Positions 1 through 64,000 of a stretch of 64,000 bases of DNA are shown piece after piece. Origin of the DNA: Siphonodentalium dalli (lineage: Eukaryota > Mollusca > Scaphopoda > Gadilida > Siphonodentaliidae); assembly GCA_032622095.1 (NCBI GenBank), contig CP136064.1, positions 191,073,794 through 191,137,793 on the forward strand, given 5' to 3'. Within the stretch, counting starts at the first letter, position 1. Each line of letters begins with the position of its first letter. The notes beneath the pieces were generated by a model that made no database searches, was not told the origin of the DNA, and saw only the letters and a list, made by a program, of their open reading frames with translations. The translations under genes were made by a program, and so were the position numbers.

Positions 1-439
1 ATTTTTCATTCTAGAATTATTCTTTGTTTATTTAACATTATGGTTTTATGTCCATCCCTACAGATATGTCAGCCATGATTTGACGGATCTCAATGAAATT
101 TAGTTTGGAGGTCGCCATTAGGAGTGCTTTCAAAAAATGGCTCAATGACATTCAAGTTTTCTGTTTTAGAGTTATCCTTTTTAACTTATCTGGAAATCAA
201 CATTTTCTGTCTGTGAAGATATCTTAGCCATTGGTAAATTATAGGATCTGATTGATATTTTGTAGGGATGCTCACCATCAATGAAATGTCATATGGTAAT
301 GTTCGCATTTTCCTTTTGATTTGTTTAAAAAATTTGGTTCTGTTCTTGCCCATTTGACTAAGTCAAGTTTGAGCTATTGCCATGGGTTGGAGTCTGTGTC
401 TTTCTGTGCATGCGTGCATGCATGTGTCAGTCCGAACGT

Positions 440-1010
440 ACATCTGTCAACAATAGCAGTCATTTTGGATTTCAAATTTGAATCCATCAGCACACCTTGC
501 AGCCTGCATATATTGGTGTACCTCTAGATGGCAGCCATCTTGGTTTTTACTCTTTGTATGACTAAATCCTTTGGCACACCCTACAGGCCTCATCCGATCA
601 TCAACAAACTTCACATGGATCTTTGGGGTGACCTCTAGATGGAGCCATAAATTTTTTCCGAAATTTGTTAAAAAACATGGCCACCTGCTGCCATCTTGGA
701 TTTCAAATTTGAATCCATTGGCAGCCTGAAATTTTGGAGAATTATTTTGAAAATTTACAGGCATTTTTAGGATTACCTCTAGATAGAAGCTATCAAATTT
801 TAACAAGTTTCAATGAAAAATTTGGCGGATGGCAGCCATCTTGGATTTTATTCTTTGCATGACTAAATCCTTTGACACACCCTGCAGACCACATCTCTCA
901 TCCAATTGTTACCAAACTTCATATTGATATTTTGGGTGACCACTAGATGTGAGCCATAATTTTTATCCGATTTGTTGAAAAACATGGCTGCCAGTGGTGA
1001 TCTTGGAATT
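440..1010. repeat. Old interspersed repeat, copy 1
   Basis: It contains recurring phrases such as GCAGCCATCTTGGATTT, AATTTGAATCCATC and CACACCCTGCAG, repeated imperfectly about every 300 bp. The same phrases recur in the same orientation at 5700-6340. There is no coding potential. The element class is not recognised. The flanking stretch 1-439 shows nothing else. Confidence 0.55.
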
Positions 1011-1237
1011 TACTTTATATATATCTCTTGTTGACATCTAGTTTTACTTAGACTTTTCAACTTTCCACTCCATTGACTGTAACACTGGAAATGATCTCCT
1101 CTCAAAGTTGAGCTACATTGTCATTGACATTTTCATTCAATTTGGCACTGTGGGGATATGCCAACATCTTGTTTTAAGCTGTAAATGTATTTATCTGATT
1201 CATAGGAGATCCTTTTTACAATTAATTTTGCTTTCAG

Positions 1238-1351
1238 GTCACTACTGTGAATTTGCAGTATCAGCACCTACAGACTGTTTGCCGAGGACATATATGCCAT
1301 ACGGAGTGATTCCTGCGACAGTGGGAACTACATACACACTAGTTGGTTCAG
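1238..1351 (+). CDS. Exon 1 of the GYYC-repeat gene
   Basis: Internal exon, 114 nt, phase 1 to phase 1. The acceptor is ttgctttcag and the donor is G|gtaagt. It opens with HYC, the end of a GYYC motif whose Gly codon is split by the upstream intron. PTDCLPRTYMP follows, the CPxGTY step of the repeat with Gly replaced by Arg. The C-terminal half is cysteine-free and Thr/Val-rich. There is no start codon context or signal peptide, so the gene begins before the window. A decayed copy of its 3' half and donor lies about 380 bp downstream. Confidence 0.82.
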
Positions 1352-1669
1352 GTAAGTTAGATAATACAAATAGCTCTCCTTGCTAGTTTTGTATGTGTGG
1401 TATTATATTTTTGGATTTTTGATAGAAATATCTCTATTTAGTTGATAGTGAATTAAAAATTCTAGTCCACCTTAGATTCTCAATGTTTAAAATAGTGTAT
1501 AGTGGGGTCAGTTGGGCACTAGCTTCGTGTCATTTTGGGAAATATCTTCATTTGTTAGAAAAGTTCCCACTGTGGGTCCCTCAAAATCTTTTGATGTAAT
1601 TCATAAAAAAAAATTTGTCTTAAGTTGCCTTCATGTTTTTGGACATGGGTCTCAGATCATGATAAGGAT

Positions 1670-1800
1670 CAAGGACCATACATATTGGTTCCTAGTACTG
1701 TGGGTAGTACCTGCAGATTAGTTGACTCTGGTTTGTTCAGTAATAAAAATAGTCCTCTGTGCTAGTTTTGGATGTCTGGATAACAACCAATGTCCATGAT
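1670..1800 (+). pseudogene. Decayed tandem copy of exon 1 3' half plus donor
   Basis: The stretch aligns with the end of exon 1 and the first bases of intron 1. Matching blocks, in order, are CCATAC, TTCCT, GTGGG, TAGTTG, AAATAG and GCTAGTTTTG, spaced as around the real donor at 1352. The donor position reads ctggtttgtt instead of caggtaagtt, so it no longer splices obviously. It is a relic of local exon duplication. Confidence 0.6.
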
Positions 1801-1861
1801 AGGAAAATAAAAAAAAAATTGTGGTGCCATTCTTCGGAATATTGTTGTTTTATATTTTCAG

Positions 1862-2006
1862 TGTCAGACCTCGCCAAGACACAGTTTGAGTGTATTGACT
1901 GTCCAGGGGGATCATATTGTCAGGCCGCTACGATCACTCCAGCAGACTGTGGACTCGGGATGTATTCTAGACCGTGGCAGTTTGAGTGCTCAGTGTGTGA
2001 AGCAGG
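1862..2006 (+). CDS. Exon 2 of the GYYC-repeat gene
   Basis: 145 nt, phase 1 to phase 2. The acceptor is atattttcag and the donor is GCAGG|gttagt. It encodes VSDLAKTQFECIDCPGGSYC, a cysteine pair plus a GSYC motif, then ADCGLGMYS (the CPxGTY step) and ECSVCEAG. The final Gly codon is split GG|T, one base later than the usual G|GT at this position of the repeat. A palindromic MITE begins only 8 bp after the exon. The next exon restores phase and gives a perfect GYYC. Confidence 0.82.
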
Positions 2007-2012
2007 GTTAGT

Positions 2013-2227
2013 TACAGTAATGCCCTAAATAATCGACTACTTAACCACATCATAATTATGAGTAACTTTTCAGGATTTAGCCAGAGATGTGGCTTGTTGC
2101 CATTCATTGGAAAGCTCTCAGTGAGAGATTTCCGATGATGGCAACAAGCCATATTTCCGACTAAATCCTGAAAAGTTACCCATAATTCTGCTGTGGTTAA
2201 GGAGTCGATTATTTAGGTAATTTACTA
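2013..2227. mobile_element. MITE family A, copy 1 (Tc1/mariner-like fold-back)
   Basis: First member of a palindromic family of about 210 bp. It has the form TA-CAGTAATGCCCTAAATAATCG ... inverted copy ... CATTACTG-TA. The two arms are nearly complementary over about 100 bp and meet at a GAGAGCTTTC centre. TA flanks and the CAGT end fit a Tc1/mariner-type nonautonomous element. This copy sits immediately behind the exon 2 donor and its right end is degraded. Confidence 0.8.
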
Positions 2228-2380
2228 TATTCTTGTTGATGCCTTCCTGTTACTCATACCATAGAAGCCTTGTCCGATGGTTGATATGACACCACAGCAG
2301 TGAAGCTTGTTCCCATGTGTAAACTTAAAAGCAGACGAGAACTTATTGGAATTTGTTGCAAAACAATAATATTTCAACAT

Positions 2381-3120
2381 ATCTCCTCTATTTTAATTTT
2401 GAGGAAATTTCTTCAATCTTCTCCTATAGTTAAAGTGATGTGAAACACTCCGGTAGGGTGATCAAATAGAAACGGAGAATAATCTTGTTCAGAGTAGTAA
2501 TTTTTACAAATAGTATATCCATCCAAATTGACAACACACACCGTCATTCTTATATATGAATTAAATGCAGTGACTCTTGATGGCAAAATCGTTTTCGTTT
2601 TCGCTGATAAATGCGTCCCGAATCGAGTAGTAAATATTTACAATTGAGCGTAATTGATGTTAGTAGAATGTTACATTCCTCCAGTTGTCATAGTGCCTGA
2701 ATACTAACTTATCAGTTTTAATCACCCGAACAAGTACATAATATGTCTCTTACATTTTACATCTATAAGGCTACAGGAAGTTGATTCTCTGTTTCTCAGA
2801 CACTTTTTTTCCCAAAGCAGGCAGGCAGGCAGATTTTTATATTTATTTTTTATGGCCAAAATTTACCGGCAGGCAGGTTTTTATTACCATATTTTATGAC
2901 AAAAATTTCCCGGCAGGCAGGTTTTTATTTGTTTATCCTAAAATTGTAAAACCAATGTTCGGACATTGAAACATGACTACTTGATTTGATTTTAATGAAA
3001 TTTTATTAATACTGAAACTTGTCAGGCTTCACTAAGCCATCTTTGAATGTGTCAATAAAAGACAAAAACAAAATATATTAAACTTTCATAACATAAAATA
3101 ACAACAATATGCAGAATAAT
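2381..3120 (+). repeat. 740-bp tandem duplication, unit 1
   Basis: The unit starts at ATCTCCTCTATTTTAATTTT and ends at GCAGAATAAT. The next unit begins without a gap and matches almost base for base. It includes GGCAGGCAGG runs and, at about 2769-2803, the sequence GGAAGTTGATTCTCTG that recurs inverted near 5000. Confidence 0.9.
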
Positions 3121-3860
3121 ATCTCCTCTATTTTAATTTTGAGGAAATTTCTTCAATCTTCTCCTATAGTTAAAGTGATGTGAAACACTCCGGTAGGGTG
3201 ATCAAATAGAAACGGAGAATAATCTTGTTCAGAGTAGTAATTTTTACAAATAGTATATCCATCCAAATTGACAACACACACCGTCATTCTTATATATGAA
3301 TTAAATGCAGTGACTCTTGATGGCAAAATCGTTTTCGTTTTCGCTGATAAATGCGTCCCGAATCGAGTAGTAAATATTTACAATTGAGCGTAATTGATGT
3401 TAGTAGAATGTTACATTCCTCCAGTTGTCATAGTGCCTGAATACTAACTTATCAGTTTTAATCACCCGAACAAGTACATAATATGTCTCTTACATTTTAC
3501 ATCTATAAGGCTACAGGAAGTTGATTCTCTGTTTCTCAGACACTTTTTTTCCCAAAGCAGGCAGGCAGGCAGATTTTTATATTTATTTTTTATGGCCAAA
3601 ATTTACCGGCAGGCAGGTTTTTATTACCATATTTTATGACAAAAATTTCCCAGCAGGCAGGTTTTTATTTGTTTATCCTAAAATTGTAAAACCAATGTTC
3701 GGACATTGAAACATGACTACTTGATTTGATTTTAATGAAATTTTATTAATACTGAAACTTGTCAGGCTTCACTAAGCCATCTTTGAATATGTCAATACAA
3801 GACAAAAACAAAATATATTAAACTTTCATAACATAAAATAACAACAATATGCAGAATAAT
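3121..3860 (+). repeat. 740-bp tandem duplication, unit 2
   Basis: It is a copy of the preceding 740 bp with only a handful of differences, for example CCCGGCAGG becoming CCCAGCAGG and GAATGTG becoming GAATATG. The near identity implies a recent event or an assembly artefact from two haplotypes. Confidence 0.9.
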
Positions 3861-5027
3861 TTTTTGTTAATGTGTATGGGTAAATTGATTATCAGTGGTT
3901 GTTCTTAATCACCATTGCTACTGTCGTTTTAGCAAGCTTCCACCTGTTGATAGTACAAACACACATACATATATAGAATATAAATAGAGTATATCTGTAT
4001 GTATGTATGTAATAATAGAAATGATGTTTAATATGTGAAACATACATGATTTAATAAGTGTTGTCTAGAAAATTATTGTCATATGAGATCAAATCACATG
4101 TATGTGTGAATCACTTCTATTTGCTGTTACATGTACCTTCCGTATACATATATGCCATGTTTGCTGAATATATATAAAATATATTTAAACTTTAATATTT
4201 TACCCACACACATTTCAATAATTTGATATTCTTTTAATAGTTGAAATAAAATAAAATAGTCGAATGAACTCTTTGCACTCATGGATATGCAAATAGAATA
4301 TTATTACTATCCATTTACTTGCAAACCAAGCTTTTTTTCTTCCAAATATTCTAGAAATTTTTGGGTGAGTTCATCCCTTTTATTTATGGATTTGTCCAAC
4401 TTTGGAAGCTGGAAAGTCTTTTCCATAAGAACACTGAATGGAGACTTCGTTGGTGCATCCGCACTGGTAGTTGCACGTTGACAAGTACTTGAAGAAGTAT
4501 TGGTGGTCACCGTGATCTTAAAATAAAAGCCAAAAATGTCTGCAACCTGTGTGGCTTTCAAAGTTTCAGTTCAGGTGAGACGAAGTCGAAGTCTGATGTT
4601 TTGTTTTTTCCAACAAATGGATTTGATGCTTCCGCCGTGTTGGGGCGTTATCCGTTCCGATAAATTTCGACATGTTTCATCGATCTCAACACTCACTATA
4701 GTCCAGGGGATAAGATATTTGTTGCCGTCCCACACGCAATCATTCAGAATTGCAACCATTGTTTTAGCGGAAGTAGATCGGGCGCGTTCGATTAAGATTC
4801 AGGACATCGGCTTGTTCGATCTATTCAAAGTTTGGAATTATGAGATAGAGTTGCGCCTCTTTATCCACACCTGTTAACAATGGTCGATTGCGAACTTCAC
4901 GGATTGCGAGCGGCGGGATGAATTATACTTTTTATTTTTGGTAGGCTATAAAAAGTACCCAGCGGTGTATTTTTTCGGGGGGGGGGGGGGGGGGGGGTGT
5001 GTCTGAGAAACAGAGAATCAACTTCCT
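3509..5027. mobile_element. TIR-bounded element with remnant coding sequence
   Basis: GGAAGTTGATTCTCTGTTTC (left, 3509-3543, also in duplication unit 1 at 2769-2803) is matched inverted at 4999-5027, so the duplicated unit carries the left end twice. A poly-G run of about 20 bases lies just inside the right end. The interior is AT-rich with TG/CA microsatellite at 3955-4015 and a minus-strand coding-like stretch. The superfamily is not identified. Confidence 0.55.
4307..4759 (-). pseudogene. Unrecognised minus-strand coding remnant
   Basis: Two adjacent minus-strand open stretches (4759-4571 and 4561-4307) read like one protein broken by a stop or a small intron. The first contains AILNDCVWDGNKYLIPWT. 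The second contains QVADIFGFYFKITV, a Thr/Ser-rich linker and a charged tail ending EYLEEKKLGLQVNG. Codon use and residue mix look protein-like, but I recognise no family. It lies inside the TIR-bounded element, so it may be a transposon gene or captured host sequence. Confidence 0.35.
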
Positions 5028-5175
5028 ATGGCCTAATAGAGTTCTATTTACCATGCAGAACATTGCAATCAATATTTTGTTTCATCTGACTCCAGCTCTA
5101 GTTTATTGCTCTCTCTGTTCCTTTGTTTCTGGCATATGACCTTCACATCATTTGTGTTGCATGTTTTTGTTTCAG

Positions 5176-5315
5176 TTATTACTGTGACAATGCAACAACA
5201 TCATACGATGATATGACGATAAATAAGAAGTGTCCTGCGAGCAAATATTGCCAAGTAGGCCTGTCGGACGTATCGCAGGCTACAGACTGTAGTCAGGGAA
5301 AATACTGCCCCGAAG
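5176..5315 (+). CDS. Exon 3 of the GYYC-repeat gene
   Basis: 140 nt, phase 2 to phase 1. The acceptor is ttgtttcag and the donor is G|gtttgt, a weak donor. Its first base completes the Gly codon left by exon 2, giving G-YYCDNATTS. KCPASKYC and then DCSQGKYCPEG follow, three aromatic-Cys steps in 46 codons. One N-glycosylation sequon (NAT) is present. The pair of exons 2 and 3 together forms a phase 1-1 module. Confidence 0.82.
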
Positions 5316-5699
5316 GTTTGTATGTTTCAACTGACCTCATTCTCGTAATAATCTACTTCTCTCATTGCTCTTTATGAGCAGGATTTGATTGGCCTAATTT
5401 CATTGAAAATGGCCAAAGAATATATCATTTCGCCAAATAGTTTCAAGCTTATAGTAAGCAGTCACCTCTCAGAATAACAACAGAACTCACTAAAACACTT
5501 ACACATGTTTATATTTAATCAGTTGATGCTCACTTTATGTCCAATGAATGGCAGTAACTTAAACAATAATTATATATGCCGTTTTATAAATGGGACGTAT
5601 TATTTTTAGTGTAACTCGTCAGACGTGTTGTAGGCTTATGTCATCGCTGCAGAATTTGCATTGTCTATAAAATTTCTCTCGGGATTTGCAAAGTGAAAT

Positions 5700-6340
5700 T
5701 AAGATGTTTCATGGAGTGCCAATTTGAATCCATCAGCACACCCTGCAGCCCGCATCAATTGGAGAATTGTTTTGAAAATTTACAGTCATGTTTAGCTCTA
5801 GATGGGAGCTATCAAATTTGAACTATTTTTGATGAAAAACTTGGCCGCCAGCAGCCATCTTGGATTTTACTCTTTGCATCACTAAATCCTTTAGCACACT
5901 CTGCAGCCCACATCTCTCATCTGATTGTCACAAACTTCATATAGGTCTTCTGGGTGACCAATAGATGGGAGCCATCAAATTTTTCTGACTTTCATTGAAA
6001 AACTTGACCGCCAGTGGTCATCTTGCATTTCTACTCTTTACAGGCCAATACTTTCATCCAATCGTGACTAAACCTCAAGTGGATCTTTGGGGTGACCTTT
6101 AAATGAGAGCCATAAATTTTTTCCAAATTTAGTTACAAAAAGCGGCCGCTAACAGCCATCTTGAATTTCAAATTTGAATCCGTCGGCACACCATACTTTA
6201 TACATGTATTGGAGAAATGTTTTGAAAATTTACTGGCATGTTCAGGATCACTTCTAGATGGGAGTTATCTAATTTGAAATTTGTTTTTATCAAAAACATG
6301 GCTGACGGCAGCCATCAATGGATTTTACTCTTTGCATCAC
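5700..6340. repeat. Old interspersed repeat, copy 2
   Basis: It has the same phrases as 440-1010 (CCATCTTGGATTTTACTC, TTTGAATCC, CACACCCTGCAGCC), direct orientation, and internal re-use of each phrase every 250-330 bp. The class is unknown. Confidence 0.5.
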
Positions 6341-6417
6341 TAAATACAGCCAACATTATTTATCAAGTTGATCCTAAACTTTGTATGGTTCATAGGGCTG
6401 ACATCTGGTATTATTTA

Positions 6418-6602
6418 CAGTAATTCCCCAAATAATCAACTTTCGGATGAATTTTTCAGGAAATATGGCTTGTTGCCATTCATCGGAAAGCTCTCACTAA
6501 GAGCTTTCCGATGAATGGCAACAAGCCATATTTCTGACTAAATCCTGAAAAGTTACCCATAATTCTCCTGTGGTTAAGGAGTCGATTATTTAGGGCATTA
6601 CT
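6418..6602. mobile_element. MITE family A, copy 2
   Basis: CAGTAATTCCCCAAATAATC at the left end and TTTAGGGCATTACT at the right. The palindrome centre is intact, but about 30 bp are missing from the left arm. Confidence 0.8.
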
Positions 6603-7312
6603 TTTGACATTTATTTCCAGATGACAACTTTAGCAACTTAAAAATTGGTGTTTTCTTGGTTTCCTGTTGATAACTGCAGTTAGGCTTTGTTGATCCCCAC
6701 CAAATTTTATATGTGGCTGAATTGGCACAAAATACGAGGTGTGCTTGATTCGGGGGATTTGTTCAATGATCCTCACCAGACTTATGGGGCCTTTTTGACT
6801 TTATTTGTTTTTCAGCTGATCACTCCAAGTCATGGAATCTTTCTGAAATGCAATTAGAAACAAGCCTATGGGTGTATTATGCTACTGTGGCGGTGCTCTT
6901 GTTTTCATTAGGCCTAAAAAAAAAAGACATTTGTTTCCGCTAACACGACCGACCCTATTTTAAACCCCTGACCCTTAACTTTTTATTGCCATTCAATTTA
7001 GCTCCTAATTCATATCATAACAAGATGCAAAACATTTATATATATTGACATAAGAAATTTTAGTTTACAAAAAGATTTAAGTTTAACAGTTGGAATCATA
7101 CTGTAAAGTACATGTACCCGGTATGTTTGGCTTTATCTAGGTTTCATCTGTGAAAACTTCAAATAGTTTCAGTTCAGGTTTGTTATGATTCAGCCTTCAG
7201 ACTTCAGTATTTCAATCAAATACAGTACAGGAACATTAACAATTTGATCGAATCAACCTGGTTATCAGGTGGGATCTCATAATACCAAATGAAAAATTAA
7301 CATAGAGATTAG
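6603..7312. other. Intron 3 sequence without recognised feature
   Basis: It contains the phrase GTTTCCTGTTGATAACTGCAG and other low-complexity AT-rich sequence. No exon-like, RNA-like or transposon-terminal signal is seen here. Confidence 0.4.
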
Positions 7313-7609
7313 CCTTCACTATGAATACCGAACACAACCGAAAACAAGTTAAAATAAGGGTTAAAAGACGGAAATATAAGAACTAAACTATGTAGGGGTG
7401 TGTGCGTATATGTAAGCTAGTGATATGTGAAGTTTGATGCAATTTGGCCGATTAAAAGTTACGTTAATGAAAGTTTTATGTAATTTCACGCTGATTCAGA
7501 GTCCTGCGTGATGGCGGCTAACTCTATGAATACCGAACACAAGTCCAAATAAGGCGTATATAATGGAAATATATGAAATAAAGTATATAATGATGTGTGT
7601 GTATATAGA

Positions 7610-7924
7610 GGATCTCAAACGAGTTACTATTTTATACGGAATTTATCAACCGAGTTCACTAAATTCGATTTGAGCCGAGGTTTACCGAGGCTCAAATAGA
7701 ATTTAGTGGACGAGGTTGATAAATTACATTTAAAATAGAACGAGTTTGAGATACTTTTTATCACATGATCATATAATCGCTAAAATTTTATCGAAAACAA
7801 CAATTAACTGCAGCCAGCGATCATTGTCTCAAAGAGCAGCGTGACGTCATTGCACGCGACGATATTACACGTGTCTATTACGCTCGAATATTACATCGGA
7901 AAATAGTGCTAATCATGTGATAAA
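7610..7924. mobile_element. Fold-back insertion nested in the MULE left arm
   Basis: It interrupts a MULE arm unit between GTGTATATA and TGTAAGTTAG. Its left part is a palindrome around GAGCCGAGGTTTACC, with arms containing ATCTCAAACGAG and CGAGTTTGAGAT. ATCACATGAT and ATCATGTGAT lie inverted in the right part. A related but decayed sequence lies at 29925-30035. Confidence 0.5.
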
Positions 7925-8630
7925 TGTAAGTTAGTGATATGTGAAGTTTGATGCAATTTGGCCGATTATAAGTTTAGTTATTGATAGGTTTATGTACAAT
8001 ATTAGCTGTCGGCACGTAAACCAGAGTTCGGCAAGATGGCGGCTAACTCTATGAATACCGAACACAAGTTCAAATAAGGCGTATATAAGGGAAATATATG
8101 AAATAAAGTTTGTAATGATGTGTATTTATATGTAAGTTAGTGATATGTGAAGTTTGATGCAATTTGGCCGATTAAAAGATTAGTTATTTGTAGTTTTATG
8201 TACAATATCAGCTGTCGGCACGTATAAACCAGAGTTCGGCGAAATGGCAGCTAACTATATGAATACCGACCACAAGTTCAAATAAGGTGTATAAAAGGGA
8301 AATATATAAAATAAAGTTTTAATGATTTGTATGTATATGTAAGTTACTGGTATGTGAAGTCGGCATGCAAGCGAGAGTTCGGCGAGGATTTCTATGAATA
8401 CCGAACACAAGTCGAAATAATAAGATGATTAAGACATCAGCGATATAGGTGATAATTAATTTCCCCTAACATATGGCACTGCGCAGTAGAGCCTTTGTTG
8501 CTGATTAATTACCGATGTGTGATCGCGGATTACTCTGGCTTATCGAAAAGATTACAGGGATGTTTTGACAGTGATATTCAAGCAAGGTTTCACAGGTTTC
8601 ATAAACCAAAATGGTTGAATAAACAATATT

Positions 8631-9367
8631 GTGTTCAGCACCGATGACAAGATTGCTCTTGTGAATGCAATATCGACATGTTTTCCCGGGAGCACACACA
8701 CATTGTTTACTCGCCATCTAAAGGAAAACCTCATGAGAAATCTGAGTAAAAAAGGGAGCCAAGAAACGGTAAGTAAACTAGTAGGTAAGACATTTAATAG
8801 TGAGAAAGGCCTCCTCACAATAGATAGTAAGTTGGTTTACGAGGAGGTCGAAGCTGACATCATGACGAAAAATAAAATAAATATATTGAGTCTTTCATGC
8901 TCAGATTAAGGTCCAAAGTCTTCGAGGCTCGTTTACAAAATAATGTAATTCCCAAACTTTGGACCAATAATAATTGTGAGAGTTTAAACCATATTATCAA
9001 ATTGGAAAATGAGTGGAAAACGTTGCGACTGACCGACTTAACAGACAATTTATCAGACATAGTTGACGATCAATTACGGGACATTAGAGGTGCTTTACAT
9101 GGCTGCGTAAATTTTCAATTAGCGAATCAGGCAATATCATTAAAAATAAGCAATAGTACATGGGTAAATATGACAGCAGACCAACGTGACCGACGACTAA
9201 AACGACTAATGACGTATGTTTATGATACTGCTAAACTGCAAACATCAACGGACAGACGCCTGACTATTCCGAAAACAGCGGCTATTGCCAAAAAAACGGG
9301 ACAAGTAAAACGAATAAAATCTTGCAAAACAAAATCAGTTGGCAATAAACGTCAAAGGGGTGCTTGA
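8631..9367 (+). pseudogene. Truncated MULE-type transposase
   Basis: Two overlapping plus-strand frames (8631-8909 and 8897-9367) read as one transposase with a frameshift near 8900. The first contains a TDD acidic site, ALVNAISTCFP and TRHLKENLMRNL, corresponding to the second catalytic Asp and the following H-x3-N of MULE transposases. The second contains WTNNNCESLNHIIKLENEW, the usual context of the catalytic Glu. The basic C-terminus ends at a stop at 9367. The N-terminal third with the first Asp is missing and upstream frames carry stops, so it is inactive. Confidence 0.7.
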
Positions 9368-10393
9368 GAGTTGTTTAGGAATGAATGCTTTAATGCTGGG
9401 AGAAACAAATTAATGAGTAACATGCAATAACACATTTACAATATTTTATATAGAATATGTACACGATGGAAATATAAAAATATATATAAGTTTATATAAG
9501 TATATATATATGAATATTGGTATGCATTTAGGTAATTTTTTGCAGAATATCATTATTTTCGTCTTTTTTGTAGCATATCATTTATCTAACATGCATATGT
9601 TAAAAGTCCCAAACGGCAATGTCACACACTCCCCTTCAATGGGGTAATTGTGCCAAATCGGCCAAATTGCATCAAACTTCACGTATCGCTAGCTTATATA
9701 TAAATACACATCATTATAAACTTTATTTCATATATTTCCCTAAAATACGCCTTATTTGAACTTGTGTTCGGTATTCAGCCGCCATCTTGCCGAACTCTGG
9801 TTTACGTGCCGACAGCTAATATTGTACATAAACCTACCAATAACTAAACGTATAATTGGCCAAATTGCATCAAACTACACATACCAGTAACTTACATACA
9901 CACACATCATTATAAACTTTATTTCATATATTTCCCTTATATACGCCTTATTTGGACTTGTGTTCGGTATGCATAGAGTTAGCCGCCATCACGCCGGACT
10001 CTTGACTCGGCGTGAAATTACATAAAACTTTCATTAACGTAACTTTTAATCGGCCAAATTGCATCAAACTTCACATATCACTAGCTTATATATACACACA
10101 CATCATTATAAACTTTATTTCATATATTTCCTTATATACACCTTATTTGGACTTGTGTTCGGTATTCATAGAGTTAGCCGCTATCACTGACTCGGCGTGA
10201 AATTACATAAAACCTTCATTAACGTAACTTTTAATCCACCAAATTGCATCAAACTTCACATATCACTAGCTTACATATACACACACATCATTATAAAGTT
10301 TATTTCATATATGTCCGTCTTTTAACCCTTATTTTAACTTGTTTTCGGTTGTGAACGGTTATGTTAGGTTGTGTTCGATATTCATAGTGACCC

Positions 10394-11312
10394 GAGATTA
10401 GTACTATAAATAGTAAATACTAACTAAATAGACATTGTTTCTGTACTACATGTAGTATATTATGTATGTGTCTCACTTGAATTTTATAAAATAGCCTATT
10501 ATATGAATTAGAGTGATAATGGTAAGTCTCATTTCAAGCATCATAAGCATAATCCATTGAACCAAAAGATATCTGACAATAAGTTATAAGCATTCCCAAT
10601 CCATACATATATAAAAAATTTCCAAAGTTATGCTTGAGAAACTTGATCAAATTGACCTCTCAGTAAAATTCAAAATACTGACTCAAAGTGCCCTAGATTA
10701 GCTCTAAATGCAATGGATTTTCAAATTTTTTCCAGGGGGAGAACCCCCACCATCAGCAGGGGGTCACCCCTCCCAAACCTTCCTCCGCTCAGGCCTTCAG
10801 GTTATGTCTTTGGCATATCATTGCCCAAAAACAGGTGTCCCCAAAAAATACCTAGATCCTTCACCGAATGCGGAGGAGAAGGTGGGGTTGTGAAGCCATC
10901 ATTAAGAGATCGGTACAAGACGGTCACTCCAATATGTGACAGTGCAGTGGTGCTGGACTGACTCCAGTTGTCGCCAGGCCATATGGGAAATATTAGGATT
11001 ATCAAAGACTATATTAGTATATAGACTAGTATATATGTAAATATTGATGCATATGTAAGATTGAATTGGAGTTTTTAGTTCCTCTGTCATTTGGGTTAAC
11101 CTGATTGGGGCTAAGAAGTGCACAGTTTGGGTTATTGACAAGTATTATACAGTTATTTTTAAAGATACTGAGAAAAAAAAAAGTAAAAAAAAAAAAAAAA
11201 GTTAAGCCTACCTACCCTAATTTTTTCAGCTCGTTAGCGGAAACAAATGTAATTTTGTTTAGGCCTTATTGTTATTTGAACATATCAATTTTATAATAAA
11301 AAAGAATGAATA
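10394..11312. other. Intron 3 sequence, no gene seen
   Basis: It includes a GC-richer patch at 10730-10950 (CCAGGGGGAGAACCCCCACC, a short hairpin) and an A-rich tract at 11170-11200. I could not assign either to a gene or a known repeat. Confidence 0.35.
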
Positions 11313-11314
11313 TA

Positions 11315-11475
11315 TACACAGAACAACACGATGTGTAAATGGGTTTGTCGATACGGCACGAGTGATGTCGCGGAAGGATAGAACGAGAGGCGCTTGCGCC
11401 TCGAGTTCTATCCCTCCGCCACAGCACGAGTGCCGTATCAACAAACCCATTTACACATCGTGTCGTTCTGTGTTT
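11315..11475. repeat. Long perfect-type palindrome
   Basis: The arms ACACAGAACAACACGATGTG and CACATCGTGTCGTTCTGTGT are complementary and continue inward for about 75 bp to a GAGGCGCTTGCGCCTC centre. Probably a fold-back MITE; it is more GC-rich than its surroundings. Confidence 0.7.
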
Positions 11476-12095
11476 ATTACACGCTTCGCGTCCTAGAATC
11501 CGTGCATTAAAAATACATGATTATAATGTTTATTTAGGCTCATACAGGGCGTGTTTGTCATGTGTGATGATTCTTTTATTTAAATAGTTCCAGTTTCATG
11601 GTTGAGGCAAACGTCATGTACGTCATTTTACGTCAACGAGATGTGTATGGAACGTACGTTCCATACGGATTTGTGAATATGGAACAGCAATAACACTGTA
11701 CTTCTAGGAACAAGCGTGTAATAATATGCTTATATGTAATTTTTTACATTATTTGCCTTTGCATTGTAAACAGGTGATACTACATGTAACATCGTTAAAT
11801 TGATCTTTTGTTTACTCACACATTATGTAAAGCAAAAGGAATATTAGGTTAAACAGTTTTTTCTTCTTTGACTGACTATTATAGGACACTATGTTGGGAT
11901 TTTCCCAATATTTCCAATTCTCATTCGGTCGATGATTTTGGATATATCATCCAGTTCAGTTTCGAGAATTCTCCCAACAAATATTTAAGCGCCTTGAGCC
12001 GACTGGGATTTGGCACTATATAAGAAACCTGTTTATTATAGAATTGTCAGCAAGTTATAATGACGTCATTAATTTGCTGTTTTGTTTGCTCACAG

Positions 12096-12316
12096 CTACA
12101 CCAGAGGAATTGAATTGTCCGGTCGGAACCATTAGATACACCGTTGGAGCATCTGACGTTAACACAGACTGTATTTCCTGTCCTGCTGGATATTATTGTA
12201 TAGAAGGCTCGTATGTTGAAACTGGTCAATGTGTGCAGGGTTATTACTGTCCAACAGAGTTCACAAATCCTTATGGGTCACAACCAACTAATATTGGGTC
12301 ATCTGGCCCAAATCAG
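12096..12316 (+). CDS. Exon 4 of the GYYC-repeat gene
   Basis: 221 nt, phase 1 to phase 0. The acceptor is tttgctcacag and the donor is CAG|gtatgg. Protein features in order are ELNCPVGTIRYTVG, DCISCPAGYYCIEGS, GQCVQGYYCPTE, then a cysteine-free Gly/Ser/Asn/Pro linker. It shows the full canonical repeat: CPxGT, C-x-x-CPAGYYC and C-x-x-GYYCP. The 3' end of the preceding intron (about 6.8 kb) is plain AT-rich sequence. Confidence 0.9.
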
Positions 12317-12564
12317 GTATGGTACAATGTAATTAGTTGGTATAGATTAAGATGAACGTCAACAAAATAGAAACAAAATGCAAACATTTACAGAACTCGA
12401 GTCTGTGACAATAAATTTTTCAGTGAAATTTGTTCAATCTAATTCATTTTTATATAGGTGTTGTCATGGGATACAACATTTTTCTCATGGCCTTTCGATA
12501 TAGGAAGTTATTGCGAGAAAGAAGTTTGGAATTGTGAGGCATATATCAGCCATTCAGAATGCAG

Positions 12565-12721
12565 TTAACCTTTCCATGACTTGATGTTCCTGAAATTTTT
12601 GTTAGAACCCTGTTCCAATGCATCTCGTCTCCCTATGGGAGACTCGCATATATTAAAGAGAACGCACTGGCACAGGATCTTTAATGCTGCACCAGCACAG
12701 CTCCCATGATGAAAGGATTAA
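12565..12721. mobile_element. MITE family B, copy 1 (TTAA-flanked)
   Basis: First member of a family flanked by TTAA, with ends CCCTTTCATGA and TCATGAAAGGG. Inside it are one or two hairpins built from GCATTCTCTTATATATGCGA and its complement around a short CCCATAGGG core. TTAA flanks and CCCTTT ends fit piggyBac-type nonautonomous elements. This copy is short and has a decayed left half. Confidence 0.65.
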
Positions 12722-12819
12722 TGTTATGACATGCAATAGCCTGTGTTATGTCACTCAACCATCGTTGACTGTTTGAAAATGCAATGAGGTTTGTTGAATA
12801 TTTAATTTATAATCTATAG

Positions 12820-13012
12820 GTACCTTGTCCTGGTGGGACGTATACAGATGTTGTAGGAACACCGAATTTCACAAGCTGTAAAACGTGCCCAGAGAGATAT
12901 TACTGTCCACTTGGTTCACCATCACCGACCGACTGCCCTCGAGGATCATACTGTCCCGAGGGATCAGATGTCCCAACACCTTGTCCAACAGGCAGATATG
13001 GCAACAGTACAA
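12820..13012 (+). CDS. Exon 5 of the GYYC-repeat gene
   Basis: 193 nt, phase 0 to phase 1. The acceptor is aatctatag and the donor is ACAA|gttagt. It encodes VPCPGGTYTDVVG, SCKTCPERYYCPLGSPSPTD, CPRGSYCPEGS and PCPTGRYGNST. PERYYC replaces the usual PAGYYC. Exons 4 and 5 together are a phase 1-1 module of 138 codons. The NFT and NST sequons suggest glycosylation. Confidence 0.9.
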
Positions 13013-13039
13013 GTTAGTATGTTATTAATGATGCCCGGT

Positions 13040-13570
13040 TCGATTTAACACGTTGAGTGCTGGCTACGAGTTATCTCGTACTACACTATATTCCAGCATG
13101 CCACTAAGAGTTATCTCGTAGTTTATATGGGGTCTTAATGTTCTTCTGTATAAATTTAAGAAATTGAGTTCCCCATTTAAAGATGATTTCAACCATCTTA
13201 GGAAACTCAAATATATATGTGACGTGTGTGATGCCACTGCTTCTCTGTAATAAAGGGACCTAATTGATGCCGAAAGTATGGTTATACTGACACATTGGCC
13301 CCTAACTCCGTTGTGCCATCTGAATTGGCTTTTTATGATAAGATCCACAAAAGCCCCTAACATTCTGCACTCCAGAATAAATAGTTAATTCGTGTATTTG
13401 AATAGTAGACATCAATTTTGAAGTAGCATGATCACACATGTAAGATTGTATTTGTCGAAATTTAGGTATGAGATAACTCATAGGCGGCACACAGTGCCGC
13501 CCATCTAAACCTGGAATGTGGGATACGATATTCCCCAGCTGTGACGAGTTATGTCATAGTCAGAACTACT
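13040..13570. repeat. Imperfect inverted sequence with ACGAGTTATCTCGTA motifs
   Basis: It begins with TTAACACGTTGAGTGC, an end resembling TTAA-site elements. CGAGTTATCTCG is repeated near 13066 and 13107, with TGAGATAACTCA and TGACGAGTTATGTCA near the right side. No clear right terminus. Likely a decayed transposon. Confidence 0.35.
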
Positions 13571-13640
13571 GCAGGCAACTCCAAAAGGTAAAATCAGCAC
13601 ATGTTTATTTTTTTAAATATCGAACATGATCATCTGATCA

Positions 13641-13746
13641 TGAGAGCTTTCCGTTGAATGGCAACAAGCCATATTTCCGACTAAATCCTGAAAAATTACC
13701 CATAATTCTGCTGTGGTTAAGGAGTCAATTAATTAGGGCATTACTG
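13641..13746. mobile_element. MITE family A, copy 3 (right arm only)
   Basis: It starts at the palindrome centre GAGAGCTTTCCG and runs to GGGCATTACTG. The left arm is absent. Confidence 0.75.
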
Positions 13747-14012
13747 TACATTATGTTCTGCATACTTGAGCTTGATCAATCCAATTCCATTGATTTGTTA
13801 CTGAGGTCAGCCATAGACTGAAAATTATTGGCTTCCAATTTATAAAATAATATCGACGACTGTGTTAGATATCATCTTAAAAATGACTTGACATTATATG
13901 TTACTTGATATTTTGAATTTGAATATACTGCTCATAGCAGTTTAGGAGTCTTTGTGCCTTTGGTTAGATACATCCATAATTCCCTATCATTATTAATATA
14001 ATTTGATTGTAG

Positions 14013-14130
14013 ATTTAAAGCAGGAGGATGAGTCTGTTGCGTGACTTGTGATTCTATTGCAATGTCCCTGTCTGCTGAATCCCCACAGTCAGTGTGACGA
14101 AGGTTACATCTGAATTCTCGGAGCCCCCAT
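14013..14130 (+). pseudogene. Decayed tandem copy of exon 6
   Basis: It keeps the acceptor (gattgtag) and aligns along most of exon 6, which starts 141 bp later. Shared blocks are GAGGATGAGT, GTCTGCTGAATCCCC, GTCAGTGTGACG and TCTCGGAGCC. It reads LKQEDE and then reaches a stop (TGA at about 14039). Several codons encoding cysteines are lost and no donor follows. A relic of tandem exon duplication. Confidence 0.8.
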
Positions 14131-14153
14131 GTGATTCTATTTATTTATTATAG

Positions 14154-14336
14154 ATTTGAAGCAGGAGGATGAGTGTTCATTGTGTGACCCGGGATTTTAC
14201 TGTGACGCCCCGGGTCTGCTGAATCCCCGTGGTCAGTGTGACGCAGGATATATCTGCATCCTCGGAGCCTCGACGTCACAGCCAATGGATGGTGTTACTG
14301 GCTCGATCTGTCCAGCAGGTGGATACTGCATACTTG
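14154..14336 (+). CDS. Exon 6 of the GYYC-repeat gene
   Basis: 183 nt, phase 1-1. The acceptor is tttattatag and the donor is G|gtgagc. It encodes ECSLCDPGFYCDAPGLLNPR, GQCDAGYICILGAS and SICPAGGYCILG. One motif has Ile in place of the second aromatic residue (GYIC). As a symmetric exon it could be skipped without frame change. Its decayed duplicate lies directly upstream. Confidence 0.9.
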
Positions 14337-14482
14337 GTGAGCTAATGACTTGCTTACAGATTGGTTTCGATGAAACTTCAATATACATGTAGAAGATATA
14401 TCTTTTGTAGTTTGCTGATTGTATATATGAATCACGCCTTAGCCTACATCTTAATTTTAAATTATAGCTTAAATTATAGGAA

Positions 14483-14867
14483 TTAACCCAACAGAACGGC
14501 CCTGTGCCAATGCATTCTCTTATATATGCGAGTCGACCATAGGTCGCCTCGCATATATAAGAGAATGCATTGGCTTAACACATTAAAAATTGTTAAATAA
14601 TGTAAGAAAAAATGGTAAAAAGTGTTAAAAAAAGATTTTTTTTAGGCCAATGCATTCTCTTATATATGCGAGGCGACCTATGGTCGACTCGCATATATAA
14701 GAGAATGCATTGGCACAGGGCATAACTGTAACCATCACAATGTGGTCAATGAGCCGGTTCCAATGATATCCATATTTGTATGGTTTTATTGAGACAGACC
14801 CAAGATAATTTAGGCTGTTGCAGCTTTATTTGGCCGTTTTTGGCCGGTTTGTTGGGTAAAGGGTTAA
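14483..14867. mobile_element. MITE family B, long subtype, copy 2
   Basis: TTAA-flanked, with ends CCCAACAGAACGG and its counterpart GTTGGGTAAAGGG. It contains two back-to-back GCATTCTCTTATATATGCGA hairpins around a T/A-rich spacer, plus an extra segment (GCTTTATTTGGCCGTTTTTG). The same element occurs inverted at 50401-50881. Confidence 0.75.
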
Positions 14868-16045
14868 ACAATGTATGTGTATCAAATGACTTCAAAACTC
14901 AAAATTATCTACTGACATAACATACTACATAGCCAACTTTTTTTGACACGCGTTTATTTGTAAGTTCCTCAGACCACATTTGTATTCTGAATGTATCTTC
15001 TGATCTACCATAAGATTATATAAAAAAAGATGAGAATATTATTGACTGTTAATTTAAACAAAGGTCTTGATAACTTTTATCTTGACTAAATTTGATGCCA
15101 TGTTAAACACCATGCAATTACACCAATGATATGGAGACCACTGATAATGGGTGGAAACTAATAAAAATAGGTGAACTCTGACAAACTTGTGTGCATATAT
15201 ATGGTGAGAATCAGTACATGTCTATTATTATCATTCAAAAATGTTCTGAGTGATCTACCTTACTCGTATTTAAATTCGCGCAGTACTATTTTTCACGCAC
15301 CCATCGGTGTGCAAATTTAAAACTGAGCGAAAAATGATACGACTTCTGAGTTAAAACTAATTAACCACAGGGAAAACAAGATCGAGGATTATGTTAACGA
15401 GCTACAAATATCACAAAAGGTTGGACACTGAATGGATAATAATGTGTATACATCTAGGCCTATATTTAAATTCGGTCAACCAATATAATAAATTCAACAC
15501 CATTACTCAATGCCAAGCGATGTACAAATCATGGTATACCGTTAAGTCATTGATGCTGAAATGCTTGTAAGAAATACACATATTCTAGATTGCATGTGCA
15601 AGAAAGCACAAACCCCATATCCACTACCCTGGGTATCATGACCATACAGTCTGAGTTAGAAACTGTTGCCTTTGCAGTTGTGTTTTTCTGTTTTCGAGTT
15701 TATTTCAATAATGTCCAGTCCATAACTAATTCAATATCAGTATAAATATTTTAAGCATATAAACATCCATCATCGCAACAAAATGAGGATGCAGTCATGG
15801 TCTAAAAGATGTAAATCCATCGCGATCATCTTTAATATACACATGTGCCTTCAGAAAAGACTAAGAACTGAAACTGTTATCAGATCCAAGAATTTTACAA
15901 AAATATTTTTGTCAGTTTTGAATTTGCGCAGATATGTGCGCGAATTTAAAGTGTGCGAAATTCAAAACTCATGAAAAATAGTACAGCGCAAATTTAAATA
16001 CGAGTAAGGTATGTTTTAATGTTTTTTATCAAATATATATTCTAG
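14868..16045. other. Intron 6 sequence
   Basis: AT-rich, with no exon or transposon end recognised. CTTACTCGTATTTAAATTCGCG near 15261 and AAATTTAAATACGAGTAAGG near 15988 are inverted copies. They may bound a decayed element of about 750 bp (15259-16009). Confidence 0.4.
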
Positions 16046-16243
16046 GTTCCTATGAGGCGAAGCCCTGTCCAGCTGGGACATACAGCAATGAATCTGGAGC
16101 TGTTAACTATTACGACTGTTTCTCATGTGACGTGGGTTATTACTGTTCATCTGTAGCTGGTGGAGAGCCAACTGGTCTGTGTTGGGGCGGATACTATTGT
16201 ACAGGTGGAGCCAAAACACCTCGGCAGAACATTGTAGATCCAG
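16046..16243 (+). CDS. Exon 7 of the GYYC-repeat gene
   Basis: 198 nt, phase 1-1. The acceptor is tatattctag and the donor is CCAG|gtgaga. It encodes AKPCPAGTYSNESG, YDCFSCDVGYYCSS, GEPTGLCWGGYYCTGGA and a Gln/Asn/Asp linker. It shows the typical order CPAGTY, C-x-x-C, GYYC, P-T/S-G-x-C, GYYC. The sequon NES is present. Confidence 0.9.
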
Positions 16244-16414
16244 GTGAGATGTCTATGAATATAATGGAGCATCATTTTCTTTCTATGCTCTCATTACATT
16301 TCTGTACATTTTTGTTGACTTTCTTGTTACCTTACCAGAAAATATTCTTAATAATATTTAAAGATGTGCTCATGGTTCCAGATCTCCAGTTAAAATTTTA
16401 TTTAAATCAAATTT

Positions 16415-17105
16415 TATATGCCCGTTTTGAAAAACCGGTGACGTATTATGTTATTAGTCCATTCGTCCGTTCGTCGTGCCGTCCGTGCTTACATTTGATA
16501 GCTTAAGTGGTCATTTCTTTTGTTCAATTTCTGAAGTGGTTACCACTTAAGATTACCCGTTATTTCATTAATCTCCGCTAATCTCTGGGAGGATAGATTA
16601 ACAAAATAAGGCATGTGTGTAGACTTGTTTCCACTCAGTGCGCAGAGTAAATTTCATAAAAAAAATTGCCAAAATTTCTTTTAAGAAAACGAAGTTCGAA
16701 TTTTGTTAGATAAAGTAGAAAATACCACATAAGATACCATCCATAGGTTCTGTTTCCTTTTTTGTTTCCGGGTGATAACTTTAGTACGTCTGGAATGAAA
16801 TTTCGTATGTGGGTTTACTAGCACAAAATACAGGTCAAATTTGACTCTGTCAAATAGTTCTGGCCGGCAATTTTCAACAGAGCTTCGGCCCTATTTTTTG
16901 GAATTTGCACTCAATTTTCATTTCCGGATGATTACATTTTAGTAAAACTGAACTGAATGGAATGAAATTTGGTATGAGTTTACCAGCCCAAAATACAGGT
17001 CAAGGTCGAATTTGGGTTCTGCCCAACAATTTTCACCAGAGTTATGGCCCTTTGTTGAAATTACCAGAGGCATATTTTGCCATGCCCTAGCGATGCCCTT
17101 GTTTG
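16415..17105. repeat. Interspersed repeat family E, copy 1
   Basis: It begins with CGTATTATGTTATTAGTCC and a GTCCGTTCGTC-type run. It continues with repeats of CGGATGATNACTTTAGTA, GAATGAAATTTGGTATG and CCAGAGTTATGGCCCTTTG, and ends near TATTTTGCCATGCCCTAG. The same string of phrases recurs at 20400-21500, 43050-43431 and 48257-48880. The class is not identified. Confidence 0.6.
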
Positions 17106-17166
17106 ATTTGTTCGGCTGAAAAAACCAATTGTCTAAATAACTTTGTTTGGTATAATTGAATTCCAG

Positions 17167-17380
17167 GACATTTTGCACCTAATGGATCCTATGCGCAGAA
17201 TGAGTGTCGTATCGGCACATACAACCCATACTATGGAGAAGCTGAATGTTTTGTGTGCGAGACTGGTTTCTATTGCCCGGATAAAGCGATGACTAACATG
17301 ACTGCATGTCCTGCGGGGAAGTACTGCGTGAACGGAAGTTATATACCAGAGGACTGCCCGCCTGGAACCTATTCGAACCA
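17167..17380 (+). CDS. Exon 8 of the GYYC-repeat gene
   Basis: 214 nt, phase 1 to phase 2. The acceptor is gaattccag and the donor is CCA|gtaagc. It encodes ECRIGTYNPYYG, ECFVCETGFYCPDKA, ACPAGKYCVNGS and DCPPGTYSN. The exon starts 60 bp after the family E repeat. Sequons NGS and NMT are present. Confidence 0.9.
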
Positions 17381-18038
17381 GTAAGCTAAGCTGATGTCTA
17401 TTTTATGTTGCAACACTGATATGTATACCTTATAGTGCATTAGATACAAAAAAAAGCATTTACTATATTTTATTTCAATTAAATTTTTTTTTTAGAAATT
17501 TTCATTTCAAGATAGTGCAGTTTTCATTGATGCATGGTACCACCTGTTTTACATTTCTAAATGTTGATTATTATTATCACTTATGATGATATCAAGATTC
17601 TCTGTTATTTACCTAGATAATGGTGCACAGAAATATTATGGACTTCCACACTGATATTTCATATAAAATCTTAATCTTCCTGTTGTACCATGTGGTACTA
17701 TATCATTAATAATTCTAGTTTCCTGCCAGAAAATCTTAATTATATCCTGATAAAGAAGACACTTACAACCTTCTGGGATCAAATCATCTTATTTAGTAGC
17801 CCAATTTAATTTATCCAATATATCTTCAGTGGATCTATTTTAGGTTATGCACATCATTATACAATAAACAAATTGAAAACAAACACTTTAGACTTAAAAT
17901 TCTCCACAGGCATTTTATGACCAGGCCTTCTAGAAATTATCACTTGACTGCTTGCAAGAGTTGGCGGCCACTAGTCCTTATTAAATTGTGCAGCTTAACT
18001 CTTAATTTAATATATTATTGATTTAAATCACATGGCAG
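17381..18038. other. Intron 8
   Basis: Plain AT-rich intron with no repeat ends, hairpins or exon-like stretches that I can support. Confidence 0.4.
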
Positions 18039-18388
18039 GACCCACAGAACAAGTGTAGAGGACTGTGATGTTGTCCCGGCTGGGTGGTACAGCAGCAATC
18101 GCGGGGCCACCGAGCCAACTGGTAAATGTGCAGCAGGACACATCTGTTTTGGCAGCGCCCTCGATGACGATCCAGTCTACAACAATGACACTTCTGGAAA
18201 TAAGACACTCATTTTATGGGGCGACGTCTGCCAGCCTGGGTACTATTGTCCATTAGGAACAGCTAGTATGGTTCCCTGCCCTAGAGGGACATATAATCCA
18301 GATGAGAGAGGTGTTTCTCAAGATTCCACTTGTAGGCAATGTGACCCAGGAACGTACTGTAATGGGACAGCTCTCACTGCACCTACAG
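18039..18388 (+). CDS. Exon 9 of the GYYC-repeat gene
   Basis: 350 nt, phase 2 to phase 1, the second longest exon. The acceptor is catggcag and the donor is ACAG|gtaaga. It encodes EDCDVVPAGWYSSNRG, GKCAAGHICFGS, an acidic cysteine-poor insert (about 30 residues, DDDPVYNNDTSGNKT), then VCQPGYYCPLGT, PCPRGTYNPD, CRQCDPGTYCNGT. The order of repeat steps is kept around the insert. Exons 8 and 9 form a phase 1-1 module. Confidence 0.9.
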
Positions 18389-18408
18389 GTAAGAAAGATG
18401 TATCTTTA

Positions 18409-18830
18409 TTATGCCCCGACCCTCCAAAGGAGGATACAGGGGTATATAGTGGAGATCTCCATCCGTCCTTCCATCCATCCTTCCCGAAGGACGTCCTTCC
18501 GTCCATCCGTCTGTAACAAACATTTCACAACAAAGCTCAAGTATCGATAGTCCAATTTGGATATCCTTTGGTATGCAGGTAGACCAGCATTGTGAAAAGG
18601 GTCTCCACATAGTGCATGTTTTGTCCATACTTTTATGGCCCTTTGTGTTCTGGACTGGTGTGGTGATAGCACAGGTTTGTGGAAAGGATACCTACATACT
18701 ATGGTTTTGTCCATTAATTTTTAAGTTTGACTTGGAAATTTGTGAATTTTCTCTCTACATATTGCCATATTGAGTGTACAGTTAGCGGCATTGGTCCACT
18801 CTTGGCATTGCCCTTGTTACACATTAGTTG
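18409..18830. repeat. Interspersed repeat starting 20 bp after exon 9
   Basis: It opens with CCGACCCTCCAAAGGAGGAT, followed by CCATCCTTCC/CCGTCCATCCGTC runs, ACAAAGCTCAAGTATCG and TATGGCCCTTTGTGTTC, and ends near TTGGCATTGCCCTTG. It resembles the family E layout (Cyt-rich run, then ATGGCCCTTTGT, then GCCCTTGTT). The class is unknown. Confidence 0.45.
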
Positions 18831-19931
18831 TTGAATTCTCAATCCATGTACTGGTTCCAGTCTGACAACGTTTTGACAGCTCACTCTAGTGTGATCCAGA
18901 ATTCCCTGGCAACATGTGATTTTGAGAAAGCTTGTCATGTCAGAGTTGTCGACAGACAATGAATGTCAAGTGGAAGAACTATCAGTTTTATTCCTTTTGT
19001 TTTGGTAATATACTAATAATAGAGCCACACTTATGGGTGGCCATTTGGTGACAAAATAGGTAAATAGTGAGTTGAACGGTGAAGTTCCATGGAAGGTCAT
19101 CTTCAACGATTAATCCTTTGGCTTCCACAGGACAAACCATTCCCAACCCATACACTGAAGGCACGAGAAAATACTGCACGATCTGCGAAAACATAATGAC
19201 CAAAAAAAATGGCACAAAAGCAGGTAACGAAAAAGTACCACTGCATGCAATTGTGTATACCTACTCAGACGAAACCACATTTCAGGATACGACTTTCAGA
19301 ACACATGACTGTTTTCAGACACTCCAGAGACATCCCAGTCTCATTTCACATTAACCTTCCCGACCATAGTATATCCAATCGTATATACCAGATTATCATC
19401 ATACTACACAGGGACCTGGCTCACAAACAGAGCACAAACGCTCATAAACAGAGGGAAACTAGTTTTATATTTACACTCAAAATGCTATTTCCTCTCAGCT
19501 TGAATAGGAAGGACTTCCTTCCTTTTCTTCTGTAATAAAATAAGTGTCAAATAATAATCAATCTGTCTATTGCAACTTAATAATAAATAATTTCAAAATC
19601 AGTCTATTTGTTTTATAACAATATGCATCGTTTGTGTTCATATAAGTCTAATCCAAACTAACAAACATTGTCGGTAGTCAACAGGTATAAAAAAGGATCA
19701 ATGAAAAACAAAAATATCTTATAAATTTTTATCAACGGTGAAGCAATTCAATTTTATTGATGTCACACAAAATTAGAGATGTTTGGATGTGCTCAAAAGG
19801 CAGTTAATGGGAAACAACTCCATGTATATGACATCATGCCCGGAAATAGATTGGGAATTCCAAGTTTGTGAGAGCATGTACTAGTTTACAAGAGGCTCCT
19901 TGTGATGTAAATTAATTAGTCTGGTCATGTA
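18831..19931. other. Intron 9, left part
   Basis: An open stretch at 19126-19220 has splice-like edges but lacks the repeat's cysteine pattern, so I did not call it. Otherwise AT-rich sequence without features. Confidence 0.35.
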
Positions 19932-20185
19932 CAAGCCTTGAAATAGGGTGTCTGTCATTTGCAGAATGAGGTCCCCAGAGGGTGAATTTAGTGATGCTAC
20001 CCCGCATAGCGGGTTAGCATCACCAAATTCACCCTCTGGGAACCTCATTCTGCTGAGGTGTAAGCAGAATGAGGTCCCTAGATGGTGAATTTGGTGATGC
20101 TAGCCCGCTATGCGGGGTAGCATCACTAAATTCACCCTCTGGGGACCTCATTCTGCAAATGACAGACACCCTATTTCAAGGCTTG
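19932..20185. mobile_element. MITE family D, copy 1 (hAT-like double hairpin)
   Basis: 254 bp, with ends CAAGCCTTGAAATAGGGTGT and its inverse. It is flanked by GTCATGTA and GTCATGCA, an 8-bp duplication with one change. Inside are two successive hairpins, each made of CAGAATGAGGTCCCC...GCTACCCCGC and complement, so the whole can also fold as one large hairpin. The 8-bp duplication suggests a hAT-type nonautonomous element. Confidence 0.8.
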
Positions 20186-20298
20186 GTCATGCATCATAAT
20201 TTCTTGGCCAAATGGTCGCCCATATACACTAGCAATATGGTGATATGGGAATTATTGCATGAGTGCTGTTCAGGCCTCAAAATATGGTGCCAGATATT

Positions 20299-20345
20299 TT
20301 CAGAATGAGGTCTCTAAATTCACCTTCTGGGAACCTCATTCTGCA
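20299..20345. mobile_element. MITE family D, copy 2 (fragment)
   Basis: A short hairpin CAGAATGAGGTCTC...GGGAACCTCATTCTG, only the outer part of one half-element. Confidence 0.6.
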
Positions 20346-20399
20346 TAACTGTCATCTCCTCTGGAAAGTATCTTTATTATCAAATTAACAAGTTTTTTA

Positions 20400-21500
20400 T
20401 ATATGCGAAAAAATAGAACGTATTATGTTATTGGTTTGTTCGTCAATCTGTCCATGCTTACATTTGGATACTTATGTGGCTATTAATAAGAAAAATGGAT
20501 AGTTATTTGTCTAATTTCCGTTACATGGCAAGCCATGTAACAGCATTGAGATGAACCGTAAAAAATGACCAATTTGGCACAATCAACATATTTAATTTTG
20601 TAGTCACTCAAGAGTTCATCCATGATCTGTCAATAGGAGGTGTTCGGACAGTTATGTGGCTATTCACCCAATCACGGACCTGTCAGTTTCTCATATTCCA
20701 CTGTCCTAGTTGCTGTTTTTCTAGTTTTTGAGTTTCAATCAGCTACTTCTGCTATAACTCTTACAGGATCTGATTCCATAATGTGAAATTTTATCACTAT
20801 AACTACTTGATAGCCACATAAATTTTGTAGACACATAATTTTTTAGCCACTCCTCAATAGCCACATATCTACCTAAATGTTGGTACGTCCGTCCATTCGC
20901 TTTTTTTCGTTTCCAGATGATTACTTTAGTAAGTTTAAGCTAAATGGAATGAAATTTGGTATGTGGGTTTGCTAGCACAAAATACTGGTCACGTTCAAAT
21001 TCAGGTTCCGCCAATTTTCACCAGAGTTACATCCATTTATGTTGGAATTTTTGTTTCCGGATAATAACTTTAGTAAGTGTGAACTGAATGGAACAAAATT
21101 TGGTATGTGAGTTTACTAGCCAAAAATACAAGTTTGGATTTTGGTTCTGCTCGCCAATTTTTGCCAGAGTTATGGTCCTTGTTGACTTAGAAATTTTCCA
21201 CTTATTTTGGTTTCAAGATGATAACTGTAGTTTTAGTTGTCGGATTGTTTTCAAGATTTTGTATGTAGATTAGCCACATGATAATACAGGTCAATTTTGA
21301 ATTTGGATTCGGTTCGCCATTTTTGCCGGAGTTATGGTCCCTTTCGACTTAGAATTTGCCGATTATTTTGGTTTCCAGGTGATAACTTTAGTTTTAATAA
21401 TCTGAATGTTTTCAAATTTGACATATGGATTAATAGTTATGGCCCTTTGTTGAAATTACCACAGGCATATTTTGCCACGCCCTAGTGATGCTCTTGTTAG
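20400..21500. repeat. Interspersed repeat family E, copy 2
   Basis: The longest copy. It holds CGTATTATGTTATTGGTTTG, GTTATGTGGCTATTCACCC, TTGGTACGTCCGTCC, then three rounds of a CCAGATGATTACTTTAGTAA to GAGTTATGG unit, ending TTTTGCCACGCCCTAG. At 20681-20710 it preserves the uninterrupted form of the site that holds the DIRS element in the copy at 43050-48880. Confidence 0.6.
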
Positions 21501-21651
21501 AAACTTCTTTAGAAAGTTTTTTAGTTTCTTTATATCCCCAATTGGCAGATGACTCAATGCATTATTGAGGTGCCCAATGGGTGCACATCACCATCTTCAC
21601 GATCTGGGAACTTATATCTGAGCATAGGTCTCACATAGCAGAGGAGACCAT

Positions 21652-21742
21652 GCAGAATGAGATCCTCAGAGGATGAATTTGGTGATGCTCGCCCTCTGCG
21701 GGGTAGCGTCACTAAATTCACCCTCTGGGGACCTCATTCTGC
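21652..21742. mobile_element. MITE family D, copy 3 (single hairpin)
   Basis: One half-element: CAGAATGAGATCCTCAGAGG...CCTCTGGGGACCTCATTCTG around GCCCTCTGCGGGG. Confidence 0.7.
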
Positions 21743-22009
21743 AAATGCCTAGAACTGTTGGAGTAAGAATTCCATGAGACCTATCTAAATATGAGTACGT
21801 CTCCATTTATATATATATCTTTTTTCCCAGTTTTGAGTTGTTTTGCCCAAAAATTGCTGCATTTTTCAAAGATAAAAAAATAATACAGTTCTTGTTTTTA
21901 AATATACTTTGTTTCTGCTGATCATACTTTCATGAAAACCCTAATTAGATTAGTTTACTGCATGTTCCAAATGCTCATTGTTGACCTCATTATTTTGCGT
22001 ATGTTTCAG

Positions 22010-22240
22010 GAGACTGTTCGGCAGGATACTACTGCCTTGGTGGGGCCTGGATTCCTGAACCTTTGGACAATGTCACTGGAAACATCTGTCCGTTTCACTA
22101 TATCTGCACTCAAGGATCGGACACGCCAAGGCAATGTAACATAGGTTACCATGCCAACCATACAGGTTTATCAACATGCAAGCTATGCATGGCAGGATAT
22201 TTGTGTGCTCCTGCCACTGAACCCACTCTATGTCCCCAAG
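22010..22240 (+). CDS. Exon 10 of the GYYC-repeat gene
   Basis: 231 nt, phase 1-1. The acceptor is gtatgtttcag and the donor is CAAG|gtaggt. It encodes DCSAGYYCLGGAW, NVTGNICPFHYICTQGS, QCNIGYHANHTG, CKLCMAGYLCAPATEP and LCPQG. Motifs have drifted (FHYIC, GYHAN, GYLC). NVT and NHT are sequons. It follows a 3.6-kb intron. Confidence 0.9.
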
Positions 22241-22339
22241 GTAGGTCATAATAAAAACATGTGATAAAAGCACATTCTGGAAAATGTGTTGTGGGAGCTT
22301 TTTGCAATAAAGTTTCATTTATGTAAGTAAGTAGCTTCA

Positions 22340-23330
22340 TGCCTTAGTTTGATAACAAAGTGTTTTCAAAGAAAATTGACTGTTCAAAAGATATAACCAT
22401 ATAATTAAGATATTACTAGGAGGAACTATTTTGCATGCCGGACTGGAGCAGGATGATTCCCGAATGGACTCTTGTTTTTATTTTTGAATAGATTAACATT
22501 ATTTTTGTTCCCTTATGAACAGTCAAAATTTAAAAACATATATGCATAATGGTTGATTTTTGGCACAACTGCATGTTGTAAGTAGTTGTCTCAGAGACAT
22601 ACAGAATGTTGCCCTGTGTACATGCCTGGCACATAATAACACTCAAGGCGGTAATTTTTTAGAAGCTGCATGTGTTTTTGAGACAATGCGCAAAAATGTG
22701 CATTGTCTCAAAACACATGCAGCTATATGCATAATGATTGAATTGAAAAAATTACAAGTATATTGAGTGACATAGATCCAGATGGATGACAAATTCGCCT
22801 CCTTGCATTGGGTGGCCAATAATATTATTATGTTCACCAGGATCAGGTTCATAAATGCAAGTAATGTAGGTCAATCGCCGACATTAGTTATTTATGTATC
22901 TGTGCCAGTGGTATATATATTAATCAACCATAGACTCACTAACTAATAAAACATAATAAAACTAAGAAGAATCTTGATGCCTTAGTCCGATAACAAAGTT
23001 CAAATGTTCAAAAGATATAACCATATAATTAAGTCATTTCTAGGAGGAACTATTTTGCATGCCGGACTATTAAGTAGCAGAACAGCGCAAGGATACATTC
23101 ACTTTTCAGCGGCTCCAAAATAACAACAGAGCACAAAGCTTTCATGTAGCGGAAAAGAGCCTGTTTTTCTAATTACCTGCACTTCCCCAACCTACCCTCC
23201 GATAGTGGGTACTGCTCATATGATGGCCTCTTATCAGGGGGGGGGTTGGTGACAAAAAATCATGTTTATCTATTCATCAATAACATATCAGAGTCCATTC
23301 GGGAATCAATTTTTACTATGTCCACTATTT
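22340..23330. repeat. Direct repeats bounding an insertion in intron 10
   Basis: ATATAACCATATAATTAAG followed by TAGGAGGAACTATTTTGCAT occurs at about 22390 and again at about 23010. CCCGAATGGACTCT at 22457 and AGAGTCCATTCGGG at 23290 are inverted. The arrangement suggests a partly duplicated or nested repeat. The class is unknown. Confidence 0.4.
22664..22724 (+). ncRNA. Short near-perfect hairpin (pre-miRNA-sized)
   Basis: A stem of about 25 bp with one bulged T: AGCTGCATGTGTTTTTGAGA pairs with TCTCAAAACACATGCAGCT across a loop of about 10 nt. The size resembles a small RNA precursor, but the stem is as perfect as a young fold-back repeat. Function unproven. Confidence 0.25.
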
Positions 23331-23944
23331 TTTTTATTTACACCGACATCGGGTTCATAAATCATTGTTTAAGAATACAGGCATTTTTCTTTTAAAGATG
23401 AATCTCAGGCCGAGTCCAAACTCCTTCTATATTGTCTCCGACATCAGAAAGTCGAGAATTTATGGCCTAAAGTTTATCTTCGATATATATTTTTAGCTTA
23501 ATTTTGTATTATCTAAGATCTAGAACGGCACTTAGAATTATCCAAAAGGTAAAGCAAAAATGTTTGAGGATCTTTGTTGGTATTTGACTATCGCAAAGCT
23601 TATTGTTGGCAAGACTTCATAATCAGATTGGCAAGTCACGAACATATCCACTTGCGAAAAATACAGATTCTTTTGTCTATAAGTTTCAACTTGTAAGAAT
23701 CACTTTATTCTTTTCCATTTTAAGTTGTGTGGCTATCACATGTGCCTTTAATGATATTTTCCATGAAGAATATGTGATTTTTGATGCTGAACTGAGCAAT
23801 AATCAAAATGTTACATTCATATTACCTTAGTTAACTGTTTATAGATGTATTCCATGATTGTGTGATCATTTGCCTCAGTAACATGTTACTGCCATCTAGA
23901 TGGTCACATTTTATTATAAAATTTGTGCATTTATTCATATTCAG

Positions 23945-24088
23945 GCAGTTACTGTCTGGCCAGCACAGTTTTGATTCCGACGATGCAGGAAACGCCTTGC
24001 CCAGCTGGCACCTATGGAGACCGACCTGGTCTGACGTCATCGAGTGAATGTACCCAGTGTGATGGAGGATACTATTGCGATTTTGAAG
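23945..24088 (+). CDS. Exon 11 of the GYYC-repeat gene
   Basis: 144 nt, phase 1-1. The acceptor is catattcag and the donor is GAAG|gttatt (weak). It encodes SYCLASTVLIP, TPCPAGTYGDRPG and ECTQCDGGYYCDFEG. A compact single repeat of 48 codons, close to the ancestral one-exon, one-repeat unit. Confidence 0.9.
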
Positions 24089-24757
24089 GTTATTATTTAC
24101 TTCTTCTCTGACTTTAAGAATGTGCCCCTTCGTTAATTTAAAAAAAATCTCAATTTCAAACTAACAATATGAAGAAAAAAATCATTATCCTTTATGACCA
24201 ATGTATGCTATAGTACTATAACAACACCTGTTTACCAACACATGTTTACCTCACACTATGAGAGATATATACTAATTATGTAAAAAAGAAAAGTGGTTTT
24301 AAAAACAGAATTTGTTTTAGGCGGTAATTTGAGAGTTTGACCATCAAAATATTTGCAAAAAATGCGCTGCATTATCTGGCTTACCAATCCATCTAGGGTC
24401 TACACTCTGTCTATTATCTGAAATCATGACTGTCTGCAAGAAAATAAGTCAAACATATCTCATTGTGTATTTTAGTTTTGTGGTAGCCATTTGCTGAACT
24501 ATTTTTTTTTGGAGGAAAAATCACAATATAACAACATAATGTCAGAATAGATGAATCAGAATTGAGTGTTTATGTCTGCCAGATTATTGCAATAATATTG
24601 CTGTGACCTATCTCAGGCATTTATATACGGACAAATGGATGAGAGAGGGAGGCTTTTTATTTTTAATTTTTTTTTTAAAAGAATTCTAGAAAGTAATGGA
24701 TGTATGGATAATTGTCTGCAAAATATTTCTAAAATTTTTCAGCCAATCTATGGAATA
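24089..24757. other. Intron 11, left part
   Basis: AT-rich, with scattered A- and T-runs. No gene or repeat terminus seen. The stretch 24921-25429 after the MITE is likewise plain. Confidence 0.4.
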
Positions 24758-24920
24758 CAGTAATGCACTAAATAATTGACTCCTTAACCACAGCAGAATT
24801 ATGGGTAATTTTTCAGAATTCAGTCGGAAATATGGCTTGTTGACATTCATCAGAAAGCTTTCATTGAGAGCTTTCCGATGAATGGCGACAAGCCATATTT
24901 CCGACGAAATCCTGAAATTT
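24758..24920. mobile_element. MITE family A, copy 4
   Basis: Left end CAGTAATGCACTAAATAATT. The centre is intact. The right end is lost after AAATCCTGAAA. Confidence 0.75.
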
Positions 24921-25429
24921 TTGTAATTAGACTCTTATTATGATGACAGCTCTTACAAAACACATCTGTGAAATGCGGCTAAACAGATATCACGCACTAA
25001 GTTCTAAAAAAGGGGGTAAGCTTATTTTTGAGGGCCACGCCATGATTGTTTTGGGAGCAAAAACTGGGCTTATCCTTGGGGATGGGACGACTGACATGAA
25101 AGGCGTAAAGATCATACATTTTTCATGAATTGTCGTTAGTGGAATCAAGATTACTTCAAAATATACATTTCAATGAAAGATTGGTGTCCATAGAAGGAGA
25201 TAATATATAACTTTATGTTCTGATATCTAAATTTAAGCAAGTGCAGTAACAATATTTTGCAAGTGTGGACAGATAAAAATCTGTTTTTAAAAACGACAAC
25301 TCATGAAAAACCTACAAACTCTACACCTTCCACACTACTGACGGGTGTATACAGTATATATGCAGATGCATTATGTATTTCTTAAATAGAATATCAAGAA
25401 TAGATAAAGAATTTGTTTTTCACTTTTAG

Positions 25430-25598
25430 GTCAAGTTAACACAACTGGGAAGCTAAGTCCAGGTTACTGGTCTAAATATGGATCAACAACTGCAACACCT
25501 GGGAACGATGATAGTTTAATTCTCGGTGTTTGTCCGAGGGGATATTATTGTCCAGAGGGTTCGATCACACCCACGCCATGTCCAGCAGGGAGATATGG
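25430..25598 (+). CDS. Exon 12 of the GYYC-repeat gene
   Basis: 169 nt, phase 1 to phase 2. The acceptor is cacttttag and the donor is TATGG|gtatgt. It encodes QVNTTGKLSPGYWSKYGS, then VCPRGYYCPEGS and PTPCPAGRYG. The PGYW step has lost its cysteine. The phase 2 intron interrupts the R-Y-G of a CPAGxY step, not the GYYC step. Confidence 0.88.
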
Positions 25599-26065
25599 GT
25601 ATGTATTATATATTAACACACTTTTGGATTGGTTTATTGGTATTCATGGTCGCTTCAGCTGCTAGGCCATATCACAACATCAGGTTTACGGGTGGGAGTA
25701 AAGACTGCACAGAGAATTAATTGAACTGCAAAACCCACTCACTGGACATAGAAACCACTGCCCCTTGGAAAGTAGCTCACAAATTTGTCCAGATACACAA
25801 ATCGGGTTACTTTCCCTGTTGTGCAGGTGACAAATTCATGTTTTTTGGGATCCATTTTCGCTATTTCCAGTTGGTGTATGTTGAACCAATATGCCATTAA
25901 TGTTAGTAACTGAGCCACAGTGGCCCCATTTTCACACAAATCATATTCTCTTATATGCAGATAATCATCATGGGCCTTAACCCTTTGATGACTGGATAAT
26001 TGCTAATGGGTAGTTACATGGGTAGTTACAATTCCAACCACAATATCTCAGTGAGAAATCTTATT

Positions 26066-26319
26066 CAAGCCTTGAAATAGTGTGTCTGTCATTTGCAGAA
26101 TGAGGTCCCCAGAGGGTGAATTTAGTGATGCTACCCCGCATAGTGGGCTAGCATCACCAAATTCACCCTCTGGGAACCTCATTCTGCTGAGGTGTAAGCA
26201 GAATGAGGTCCCCAGAGGGTGAATTTGGTGATGCTAGCCCGCTATGCGGGGTAGCATCACTAAATTCACCCTCTGGGGACCTCATTCTGCAAATGACAGA
26301 CACCCTATTTCAAGGCTTG
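26066..26319. mobile_element. MITE family D, copy 4 (hAT-like, clean 8-bp duplication)
   Basis: 254 bp, almost identical to the copy at 19932. The target duplication ATCTTATT is exact (26058-26065 and 26320-26327). It inserted at the left edge of a family C element. Near identity between copies 6 kb apart suggests recent activity. Confidence 0.85.
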
Positions 26320-26325
26320 ATCTTA

Positions 26326-26553
26326 TTCCTTTCTATACTGAATGGATTCTCCCACTCAGTTTTAAAAGTATATATTGGAATGGTCTATTATTCATCTGGA
26401 GGGGTGTTCAGGAAAAATAAGCAGACAACAGATAATAAAAGTACAGAAGGTGTCCTGTTTATTGGAAAGCAATGTTCAGATAATAAGTTCAACAATGTTT
26501 GTTTTCCTAAGGGATAACTACTCACCAATGATTATTTAATATAGAAAGGGTTT
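26326..26553. mobile_element. MITE family C, copy 1 (TTAA-type)
   Basis: First member of a family with ends CCTTTCTATACTGAATGGAT and ATATAGAAAGGG, and an internal palindrome GTTCAGATAATAAGTTCAAC with its complement. Intact copies elsewhere are flanked by TTAA. It shares the CCCTTT end with family B but not the interior. Here the left TTAA is disrupted by the family D insertion. Confidence 0.65.
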
Positions 26554-26599
26554 ATCAAAAAACAATTCTTTCTGTATCTGTTAATATATTCCTTTCTAG

Positions 26600-26775
26600 T
26601 GTTGCTATCACATATGGGAGTGAGACTGATTGCATAAGATGTACTGGAGGTTACTACTGTCCTACACTGAATATGACATCTGTTGGGCCGTCTTGTGATG
26701 CAGGTTTCTACTGCAGTCAAGGTTCGATTGAAGCTGCACCTGTCAATCAAACATATGGTGCTGAGTGTCCAAAAG
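26600..26775 (+). CDS. Exon 13 of the GYYC-repeat gene
   Basis: 176 nt, phase 2 to phase 1. The acceptor is cctttctag and the donor is AAAG|gtaaga. It encodes ETDCIRCTGGYYCPTLNMTS, PSCDAGFYCSQGS, NQTYG and AECPKG. Only 46 bp separate it from the family C MITE. Exons 12 and 13 pair into a phase 1-1 module of 115 codons. NMT and NQT sequons. Confidence 0.9.
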
Positions 26776-27940
26776 GTAAGAAACATATGCTTTCTGATTC
26801 ATGATTGGCTGAATTTGAAATAGACATACAGTGACGAGCGCCCAACCTTACTGATTGATTGATCTAACATTCTATTGAAAATCATAAAATGTTGATTTTC
26901 TCAGACTATAGGTAAACAAATTTTGGGAAATATGCATATAACTGTGGAAATCACTTTTCCCGATAGCTAAACTGCAAGTTCTTATGAATATAATCTACTC
27001 AACAATGAAGAAGACTAACCTTATATGGAAATTCACCTTACGAGCTTAACCCAAGCGAAATTAGTAAAACTATATTTTAATACAAAAAGTATTGGTACAC
27101 CAAATACCTAATTACCTAAGTTATCATACTTAACAAGCAATTTACTTATGACAATTCATACTGACTTACGCTTTACTAAGACAGTTAGGTTTTCCTTGCT
27201 AAACTATAATCTTTTAATTAATCACCTCAACTACTTAGTATATGGCTACATACATTACACCCACATCATCCTCCAGCAACATGTGGCTCACCTCAGAAAC
27301 AGAAGTCGAACAATCTGACAAATGTGAACCTAACACAATTACCAGAGTTTAGGATTGCCAAAAAATGATGACTAACAGTTCCCCCCCAGACACACGATAA
27401 ACTTCCACACGTGAAGGTCAATATTCCCCAACACAAATTACACTACCTTTATACAAAGCCACCTTAAATGAAGGAGAACACAACATCTGTAACCTCTTGT
27501 ACCGTGTCATAAAAGTCTCACATATTGACCCATATATCGAGACCAACACTCGACACAGTGAAACACAGAATATAACTGGATTTTCCTACAAAGGACATTA
27601 TATCCAGAGGGCACGAACAGGTCAGACACCCTATGGTGAATAATATTTATCTAACCTTATATGGAGTATTTAACATTCACAAATTCAGCTATTATTTTAA
27701 CTGTTCGTCAGAGGGAATTTACAGAGTGCCTATTGTCATCGTTTTGAATATTATAGAACCAATAATATAGATGCCCCAACCAACCAACTCTTGAGTACTT
27801 TTCTCAGATATATTACTTGATTATATATGACAAAATAAGACCACGCAAAGTCAATTTCCCGTTTATCAAGCCAAACAATTTTGCAAAGCATGCACTGGCA
27901 TATTTTATATATGTTTTATTATTTATTTCTGGAGAACATA
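26776..27940. other. Intron 13, left part
   Basis: From about 27000 to 27620 the plus strand is unusually A+C-rich (for example CACACGATAAACTTCCACAC). This is a strand skew unlike the rest of the window and may mark a decayed retroelement read from the other strand. No motif is recognised. Confidence 0.35.
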
Positions 27941-28061
27941 CAGTAATGCCATAAATAATCGACTCCTTTACCACATCAGAATTATGGGTAATTTTTCAGG
28001 ATTTAGTCGGAAATATGGCTTGTTGCCATTCATCGGAAAGCTCTCATTTAGGGCATTACTG
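27941..28061. mobile_element. MITE family A, copy 5 (internally deleted)
   Basis: Left end CAGTAATGCCATAAATAATC. The left arm runs to GGAAAGCTCTCA, then joins directly to TTTAGGGCATTACTG. The flanks resemble an unoccupied sequence at 34640-34700. Confidence 0.8.
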
Positions 28062-28179
28062 TATCATCATGCCACCTCCTTATTGGCTAGTTCCATGTCT
28101 AATTTCAATTAGTTGATAAATTTCCTTGATTTCATCAAAAACTGCCTGATCGAGTATGACCAACATATTTTTGACATGC

Positions 28180-28406
28180 TTAACCCTTTGTTGACGGGAG
28201 CTGCGCTGGTGCAACATTAAAGACTCTGTGACAGTGCATTCTCTTATATATCTGAGTCTCCCATAGGGAGCCTCCAGTATATAAGAAAATGCACTGGCTT
28301 ACAGGTAAATATTGTTAGGCCAATGCATTCTCTTATATATGTAAGGAACCCTATTGGCACAGGGCTTTTGCAAAACTTCAGGAAGCTCCAGTCATGAAAG
28401 GGTTAA
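28180..28406. mobile_element. MITE family B, copy 3
   Basis: TTAA at both ends (28180-28183 and 28403-28406). One full hairpin (GTGCATTCTCTTATATATCT...) and one degraded one, joined by GTAAATATTGTTAGGCC. Confidence 0.75.
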
Positions 28407-28815
28407 CAAATATTAGTTACCAATAACGGTAATGAATCGGACATCTGGACTGGGAAACTGTCAGTTCCATGTGTGTTTGTATAAAAAAACGTACCGCAAT
28501 TATTTTTTATCAGTTAAAACTTTCCCCAAAAGATTGGACTTGAATAAAAATGTGCACACACAATGTTTTGGGACCATGTGTGTGGGCCTTAGAAACTGGC
28601 TATGCATGGCCTATTAAGTGATAAACTTTGAGGGAATTTTTTTGTAATGTAAGTGGTGAAACCGTGAAAGAATTGTGTTATCTAGGCCTGATAATCTCCT
28701 GACATCAGAAAGTAATCATGCTTGGCATGAAAATCCATTGTGCCCATAGAAACTAATGATGCCATTTTAAATTTACTTTCGATTTGAGGATCTAATGTGT
28801 GTTAATAATTTGTAG

Positions 28816-29077
28816 GACATTACTGTGAGAGTGGCTCATCAGCACCAGCACCATGCACAGCTGGGACGTACACCAATCAGACGAGGAGCGTGAGTTGCCT
28901 GAATTGTCCAGCTGGTTACTATTGTCCCATCGGCACCAGCGATCCAGTTCCCTGTCCAGAGGGACATTACTGTTCTGCCCAGCAGCAGACAGCCTTTGTA
29001 TATCCTTGTCCTGTCGGCACATTCAACAACATCACGATGCAGCAAACTGTATCCGATTGCACCAGCTGCCCACCAAC
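28816..29077 (+). CDS. Exon 14 of the GYYC-repeat gene
   Basis: 262 nt, phase 1 to phase 2. The acceptor is aatttgtag and the donor is CCAAC|gtaaga. It encodes HYCESGSSAPAPCTAGTY, SCLNCPAGYYCPIGTSDPVP, CPEGHYCSAQQ, YPCPVGTFNNIT and DCTSCPPT. Very regular spacing, close to consensus. Sequons NQT and NIT. Confidence 0.92.
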
Positions 29078-29094
29078 GTAAGATTTCATGCTGT

Positions 29095-29200
29095 TTAACC
29101 CTTTAATCCATGAATGGATTCTCCCATTTAGATCTAAAAGTATACAACTGAATGGTCTATTATTCATTTTGGGTATGTTCAGATTATGTAGAAAGAAGGC
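29095..29200. mobile_element. MITE family C, copy 2 (left part)
   Basis: TTAA followed by CCCTTTAATCCATGAATGGA and TGGTCTATTATTCAT. The right part is lost. It lies 18 bp beyond the exon 14 donor. Confidence 0.55.
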
Positions 29201-29483
29201 ATACAGAAAAAAAAAACCCAATGAAATGTTTTGAAGGGCTGTTCCCTATATCCCTCAAATGAATCAATAGGAATCAGGAAACCTTTTGCTACAATTTTTT
29301 TTCTTCAAATTGTACAATGCACTCCCGAGTCACTGCAATAAGTAAAGTTAGCTTAGCAGTGAATGGACGATTATATTGCAGTACAATATAACAAAAACAT
29401 GAAAAAATTTGGAAACGATTGATGTGGCCAGTTGAAATTGATGCAGATGAATCTTGAGAACCAAGGAATATTTTTTTCATTAT

Positions 29484-29550
29484 AAGCAATACTGTGGTAG
29501 ACATGGGTTATCGGCGCTGCTGTGAGACTGATTCTGGATAGTATTTTTAA
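29484..29550 (+). pseudogene. Decayed copy of exon 15 5' half
   Basis: CAATACTGTGGTA, TTATCGG and GAGACTG match the start of exon 15 (30089 on) in order and spacing. The acceptor-like ttcattataag precedes it. Read in the exon 15 frame it gives QYCGRHGLSALL and then a stop. Confidence 0.75.
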
Positions 29551-29924
29551 TAGTATCACATAATTAGCCCCTAAATCCGGTCTTATATTTTTTATTAAGA
29601 CATGTGTATTATCTGCATGTGCAGTGACGTAAGAGCTTAGCGCAATGATAATGATGTCAATGCCGGAACTTTATTATTATGTTAATTAGAAAATAATCAG
29701 GATATTCAATTTGTGTTGGGTTATTTAGTGATGACTGTGAGATAAACATGGGTGAAAAGGGTGGTTCAACAATTTTGACAACATGAAAAGATACATTTAA
29801 AATGGAACTATATTTTTTCTTGAAAGTATCTTTACTTCCTCTTTGGTTGTGATAAGGAGATCAATATTAATATTTTTCGTTTCATTTTTCCTTGCTAAAA
29901 TGTGATTATGTGATAAAATGGATC

Positions 29925-30035
29925 TCAAATTTAGTAACCTCATCCACTAAATTTGATTTGAACCTCGCTAAATCTCAGCTCGAACCAAATTTAGTGCACT
30001 CGGTTAATAAATTTTGTATAGAATCGCGATGAATT
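29925..30035. repeat. Decayed palindrome related to the insertion at 7610
   Basis: ATGGATCTCAAATTTAGTAA, CACTAAATTTGATTTGAACC and GAACCAAATTTAGTGCACTC form imperfect inverted arms. Phrases match those in the fold-back nested in the MULE arm. Confidence 0.4.
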
Positions 30036-30087
30036 AGAGTTCCTCCCTATATGTCATGTTATTCAATCTCTTGATTTCCTTTTACAG

Positions 30088-30281
30088 ACAATACTGTGGT
30101 ACGCAGGGATTATCGGTGCCGTCAGGAGACTGTGATCCTGGCTGGCATTGTGTGTCAGGTGCCGTGTCTGCCCAGCCGTCGGATGCCAGCCAGGGTGGCC
30201 AGTGCCAGCCAGGATATTACTGTCAAGGCGGGAGCTCCACACAGACTCCATGCACACCCGGGATGTACTGCCAAGATCCAG
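30088..30281 (+). CDS. Exon 15 of the GYYC-repeat gene
   Basis: 194 nt, phase 2 to phase 1. The acceptor is ccttttacag and the donor is CCAG|gtgggt. It encodes QYCGTQGLSVPSGDCDPGWH, CVSGAVSAQPSD, GQCQPGYYCQGGSSTQ and PCTPGMYCQDPG. Four aromatic-Cys steps lie in 65 codons. GC content is higher than in neighbouring exons. Pairs with exon 14. Confidence 0.92.
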
Positions 30282-30501
30282 GTGGGTAACTCCTCAACAA
30301 TAATGAGAATGTGTTGCTGTTCTTATCATATCATATTATGTCCTACAATTCTTTGTATAGCACACTTATCACATAACTGTTTCATGGTGCCTGACATAAA
30401 AAAGATATATATGCATTACATACATATTCCAAAAAATTACGAAATTAAGAGTTTGATATAATCTCAATTTTCAACTGATTTTTCTGAATGTTCACTAAGT
30501 A

Positions 30502-30643
30502 CAGTAATGCCCTAAGTAATCGACTCCTTAACACACCCGAGAGCTTTCCGATGAATGGCAACAAGCCATATTTCCAACTTAATCCTGAAAAGTTACCCAT
30601 AATTCTGCTGTGGTTAAGGAGTCGATTACTTAGGGCATTACTA
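30502..30643. mobile_element. MITE family A, copy 6
   Basis: Left end CAGTAATGCCCTAAGTAATC. Most of the left arm is deleted; the right arm is complete to GGGCATTACT. It forms the outer end of a large inverted duplication shared with the copy at 62841. Confidence 0.8.
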
Positions 30644-30920
30644 TAAATTATCTGTGTTCTCAAGCAATTAGATTTCAATTTTGAGATGAGGGAGGGATGC
30701 TATTTATTTTAATATTTTTTTTCAAAATCTGAAAAACATACTCCATAAATTCATTTTCATTGTTCAAATCCAATATTTCTAACAGAAAATATTGAAAATA
30801 GTATTTGACAAGGCTTTTTAAAATAACATTTCAGTGACAAGGGAGGTGCCCGAGAACACAGAATTTTTATTTGTTTGGGCTAAGTGTGAGTTTTTTGTAG
30901 CTATTTGAACTGAGCATAAT

Positions 30921-31185
30921 TTAACCCTTTCACGATGGGAGCTGTGCTTGTGCAGCATTAAAGATCATGTGCCAGTGCATTCTCTTATATATGCAATTCT
31001 CCCATAGGGAGCCTCGCATATATAAGAGAATGCATGTCTTACAAGGTCAAGGTAAATATTGTTAGGCAATGTATGCTCTTATATATGCAAGGCTCCATAT
31101 GGGAGAATCACATATATAAGAGAATGCATTAATTGGCACAGGGTTTTCGCAAAATTTCAGAAATCTCAAATCATGGAAGGGTTAA
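30921..31185. mobile_element. MITE family B, copy 4
   Basis: TTAA-flanked (30921-30924 and 31182-31185). Two hairpins with GTGCATTCTCTTATATATGC, separated by AAGGTCAAGGTAAATATTG. Same insertion as copy 11 in the other arm of the inverted duplication. Confidence 0.8.
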
Positions 31186-31429
31186 GGCAAGTGTGTATGC
31201 TGGTTGGCAATGTTTAATAGTATCGGAACTGTAATAGAAAACAAAATTTCTCAATAATATGGTTATCAACTTTAGTACAGTCTCTTTTGTTGAGAAACCA
31301 TAGGAGTTTCTTCCCAAGGGAATAATCTCTATATTGATTGATATTACATAAACCACTCACAAATCAGCTGAACTGAATCATTATTCAAAAAGTTAATACA
31401 ACTCTTTTACCATTTCATTTTATTTGCAG

Positions 31430-31516
31430 GTTTGGCTCTCCCATCCGGAAATTGTTCAGCAGGCTACTATTGTTCAGCGGGATCTCCAACTCCTACCCCT
31501 GTTGGACAAGCTTATG
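31430..31516 (+). CDS. Exon 16 of the GYYC-repeat gene
   Basis: 87 nt, phase 1-1, the shortest exon. The acceptor is tttatttgcag and the donor is TATG|gtatgt. It encodes LALPSGNCSAGYYCSAGSPT, then PTPVGQAYG. It supplies one GYYC step and the N-C-S sequon. Symmetric and therefore skippable. Confidence 0.88.
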
Positions 31517-31706
31517 GTATGTATTTCTGTTTTTAGCCTGTTCATAAGAATATACGAAAAAGAGTCTCACATATATGGGAAGGGGATATCATACCCCCAG
31601 GAGTCGCAATGAGCAACAAAAACAAACATAAAATGACATGAGATCCGACAAAGTACATTTAGGGGATTCTGTTTGTATTGATTCTGAGTGAAACTGCATT
31701 TAAATA

Positions 31707-32799
31707 TTAACTCTTTCACTGCCACTCAGCACCACAAACGGATTCCCCACTGCCAAGCATACAATACATGTATACAAGCATTATGGGTGTATATAAGTAA
31801 CATAGGGTATCTCAAGTATCGCTTGGAATAATGTGTTGAAACTTCATATGTGACTAGACATAGGCATCGCAAGTTCATAGCCACTCATGCCACCACCATA
31901 GTGGTCACGTGACCTTGGTGGCCATCTTGGTTTACACACTAATAGCTATATTTGATGCCTATTCATGCGTATATGGGTATATATGGGTGCTATCGAAGCA
32001 GAACATTGCCAGAAATGGGTCATTCTCAACGTTTATTTCTCACGTTAGTTGCCATCTTTCAGGGAGGGACCCATACACATTCAAAATGTGCTATATATAC
32101 CCATATTTGAATAGGTCATGTGACCGTGATGATTACCATTTATAACTTATGAGTGAGTGGTCACATATATCATGTACATACATGTATAGGTGCGGGTAAT
32201 GCATTAACATTTCAATATATCGTAAATGTCTGACTTATGTTGTTGGACCATATAGACATATTGATATGCTGGAGCCACATTGGCCACCTCAAATTGGTCA
32301 CGTGACCGTGGTGGCTATCTTGGATCTAGATATAACACCAGTATGGCCGTATGTTTTGGGTATTTTCCGACTTCATTATGTTATAAGCATTTGATGAACA
32401 TATCATATTGGGTAGGTTGCTGTATTTGAGTTTCCATTTTATATTATTGGTGAAAATGTGATAGCTAGAGATACACACGTGACCTATGAAAAGACCACGT
32501 GACCATGACATCACCAAGTGCCCTATAATGGTTCGCGTTATATTGTCCTATATACAGAGACTGCCTCTTATCTGCACTAGTTATCTCACACGTTTCCTGG
32601 TGTTAAATAGTCTGGAACTTATAAAAATGTCATGTATGTGCCCATCACTGGAACTCATATGCGTGTTATTCACTGGACGGCCATATTTACACCACATGCA
32701 CCCGTCCTGCTGGCAGCATGTACCAGATGTCGACTCAAGTCGCTATCGGCAGTGTATCGGTAATTCGACTGTAGTCGCGATTGGCAGTGAAAGAGTTAA
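31707..32799. mobile_element. TTAA-flanked element with CACGTGAC boxes (piggyBac-like)
   Basis: TTAA at 31707-31710 and 32796-32799. The inverted ends are CTCTTTCACTGCCA and TGGCAGTGAAAGAG, and the body is 1085 bp. No transposase frame. The interior repeats CACGTGACC or a one-base variant about five times (near 31906, 32114, 32299, 32475, 32501), often next to GTGGCCATCTTGG. The ends and TTAA site fit a piggyBac-like nonautonomous element. Confidence 0.8.
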
Positions 32800-34266
32800 A
32801 ATAGAAAGAATTGAAGTGAGATATGTTAGAAATAAGTCTGGTGAGTTTCATCTTGAACATGGAAAAGTAGAATTTTTAACTTCATTTACACCGCCTCTCT
32901 TTGGCAGAGTTTGAATCATCTTTTGTCAAATGTTCAGAAAACTAGAGATTAAGTTTTTGCATTTTGAGGTGTATAGTTTTGTTTGTTCTCCCTATTGTAT
33001 TTCGGATGGTTCAAATTATAGCAATCACTATTATTTTGGTGAGGAATTTATTCTCCACACTACTCATGACTCTATATTTCTGCTCCAAAATCAACAGCTT
33101 TTTTATCTCAATTCCAGGAGATGGCTGTGTTGCTTGGGTTTTTTTTATTATTTATATCTTTATTTACATATTAACTTCAAGATACAAAAAACATATAGCA
33201 ATGCGTTTACAAAGTATATTGACACATGTGTTAACATGATAATATCAATCAGAAATATAAATTAGAAATATAAAGAAGGGGTTGGGTGGGTGGTGGGGTG
33301 GGGGGTTCTCATTTATTTTCATGATAAATTTGTATAATGGTTGTGGTCTAATGGTCTAATGGTTGTTGGCAAATCCTCTTCCTCCCTTCAAATCTCTATA
33401 TACATATCGGAGATAAATGTATCACAATTTATTAATGTTTATGATCCTCCCACAAGTCATGATTAAATACACTCCATTTGTCAGAGAATCTGCATGTCAA
33501 ACTATCAAAGGTCAAAGTTTGTTAAAATCATATGCAGAGTAGCATCTATTTATTCCACAAGCATATAATAGAATGACAACATAGCTTACACACTAGATTT
33601 GCATACAATGGTATCACGATACCCAGACTGGTGCTAAATACTGTAATCGAGAATTGAAAGTTTCTATATCACCAACCAAGACATTTATAGAACCAACGAA
33701 ATCACGACACTCCTGCGTTTAGCTTTATATTGATGTCATCACTTCACAAGCACTTTTACAAATATGGAATATTGCAGACTCTCTTTATCTCAGCAATTCT
33801 AGTATCAAAGATCCATTCTTTTAACAGAGCCGAAATAACATTAAATTACGCATAACTATTTACTAACCACCACCCATTACCACCTCTGTCAGCGGGTACC
33901 TTGAATGGGATTCTCAGCAAACATTATATTTTACATCTCTGATAGTGATGCAATTTCACATATCACTGCCTCAGGAATTTCAAAACTAGTTTCTTTTCCT
34001 GGTCCGATTGCTTGATGCTCTCAAACTTTAATATAGTTCTTGTATTATGTATAGTACACCATCTGTTCTCCAAGATTGAGTTCCACTCCTATTATATATG
34101 CATGTACACAACAGTGGTAACCAGTTGATTCTTAAGCATCGTTCTGAAAAGCTCAATGTCACTGTAGACATTATAAATATGCAAGTACTCAGGTTTGTAT
34201 GTACAATAAATTATACCACCCGTGAATATTTGTGTATTATTAATCAATTAATTTGATCTTTTATAG
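32800..34266. other. Intron 16, right part
   Basis: AT-rich with T-runs. It holds a G-rich stretch near 33280, listed separately. Otherwise no gene or transposon terminus recognised. Confidence 0.4.
33278..33306 (+). other. G-quadruplex-type sequence
   Basis: Five or more runs of three or more G separated by 1-4 bases (GGGGTTGGGTGGG then TGGGGTGGGGGG) on the coding strand. This satisfies the usual four-run rule for G-quadruplexes in DNA or pre-mRNA. Confidence 0.55.
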
Positions 34267-34506
34267 GAGATGAGTGTCCAATGGGTCAGTTTTGTATCGA
34301 TGGGAGCGCCAATGGTACCTACTGTCCTCCATCAACATTTCTCAATGAAACCAGGTCAAGATCAGAATCAGACTGCATGCAGTGCATCATGGGATACTAT
34401 TGTTCTGGATATGGAAACATTAACCCTACTGGTCCCTGTGATGAGGGGTACTATTGTCCAGCCGGAATGAATATGTCCAGTCCGGCAGAATATATCTGTT
34501 CTCAAG
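34267..34506 (+). CDS. Exon 17 of the GYYC-repeat gene
   Basis: 240 nt, phase 1-1. The acceptor is cttttatag and the donor is CAAG|gtaaga. It encodes DECPMGQFCIDGSANGTYC, PPSTFLNETRS, DCMQCIMGYYCSG, PCDEGYYCPAGMNMSSPAE and ICSQG. Its end starts the block that is repeated without introns in exon 28. Sequons NGT, NET and NMS. Confidence 0.92.
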
Positions 34507-36578
34507 GTAAGATACATTTTTTCCGAATGAATGCCAAGTTAATTGTTAGATCAAATATGTCACAATGCCTGACTGTGCTCAATATATGATGTTAAGGACA
34601 GAAAGCCAAAATATTTTGAAAATCATGCGTTCACATTTTTATATTTTATTAATTTATTTCTGGGACACAACATCGAAGCATGCCACCTCCACATCGGCTA
34701 GCTCCGGGTCTGTTTGAACATAGATACCAATTACGGTAATAAATAAATAAATGCGACCAGCGGTTGGTGATTTGTGGCAAAAATGACAAAATTTACCTGT
34801 TATGAACAACCACCAGACATGAAAAATAAGTCTTTAACCAGTGCTTTTCCAACGTGAGCCCCAAATGCTTCAGCAGGATGCATTTCTTTGATTAAAATTA
34901 TGTGCAATCAGTTGCTTCATCACTATGAATTGGGGATTCCCCACCGGGACATGTGACTAAGCGGAATTCCCAGCAGGGGGGGGGGGGATATAACATTGGT
35001 TCATTTTAATCCAAAAGTAGTATTTGGGAACGTGGATTATAAAAACTTCATCACTCTTATTATTTTTGACGTGAATGTTGACGAAGTGTTTGACCTAACT
35101 AATGTATGATGAAATACAAAAAAGATCCAATATTCCATAGTAGCATAAAATTGAGACTCTGTCTGGCTGTACTGTTGTTTTTAGCGATAGGCCTATCATT
35201 AATCCAGTCGCTGCCTCATTGTGGCGAAGCATGAAAATGCTTAGGGCAAACTTACTCAACGCGGGGATTTAATGTCTGCACCCGAAGCATAAAGGAACCT
35301 TTGTTTAATAAATACAGGAGTTCGCGTCCTCATTGAAAGAACCATCAACACGCTGACAATGCATGCTTTCCAAGTTTTATAATGCTCATTCCCGGGCTTC
35401 ATATTAAATTAAAATCATTCCATGTGACATCATCAAATACTAGTAGAATTTGCAGACACTACGCAATGAACTGTGTCGCAACAATAGAAACATCAAAGAG
35501 ATATTCCGTAGTTGCGAAATTGAGGTCAATCATGCACGTGTCCAGAATCATTACAGGTCAGGTCAAGGACACCCACTGTTTATGAATTTTCTGCTGTTTG
35601 CAGTTTTATTCGAAGATACTAATACATTCAAGATAATATAATATGTGAGACAGGAATGAAATAAAGACATGCAGTGACGACTGATGTACGTTTATTTATT
35701 CCCTTTTTATCAAGTTATCATGTTGGGAGTTGATTTGCGCCCCCGCAATCTGTCTCGTTCTTCCGTCTGTCACGACTCACGTGCCCGATGTATTTTCTGA
35801 TCGGCTGTTCTACTGCATTATTTAACATGCATTTACCTGTATAAATATCTTTTGTTTTGTTTTTTACTAATATAAATTTAAAGTATACTTTACTGAAAAC
35901 AGATTAAACCTATAATCACAATCATTTTCAACCAGTTTGTGTATAAAAATAATTCACTTGTTCAGACATCTAACACTGATGATAGATGTCAGTTCAGTCG
36001 AAATTGGAACAAACCTGTCGTCGACGACCACCTGTCATGAACGACCATTTTGTGTTTCACTGTATCATCAACAAGTACATGGAAAAATAGATTGACTTTG
36101 TTCTTATTTTCATTATTATTTAATAAATCTGCAATAATGATATTTCGCGTATCATTGGAAAAAGTCAAAGCATTGAGAAATATCCTGAAAATCATATTGA
36201 GACTGAAATATTTTATCTACACAATTAGCAATATTTGTTGACAAATTACTGTAAAAGTTTTGTTTACATAACAATGGTTTCAACACATGAAATTTTGTTA
36301 TTGGAGAACTATCAATAATGGATATATGAACAAATTGATCTATTTCTCCATATTCTTCTTAGTAGTGATGTTTTTGCATATTTACCCATGAGTGCCTTGG
36401 GTACCTTGAATCTCTTTCAATATTTTGTACAATAATTTTATTCCAACAGCACAAACACTTTTGAAAGCTCTTTTTTTCTGCTAAATTTTCTTTGAGCTTT
36501 AGCACTTATTTTGCCTGTAAATATTAGATTCATTCCATATACATGTCCTTTGAAATCTGAAGCTCCTTATTTCTGCAG
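34507..36578. other. Intron 17
   Basis: About 2 kb with no recognised transposon end. 34625-34745 resembles 27895-28110 but lacks the MITE present there. A poly-G run occurs at 34976. Short open stretches near 35400-35640 overlap in different frames and lack family signatures. Confidence 0.35.
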
Positions 36579-36740
36579 GTCACTATTGTCCAGTTGGCAG
36601 CCATGAAGTAATTAGGTGTGAATCAGGAACGTACCAGGATGAAACAGGACAGGGCTCATGTAAAGTCTGCCCTGCTGGTTTCTACTGCGATAACACAAGG
36701 GAACCAGTTGTTCTGTATAACAGTACCTACTGTCCACCAG
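36579..36740 (+). CDS. Exon 18 of the GYYC-repeat gene
   Basis: 162 nt, phase 1-1. The acceptor is tatttctgcag and the donor is CCAG|gtgagt. It encodes HYCPVGSHEVIRCESGTYQD, SCKVCPAGFYCDNTREP and VVLYNSTYCPPG. The string CDNTxEPVVLYN recurs in exon 28. Its 3' end and donor are the evident source of the adjacent minisatellite. Confidence 0.92.
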
Positions 36741-37240
36741 GTGAGTGGTCAGGTTGGGCGAGGAACCAGTCGTTCTGTAAAATAGCATCTATACTGTCCA
36801 CCAGGTGAGTGCTCAGGTGTGGTACTGGAACCAGTTGTTCATGATGTCTACCAGGTGGGTGCTCAGGTGTGGTACTTGGAACCAGTTGTTCATGATGTCT
36901 ACCAGGTGGGTGCTCAGGTGTGGTACTTGGAACCATTGGTTCCTGATGTCTACCAGGTGGGTGCTCAGGTGTGGTACTTGGGACCAGTGGTTCCTTATGT
37001 CTACCAGGTGGGTGCTCAGGTGTGGTACTTGGGACCAGTGGTTCCTTATGTCTACCAGGCGGGTACTCAGGTGTGGTAAGGAACCAGTTCTTTATGTCTA
37101 CCAGGTGGGTGCTCAGGTGTGATAAGGAACCAGTTGTGTTTCTGCTGTTCGCCAGGTGAGTACTCTGGTGTGTTGCTCTGTAGCATATCTTCTGTCCACC
37201 AGGTGGGTCTTCAAACTGAACATTGAACCAGTCTTCTGTG
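36741..37240 (+). repeat. Minisatellite derived from the exon 18 3' end and splice donor
   Basis: About eight units of mostly 51 bp. Each unit reads GGAACCAGTTGTTC, a short spacer, TCTACCAGGTGGGTGCTCAG and GTGTGGTACTT. It matches the end of exon 18 (GGAACCAGTTGTTCTG ... CACCAGGTGAGT) plus the first intron bases. Every unit therefore carries a donor-like CCAGGTGGGT or CCAGGTGAGT. Units in the middle are most alike; both edges are more diverged and closer to the exon sequence. Confidence 0.88.
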
Positions 37241-37367
37241 GCATCTCAAGCCACATAAGGAATTTAATTATTTCAAATTACCCTTTAAACTCAAACCTGA
37301 TAATTTCAATACATTCATTTGGGTAATATTATGTATTAGTGATTTGAGCATCTGAACTTATCTTATA

Positions 37368-37570
37368 CAGAAATGCCCTAAATAATCGACCTCTTAACCA
37401 CAGCAGAATTATGAGTAATTTTTCAGGATTTAGTCGGAAATATGGCTTGTTGCCATTTATCGGAAAGCTCTCACTGAGAGCTTTCCGATGAATGGCAACA
37501 AGCCATATTTACTAAAACATTACCTATAATTCTGCTGTAGTTAAGGAGTCGATTGTTTAGGGCATTACTG
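37368..37570. mobile_element. MITE family A, copy 7
   Basis: Full-length fold-back: TA-CAGAAATGCCCTAAATAATC to GGGCATTACTG-TA, with the central AGCTCTCACTGAGAGCT intact. Confidence 0.85.
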
Positions 37571-37669
37571 TACCATAGAATACTCAGAAAATAATTTTCA
37601 ATTTAGGTTAGAAACTAACCACCTATACTATATAGAATATCTACTCGAACATATAATACCAAGTCTTGT

Positions 37670-37762
37670 TTAACCCTTCCATTAGTGGAACTTCCTGAAA
37701 TTTTTTGAAAACCCTGTCCCAATATATTCTCTTATATATGCGAGTCTCCCATACGGAGACAC
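37670..37762. mobile_element. MITE family B, copy 5 (truncated)
   Basis: TTAA then CCCTTCCATTAGTGG and one partial TATTCTCTTATATATGCGAG hairpin. It ends about 40 bp before exon 19. Confidence 0.65.
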
Positions 37763-37802
37763 AAATGTATTACATCTCAGGGTTTATATTCTCTTTACTC
37801 AG

Positions 37803-37971
37803 GCTACTTCTGTCGGAATGGAACGAGATATGATACAGAGTTCCCTTGCCCTCTTGGAACATATAGCAACAGAACCGGTCTGCAGGAGGAGGCAGACTGT
37901 AATGCCTGCCCAGGAGGATATTTTTGTGATTCGACAGCACAAACAGACTACAGCAAGATATGTGAAGCTGG
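37803..37971 (+). CDS. Exon 19 of the GYYC-repeat gene
   Basis: 169 nt, phase 1 to phase 2. The acceptor is tctttactcag and the donor is GCTGG|gtaata. It encodes YFCRNGTRYDTE, PCPLGTYSNRTG, DCNACPGGYFCDST and ICEAG. The last Gly codon is split GG|A, as in exon 2. Sequons NGT and NRT. Confidence 0.92.
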
Positions 37972-38273
37972 GTAATAATTTTGAGCCTTAGTTTTGAACT
38001 CTGAGAAGCTGAAATTTTTACTACTAGGATAATAAATTAATCTCACATATTTTAAGCAATTCCGTTCTGCATTAGAGGTTTATGCCAAGTTTGAATGTCC
38101 CAAATCTGTGAAAAGAGTATTAGACATAACATTAATGGAAGATTGGTTTCTGCGTCATAGGAGAATTATGATATAAAGGAAAGATATAGTTTACCAGTCA
38201 GTTATGCGTAAAATGTAATTTTAGGTGAATAATCATATCAAGGATTTAATTTTGTCATGAGTAGAGCTGACTA

Positions 38274-38478
38274 TTAACCCTTTCTATACTAAGATGATTC
38301 TCCCACCAGTTATTAATGTATACTCTGGAATGATCTATTATTCATCTGGATTGATGTTCAGGAAATACAAACAGACGAAGAGATAATAAAGGTGCAGAAG
38401 GTTTCATTGATGGGAAATGTTGGAATATTAAGTTCAACAAACGTCGGTTGTTGAACTTATCATCTGAATTTGTCTTAA
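38274..38478. mobile_element. MITE family C, copy 3
   Basis: TTAA-CCCTTTCTATACTAAGATGA at the left, an internal GTTCAACAAACGTCGGTTGT palindrome, and a right end cut off by a family D fragment. Confidence 0.65.
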
Positions 38479-38489
38479 GGGACACACCT

Positions 38490-38570
38490 GCAAATAGTGT
38501 GTCTGTCATTTGCAGAATGAGGTCCCCAGAGGGTAAATTTAGTGATGCTATCCTGCATCTGGGGACCTTA
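38490..38570. mobile_element. MITE family D, copy 5 (fragment)
   Basis: GTGTGTCTGTCATTTGCAGA then ATGAGGTCCCCAGAGGGTA, joined abruptly to a family B fragment. Confidence 0.6.
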
Positions 38571-38727
38571 GATAGCCCCGCATATATAAGGGAATTCACT
38601 GGCTTACAAGGTCTAGGTAAATATTGTTAGGCCAAGGCTTTCTATGGGTGATATATTAGAGAATGCTTTGGCACAGGGTTTTAGCAAAATTTCAGGAAGA
38701 TCCAGTCATGGAAGGGTGGAAGGGTTA
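38571..38727. mobile_element. MITE family B, copy 6 (right part)
   Basis: It starts mid-element at GCCCCGCATATATAAGG and runs through GTAAATATTGTTAGGCC to the end GGAAGGGTTAA. Confidence 0.65.
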
Positions 38728-38744
38728 AGAGAAAAATCTGATAA

Positions 38745-39130
38745 ACATCCTCTTATATTTTGCGGCAAAGGTTTCACACTGAATTACATAGATCATATCT
38801 CTGCCTTTGTACCGACAGGATAAATAGGTTAAATGTTTCTGGGTTAACTGACCCAATATACCTGCCCGGGTTAGTCACTGGTGAATGTCCCCAGTATATA
38901 AGATTGTGTTCTGACCAATATCCTTCAGTTTTATTTCCGACTAAATCTGAAAGTTCGAGTCACGGGGCTGAGAATGGCATCAACATGGGAGGGATCTATA
39001 ATATAACAATGTTCGTGCATTTTTTTAAGAAATATTAATTATCTTCTCAAAATAATATTTTTCTTGTAAAGAAGCCCTCACACTGAACTATATGGAATAG
39101 TAACAAGCCTAGGAGGAGGTGCAAGCAATA
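38745..39130. other. Possible decayed DIRS-end fragments
   Basis: TTTCACACTGAATTACATAG (about 38770) and CCTCACACTGAACTATATGG (about 39070) resemble the TACACACTGAACTACATGGT sequence near the DIRS termini at 43450 and 48195. Too short and diverged for a firm call. Confidence 0.3.
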
Positions 39131-39329
39131 AAGTTAATATCCAAATCGAGGGGATGTATTCTTCCGAAATAGATTTCAAATAATTGTGAATTATTCTTCA
39201 TGAATCATGTATGATTTTCTACGGAAAAGAACTGACAAATTCCTGATTCCTACATTGCCCAAACTTGGAAGAACATCCCAGGTAGTGCCATATCAATTCT
39301 AGTGAACCAACCGAGCAAGTATAACTTTG

Positions 39330-39494
39330 TAAGAGACTTCTTCTCCTCTTATTTCTTCTGCACTTGTATTATCATTTCGTCTCTCTGTCGTCTGCTTACC
39401 ATTCTTAAAAATCCACTACAGATGAATAATAGACTATTCCAATGTATTGTATCATAACTGAATGGGAGAATCCATTTAGTATAGAATGGGTTAA
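39330..39494. mobile_element. MITE family C, copy 4
   Basis: Right part of the element, inverted: GATGAATAATAGACTATTCC, GGGAGAATCCATTTAGTATA and GAATGGG-TTAA. The TTAA ends only 16 bp before exon 20, so the element supplies the upstream side of that acceptor. Confidence 0.65.
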
Positions 39495-39510
39495 TGCGCA
39501 TTTCTTCCAG

Positions 39511-39689
39511 ATATTACTGTCGACAGCGAGCTGAATCAGGAACGCCCAATCAAGGTTACGATGCTGATGAGTGTCCGCATGGGTTTTATTGTCCGCAGCA
39601 GACGTCTGAGTCACAGAAATGTCCCCTTGGAACGTACTCAAACAGCAGCCGCCTCACGGCCATCACGGAATGCATGAACTGTACTGCAG
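39511..39689 (+). CDS. Exon 20 of the GYYC-repeat gene
   Basis: 179 nt, phase 2 to phase 1. The acceptor is tttcttccag and the donor is GCAG|gttaga. It encodes YYCRQRAESGTPNQG, DECPHGFYCPQQTS, KCPLGTYSNSSR and ECMNCTAG. Pairs with exon 19 as a phase 1-1 module of 116 codons. Sequon NSS. Confidence 0.92.
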
Positions 39690-40111
39690 GTTAGAGAATA
39701 AATCATAACTTTTCACAACCCTAGAACATTGAAGAAGACTCAGGGTTCTTAGCTATGTTTTTTCCATCAATGTTGTGATGGGCTATTTACTTAAATATTT
39801 CTTATTATCGCAAAATGTCAGATCACCTGAATATTGTGTTCTTGGGCAACATCACACATAGGGGATTTTTTCATTTTCGTATGTCAACAGAGGCTATTAC
39901 AGAGCATGAACCCATCAACATCACATTGTAGTCAAAGTGTGACTTTGTATAATTTTTTCTAGCAGTCTCATTTGTGATACCCACTACCGGTAATAGATGT
40001 TGCGTAAATTTTTAGTAAGGTAATCCCTCACAGGTAGGCCAAAATTTCTGTAAATTGTACCCTAGGCCTGCTATTTGGTAACACGTATAACCATAACAAA
40101 TTTTGTGGTTC

Positions 40112-40175
40112 TTGTTTAGCAGGATATTACTGTCGTTCAGGTGCATATAGTAGCATGTATATAGAGTGTACTCCT
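40112..40175 (+). pseudogene. Decayed partial copy of exon 21
   Basis: TTGTTTAGCAGGATATTACT, GGTGCA, AGTAGCATGT and ATAGAGTGT match exon 21 at 40259-40322 in order. The internal TTTAGCGG of exon 21 has become TTTAGCAG here, an acceptor-like sequence in the right phase. It would read YYCRSGAYSSMYIECTP and stop about 10 codons later. Confidence 0.8.
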
Positions 40176-40216
40176 GTTGATCTTTTTGTCATTAATATAT
40201 AACTGAATTGTTTCAG

Positions 40217-40372
40217 GTTTTTACTGTGGAGACTTTAACTTGACGGAGCCTAGTGGTCCTTGTTTAGCGGGGTATTACTGTCCATCGGGTGCAGACAGTA
40301 GCATGTTTTTAGAGTGTCCGGTGGGATCATATTGTCCAGAAAGCAGCTTCAATCCATTGCTCTGTCCTAATG
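40217..40372 (+). CDS. Exon 21 of the GYYC-repeat gene
   Basis: 156 nt, phase 1-1. The acceptor is attgtttcag and the donor is AATG|gtaagt. It encodes FYCGDFNLTEPSGPC, LAGYYCPSGADSS, ECPVGSYCPESS and LLCPNG. The start matches the YCSDFNMT end of exon 28. Sequon NLT. Confidence 0.92.
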
Positions 40373-41024
40373 GTAAGTCTTTATTAGATAACGATTTGAA
40401 AAATAATTATTTTGCTCAATGAAAACCATCTAGTTTTATTATGAACATTGTAACTGAAAGCCAACATATCATGCTTTATATGGTTGCCATGGAGATGGGA
40501 GAACCATTTGGAAGCCCTTGACCCAAGGTACATAACTTATATAGAGTCTGCTCTAACGCAAGAATATCAAGGGAAAACACCTCACTTTTAGTTTATTAGC
40601 CTGGTTTAGTTCCTACTGGGTTACCCTCAGACTTCAGTCATCGAAAGACTATCAATTTCTATATGAATATGGCAGAGAAATTAGCCCAATGGTAGTCGAG
40701 CTATCTGTTAATACCCTCCATGTTGTACTCAAGCATGAGTTGTTTAAAATAGTATGATATTGTTTGCATATTTAATATACAGAATATAACGTGGTGCCTT
40801 TTAGATATATTTGTTGACTAGATGACCCTGTGAAAGTTATTGGATGACCTCATTTGGAAATAGTAATTTTCCTTGGAAAAAGAAACTTTCCAACAAAAGA
40901 AATATAATCGTATAGTCTGCTGATGCCTGGCTATTGTTTTGAAATATCTACTGGATACATGTGTGGTTAAGATGAATATTCTTCATACCATATATGTCAT
41001 CACTATACTGTTCTAATATTGTAG
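40373..41024. other. Intron 21
   Basis: Plain AT-rich intron. No repeat terminus, hairpin or exon relic detected. Confidence 0.4.
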
Positions 41025-41138
41025 GCACGTTTGGTAATTCAACAAATCTGCAGTCAGTGTCTGATTGTACACTCTGCCCAGGAGGATATTACTGTGGTAG
41101 TGAAGGATTAACCCAACCCACCGGATTATGTGGAGAAG
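41025..41138 (+). CDS. Exon 22 of the GYYC-repeat gene
   Basis: 114 nt, phase 1-1. The acceptor is aatattgtag and the donor is GAAG|gtaggt. It encodes TFGNSTNLQSVSDCTLC, PGGYYCGSEG and LTQPTGLCGEG. It begins exactly at the Gly of a CPxGTF step shared with exon 21. Sequon NST. Confidence 0.9.
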
Positions 41139-41384
41139 GTAGGTGTGGCTAGATTTTCTATCCATTGAATGTACTAGTATACTAACAGGTTAATGCCAGA
41201 GCCTATTTGGTCATTCCGAAAGTTAAGAAATAACATTGAGATGTTATAACCTCACCTATTGGAGAAATCTCATTAAGGCCCATGCAAATAGTGGCATATC
41301 ATCCATGATTTCTGCATCTTGTACTGAATTACAACAAACATATTTTCATTGAGACTTCCACATGGATTGGATTGCGAACATTGT

Positions 41385-41605
41385 GCAAGTCAGTATGAAA
41401 GTATATATATTGGAATGGTATATCACTTATTTGTAGGGGTGTACAAGAAAATGAGCAGACAACAGATATACGAAAAGATAATACAAGTGCAGAACGACTA
41501 CTATTAATTGATATGAAATGTTCTGATAATAGGTTCAACAAATGGTCATTTGTTGAACTTATTATCTGAACATTTCCTGCGGGATAACTACAATAGGCCA
41601 CTGCC
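41385..41605. mobile_element. MITE family C, copy 5
   Basis: GTATATATATTGGAATGGTA at the left, GAGCAGACAACAGATA, and the palindrome CAACAAATGGTCATTTGTTG flanked by ATTATCTGAACATTTCC. Outer ends decayed. Confidence 0.6.
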
Positions 41606-41761
41606 TTAATTAGACATAGTGTGCGGCATGTTTACTCAGCATCTGTATTCATAGAATTTAAGAGAATTTGATTGAAATACATAATTTTAACTTCTATTGA
41701 CAGGTGTGTGGCACTGTTTGATTACTACAATAAGTGTATAATGAGATATGTTATTTTTCAG

Positions 41762-41877
41762 GTTATTACTGCCCACTGGGATCTGTTTACAAAGAACCAT
41801 CAGACTCCTTCTGTCCAATTGGACATTACTGTCCGGAGGGAGTTTCACAACCATTGCCATGCCGTAACAACAGCTAT
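41762..41877 (+). CDS. Exon 23 of the GYYC-repeat gene
   Basis: 116 nt, phase 1 to phase 0. The acceptor is tatttttcag and the donor is TAT|gtaagt. It encodes YYCPLGSVYKEPSD, FCPIGHYCPEGVSQP and LPCRNNSY. The CPxGTY step is altered to CRNNSY and is completed by exon 24. Sequon NNS. Confidence 0.9.
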
Positions 41878-42098
41878 GTAAGTTTGCACATCATCCTGTT
41901 TATAAATACGTTTATAAAAATTATCATCCCTCTCATAAGAACCACCTTAATATGTGGGTTTCCACTAGGGGTTGGGGGTACTGGACCCTACAGATGATTG
42001 GGGAAGATCTCAGTCCATGCAACCAACTGTATATATCTTATATTAGTTTATCAGCTCATAACTTAACCCAAATTATGAACATCTACGGTAATGTATAT

Positions 42099-42304
42099 TA
42101 ATGCCCTAAGTAATCGACTCCTTAACCACAGCAGAATTATGGGAAAACTTTTCAGGATTTAGTCGGAAATATGGCTTGTTGCCATTCATCGGAAAGCTCA
42201 GTGAGAGCTTTCCGATGAATGGCAACAAGTCATATTTCCGACTAAATCCTGAAAAGTTACCCATAATGCTGTGGTTAAGGAGTCGATTACTTATGGCATT
42301 ACTG
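42099..42304. mobile_element. MITE family A, copy 8
   Basis: AATGCCCTAAGTAATCGACT to TTATGGCATTACTG. Both arms are nearly complete and the centre is GCTCAGTGAGAGC. Confidence 0.85.
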
Positions 42305-43049
42305 TAAGTACATTAATTCAAGGAATCGCAATCACGATTTTAGATTTGACAAACTGAGGTTTACATGATCAGTACAAAATGGGGTAGTATCATAGCAATA
42401 TGGTTTATTTGGCAAGGTAATGGAGACATAACTAGGCAGAATCAAACACCACTTTCAGTGATGATCACTTCAATATCTTTCAGAATAAGGCAGGGTTCAC
42501 TCTGCCGCTTGCCAATAGCAAAAATAATTCACATTTGGCAACAAATATTTTCATTTAGCAACAATTTTGGCAAGTTATTTTTTAATCCCTCCAGAAAGTT
42601 GAAAAAATATTGGTCAATCAATACCATTAATTTGAGGCAACTCACAATATAACTGTATCAGTGGTGTTTTATGAGGATTAGGATAAGTTAACACCTATCA
42701 TGATGCTGTTAATCTGAGAGCATTAGCATCGACGGGTGGAGGGATCACTATTATCCTTCTGATGAAGCAACCCTTCAATTTTATTGTTCAGTTATTGGTT
42801 TATCGTTGTATGATAAACCTCAATACAGAAACGACAATAATTAAAAACTAACAGCTTTCTTATCTAAAATTTGTTCAAACAGCGATTATCAAAGTATAAG
42901 ACTCAATGTTGCACAAACTGATACTATCAATGGCAATTTCTAAAACAAATTTAGCAAAAAATATTTTCGTTTCATTTGGCAAAAGTTGATTTCAGTCCAG
43001 CGCAGACATTGGAATAAGGCAATAACTATTGATGTATGTATCCTTGGAA
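42305..43049. other. Intron 23 sequence before the family E repeat
   Basis: Contains AATAAGGCAGGGTTCACTCTG with several TTTGGCAA/TTAGCAA phrases. No recognised gene or repeat end. Confidence 0.35.
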
Positions 43050-43431
43050 AGTATTATTTTTGTCCCCCGAAAAATTAAATTTGGGGGGACTATAGAAACG
43101 GGCTCCGTCCTCCGTCCGTCCGTCCAGTTGAGCCATCCGTCCGTCCGTCGAGCCGTTCGTCCGTGCTTACATATGACGTTTATGTGGCCAATTTTAAGAA
43201 AAATGGATAGTTGGGTGGCTGATTTCTGTTACATGGCTAGCCACCTAACAGAGTTGAGATCAACCCTTTAAAATGATCTATTTGGCCCTATCAGCATATT
43301 TAATTTTTTGGCCACTTAATAGTTGGAAACAAAAAGTCCATACATTTGGACCTCCATGATATGTCTATAGGAGCCATTAGGAGGTGTTCGGACAGTTATG
43401 TGGCTAGCTACCCAATCACGGACATGTCAGT
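43050..43431. repeat. Interspersed repeat family E, copy 3, left part
   Basis: CCCCCGAAAAATTAAATTTG, then GTCCGTCCGTCC and GTTCGTCCGTGCTTACAT runs, then GTTATGTGGCTAGCTACCC up to GACATGTCAGT. The copy continues at 48257 after the DIRS insertion. Confidence 0.65.
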
Positions 43432-43648
43432 ATTCCCTTCAAAGATACGTTACACACTGAACTACATGGTATATTCATCTTTATTCACAAGAAAGGATTC
43501 TATGAGATCCGTTTAAAATTTATTATTTTGGTACGAAATAGCTTAAGTACCTTTTTGAATCATTATTTATATGACGTAGCAGGTCAAGGTCATTTGTTCA
43601 CTTGTTATGTATATAAGCAAGTGTGGACACAGTCAAGATCTTTTTTTC
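43432..43648. repeat. DIRS left inverted terminal repeat
   Basis: Contains TATTCATCTTTATTCACAAG, ATCCGTTTAAAATTTATTA and GTGGACACAGTCAAGATCTT, all found inverted near 48020-48200. Confidence 0.85.
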
Positions 43649-45452
43649 TTGTGACTCGAAGGGAAGTACACGCTATGAGCAAATTGAAAAACAAGCAATT
43701 TTCTTCCTCGTATGGCCTCGGTTTCAGTCACCCCATTGTCAAGCAGGTTCAGGCTAATCAAATTCCTCGTTCCATGCGGACCTTGAGGGGCCCCGCCGCA
43801 TACTTCACCAATGTCACTGTGGCAAGGCGCCATACTGTTCCGAGGGTGGGTTCCACTATGCACGGATCCGACCATGCTCGCCCGCTGCTGCTGGATCCTA
43901 CCTCAGATTTTCGTCCTCCCATCTCCCTTTCACAAGCTGGTGGGTCGTACAAAGATCTGTCAGCCCCCTAGGGAGCAACTTAACTGGTATCGCATCACGT
44001 CACAATTTGCCATCCAAACTTGGATAATAGCCATGCATTTTAGTATGACTTTTATGTGACTTTGAGATATGAGAACAAAATACTTTCATCATGTCAATGT
44101 GAGGCTCTTTATTGGATAATCAAAATTTCCAAAGTAAGTTGCTCCCTGGCGTCTATCCTTGGGTGGAATTGCTGTTAAGACCATTTCCCGGGACTCTGCA
44201 TGGCCGTAAAATGCTTGCTCTTTGACGGGAGGTGAGTTGTAGCCAGTGTAGCCACTGGGGCTGTGGCAATTCATTCTATGTATATTTGACTGATCTGCCC
44301 ATTCAACATGTAGTTCAATGCGGATTGTGTTCATTTAGAAACATTAAGTGTGGTGTCATCATGTTCATGAGGTATCTGGATTTGTGTCGTGACCAAGTAT
44401 GTCGCTACCGCCCTACTGGCTGCACGGTATGATTCAGCTTCACATCAAGGTTTAAGCTGGCTCCAGTTAGGGGGGGAAACAGTCTGAACATTAATCATAC
44501 CTCGATGTCTCTTCCCAGGCTTTACGCAGCCCTGTTTATTCAGTTTTTTAACTTTAAAGATAACAAAATCCATGGTTTGGATCTGCCGATCCCACATTTA
44601 GATTACAATTCTAATTAACAGGGCTACTTGCCATCCAATGCGAATCCTGATTCTCACTTTGGTTTTCGGAGAGATCTTGCTGTTTTTTATTGTGGCTCTA
44701 AAAAAGAGCTAGAGTTAATTGCAAGGCATCGAGGTGTAGCAGACGCAGTTTCTCGCCTCCGATTTGGGTCCTGGGAGGTTCGAGGGGAGACCGAGCATTG
44801 GGCCACCAGACAGCGCGCCGGCTGATGCCGGATAATCTCGGGTGCTGTCCATAACAGTGTACATAGCACAGTCATCGGCCGGGGCAGAGACTTTTAACAA
44901 ACACTCAATTTGTTCTACAACCATGAGGTTTTACCAGGGCTCAAACTTATTACCTTTCCACTTGTCACTGATTAGCATTGTCCTTTGTTTATGGGTGACC
45001 GTTCAATTTTTCTGGTGATAAATTTACACAGATCATCTTTCGCCCTTACTACGGTTCCATGGGGCGAAACACCAAGCCTTGGATTCCTTGCGAGTGTCAA
45101 TCTAGCTTTCTGCAGTTATAGGCTGTTTTTTCTGCGAACCAAGTTGTGACTCACGTTTCTCTGTGCGTAGAACATTCATCAGCTTTTGACTCTACAGTCT
45201 TAGGACAATCCCAATGGGTTTTTTTTTTTACCTGTAGTACCAGGATTAGATCTATTCTCGCTCAATATCATGGCTTTACAGTTTGGGTTAGCTTATCAGG
45301 TTACGATATAGACAATTGAACTCACGCAATCTTCTAGGGTGGCGGTACGGTAGGTAATAACCTGTTCCATGTGAACAGGTGCATTTCAGAACTTTGAGCC
45401 TTGCATCATGCCAACAACACACGTTGATGCCCTGCTTGATGGAGTCCTTTGT

Positions 45453-46443
45453 AGGGGTGCCATGATTAGTCGTATAATCGATGAACCGTTGATAAAGCCG
45501 ATCATCGATTACCATTTACATCGTCGATTAATATGCATTATGTAATTTGACATCGGGACATGTCCAGTATTATTGAATACCGTGTTTGTTTTACACAGTT
45601 TAATCTACAACCGATGGGTTAACAACCTGTGATCGCATATCAACGAGATTCCGTCAACAGGAGTACTACTAACCTATGTTGCAAACAGTCTGCAGTTCAT
45701 TTGATGATGCGCCATGGTTACTCTTCATGTTGTTGTTAATTCTACAAATTGGCGGCCCTGCCGCTTTGAAATTATGGCGATGTCATTGTATATTTCTACT
45801 TGTAAGGCGGAACTACATCTTTGATATATGCCGACTGTCACTGTCTTCAATGAGCTGAATGCACTTGCCCTTGAATTGGATTGAACCAATGGGAGTTGAT
45901 TGAAATTCTCTGGAAACTAGGGAACCTATGGCATTTTAATCAGCAATGTTCTCCATGATGTCATTTGAGTATACTGTGCTTGAATAAGTATCCTTAGAGG
46001 TTAATTGTATAGGCTATTGCGTATCATGCAGTGAATGCTGAATGAACCTCGATATTATCAAATACAAACCGTCGGCCATTCATTATGCATTCCTACTTTT
46101 ATATGGTTTGCATGTTTGGCTATTCAGACACTGAAATTCATATTTACGTTCGTTCTAATGACCTCACAAATTCTATTATCACCATAACATGGCCGATAAT
46201 TGTGCAGGTATAGAATACATTCTGTTCATTGGTCAATAAAAGTGGTTTGTGATGCACTTCATTAATGTAAACATGTCTTGAGCCGATTCCTCAAACAACA
46301 GCATATTGTAGTTACCCAGCACCAAGCCAATAGGCCATATTACAGAATACTTCCACTGCTGGTGTTAGGTACGATTAATCGATTATAGTCTGTTGTGGCC
46401 GACCGATTGTCGATTATCAATATAAATAGTCGTGGCACCTCTG
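45453..46443. mobile_element. Probable hAT-like element nested in the DIRS element
   Basis: The inverted ends AGGGGTGCCATGATTAGTCG and its counterpart GACTATTTATA/GTGGCACCTCT bound about 990 bp. ATCGATTA-type motifs are clustered at both ends. The AGGGGTGCC end is typical of hAT elements. I found no clean 8-bp duplication. The interior has no long frame. Confidence 0.5.
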
Positions 46444-47851
46444 GAATCGGGCTTTATTGTACTCAGTGCTCCTTTTTTGACATGCTGTCTTGCATTACTC
46501 AAACAGACGGGCAATTCGTCTAATGGCGCACATGAGACAATCATTGTTGGCGACAGAGTCTCTGCCCGCGGGGAGGACCTAGGGTCCGGGTCCTCGCTGT
46601 ATGAGCGACAGACAACCGTCCGACCATACACACATGTGACTGGTCTTCGGTAAATTTTGCCTTCTGTTCACACCTCTGGCATACCTCCTCGACCTCATGT
46701 CGACCGAGTATATGCTTTCTCCTTGGTCGTCGCGGTGGGCTAAAAAAATAATAACTGCTCATGGACCCGGGCCCTTCGGCTGTTAAGAAAAATCAGTGAA
46801 TAACAAGCAGACACAATCTTCTTGTTATCCACAGTCGGGTTGTTTTTGGGACCTTAATCATCCATGGCCTGTTCCTTCTTTCAGACTGTTTGAAGTAGTT
46901 CCATCACGATGGGTCTCCTCCTTCTACACATTTTCTAATATGTTACATGCAGACTGCAAAGTATTCCTTTGAATCAAGTGTACGTGTAACTGCATACACT
47001 ATTGGATTGACAGGCTGTGGAGGTAGTTACAACTCAGGACTCTCCGAACTTTTTCTTCTCGATTGTTTCGATACCAGAAAACATTTTGGGAATTTCCAAG
47101 TCCTATAACGCTCTTCATGGACTTCGTTACCTGGGGTTTTTGTTACCAGTTTCCAGACTTAAAGTAACTACCAATCATGGGCATTGTCGGACGGAATATG
47201 GCCTCTGTCCGGTGTATTAATTCACTGAAGTAACATACTGTCATTTTGATGGTCAGTCCGAAAATACTTCTTTTGCGCCTTTATCAGTTGGTCGAGTTAG
47301 ACACCGTTACTGCCAGTAGGTCGCAAACCTTACAATCTTGATGCAGTGGCTATTTAATTCTGGGTTTTCTTCACCATTCATGACTTGGTGGTATGTTTCT
47401 AATCGTCTTTACAGTTGCCACTTCCTTGTTTTGCATCCATATTGACCATTCAGGTAACAATAGATTTCCTTCCTCTGGTGTCGAAACGTTGGGATATCTT
47501 GGTTCGTTCAGTCACATACCATGGAGCAGGGTGGTCTATGCTTTCTGCATATGACCAGCTTACTCCAGGGAGGAGGTGGCACATGCATGTACCTGCATAT
47601 GACCTTGGGGAGATTTCACAATTACAGGTTTGTCTGACTTCAGAACCAAAAGGGGGGGGGGGAGGTGCAGAGATTCAGCCAATGGGCTCATTCTTCCACT
47701 TTCTCCACTCTACAGTGTACCATCAATAAAATTTGCAAATCGGTACCTTTTGGATCCATTTGTTGCAACTCAGCAGGTTCAAATTAATTACTCTTAACTA
47801 CAATACAATAGTTTCTCATTCCTCGCAGCCTCCTCCTATGAGTTGATTCTA

Positions 47852-47944
47852 CCATGTAGTTCAGTGTGTAACGTATCTTTGAAGGGAATATAACATTTTC
47901 AATAGAAAATACATATTCCCTATAAGATACTTACACACTGAACT
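47852..47944. repeat. DIRS internal complementary region
   Basis: CATGTAGTTCAGTGTGTAAC...GAAGGGAAT is complementary to the left terminus. ATAACATTTTCAATAGAAAA...GTTCAG-type sequence is complementary to the right terminus. Fused tail-to-head, as expected from a circular intermediate template. Confidence 0.85.
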
Positions 47945-48019
47945 CCCATGTCCCTCCCAAATTGGGATTTTCCCTCCCCGCTGCTCGGTCACACCCCTCG
48001 AGTCTTGTAAGGGGATGAA

Positions 48020-48256
48020 AAAGAGATCTTGACTGTGTCCACACTTGCTTATATACATAACAAGTGAACAAATGACCTTGACCTGCTACGTCATATAAAT
48101 AATGATTCAAAAAGGTACTTAAGCTATTTCGTACCAAAATAATAAATTTTAAACGGATCTCATAGAATCCTTTCTTGTGAATAAAGATGAATATACCATG
48201 TAGTTCAGTGTGTAAGTATCTTATAGGGAATATGTATTTTCTATTGAAAATGTTAT
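48020..48256. repeat. DIRS right inverted terminal repeat
   Basis: AAGATCTTGACTGTGTCCAC-type sequence through TACCATGTAGTTCAGTGTGT to GAAAATGTTAT. It differs from the left repeat only at the extreme end (AGTATCTTATAGGGAATATG against ACGTATCTTTGAAGGGAAT). Confidence 0.8.
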
Positions 48257-48880
48257 TTCTCCTATTCAACTGTCCTAGTTGCTGTTTACAGGTTTTTGGG
48301 TTTCATTGAACTACTTCTGCTATAATTCAGAAATTGTATTACTTTTAACTACTTGATAGCCACATAAAAGTTTGTCCACTACTTGATAGCCACATAAATT
48401 TTAGCCACATTAAATATTTTAGCCGCATAACTCAATAGCCACCTATCTCCCCAAATGTTGGTACGTCCGTCCGTCACACTTTTGAGTACCTTCATGGTGT
48501 AATCATCTCCTACAGTTTCATCCCAGAGATTTGAATCTTCAGAATATAATTTTCTGTATGAGGGTACCTTCATGGTGTAATCAACTCCTCCTACAGTTTT
48601 GATCGTAGATATTTGAAACTTCAGAGTATTGATACCCACATATTGGAGATGTGCAACATGTATATAGATGACGGAAAAACTTTTTTTTAACGGAGTTATT
48701 AACCCTTTTCGACTTAGAAAATTTCAACATTTTTTTTAATTTCTTTAACAAAGCGGCATCGACTTACCACGTTTTCGGGGGACACTGTGGTCGGCTGACC
48801 TTTTATTCAATATAATAGTTCACTGGTGGTCAATTTTAACATTGTCAAGTAAATTTATTTTTGTTTATTTTTTCCCTGTT
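48257..48880. repeat. Interspersed repeat family E, copy 3, right part
   Basis: Resumes with CAACTGTCCTAGTTGCTGTT, as in the uninterrupted copy at 20700. ACTTGATAGCCACATAAA and TTGGTACGTCCGTCCGTC follow. It ends vaguely near 48880. Confidence 0.6.
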
Positions 48881-49071
48881 GGTTTTATTATATAGTTGGA
48901 GAAAAACGGGTGATGTAGGCATTAATCTGTTATCAGGGAATGTGTCAGAGGGGAAATGTGGGGTATGGGAAAGGGACTCTAAAAGGGACCCACTGCCTCT
49001 CTAGCAGAAATCCTGTCAATAGATACATTTTTTGAAAATGGTTCCAGTCAAACAACATACTTTTCTCATGT

Positions 49072-49274
49072 TTAACCCTTTCATAACAGAAGCCCATAGG
49101 GAGCCTCGCATATATAAGAGAATGAACTGGCTTACAAGGTCAAAGTAAATATTGTTAGGCCAATGCATTCTCTTATATATGCGAGGCAACGTATGGGTGA
49201 CTCGCATATATAAGTGAATGCATTGGCACAGGGATTTTGCTAATTTCAGGAAGCTCTAGTGATGGAAGTGTTAA
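49072..49274. mobile_element. MITE family B, copy 7
   Basis: TTAA-CCCTTTCATAACAG to GATGGAAGTG-TTAA. The first hairpin is halved; the second (GCATTCTCTTATATATGCGA) is intact. Confidence 0.75.
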
Positions 49275-49452
49275 ACAATAGTAATTCCTTGTTGCTTTAT
49301 TTTATGCACTGTTGGTTTACCTTCTTTTTCAGCCTATGATGATACCTAGACCTAAGCACAAACAAAAAATATATCGCATATTTTTCTTAATATAGCTTGA
49401 CTATAGAAAATGTTTCTGTCAGAATAGAATAGGGTGAAGTTTTTGCATAGTA

Positions 49453-49579
49453 CAGTAATGCCCTAAATAACCAGTGAGAGCTTTCCGTTGAATGCAACAA
49501 GCCATATTTCCTACTAAATCCTGAAAAGTTACCCATAATTCTGCTGTGGTTAAGGAGTTGATTATTTAGGGAATTACTG
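49453..49579. mobile_element. MITE family A, copy 9 (left arm deleted)
   Basis: CAGTAATGCCCTAAATAACC joined to the centre AGTGAGAGCTTTCCG, then a full right arm to GGGAATTACTG. Confidence 0.8.
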
Positions 49580-49826
49580 TACATGTTTTATGGTCAATGT
49601 TGAAATTCTTCTGACAGCAGATGTTTTCTCCCTTTACTGAGACATATGATTGTAAACTCCTTGATTTCCTGTTGAATTCAGCTTGCGTTCAATTGCATCT
49701 TTGTTTCAAGTCTAAAGACTAAATTTCTTGTCAATTATATGTTCACAAGAATCAAATGTTTTGGAAGCATTTTCTGTTGACAATATAGACATATCATACA
49801 AATTTCTTGATAATGTTAATCCCCAG

Positions 49827-50064
49827 GTAAACCACACTCATGCCGTGATGTGTTACGCATGCCCGGCTGGGTTCTATTGTGAGTTGTACGGGGAGAGTCT
49901 TGTGTGTCCACGGGGGTACTTCTGTCCGGAAGGCACGGGAATAGACTGGAAGGCGTGTCCCCGGGGGACGTACAGCGATGTTGATGGGCTGTATGATGAG
50001 AGTCAGTGCAAACCATGCCCTGCTGGAAAATACTGTGATGGCGAACATCTCACAACTCCCTCTG
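49827..50064 (+). CDS. Exon 24 of the GYYC-repeat gene
   Basis: 238 nt, phase 0 to phase 1. The acceptor is aatccccag and the donor is TCTG|gtgagt. It encodes VNHTHAVMCYACPAGFYC, VCPRGYFCPEGTG, ACPRGTYSDVDG and CKPCPAGKYCDGEH. GC-richer than most exons. It completes the module begun in exon 23 across an intron of about 7.9 kb. Sequon NHT. Confidence 0.92.
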
Positions 50065-50400
50065 GTGAGTGAATCAATGAGTTTGGTAAATAAATTATAA
50101 GCATCAATTTCATCAAGGGCAGAATATTTTGTTGATTTCAAACATGATAGACAGCTGCATATATGAAATTGGTTCAGCCAAATCTTTCTGTCAATTTTTT
50201 TCTTTGTAAAATTAAAAATAAGATATTAGTTTTTTCGTGTTAGCCCAATAAAATATATCAATTAATACAGTTGGTATTTTCTATTACAAGACCTACTCAC
50301 ACAGTATGCAGATCACATTTTAAGAACTGGCTCATTTTGACTATGAGCAATGTTATGACCATTAATTAGTTAATAATTGTCAGCTTTATAACATGATAAC

Positions 50401-50881
50401 TTAACCCTTTACCCAACAATACGGCCAAAAACGCCCAAATAAAGCTTCAACAGCCTAAAATATCTTCGGTCTGTCTCAATAACACCATACAAATATGGAT
50501 ATCATTGTAACCTGTTTATTGACCACATTGTGATGGTTACAGTTATGCCCTGTGCCAATGCATTCTCTTATATATGCGATTCGACCATAGGTCGCCTCGC
50601 ATATATAAGAGAATGCATTGGCCTAAAATTTTTCTTTTTCAACACTTTACCATTTGTTCTTACATTCTTTATCAATTTTATAATTTTTTCTTACATTTCT
50701 AAAAATATTTTATAATATTTTATAATTTTTATAATATTTTTCTACATTCTTTGACAATTTTATCATTTTTAATATGTGTTAAGCCAATGCATTCTCTTAT
50801 ATATGCGAGGCGACCTATGGTCGACTCGCATATATAAGAGAATGCATTGGCACAGGGCCGTTATGTTGGGTAAAGGGTTAA
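50401..50881. mobile_element. MITE family B, long subtype, copy 8
   Basis: TTAA-CCCTTTACCCAACAATACGG to GTTGGGTAAAGGG-TTAA, in the opposite orientation to the copy at 14483. Two hairpins with GCATTCTCTTATATATGCGA around a TTTTATAAT-rich spacer. Confidence 0.85.
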
Positions 50882-51124
50882 ACAGATAACTGCTACTTGA
50901 TTGATATTATAGTACCGGTATATGAGATTTACTAGAAAATATCTTAATCAAGTTTGAAAGCCAGCCTCGTCTGACTATTTTGGGTTGAATTTCTATTCAT
51001 TCTGGGTTTGTTAGATAAGATAGTCTGGCTTTTTAATAATATGCCAGAGCGTTAGTGATAATTAAATCCATCTGCATTACATGAGTTTTATCTGAGAAAA
51101 AGAGTTTTTGTTCTTTTTGATTAG

Positions 51125-51364
51125 GTGATTGCGCTCCTGGACACTGGTGTGTATACGGAATCGACAGAGAATTTCCTGATGGAAACAACCAATCAGCAGT
51201 CTTCAATAACACCTGCTATGATGACCAACAGCTGGGATTTGGTGGCATCTGTCCCGTAGGACACTTCTGTCCAGGTGGTGCTCTGAGCATCTATCCTACA
51301 CCATGTGAAAACGGCACATATGCGAATGATGAGGGAATGGCCTCTTGCTTGTATTGTCCTGCAG
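51125..51364 (+). CDS. Exon 25 of the GYYC-repeat gene
   Basis: 240 nt, phase 1-1. The acceptor is tttttgattag and the donor is GCAG|gtaata. It encodes DCAPGHWCVYGIDRE, a cysteine-poor Asn-rich insert with NQS and NNT sequons, NTCYDD, ICPVGHFCPGGALS, PCENGTYANDEG and SCLYCPAG. The insert of about 25 residues parallels the one in exon 9. Confidence 0.9.
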
Positions 51365-52329
51365 GTAATATATGGTCCTCAATGACCTCAAATATCTTTA
51401 ACACGTTCATTTCTGACTATGAGTTATTTCATACTTTTTCATGCAGTTGAATGGGCATCAGCAGTGAATGTGCTAATAGTACCATATCAGGCCTGGGTTT
51501 GATTCAGAGTTTTAAGTTTGGTCAACTTCTCCAGGCTTGAACTTTGTTATAAACTCAGATCAGTTTTTATACTTTTCATAACAGTTCCGTTCAAATATAT
51601 AACAGCTGTAAAACTGCCCTGTAAGCTCTATATCAGTTTCTAAGGCAAGATAAATAGAAAAATTTAATTGCAATCTGTTAATAATCTTTGTTTTTCTCCT
51701 ACCTACCAGTATGAAAGTAAAGCAGAATGAAACCAAACCTAATAGTCTTTCAACAATTTAACACAATATCAAGTATAAATACATTTTTATAATGCAACAA
51801 TACATAGAGGATACCTGCCATTCTCGAGTGAATACCGTAATTACCTCACGAGTGGCTACAGTGGAATATAACTATTCCCATGACCGGCCTTGGCCACGAA
51901 TGGGAAAAGTTATTTTCCAATGTATTCACGAATGAGGTAATTCCAATATTCACTCAAGAACTGCAGGTATTCTATTTATTATGTGCTCAAATTAGCCACT
52001 TATAATTAAGTAGAAATTCAGCCCCCAAACCCTTTCTTTTGGTCGATCAGCTGATCGGCACTTACTGACAACTAACTACCAGTGCTACATAATTCTCATT
52101 TTTGAAACAAGCGTTAGCATGGAGAAAAGTCACAGATATTCCCACCAAAAATGACACCTATCGATGTGATAATAAATAGCTTAAAGCAAAGAATGATTAT
52201 TTCAAGGTGACAGAGATGCAATTAAAAACAGGCTACATAATTATCCTGGGGAAATTAATTCCCACCCAACTATCCGAAGTTTAACTCATGACATCTCTCC
52301 TTAAATGAAATTAGTGTGTACACAAAGAA
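51365..52329. other. Intron 25, left part
   Basis: Mostly plain AT-rich sequence. An imperfect palindrome at 51821-51968 has arms CTCGAGTGAATACCGTAATT and GGTAATTCCAATATTCACTC. A small TTAACACGTTC...GTGCTAA structure lies near 51402-51475. Confidence 0.45.
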
Positions 52330-53292
52330 CTTTTCAGGATTTAGTTGGAAAAATGGCCTGTGAGAGCTCACTGAGAGCTTTACGATGAATGGCAACAAGT
52401 CATATTTCCAACTAAATCCTGAAAAGTTAGGGGTCATCTCAAAACTACTATCGGGATCCCGATAGATATCCCGATAGGATTCCGATAACTCAAAACTATC
52501 TTCTAAATTTCCCGATAGATTCCGATAGAGCGGTCACCATTTCCCGAAAATATTCCGATACCGCATCTAAATATTCCGATAACGCGCTGATTTCCCGAAA
52601 ACTTTCCGAAAGTAACGTAGCGTATTACCAACTTTCCGATAATTTACCCATTTATTTCAAGATCAATTAGGCCTATGTCTGTTTTGATAATCGACGAATC
52701 GAGCATGTTGTTTCGTTTATGTTTCCGGTTCTATTTGTTGTCATTACTTTTGGATTCGTCCACAGCCTCCTTCGTAAGCATATTTTTATTGGGGTGGAAG
52801 CTTGTTTAAAAGAATTAAAACTCTACACGTTTCAAGTTTTGATTCCAAGTTATTAAATTGTCCATTGAATTCTTTTTGCATATTATTCATACAGCACATA
52901 TCTCCTAGAAACGCTCTGAAGGAAACATAAAAAGAAATGGTTTCATACAGGTAGTATCCCTTCAACACTAGCAATAGACTGTTCCAAAGTGAACGTGATA
53001 AAAAATTGAAATATATATTTGATAAAACTCTTTTGGCCCTAGAAATGTTCTCAAATAAAACTGTCATTTGATTTGATTTTTTCCCTCATTCATCACAAGA
53101 TCATATGAATAATATTTTATTTTAATACACTGAGTGAGCAATTTTGAGAATTAAATAAAGTTTTGATCGAAAAGTTCGACAACATTTTCGATTTTCTCTT
53201 CAGTTACACGTCCCAACATCACGCCAATTCAGCCCAATATTGTGGGCACGGGGATTGCCTGGATTAGTACCCAAATAAATTATGTTGTTAAA

Positions 53293-54233
53293 GCGCATTG
53301 ACAAATACATAATCTTGAGTATATTCTCCACACTATAATCGAAAAATACAAAGGAATGGACACATGATTCAATCAAAATTGTTTATTTAAAAAACACTCC
53401 CGCTAAGAAACCCCCACTGATGACGTGCGCAAAAAATATGTACCAACAGTAAACACGTGTTGTTGGAAATTGGGGCGCACAATGGGGACTCATTTATCAT
53501 GGCTATATCTATTACCCATTCGGTAATTCATAAATGACATTCATTGCAAATTCAAACAGAATATATCTTAGATTTAGTATTAGTATCAATTGACCATTTA
53601 TCGAATGTTGTCATTGAACTTATTGATCAGCTGATGACGATGAAAAAATGTAGGAACCTTGTCGACGTCATAGCAGCAATGATAAAATACTGTAGCACAA
53701 ATTTAATGTGCATCGGCCGTTTTGTTCTCTCGTTTGATTAATAACATTATTATTCTGCGCGCATTGACAATTACATAATCTTGAGTATATTCTCCACAAT
53801 GTAATCTAAAAATACAAAGGAATGGACACACGATTCAATCCAAATGGTTTATTTAAAAAACACTCCCGCCAAAAAAGATCAAGAAACGCCCACTGATAAT
53901 GAGCGCAGAAATTTGTACCTGCGAACACGTGGTGTTGGAATGTGGGGCGCACAATGGGGACTGTCATCTATCATGGCTGTAACTATTAGCCATTCGGTAA
54001 TAAATAAATGACATTCATTGCAAATTCAAACATAATATATCTTAGATTTACTGTTAGTATCAATTGACCATTTATCGAGTGTTTCCATTGAACTTATTGA
54101 TCAGCTGATGACGATGAAAACACATCGGAACCTTGCCGACGTCAGCGCAACAATAATAAAATACTGTATAGCCCAAATGTGCATCGATCGGCCGTTTTGT
54201 TCTCTCGTTTGATTAATAAAATTATTATTCTCC
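53293..54233 (+). repeat. Two tandem units of about 470 bp inside the Harbinger-like element
   Basis: Units 53293-53758 and 53759-54233 both begin GCGCATTGACA and share AATCTTGAGTATATTCTCCA, GGGGCGCACAATGGGGACT and TTATTGATCAGCTGATGACG. They have diverged by scattered substitutions, so the duplication is not recent. Confidence 0.8.
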
Positions 54234-54418
54234 GCGCATTAACACTGCCAAATACTCAAGTAAATTGGCCATATCATGATGTGAAAAATCAAAGAAATAA
54301 CATTGTATAACATTAGTTACTTTTATTTGAACACAAGAGTTCACGAGACAAACGCGGCTATTTTTAAATTGAAAGTGCGCAAATAAATTCCGAATAGTGC
54401 TGCATTACCACGAATTAC

Positions 54419-55560
54419 TTATCGGAACTGTCTTGTCATTTTATATTGAATATGATTGCTCAAAATTTCACTAAGAGAAAGCACTTTCTCGATCGTAAGA
54501 TACAATGTAGGCACGAAAGAATTGTTTAATTTATTAATTGCACAAGATATGTGCGGTGCGAATGTATTGACTGCAATGTCAAGGTAAAAAACCGGTGCGT
54601 TGTAAATTGAAGTAAACAAAAAAACACGTGCGTTGTAATCGATGGCACAATGTTGACTAGTTTGGACTAATAATGCAGTCAATTGTAACTGAATTTACAA
54701 GTAACTATCCAAGAGTTGATAGGACACTTGATGATTTATTCTATGTTTCATTTCACCACGTAGCCATGGCTTAAAACATTAATAAATCACTCAATTTCGT
54801 GATATGGTTTTCCGACAGAGAAATTGAAACTGAAAGTCACATTGATCTGTTGATAAAACAAAACTTACCTTTCGTTTGTTTATTACATTTATTGTTATAA
54901 AATATAAATATAAAACCTACTAAATATTCACCATACTATCATGCTTGGGGAGGGGGATTCACAACTCTGAATTTTGTTTGCTCCCAGTCCCCATCCATAC
55001 AGATGAACATAATTTCATAAATCAGGAGCCACATAACATTTACTAATAATACATGTTTTTCCCCAAAAACTTTGACGTCACCAGAAAGTTCTGTTGGCTG
55101 GAGGTAATATTACTGTTGGGTAAATGGTTAATATCGAAAGTAAACTAAATAAAAGTTAGCAAGACATCTTTTTGAAAGAAAAAAATGACGAAATATAGGA
55201 TCAGGCCTACTACAAATAAATCGCATTGTGTTACCTTGACCTTGATGATGCAATTGTGAAATTCGACACTGTCAACATAATTAGGCTATGTTCAACTTAT
55301 CGAAATAATCAATGCAGCATTATAATTAGTAGTAATTACAGAAAACGAAATTAATGTAGAATATGAAAAGCAGCCCATGCACACATTTAATTGTCAGTTA
55401 AATGTTATGATTACTTCGCGTATTTATAACCTTTGCACTGCAGATTTGCATGGAATTTTCCATTCATATTTTCACACGCTCTTTATTTACCATATTACGA
55501 TTCATGAAAAAGTATGGAATATTACTGCTAAATGTTGCTAAAACTTTACATGTACAGCAG
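54419..55560. other. Interior of the Harbinger-like element, no gene recognised
   Basis: Short minus-strand frames (52786-53067 and 54419-54682) lack any motif I know. A poly-C run lies at 55565-55581. The interior is otherwise AT-rich. Confidence 0.35.
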
Positions 55561-56710
55561 GACACCCCCCCCCCCCCCCCCATATGTCATGTTTCGAATT
55601 TCTATAGCCTACTCTTGACTAAAGGGTAGAGAACCGAGTAGATATTCATGGCGTGCATGATCGATCTAGGCTATGTATATTCGGAATATAGGCCTACGTG
55701 TACACAGGCCCGATATTTTTTTAAAGCTTGAGTTGTCCCATGTTTGAAATTGTTTTATAAATCCGTTCACTGTGTGAAATCTTCGAGACGTATTACTCTG
55801 CAATGCCACGTGTGTTGTTCCCAGAAACGTAAATATTGATGACCCCAATTCCGGGAATCGGGCTAAAAATAGAACATACGACATCTCGTGTTAAGACTGC
55901 ACTCAATTGTGCATGCATTAATTGTGTCATCGGCGATTCGCGATTAAATACAAATCTTTTACATTTGCCATAATATATGTATTTCTTTATTTCCTCCATA
56001 TTTAAAAGTCGGATGTATTTAAACATATTACAAACACAATTAAGCTTTGAAGATAGTAGCCGCAATGCCGAAATAAATCTTAGAATTTAATCAATTGATG
56101 GATCTGTTCTATTTTTAGAAAGTTAAAGTAGCCGCTTGCATTAAGGCCTACTATACATATTTGGGTATGCTCCCCGTGAATTTATTTATTGATTTTGAAG
56201 ATTTCCCGATGGGTGGGGTGTATTGTCCAGGTAAAATACCGATATTGTACGAAGCACCCACTGATCACCACAGTATAACATATAATAGTTCTATGACACG
56301 TGTCCCCTGATACTTTAAAACTTTATACTAACGATTTCTCATATTAGGAAACTATTAAATCTATAATAAAGATAGGCCTATAAAACATAAAAGTCCGGAG
56401 TAATCCCGATACAGAAACTTTCCAAACAACATGCGTTGTTTTCGGAATATGATACTCCGAAATGAAAGTAAACTCCGATAGAATCACGATAGACTATGTA
56501 AATATTCCGATAATTTCCTGAAAAACGTATATATAACTATCGGTATCCTATCGGGAAATCTATCGGGATCCCGATAGTAGTTTTGAGATGACCCCTTACC
56601 CATATTTCTGCTGTGGTTAAGGAGTCGATTATTTAGGGCATTACTGTAATTTGATAGGGAACCATATAATAAAACCAACAATCTGCTACCTGTGTGCATT
56701 TTGCACCATC

Positions 56711-56975
56711 TTAATCCATTCTATACTTAATATTCATTGATAATTAGCTATCCCTTAGAAAATAAGTGTTCAGATAATAAGTTCAACAAACGACTATATA
56801 TAGGTCTGAACTTATTATCTGAACATTTCCCTCCAATAAGCAGGACTATTTTTGTACTTGTAATGTCTGTCGTCTGCTTCTTTTTTTCTGAAAACCCCTC
56901 AAGATGAATAATAGACCATTCCAATGTATACTTTTATAACTGAGTGGGAGAAACTATTCAGTATAGAATGGTTAA
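56711..56975. mobile_element. MITE family C, copy 6
   Basis: TTAA at 56711-56714 and 56972-56975. Central inverted GTTCAGATAATAAGTTCAAC and GAACTTATTATCTGAACATT. The most complete member with both TTAA sites. Confidence 0.8.
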
Positions 56976-57162
56976 TTATGTTGACTCATAAAATAGCTGA
57001 ATACTGTGATGAACACCTCAGTTCTTTTCTGTTATATCCAATTGTTACATATTTCCATTTTCTCAAAAAGCATTCCAGTATGTTGTATTGCTCATTACAT
57101 TCCATTATATCTTTATCTATTGCAAGCAGATATTACATAAGATAATTACGTAATATAAAGTT

Positions 57163-57315
57163 ATTATACAATGTTGTGTACAGTATGTGTTTTCTTGTAC
57201 GAGTCCAGGTTGTGGTGAAAAGTCATATTGGACGAGACACGCAGTCCAATGTGACTTTTCACCAAAACCTGGAAGAGTACAATAAAACTTATACTGTACA
57301 CAACATTGTATAATG
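57163..57315. repeat. Fold-back palindrome
   Basis: The arms TATACAATGTTGTGTACAGT and ACTGTACACAACATTGTATA continue inward through GAAAAGTCATATTGGAC and its complement. The stem is about 70 bp with TA-rich flanks. Related GTCATATTG phrases recur at 57580-57640. Confidence 0.75.
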
Positions 57316-57747
57316 ACATTTTTATTATCCATCTGTATGTTTATCCAAAGTTTGGGAATAAAACTTCTGTGGTTATTTTTGGTATTTGTCGGCACTTAAT
57401 TCTCTATAAAAGCCTGTATTTTATCATCATAAAGCATGATTTGTAACAGTAAACACGGAAATGAAAAAAAAACTCAATGCGGAAGTGAAACGCTAAATCC
57501 ATCAGTGTTGCACGTGCATCACAATTTCACCGATTCATTTCGCTATAGTTAAATCGTGACGTCACATAGTCCTGATAAAAAAGTCATATTGCACACTTGG
57601 GAGTCCAATATGACATTCGGGAGTCCAATATGACTTTTTCCCGGATTATCATGTGGCGGATTTTGCCCAATCCGAAAGAGTGTTAGTTAAGGGATGGATA
57701 ATAATTACGTAATATGAATGCATGTACAATCAAACATTCTGTTCCAG

Positions 57748-57912
57748 GTTACTATTGCCCAGCGGGTGCAGCAAATTACACTGACTATCCCTGTCCAGCG
57801 GGGTACTATTGTACAAACTCAACACAGTATTGGAATCAGTATTCATGTGGTGTGGGGACATACAATAACATGAGTGAGAGAACTAAACCAGAAGATTGCC
57901 TCCCTTGTTTAG
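57748..57912 (+). CDS. Exon 26 of the GYYC-repeat gene
   Basis: 165 nt, phase 1-1. The acceptor is ctgttccag and the donor is TTTAG|gtatgt. It encodes YYCPAGAANYTDYPCPAGYY, CTNSTQYWNQ, SCGVGTYNNMSE and DCLPCLG. Joined to exon 25 it gives CPAG-YYCPAG, which skips the usual PSGxC step, so an exon may be missing before it. Sequons NYT, NST, NMS. Confidence 0.9.
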
Positions 57913-57939
57913 GTATGTGTGTTATCCCTTTATTTACTA

Positions 57940-58140
57940 AATGGATTGTTCCACACAGTTGGTGAGAAATGTTCAGATAATCAGTTCAACAAACAACCAT
58001 ATATGTGGTTTATTGTACCCCAATTATTTTTTTGGGAAGTATTAAAATAGCCGATGTTCGTCCATCTGTCTGTTGAGCCATGTGTCCGGCACATTCAAAT
58101 CCAAACTGTTTCAAGTATATTTTCCTAGTGTTTACCTCAA
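57940..58140. repeat. Family C fragment and family E-like fragment
   Basis: GTTCAGATAATCAGTTCAAC (family C) is followed by CCCCAATTATTTTTTTGGGA and GTCCATCTGTCTGTTGAGCC (family E-like). Both are truncated. Confidence 0.4.
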
Positions 58141-58580
58141 TATTGTTTAGACTTGAGCAGTTTGGACGGTAATTGTTTTTATGCGAATTTGCAATGGCCA
58201 GCAATTATCTTTAAATGTATAGAGCGTTTAATTCACATTTCCGATTTTATCATTAAATTTCACATTTATATTTTGTTCGAGGTGGAGGAAAAAGTGGATC
58301 AATTCAAAATGGTGGCTACTAGCCTGATATTAGAATAACTTCTGGTTTAGTGACCTGGTATATTCTCATACCAGGTGAGTAATTATTGTCGCTGATTGGT
58401 CGATTTGAATTGGAGACATGGTAATATTTGTTACCAATCAGATACTCAAACCGCATCTGTCTCTCCTAAATATTGTAAGATCTGATATAATAGTTGCAGG
58501 TATTAGAATGATAATTAACCCTTTAATATAAACTTGTGTATCCTTATGCTTTTTAAATGTCTTTTCTGGAATATTTTTAG

Positions 58581-58865
58581 GTGGATATTATTGTGAACAA
58601 ACTGGATTATCTGCCCCTAGTGGATTGTGCACTGCCGGGTTTTACTGTAGTGGTGGCTCCGCAACAGCCATGCCATCTGGTGTTGGAGGTGATGAATGTA
58701 CAGCTGGTTACTATTGTCCAGAGGGGGCATCATACCCTGTGCCCTGTACACCGGGACATCACTGCGGGAATAACAGGCTTAACCAGACATCGGGGCTGTG
58801 CTTGTCTGGTTATTATTGCGCAAGACTGGCTGAAGTTCCCAACCCAACTGACGGAAATGTAACAG
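58581..58865 (+). CDS. Exon 27 of the GYYC-repeat gene
   Basis: 285 nt, phase 1-1. The acceptor is aatatttttag and the donor is ACAG|gtaaac. It encodes GYYCEQTGLSAPSGLCTAGF, YCSGGSATAMPSG, ECTAGYYCPEGASYP, PCTPGHHCGNNRLNQTSG, LCLSGYYCARLA and a linker ending NVTG. Five aromatic-Cys steps. Sequons NQT and NVT. Confidence 0.92.
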
Positions 58866-59363
58866 GTAAACAACATTATGAAAGATTTGTTCTGAAATGA
58901 ACAGCTACTGGATATTTATATGCCAAAGTCTATTGAACAGCCGTTTTATATATCTCTATAAATTTCTAATAAGGAGCATTTTCACTTATCACTAACACAT
59001 AGTTGCTTTTTATTTTGTGGGAAAATGAGCCTGAAACCACTTATGAATTTAGTCTGCAGAGATGTGACAAAATATGGACAATTTATTGAAGTAAAACCTA
59101 AATCGAAATTCAAGTCGTGTGGTGATGGAAAGCATCAGGCTTTGACTTTGCAAACACGTATGAAGTGCTTCCTATATTTTACATTGCTAATGTTGTTTGT
59201 CAGATAATTCCCTTGTGTTCCACTAAAGTATATGGTAATACCAGAGTAATTAAAATTATTTATGGTTTCGGATATCGGCTCATGAATCAGATTTATTAAT
59301 ATAAATAATCATCAACTATTTAATAAATGAATGTTAAGTGTGTTGATGTGAAATGAATCCAAT
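58866..59363. other. Intron 27, left part
   Basis: AT-rich, no exon-like or repeat features recognised. Confidence 0.4.
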
Positions 59364-59624
59364 TTAACCCTTTTTATAGTAAGTGGATTCTCCCAGTCAG
59401 TTAAAATGCGTACATCAGAATGGTATATTATTGATTTGGAGGGATGTTAAGGTGATAAAAGCAGAGAACAGATAAATAAAAGTGCAGAAGGAGTCCTATT
59501 TATTGAGGGAAATGTTTAGATAATAAGTTCAACAATCGACCTATGGTCATTTGTTGAACTTATTATCTGAACATTTCCTTTGGGATAACTACTCGTCAAT
59601 GATGCTTTAGTATGGAAAGGGTTA
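59364..59624. mobile_element. MITE family C, copy 7
   Basis: TTAA-CCCTTTTTATAGTAAGTGG to TAGTATGGAAAGGG-TTAA. The inner palindrome (AATAAGTTCAACAATCG...GTTGAACTTATT) is intact. Confidence 0.8.
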
Positions 59625-59634
59625 AAGGAAACTA

Positions 59635-59847
59635 CAGTAATTCCCTAAATAATCGACTCTTTAACAACAGCAGAATTATGGGTAACTTTTCAGGATTTAG
59701 TCGGAAATATGGCTTGTTGCCATTCATCGGAAAGCTCTCACCGAGAGCTTTCTGATAAATGGCAACAAGCCATATTTCTGACTAAATCCTGAAAAGTTAC
59801 CCATAATTCTGCTGTTGTTAAGGAGTCGATTATTTAGGGCATTACTG
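59635..59847. mobile_element. MITE family A, copy 11
   Basis: TA-CAGTAATTCCCTAAATAATC to GGGCATTACTG-TA. Full length, with arms almost perfectly complementary. Confidence 0.88.
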
Positions 59848-59903
59848 TATCTCTGTACATTCACAATAACTGATTTGAAATTCCTAGAAAACACCAATTA
59901 CAG

Positions 59904-60707
59904 GTGATATCTGTCCACAAGGAAGCTATTGTCCAGAAGGAAGTGCAGCCCCGAGTCTGTGCCCGGATGGCAGCTTTATCAACAGCACGGGAAACCATGC
60001 TGAATCTGATTGTGTGGCATGTACAGCGGGCCATCACTGTGCAGGAAGCGGCAACATCCTCCCATCAGGATTATGTCAGGCAGGGTACTACTGCCCAGGT
60101 GGAGTAGACAATCCAACACCTCCAGAATACAACTGCACGATTGGTCATTATTGTCCTGAAGGCAGCTCCGAACCAATCAGATGCTGGTCTGGATCATTCC
60201 AAGATGAGATACTGCAGTCGATGTGTAAAAACTGCCCGGCCGGATATTTCTGCGATAACACCATTGAACCTGTTGTTCTGTACAATAATTCTGCATGTCC
60301 TGTCGGTTTCTATTGTCCAGAAAACACAACTTTTAACACCCAATATCCATGCCCGACAGGAATGTTTAGTAATATCACAAATCGTGTGGATGTCACAGAA
60401 TGTCAGCTCTGCTCTGGTGGTCGTTATTGTGAGACTGAAGGCTTATCTGAACCGAGCGGTGAATGTGCCCCTGGGTACTTCTGTATAATCGGATCTAACA
60501 GTTCAACACCAGTAGAGGGAGATAACTATGGAGTGTGCCCAGAAGGGTTCTATTGTCCAGCAGGAAGTGCCACTCCACAATCTTGTCCTCCTGGCACCTA
60601 TAATCCAGCCATCGGCAGACAAAACATTGATGAATGCACTAATTGTACGGGCGGACATTATTGCTCTGATTTCAACATGACGGCAGCTGGACCTCAGTGC
60701 GCTGCAG
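59904..60707 (+). CDS. Exon 28 (804 nt) of the GYYC-repeat gene
   Basis: 268 codons, phase 1-1, more than twice any other exon. The acceptor is accaattacag and the donor is GCAG|gtaagg. In order: DICPQGSYCPEGS, LCPDGSFINSTG, CVACTAGHHC, GLCQAGYYCPGG, CTIGHYCPEGSSEPIRC, CKNCPAGYFCDNTIEPVVLY, ACPVGFYCPENT, YPCPTGMFSNIT, CQLCSGGRYC, ECAPGYFCIIGSNSS, VCPEGFYCPAGS, SCPPGTYNP, CTNCTGGHYCSDFNMT. From GLCQAG onward it aligns collinearly with exons 17-21 but lacks their four introns. Several sequons. Confidence 0.95.
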
Positions 60708-60755
60708 GTAAGGATGTGTTCTTATAAAAAATGTATATAACAAGATGGTTTTGTA

Positions 60756-61005
60756 TTAACCTTTCCATGTCTGGAGCTTCCTGAAATTTTGCGAAAACCC
60801 TGTGACAATGCATTCTCTTTCCCATAGGGAGACTCCCATATATTAGTGAATACATTGGCCGAACAATATTTACCATAACCTTGTAAGCCAGTGCATTCTC
60901 TTATATATGTTAGGCTGTCTATGGGAGACTCGCATATATAAGAGAATGCATGACACAGGATCTTTATTGCTGCACCAGTGCAGAACTCTTTCATGAAAGG
61001 GTTAA
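60756..61005. mobile_element. MITE family B, copy 9
   Basis: TTAA-CCTTTCCATGTCTGGAG to TTTCATGAAAGGG-TTAA. The second hairpin (GTGCATTCTCTTATATATGT) is complete; the first is shortened. Confidence 0.78.
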
Positions 61006-61397
61006 AGTTATTTTTAAATATCCAACAGCAGATATGGTATAAAAATGCTGTTCAGATCAAAAATAGATAAATTCTGTTACTTTGAATGAGAATTTCTTAC
61101 TTGTAGAGATTTTCGTTGGATATAGTTTGACAATGTGGGGGATGTAGTATGGTGAAAGTTAGAAATCTTAAATTGATTTCAACCTCTCATTTCACTATCA
61201 GATTCCATGCTATGTTTTTTACCAGATAAAAATACTTATTGAAAAAAACTATGATTTTTATTGCTGACTGAAGAAAGCTTCCACGATGGTACAGTAACTG
61301 GTTGACAAATTGTGTCATTTGGTTAGAACTTTTTTCAAATGACATTGAATTATTACAGATTTTTTCCTCTAGCCCATTTTAATTCATTGAATTGCAG

Positions 61398-61580
61398 GAT
61401 ATTACTGTCCGACTGGGTCTGATGAATCCACAGAGATACAGTGTACAGCTGGTCATTACTGCACAGACGGCAGTCTGACACCCACACCCTGTTCACCTGG
61501 GACCTTCTCCAGCACACCTGGTCTGACTGCTCAATCACAATGTACCAACTGCACGGCAGGATTCTACTGCCCCGATTCAG
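61398..61580 (+). CDS. Exon 29 of the GYYC-repeat gene
   Basis: 183 nt, phase 1-1. The acceptor is ttgaattgcag and the donor is TCAG|gttagt. It encodes YYCPTGSDESTEIQC, TAGHYCTDGSLTPTP, CSPGTFSSTPG and CTNCTAGFYCPDSG. It continues the collinearity of exon 28 with exons 21-22. The open phase 1 end means the gene goes on beyond the window. Confidence 0.92.
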
Positions 61581-61589
61581 GTTAGTCTA

Positions 61590-61752
61590 CAGTAATGCCC
61601 TGAATAATCGACTCCTTAACCACAGCAGAATTATGGGTAACTTTCAGGATTTAGTCGGAAATATGGCTTGTTGCCATTCTTCGGAAAGCTCTCACTGTGA
61701 ATGGCAACAAGCCATATTTCCAACTAAATCCTGAAAAGTTACCCATAATTCT
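61590..61752. mobile_element. MITE family A, copy 12
   Basis: CAGTAATGCCCTGAATAATC starts 9 bp after the exon 29 donor. The right end is truncated after ACCCATAATTCT. Confidence 0.82.
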
Positions 61753-61818
61753 ACACTAGTAGCCTGCTGAACAATTTCCTGATGGGAGAGCCAAACCTGC
61801 AAATAAAATGAAATGGTA

Positions 61819-62089
61819 TTAACCCTTTCATGACAGGAGATGCGCTGGTGCAGCATTAAAAATCATGTGCCAGTGCATTCTCTTATATATGCAAGTCTCC
61901 CATAGGGAGCCTCACATATATAAGAGAATGCACTGGCTTACAAGGTCAAAGTAAATATTGTTAGGCCAATGAATTCTCTTATATACACGTGTATGTGAGG
62001 CTCCCAATGGGAGACTCACATATATAAGGGAATGCTTTGGCACAGGGTTTTCACAAATTTTCAGGAAGTTCCAGTCATGAATGGGTTAA
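61819..62089. mobile_element. MITE family B, copy 10
   Basis: TTAA-CCCTTTCATGACAGGAG to CATGAATGGG-TTAA, with two complete hairpins joined by AAGGTCAAAGTAAATATTG. The best-preserved short-subtype member. Confidence 0.85.
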
Positions 62090-62307
62090 TGAGTGACACA
62101 ACTTTTTGACAAACAATTCAGTTTAGCTTATTTGTGAGCGGTTTATGTAATATCAACCTATATAGACATTATTCCCTTAGGAAGATACTCATATGGCTTC
62201 TCAACAAAAGAGACTGTACTAAAGTTAATAACCATATTATGGAGAAATTTTGTTTTCACAGTTCCGATACTATTAAACATTGCCAACCAGCATTCACACT
62301 TGCCTTA

Positions 62308-62573
62308 TTAACCCTTCCATGACTGGAGATTTATGAAATTTTGCGAAAACCCTGTGCCAATTAATGCATGCTCTTATATATGTGATTCTCCCATATGGAG
62401 CCTCACATATATAAGAGCATACATTGCCTAACAATATTTACTGTGACCTTGTAAGACAGTGCATTCTCTTATATATGTGAGGCTCCCTATGGGAGAATCG
62501 CATATATAAGAGAATGCACTGGCACAGGATCTTTAATGATGCACAAGCGCAGCTCCCTTCATGAAAGGGTTAA
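62308..62573. mobile_element. MITE family B, copy 11
   Basis: TTAA-CCCTTCCATGACTGGAG to TTCATGAAAGGG-TTAA. The counterpart of copy 4 within the inverted duplication. Confidence 0.83.
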
Positions 62574-62840
62574 ATATCCTCAGTTCAAATAGCTACAAAA
62601 AACTCACATTTAGCCCAAACAAATACAAATTCTGTGTTCTCGGGCACCTCCCTCCTCACTGAATGTTCTTTTAAAAAGCCTCGTCAAATACTATTTTCAA
62701 TATTTTCTGTTAGAAATATTGGATTTGAACAATGAAAATTAATTTTTGGAGTATGATTTTGAGAAAAAAAATTAAAATAAATAGCATCCCTCCCTCATCT
62801 CAAAATTGAGATCTAATTGCTTGAGAACACAGATAATTTA

Positions 62841-63052
62841 CAGTAATGCCCTAAGTAATCGACTCCTTAACCACAGCAGAATTATGGGTAACTTTTCAGG
62901 ATTTAGTCGGAAATATGGCTTGTTGCCATTCATCAAAAGCTCTTACCGAGAGCTTTCTGGTGAATGGCAACAAGCCATATTTCCGACTAAATCCTGAAAA
63001 GTTACCCATAATTCTGCTGTGGTTAAGGGGTCGATTACTTAGGGCATTACTG
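62841..63052. mobile_element. MITE family A, copy 13
   Basis: Full-length: CAGTAATGCCCTAAGTAATC to TTACTTAGGGCATTACTG. The counterpart in arm 1 (30502) has lost most of one arm, showing change since the duplication. A tail fragment (ATTATTTAGGGCATTACTG) follows at 63101-63122. Confidence 0.88.
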
Positions 63053-63194
63053 TAGTTATATACCAAAGATAAATTCAGATCTGACATCAATTCACTGACA
63101 TCAATTATTTAGGGCATTACTGTATATTCTTGATTACCAACACTTCCAAAGTAAGCTGAACTGTCATGTTTTTGTGCTATTTTATGTTACCTTC

Positions 63195-63440
63195 TTTACC
63201 ACTTTCTTTACAAAATGGATCTTTCCATTCTATTATAGAAGAACAGTCCATTATTTATTGGAGGGATGTTCAGGTAAAATGAGCAGACACAGTTTGACGA
63301 TAAGATAATAAAAGTGCAGAAGGACTCGCATTCTTCAGTGGGAAATGTTCAGATAATAAGTTCAACAAACGACCTATTATTATGTGAACATTTCCTAAGC
63401 GAACTACTCGTCAATGAGTATTTAGTATAGAAAGGGTTAA
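63195..63440. mobile_element. MITE family C, copy 8
   Basis: ATTGGAGGGATGTTCAGGTA, GTTCAGATAATAAGTTCAAC and AGTATAGAAAGGG-TTAA. The left end is degraded. Confidence 0.65.
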
Positions 63441-63481
63441 GTTGTATGAGCTGAAAGTGGAAATGAGAGCTGAAAGTGGAA

Positions 63482-63586
63482 CTGAGAGCTTTCAGATGAA
63501 TGGCAACAAGCCATATTTCTGACTAAATCCTGAAAAATTATCCATAATTCTGCTATGGTTAAGGAGTCAATTATTTAGGGCATTAA
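63482..63586. mobile_element. MITE family A, copy 14 (right arm)
   Basis: From the palindrome centre GAGAGCTTTCAG to TTTAGGGCATTA, then decayed. Confidence 0.72.
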
Positions 63587-64000
63587 TATACTTTTATTGA
63601 TATACTTATGAAAACAATAAAATGTCACGACTACAATAAAACTAAATGAAAAACAAACATACATGTAATTTAGAAACACTAGTAGATTATACCCATTTGA
63701 GGTTAAACTTTTCACAATTTGGGTCTTTTTCATGACAATATTTTATGCTTTTTCATCATTATCAATCAGTATTCCAAACATGATATGCAAGATATTGCAT
63801 CTTTCTTTAGGCAGCTACCTGAGTTTTGAAAAGAATTGTTAATGTTATTTCATCATCATGAACTGAACCGAATACGGTAATACAGACGGAATGCGTCTTT
63901 CTCAGTAAGCGACCTGTTTAACGAGGTTATGGGCCGGTACTTACCGCGGTGATACCACAAAAATACCGCGGTAATCATTCTGTACCGCGGCGGAGGGCTG
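63587..64000. other. Window end, intron after exon 29
   Basis: AT-rich until about 63890, then a GC-rich tail with TACCGCGG three times (63942, 63964, 63983). This may be the start of another repeat cut by the window edge. Confidence 0.35.

Follow-up and report, generated by a model that had tools for sequence, protein, structure and literature searches.

The 804-nt exon 28 of a predicted gene for a cysteine-rich repeat protein is an intronless counterpart of an earlier block of the same gene, reaching from exon 17 to the middle of exon 21 and split by four introns. The two blocks belong to copies, here called A and B, of an in-frame internal tandem segmental duplication that we regard as near certain. 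The reading that we prefer, with a probability of roughly 55%, is that introns were lost mainly in copy B, as a comparison of the two copies suggests. We infer this direction of change, which one DNA stretch, here a window of 64,000 nucleotides, does not settle.

A predicted gene for a cysteine-rich repeat protein

Based on reading frame, homology and splice signals, 28 exons were predicted on the + strand (1862-61580), all of them with AG/GT borders, and together they form a single 1982-aa frame without a stop codon; their numbering, 2-29, matches that of the first-pass annotation, and the window revealed neither end of the gene. Introns are named by the exons on either side. The predicted exons that enter the comparison are listed here.

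14154..17380, + strand: exons 6-8, a partial and more distant third copy that pairs locally with exons 16-19
28816..29077, + strand: exon 14, whose second half is the start of copy A
30088..30281, + strand: exon 15, copy A
31430..31516, + strand: exon 16, copy A
34267..34506, + strand: exon 17, copy A, paired with exon 28 over the latter's first 80 aa
36579..36740, + strand: exon 18, copy A, with the highest conservation of all pieces (it agrees with exon 28 in 36 of 54 aa)
37803..37971, + strand: exon 19, copy A, with the lowest conservation (18 of 56 aa)
39511..39689, + strand: exon 20, copy A; intron 19/20 is in phase 2
40217..40372, + strand: exon 21, copy A, continuous across the site of the copy B intron 28/29
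41025..41138, + strand: exon 22, copy A, the last A exon that is matched within the window (by exon 29)
57748..57912, + strand: exon 26, copy B, matching the end of exon 14
58581..58865, + strand: exon 27, copy B, matching exons 15 and 16 jointly, without intron 15/16
59904..60707, + strand: exon 28, copy B, 804 nt, phase 1 at both ends, with an open frame, AG/GT borders and an ungapped 268-aa match
61398..61580, + strand: exon 29, copy B, matching the end of exon 21 and the start of exon 22, without an intron at the 21/22 site

Exon 28 is bordered by ttacag/GTGATA and GCTGCAG/gtaagg and is open across its full length. This eukaryotic repeat gene is cysteine-rich and of an extracellular type, and in its predicted protein the cysteine-rich units, which are of the Ephrin_rec_like (GCC2/GCC3) type, form an array. 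In a Pfam scan (E <= 0.01), matches to this family were found in 8 of the 28 exons, with exon 28 reaching 23.4 bits against PF07699, for which the Pfam gathering cut-off is 23.1; the other matches among the 28 exons were single and weak (TNFR_ELAPOR1_6th, NCD3G and Toxin_7), and the same scan revealed no kinase domain. When the exon profile was compared with solved structures, Mst1 (PDB 8tx1) was the sole match at E <= 0.001, its E value of 2.4e-14 being the sum of seven weak stretches, and ephrin type-A receptor 4 followed at a non-significant E of 0.1. Exon 28 alone had no match in the PDB at E 0.01, and its single-sequence structure model was too poor for use (mean pLDDT 33.6). One scan each of a viral contig and a genome contig collection found no relatives, and the window gave no matches in Rfam (gathering threshold) and tRNA scans. 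The introns favour a particular kind of site: 21 of the 27 lie within glycine codons, which make up 248 of the 1982 codons, and 20 are in phase 1.

An old duplication within the gene

Self-comparison of the protein is dominated by one ungapped diagonal of 462 aa with a score of 1061, the next diagonal scoring 341. It pairs residues 830-1291 (copy A, exons 14-22) with residues 1518-1979 (copy B, exons 26-29) at a period of 688 aa, beginning in exon 14 for A and in exon 26 for B, and the homology runs to the last exon found within the window; a gapped alignment of the copies contains 461 aligned residues and 210 identities. An offset of about 688 was the best partner for all nine 100-aa windows starting at 801-1201, and ranked third for the one starting at 751. 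Such long, collinear similarity at one offset, clearly exceeding what the basic repeat itself shows, is characteristic of a tandem segmental duplication.

Within the diagonal, the stretch from the start of exon 17 to the middle of exon 21 (protein 966-1233) matches exon 28 (1654-1921) over 268 aa without a gap, with 127 identities (47.4%), or 76 of 198 once Cys and Gly columns are removed. The best ungapped 268-aa window on the A/B diagonal scores 779; across the other 1673 diagonals the best windows score -171 on average (SD 68), and the runner-up reaches 249. The pairing of exon 28 with this block had been proposed in the first-pass annotation, and the motifs quoted there do occur in both blocks in the same order, with four introns (17/18, 18/19, 19/20 and 20/21) in the A block and none inside exon 28; the alignment is far better than between random repeat pairs of this protein, and the internal segmental duplication that was suggested is solid. 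Collinearity had been followed into exon 29 and exons 21-22, and its actual extent is larger, beginning in exons 14 and 26.

At identical G/A/P/T/V codons of the two copies the third base agrees in 24 of 85 cases, where composition predicts a fraction of 0.29. Silent sites are thus saturated, so the duplication must be old and intron sequences can no longer be compared; indeed, no similarity was found between introns 16 and 27, which occupy the same site, or between introns 14 and 26. Identity is 47% in exon 28, 45% downstream and 42% upstream, and among single exons compared with exon 28 it is high for exon 18 (67%) and low for exon 19 (32%). A gene-conversion tract in exon 28 was considered and rejected, as there is no clear excess of identity over the whole exon.

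Different introns in two matching copies

Over the aligned stretch copy A has eight introns and copy B three. Only one is exactly shared, 16/17 in A and 27/28 in B, which lie at the same codon and in the same phase, while 14/15 (phase 2, A) and 26/27 (phase 1, B) are 4 nt apart. Six introns are found in A only (15/16, 17/18, 18/19, 19/20, 20/21 and 21/22) and one in B only (28/29, inside the exon 21 of A). At 17/18 to 21/22 no residue has been gained or lost, the alignment being gap-free over exons 17-22 and 28-29, so that the differences at these sites are exact, with certainty if the predicted exons are right; near 15/16 the alignment has two single-residue gaps, at least 25 residues away. 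The introns missing from B do not form one run, as 15/16 is cut off from the rest by 27/28, and 21/22 by 28/29. No AG/G scar is left in B at 17/18 to 21/22, although a scar would not survive saturation, and A itself has two introns at these sites that lack AG/G.

Exon 28 contains ten glycine hinges, in which CxxG precedes aromatic-x-C or a similar pattern, and no intron lies in any of them. Its length by itself is not unusual, since a longest exon of at least 804 nt arose in 48% of 20,000 trials in which 27 introns were placed at random in 5949 nt; it is an outlier because the other 27 exons are so regular (87-341 nt), and only a fraction of 0.0001 of the random trials combined a longest exon of at least 804 nt with a second longest that did not exceed 341 nt. 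Having three introns or fewer in the 462 aa of B is not significant (P = 0.10). The probability that eight and three introns share at least one position by chance is 0.05 if any codon may be hit, and 0.28 if introns are restricted to glycine codons.

The third copy upstream offers a limited view from outside. Intron 7/8 lies at the codon and in the phase of 17/18, in two MAFFT runs and in a pairwise alignment, and B has no intron there. An offset of about 690 is favoured by all three third-copy windows at 251-350, 301-400 and 351-450, whereas windows starting at 1-201 and 401-751 favour other offsets, and when the entire upstream part was scanned in bands, offset 684 came fifth by total score. 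We therefore rejected a complete upstream third copy of the 688-aa unit as an outgroup, the support being local, and used it solely for 17/18.

Elsewhere in the protein, 42 other ungapped repeat pairs have one intron coincidence at the same codon, against null means of 0.7 for uniform placement and 2.7 for placement restricted to glycine codons. This sole case joins 22/23 (41138/41762) with 28/29 (60707/61398), which agree in codon and phase when the repeats are paired in another register (1231-1313 versus 1847-1929). Gapped alignments add 10/11 with 22/23 and 25/26 with 28/29 at the same codon, and 2/3 with 20/21 at the same codon in differing phases. Coincidences in other registers are thus to be expected at favoured codons, which weakens the argument from 7/8 and 17/18, a match that could be due to chance at a favoured glycine codon. 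Since coincidence in the 42 pairs is at chance level, a mismatch of introns such as that between A and B is the rule in this gene. Among the best eight paralogous windows for each of the six A-only sites, which overlap and in part match poorly, an intron is present at the same codon in 4 of 48, and two more lie one codon away.

Proposed intron loss in copy B and its alternatives

In the history that we favour, an old in-frame tandem duplication of period 688 aa would have been followed by independent changes of introns in A and B. Copy B would have lost, exactly, the introns at 17/18 to 20/21, as well as 15/16 and 21/22, giving rise to the long exon 28, and 28/29 would have been either lost by A or gained by B. 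Loss in B is favoured because the differences are exact, because four of the sites are adjacent and because 17/18 recurs in the third copy; an age before the split of A and B thus has outside support for this one of the six A-only introns. The simplest known route to an exact loss of four neighbours would be for the gene to recombine with a reverse transcript of its mRNA, and as a molecular route this would fit. The six introns missing from B would require two such events, or three if 28/29 predates the losses. The first-pass annotation had offered a precise loss of neighbouring introns, possibly via cDNA recombination, as one possible history, and this is partly supported: it is compatible with the exactness at four sites, but the missing introns do not form one run and 28/29 goes the opposite way, and outside support for an older age is limited to one A-only site in six. 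The 4-nt offset between 14/15 and 26/27 resembles intron sliding, and an independent origin of the two introns is also possible.

Another event, in which copy B entered the gene as an insertion copied from the spliced mRNA of exons 17-21, would explain why exon 28 equals the spliced sequence from exon 17 to the middle of exon 21 without a gap, but we consider it very improbable. At the same offset exons 26, 27 and 29 are homologous too, introns 26/27, 27/28 and 28/29 are present, and exon 28 terminates within the exon 21 of A, whereas the homology of a processed insert would not reach beyond the insert itself. For exon 28 itself, a processed-copy origin was rejected on account of the intron-bearing homology in exons 26, 27 and 29 along the 462-aa diagonal.

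Gain of introns in A, which the first-pass annotation had named as its own alternative, is unlikely but more serious; here an ancestor with few introns, like B, would have been duplicated and A would have gained introns at glycine hinge codons (CxxG/YxC) afterwards. It would account for the 44 of the 48 listed paralogous windows at A-only sites that have no intron at the codon, and for the chance-level coincidence in the 42 repeat pairs, as expected if introns followed those duplications; the concentration of introns in glycine codons and in phase 1 also agrees with it, as does intron 15, which is 83% covered by repeats. On the other hand, six gains would be required within 1.4 kb of coding sequence, and intron 17/18 recurs in the third copy. 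Introns 17, 20 and 21 contain no repeat-derived sequence, with 0 bases similar to other introns of the gene (E 1e-4), so that for these three the sequences lend no support to an origin from transposons. The repeats in introns 18 and 19 end 32 and 15 nt before the intron end. In intron 15 the repeats cover 948 of 1148 nt and reach the 3' end, this end part being covered because the junction with exon 16 has been copied into intron 29. In any of these introns, age would hide an old insertion. Flank copies of the kind left by AGGT-type tandem duplication were not found at 15/16, 17/18, 18/19, 19/20 and 21/22 (z < 1 at both ends); the exception is 20/21, where the intron start has a modest likeness to the start of exon 21 (z 3.3, with 1.3 at the end).

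Alternatively, both copies may have passed through full turnover, with several losses and gains in each, and the one shared intron would then be a coincidence at a favoured glycine codon. The saturation of silent sites (24 of 85 against 0.29 expected), the probability of 0.28 for at least one shared intron under glycine restriction and the coincidences seen in other registers are all in line with this; nevertheless we find it doubtful, given that two of the three B introns either coincide with an A intron or are 4 nt away from one. More speculatively, the gene as a whole might be a hot spot where introns are gained at glycine hinge codons, mostly CxxG and mostly in phase 1, an idea to which we give still less weight. 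If it were true, each copy of the repeat would have taken up introns of its own once duplicated, repeats with unrelated intron positions would have come to resemble exon modules, and exon 28 would keep the original intronless state.

Repeated sequences in the introns

Several repeats and exon-like sequences were observed in the introns of the predicted gene. At the start of intron 18 (36700-37210) lies a minisatellite with units of about 64 and about 51 nt, which look like the end of exon 18 together with its 5' splice site (CCACCAG/GTGAGT, later CTACCAG/GTGGGT) and thereby form a row of candidate donors; over the final 41 nt of exon 18, the first unit agrees with the exon at 84%. Intron 29 carries, on the minus strand at 61753-62392, an inverted copy of the junction of intron 15 and exon 16 (31101-31473), in two pieces that are 91% and 97% identical and include the first 44 nt of exon 16. 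This inverted copy adjoins a broken palindromic repeat, and its longer piece is partly repeated elsewhere in the window.

Decayed exon copies occur in the introns directly upstream of exon 6 (14003-14125, 79%, with stops) and of exon 21 (40105-40169, 85%), and a weaker copy of exon 15 (29487-29545, 74%, E 2e-4, absent at E 1e-6) is located some 540 nt upstream of that exon. All three resemble remnants of exons that were duplicated locally in tandem.

A palindromic repeat with the ends TACAGTAATGCCC is found at 2013-2217 and 61588-61752, and in introns 3, 5, 11, 13, 15, 18, 23, 25, 27 and 29, with 25 alignments of its 91-nt half; the repeat begins 7-8 nt from the 5' splice site in introns 2 and 29. 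In addition, introns 9 (19961-20156) and 12 (26095-26290) each contain a tandem pair of a near-identical, partly palindromic unit of 103 nt.

Implications and comparison with known systems

Two clear copies within one gene that have the same protein layout and different introns provide a natural paired comparison for the study of intron loss and gain. In addition, they advise caution about exon shuffling: since most intron positions here are not common to the repeats, phase-1 exons that match repeat units need not imply it. The gene is a clear but ordinary example of intron loss or gain after duplication, of a kind already known, and as a single case it leaves the general view unchanged.

Adjacent intron losses by way of reverse-transcribed mRNA are described in studies on Cryptococcus (PMC2395259) and Drosophila (PMC3296678), the latter stating that such loss leaves no distinct signature. 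As in those cases, several neighbouring internal introns are absent here while the protein is unchanged and flanking introns are kept; unlike them, our comparison is between internal paralogous segments and not orthologues, the missing introns are not contiguous and the direction of change is only inferred (PMC2395259, PMC3296678). The mixture of gains, losses and suspected sliding recalls the bilaterian alpha-amylase genes, for which the data are from across species, whereas here the two copies reside in one gene (PMC3096672). The Cryptococcus gene CNN00420 likewise has a repeat-rich coding region with a varying number of introns, and its repeat expansion recently multiplied whole introns that are near identical; by contrast, the repeats described here are old, and introns at matching sites have no sequence in common (PMC2395259). 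With the Chlamydomonas mastigoneme protein Mst1 and with ephrin receptors, the predicted protein would share only the type of cysteine-rich repeat.
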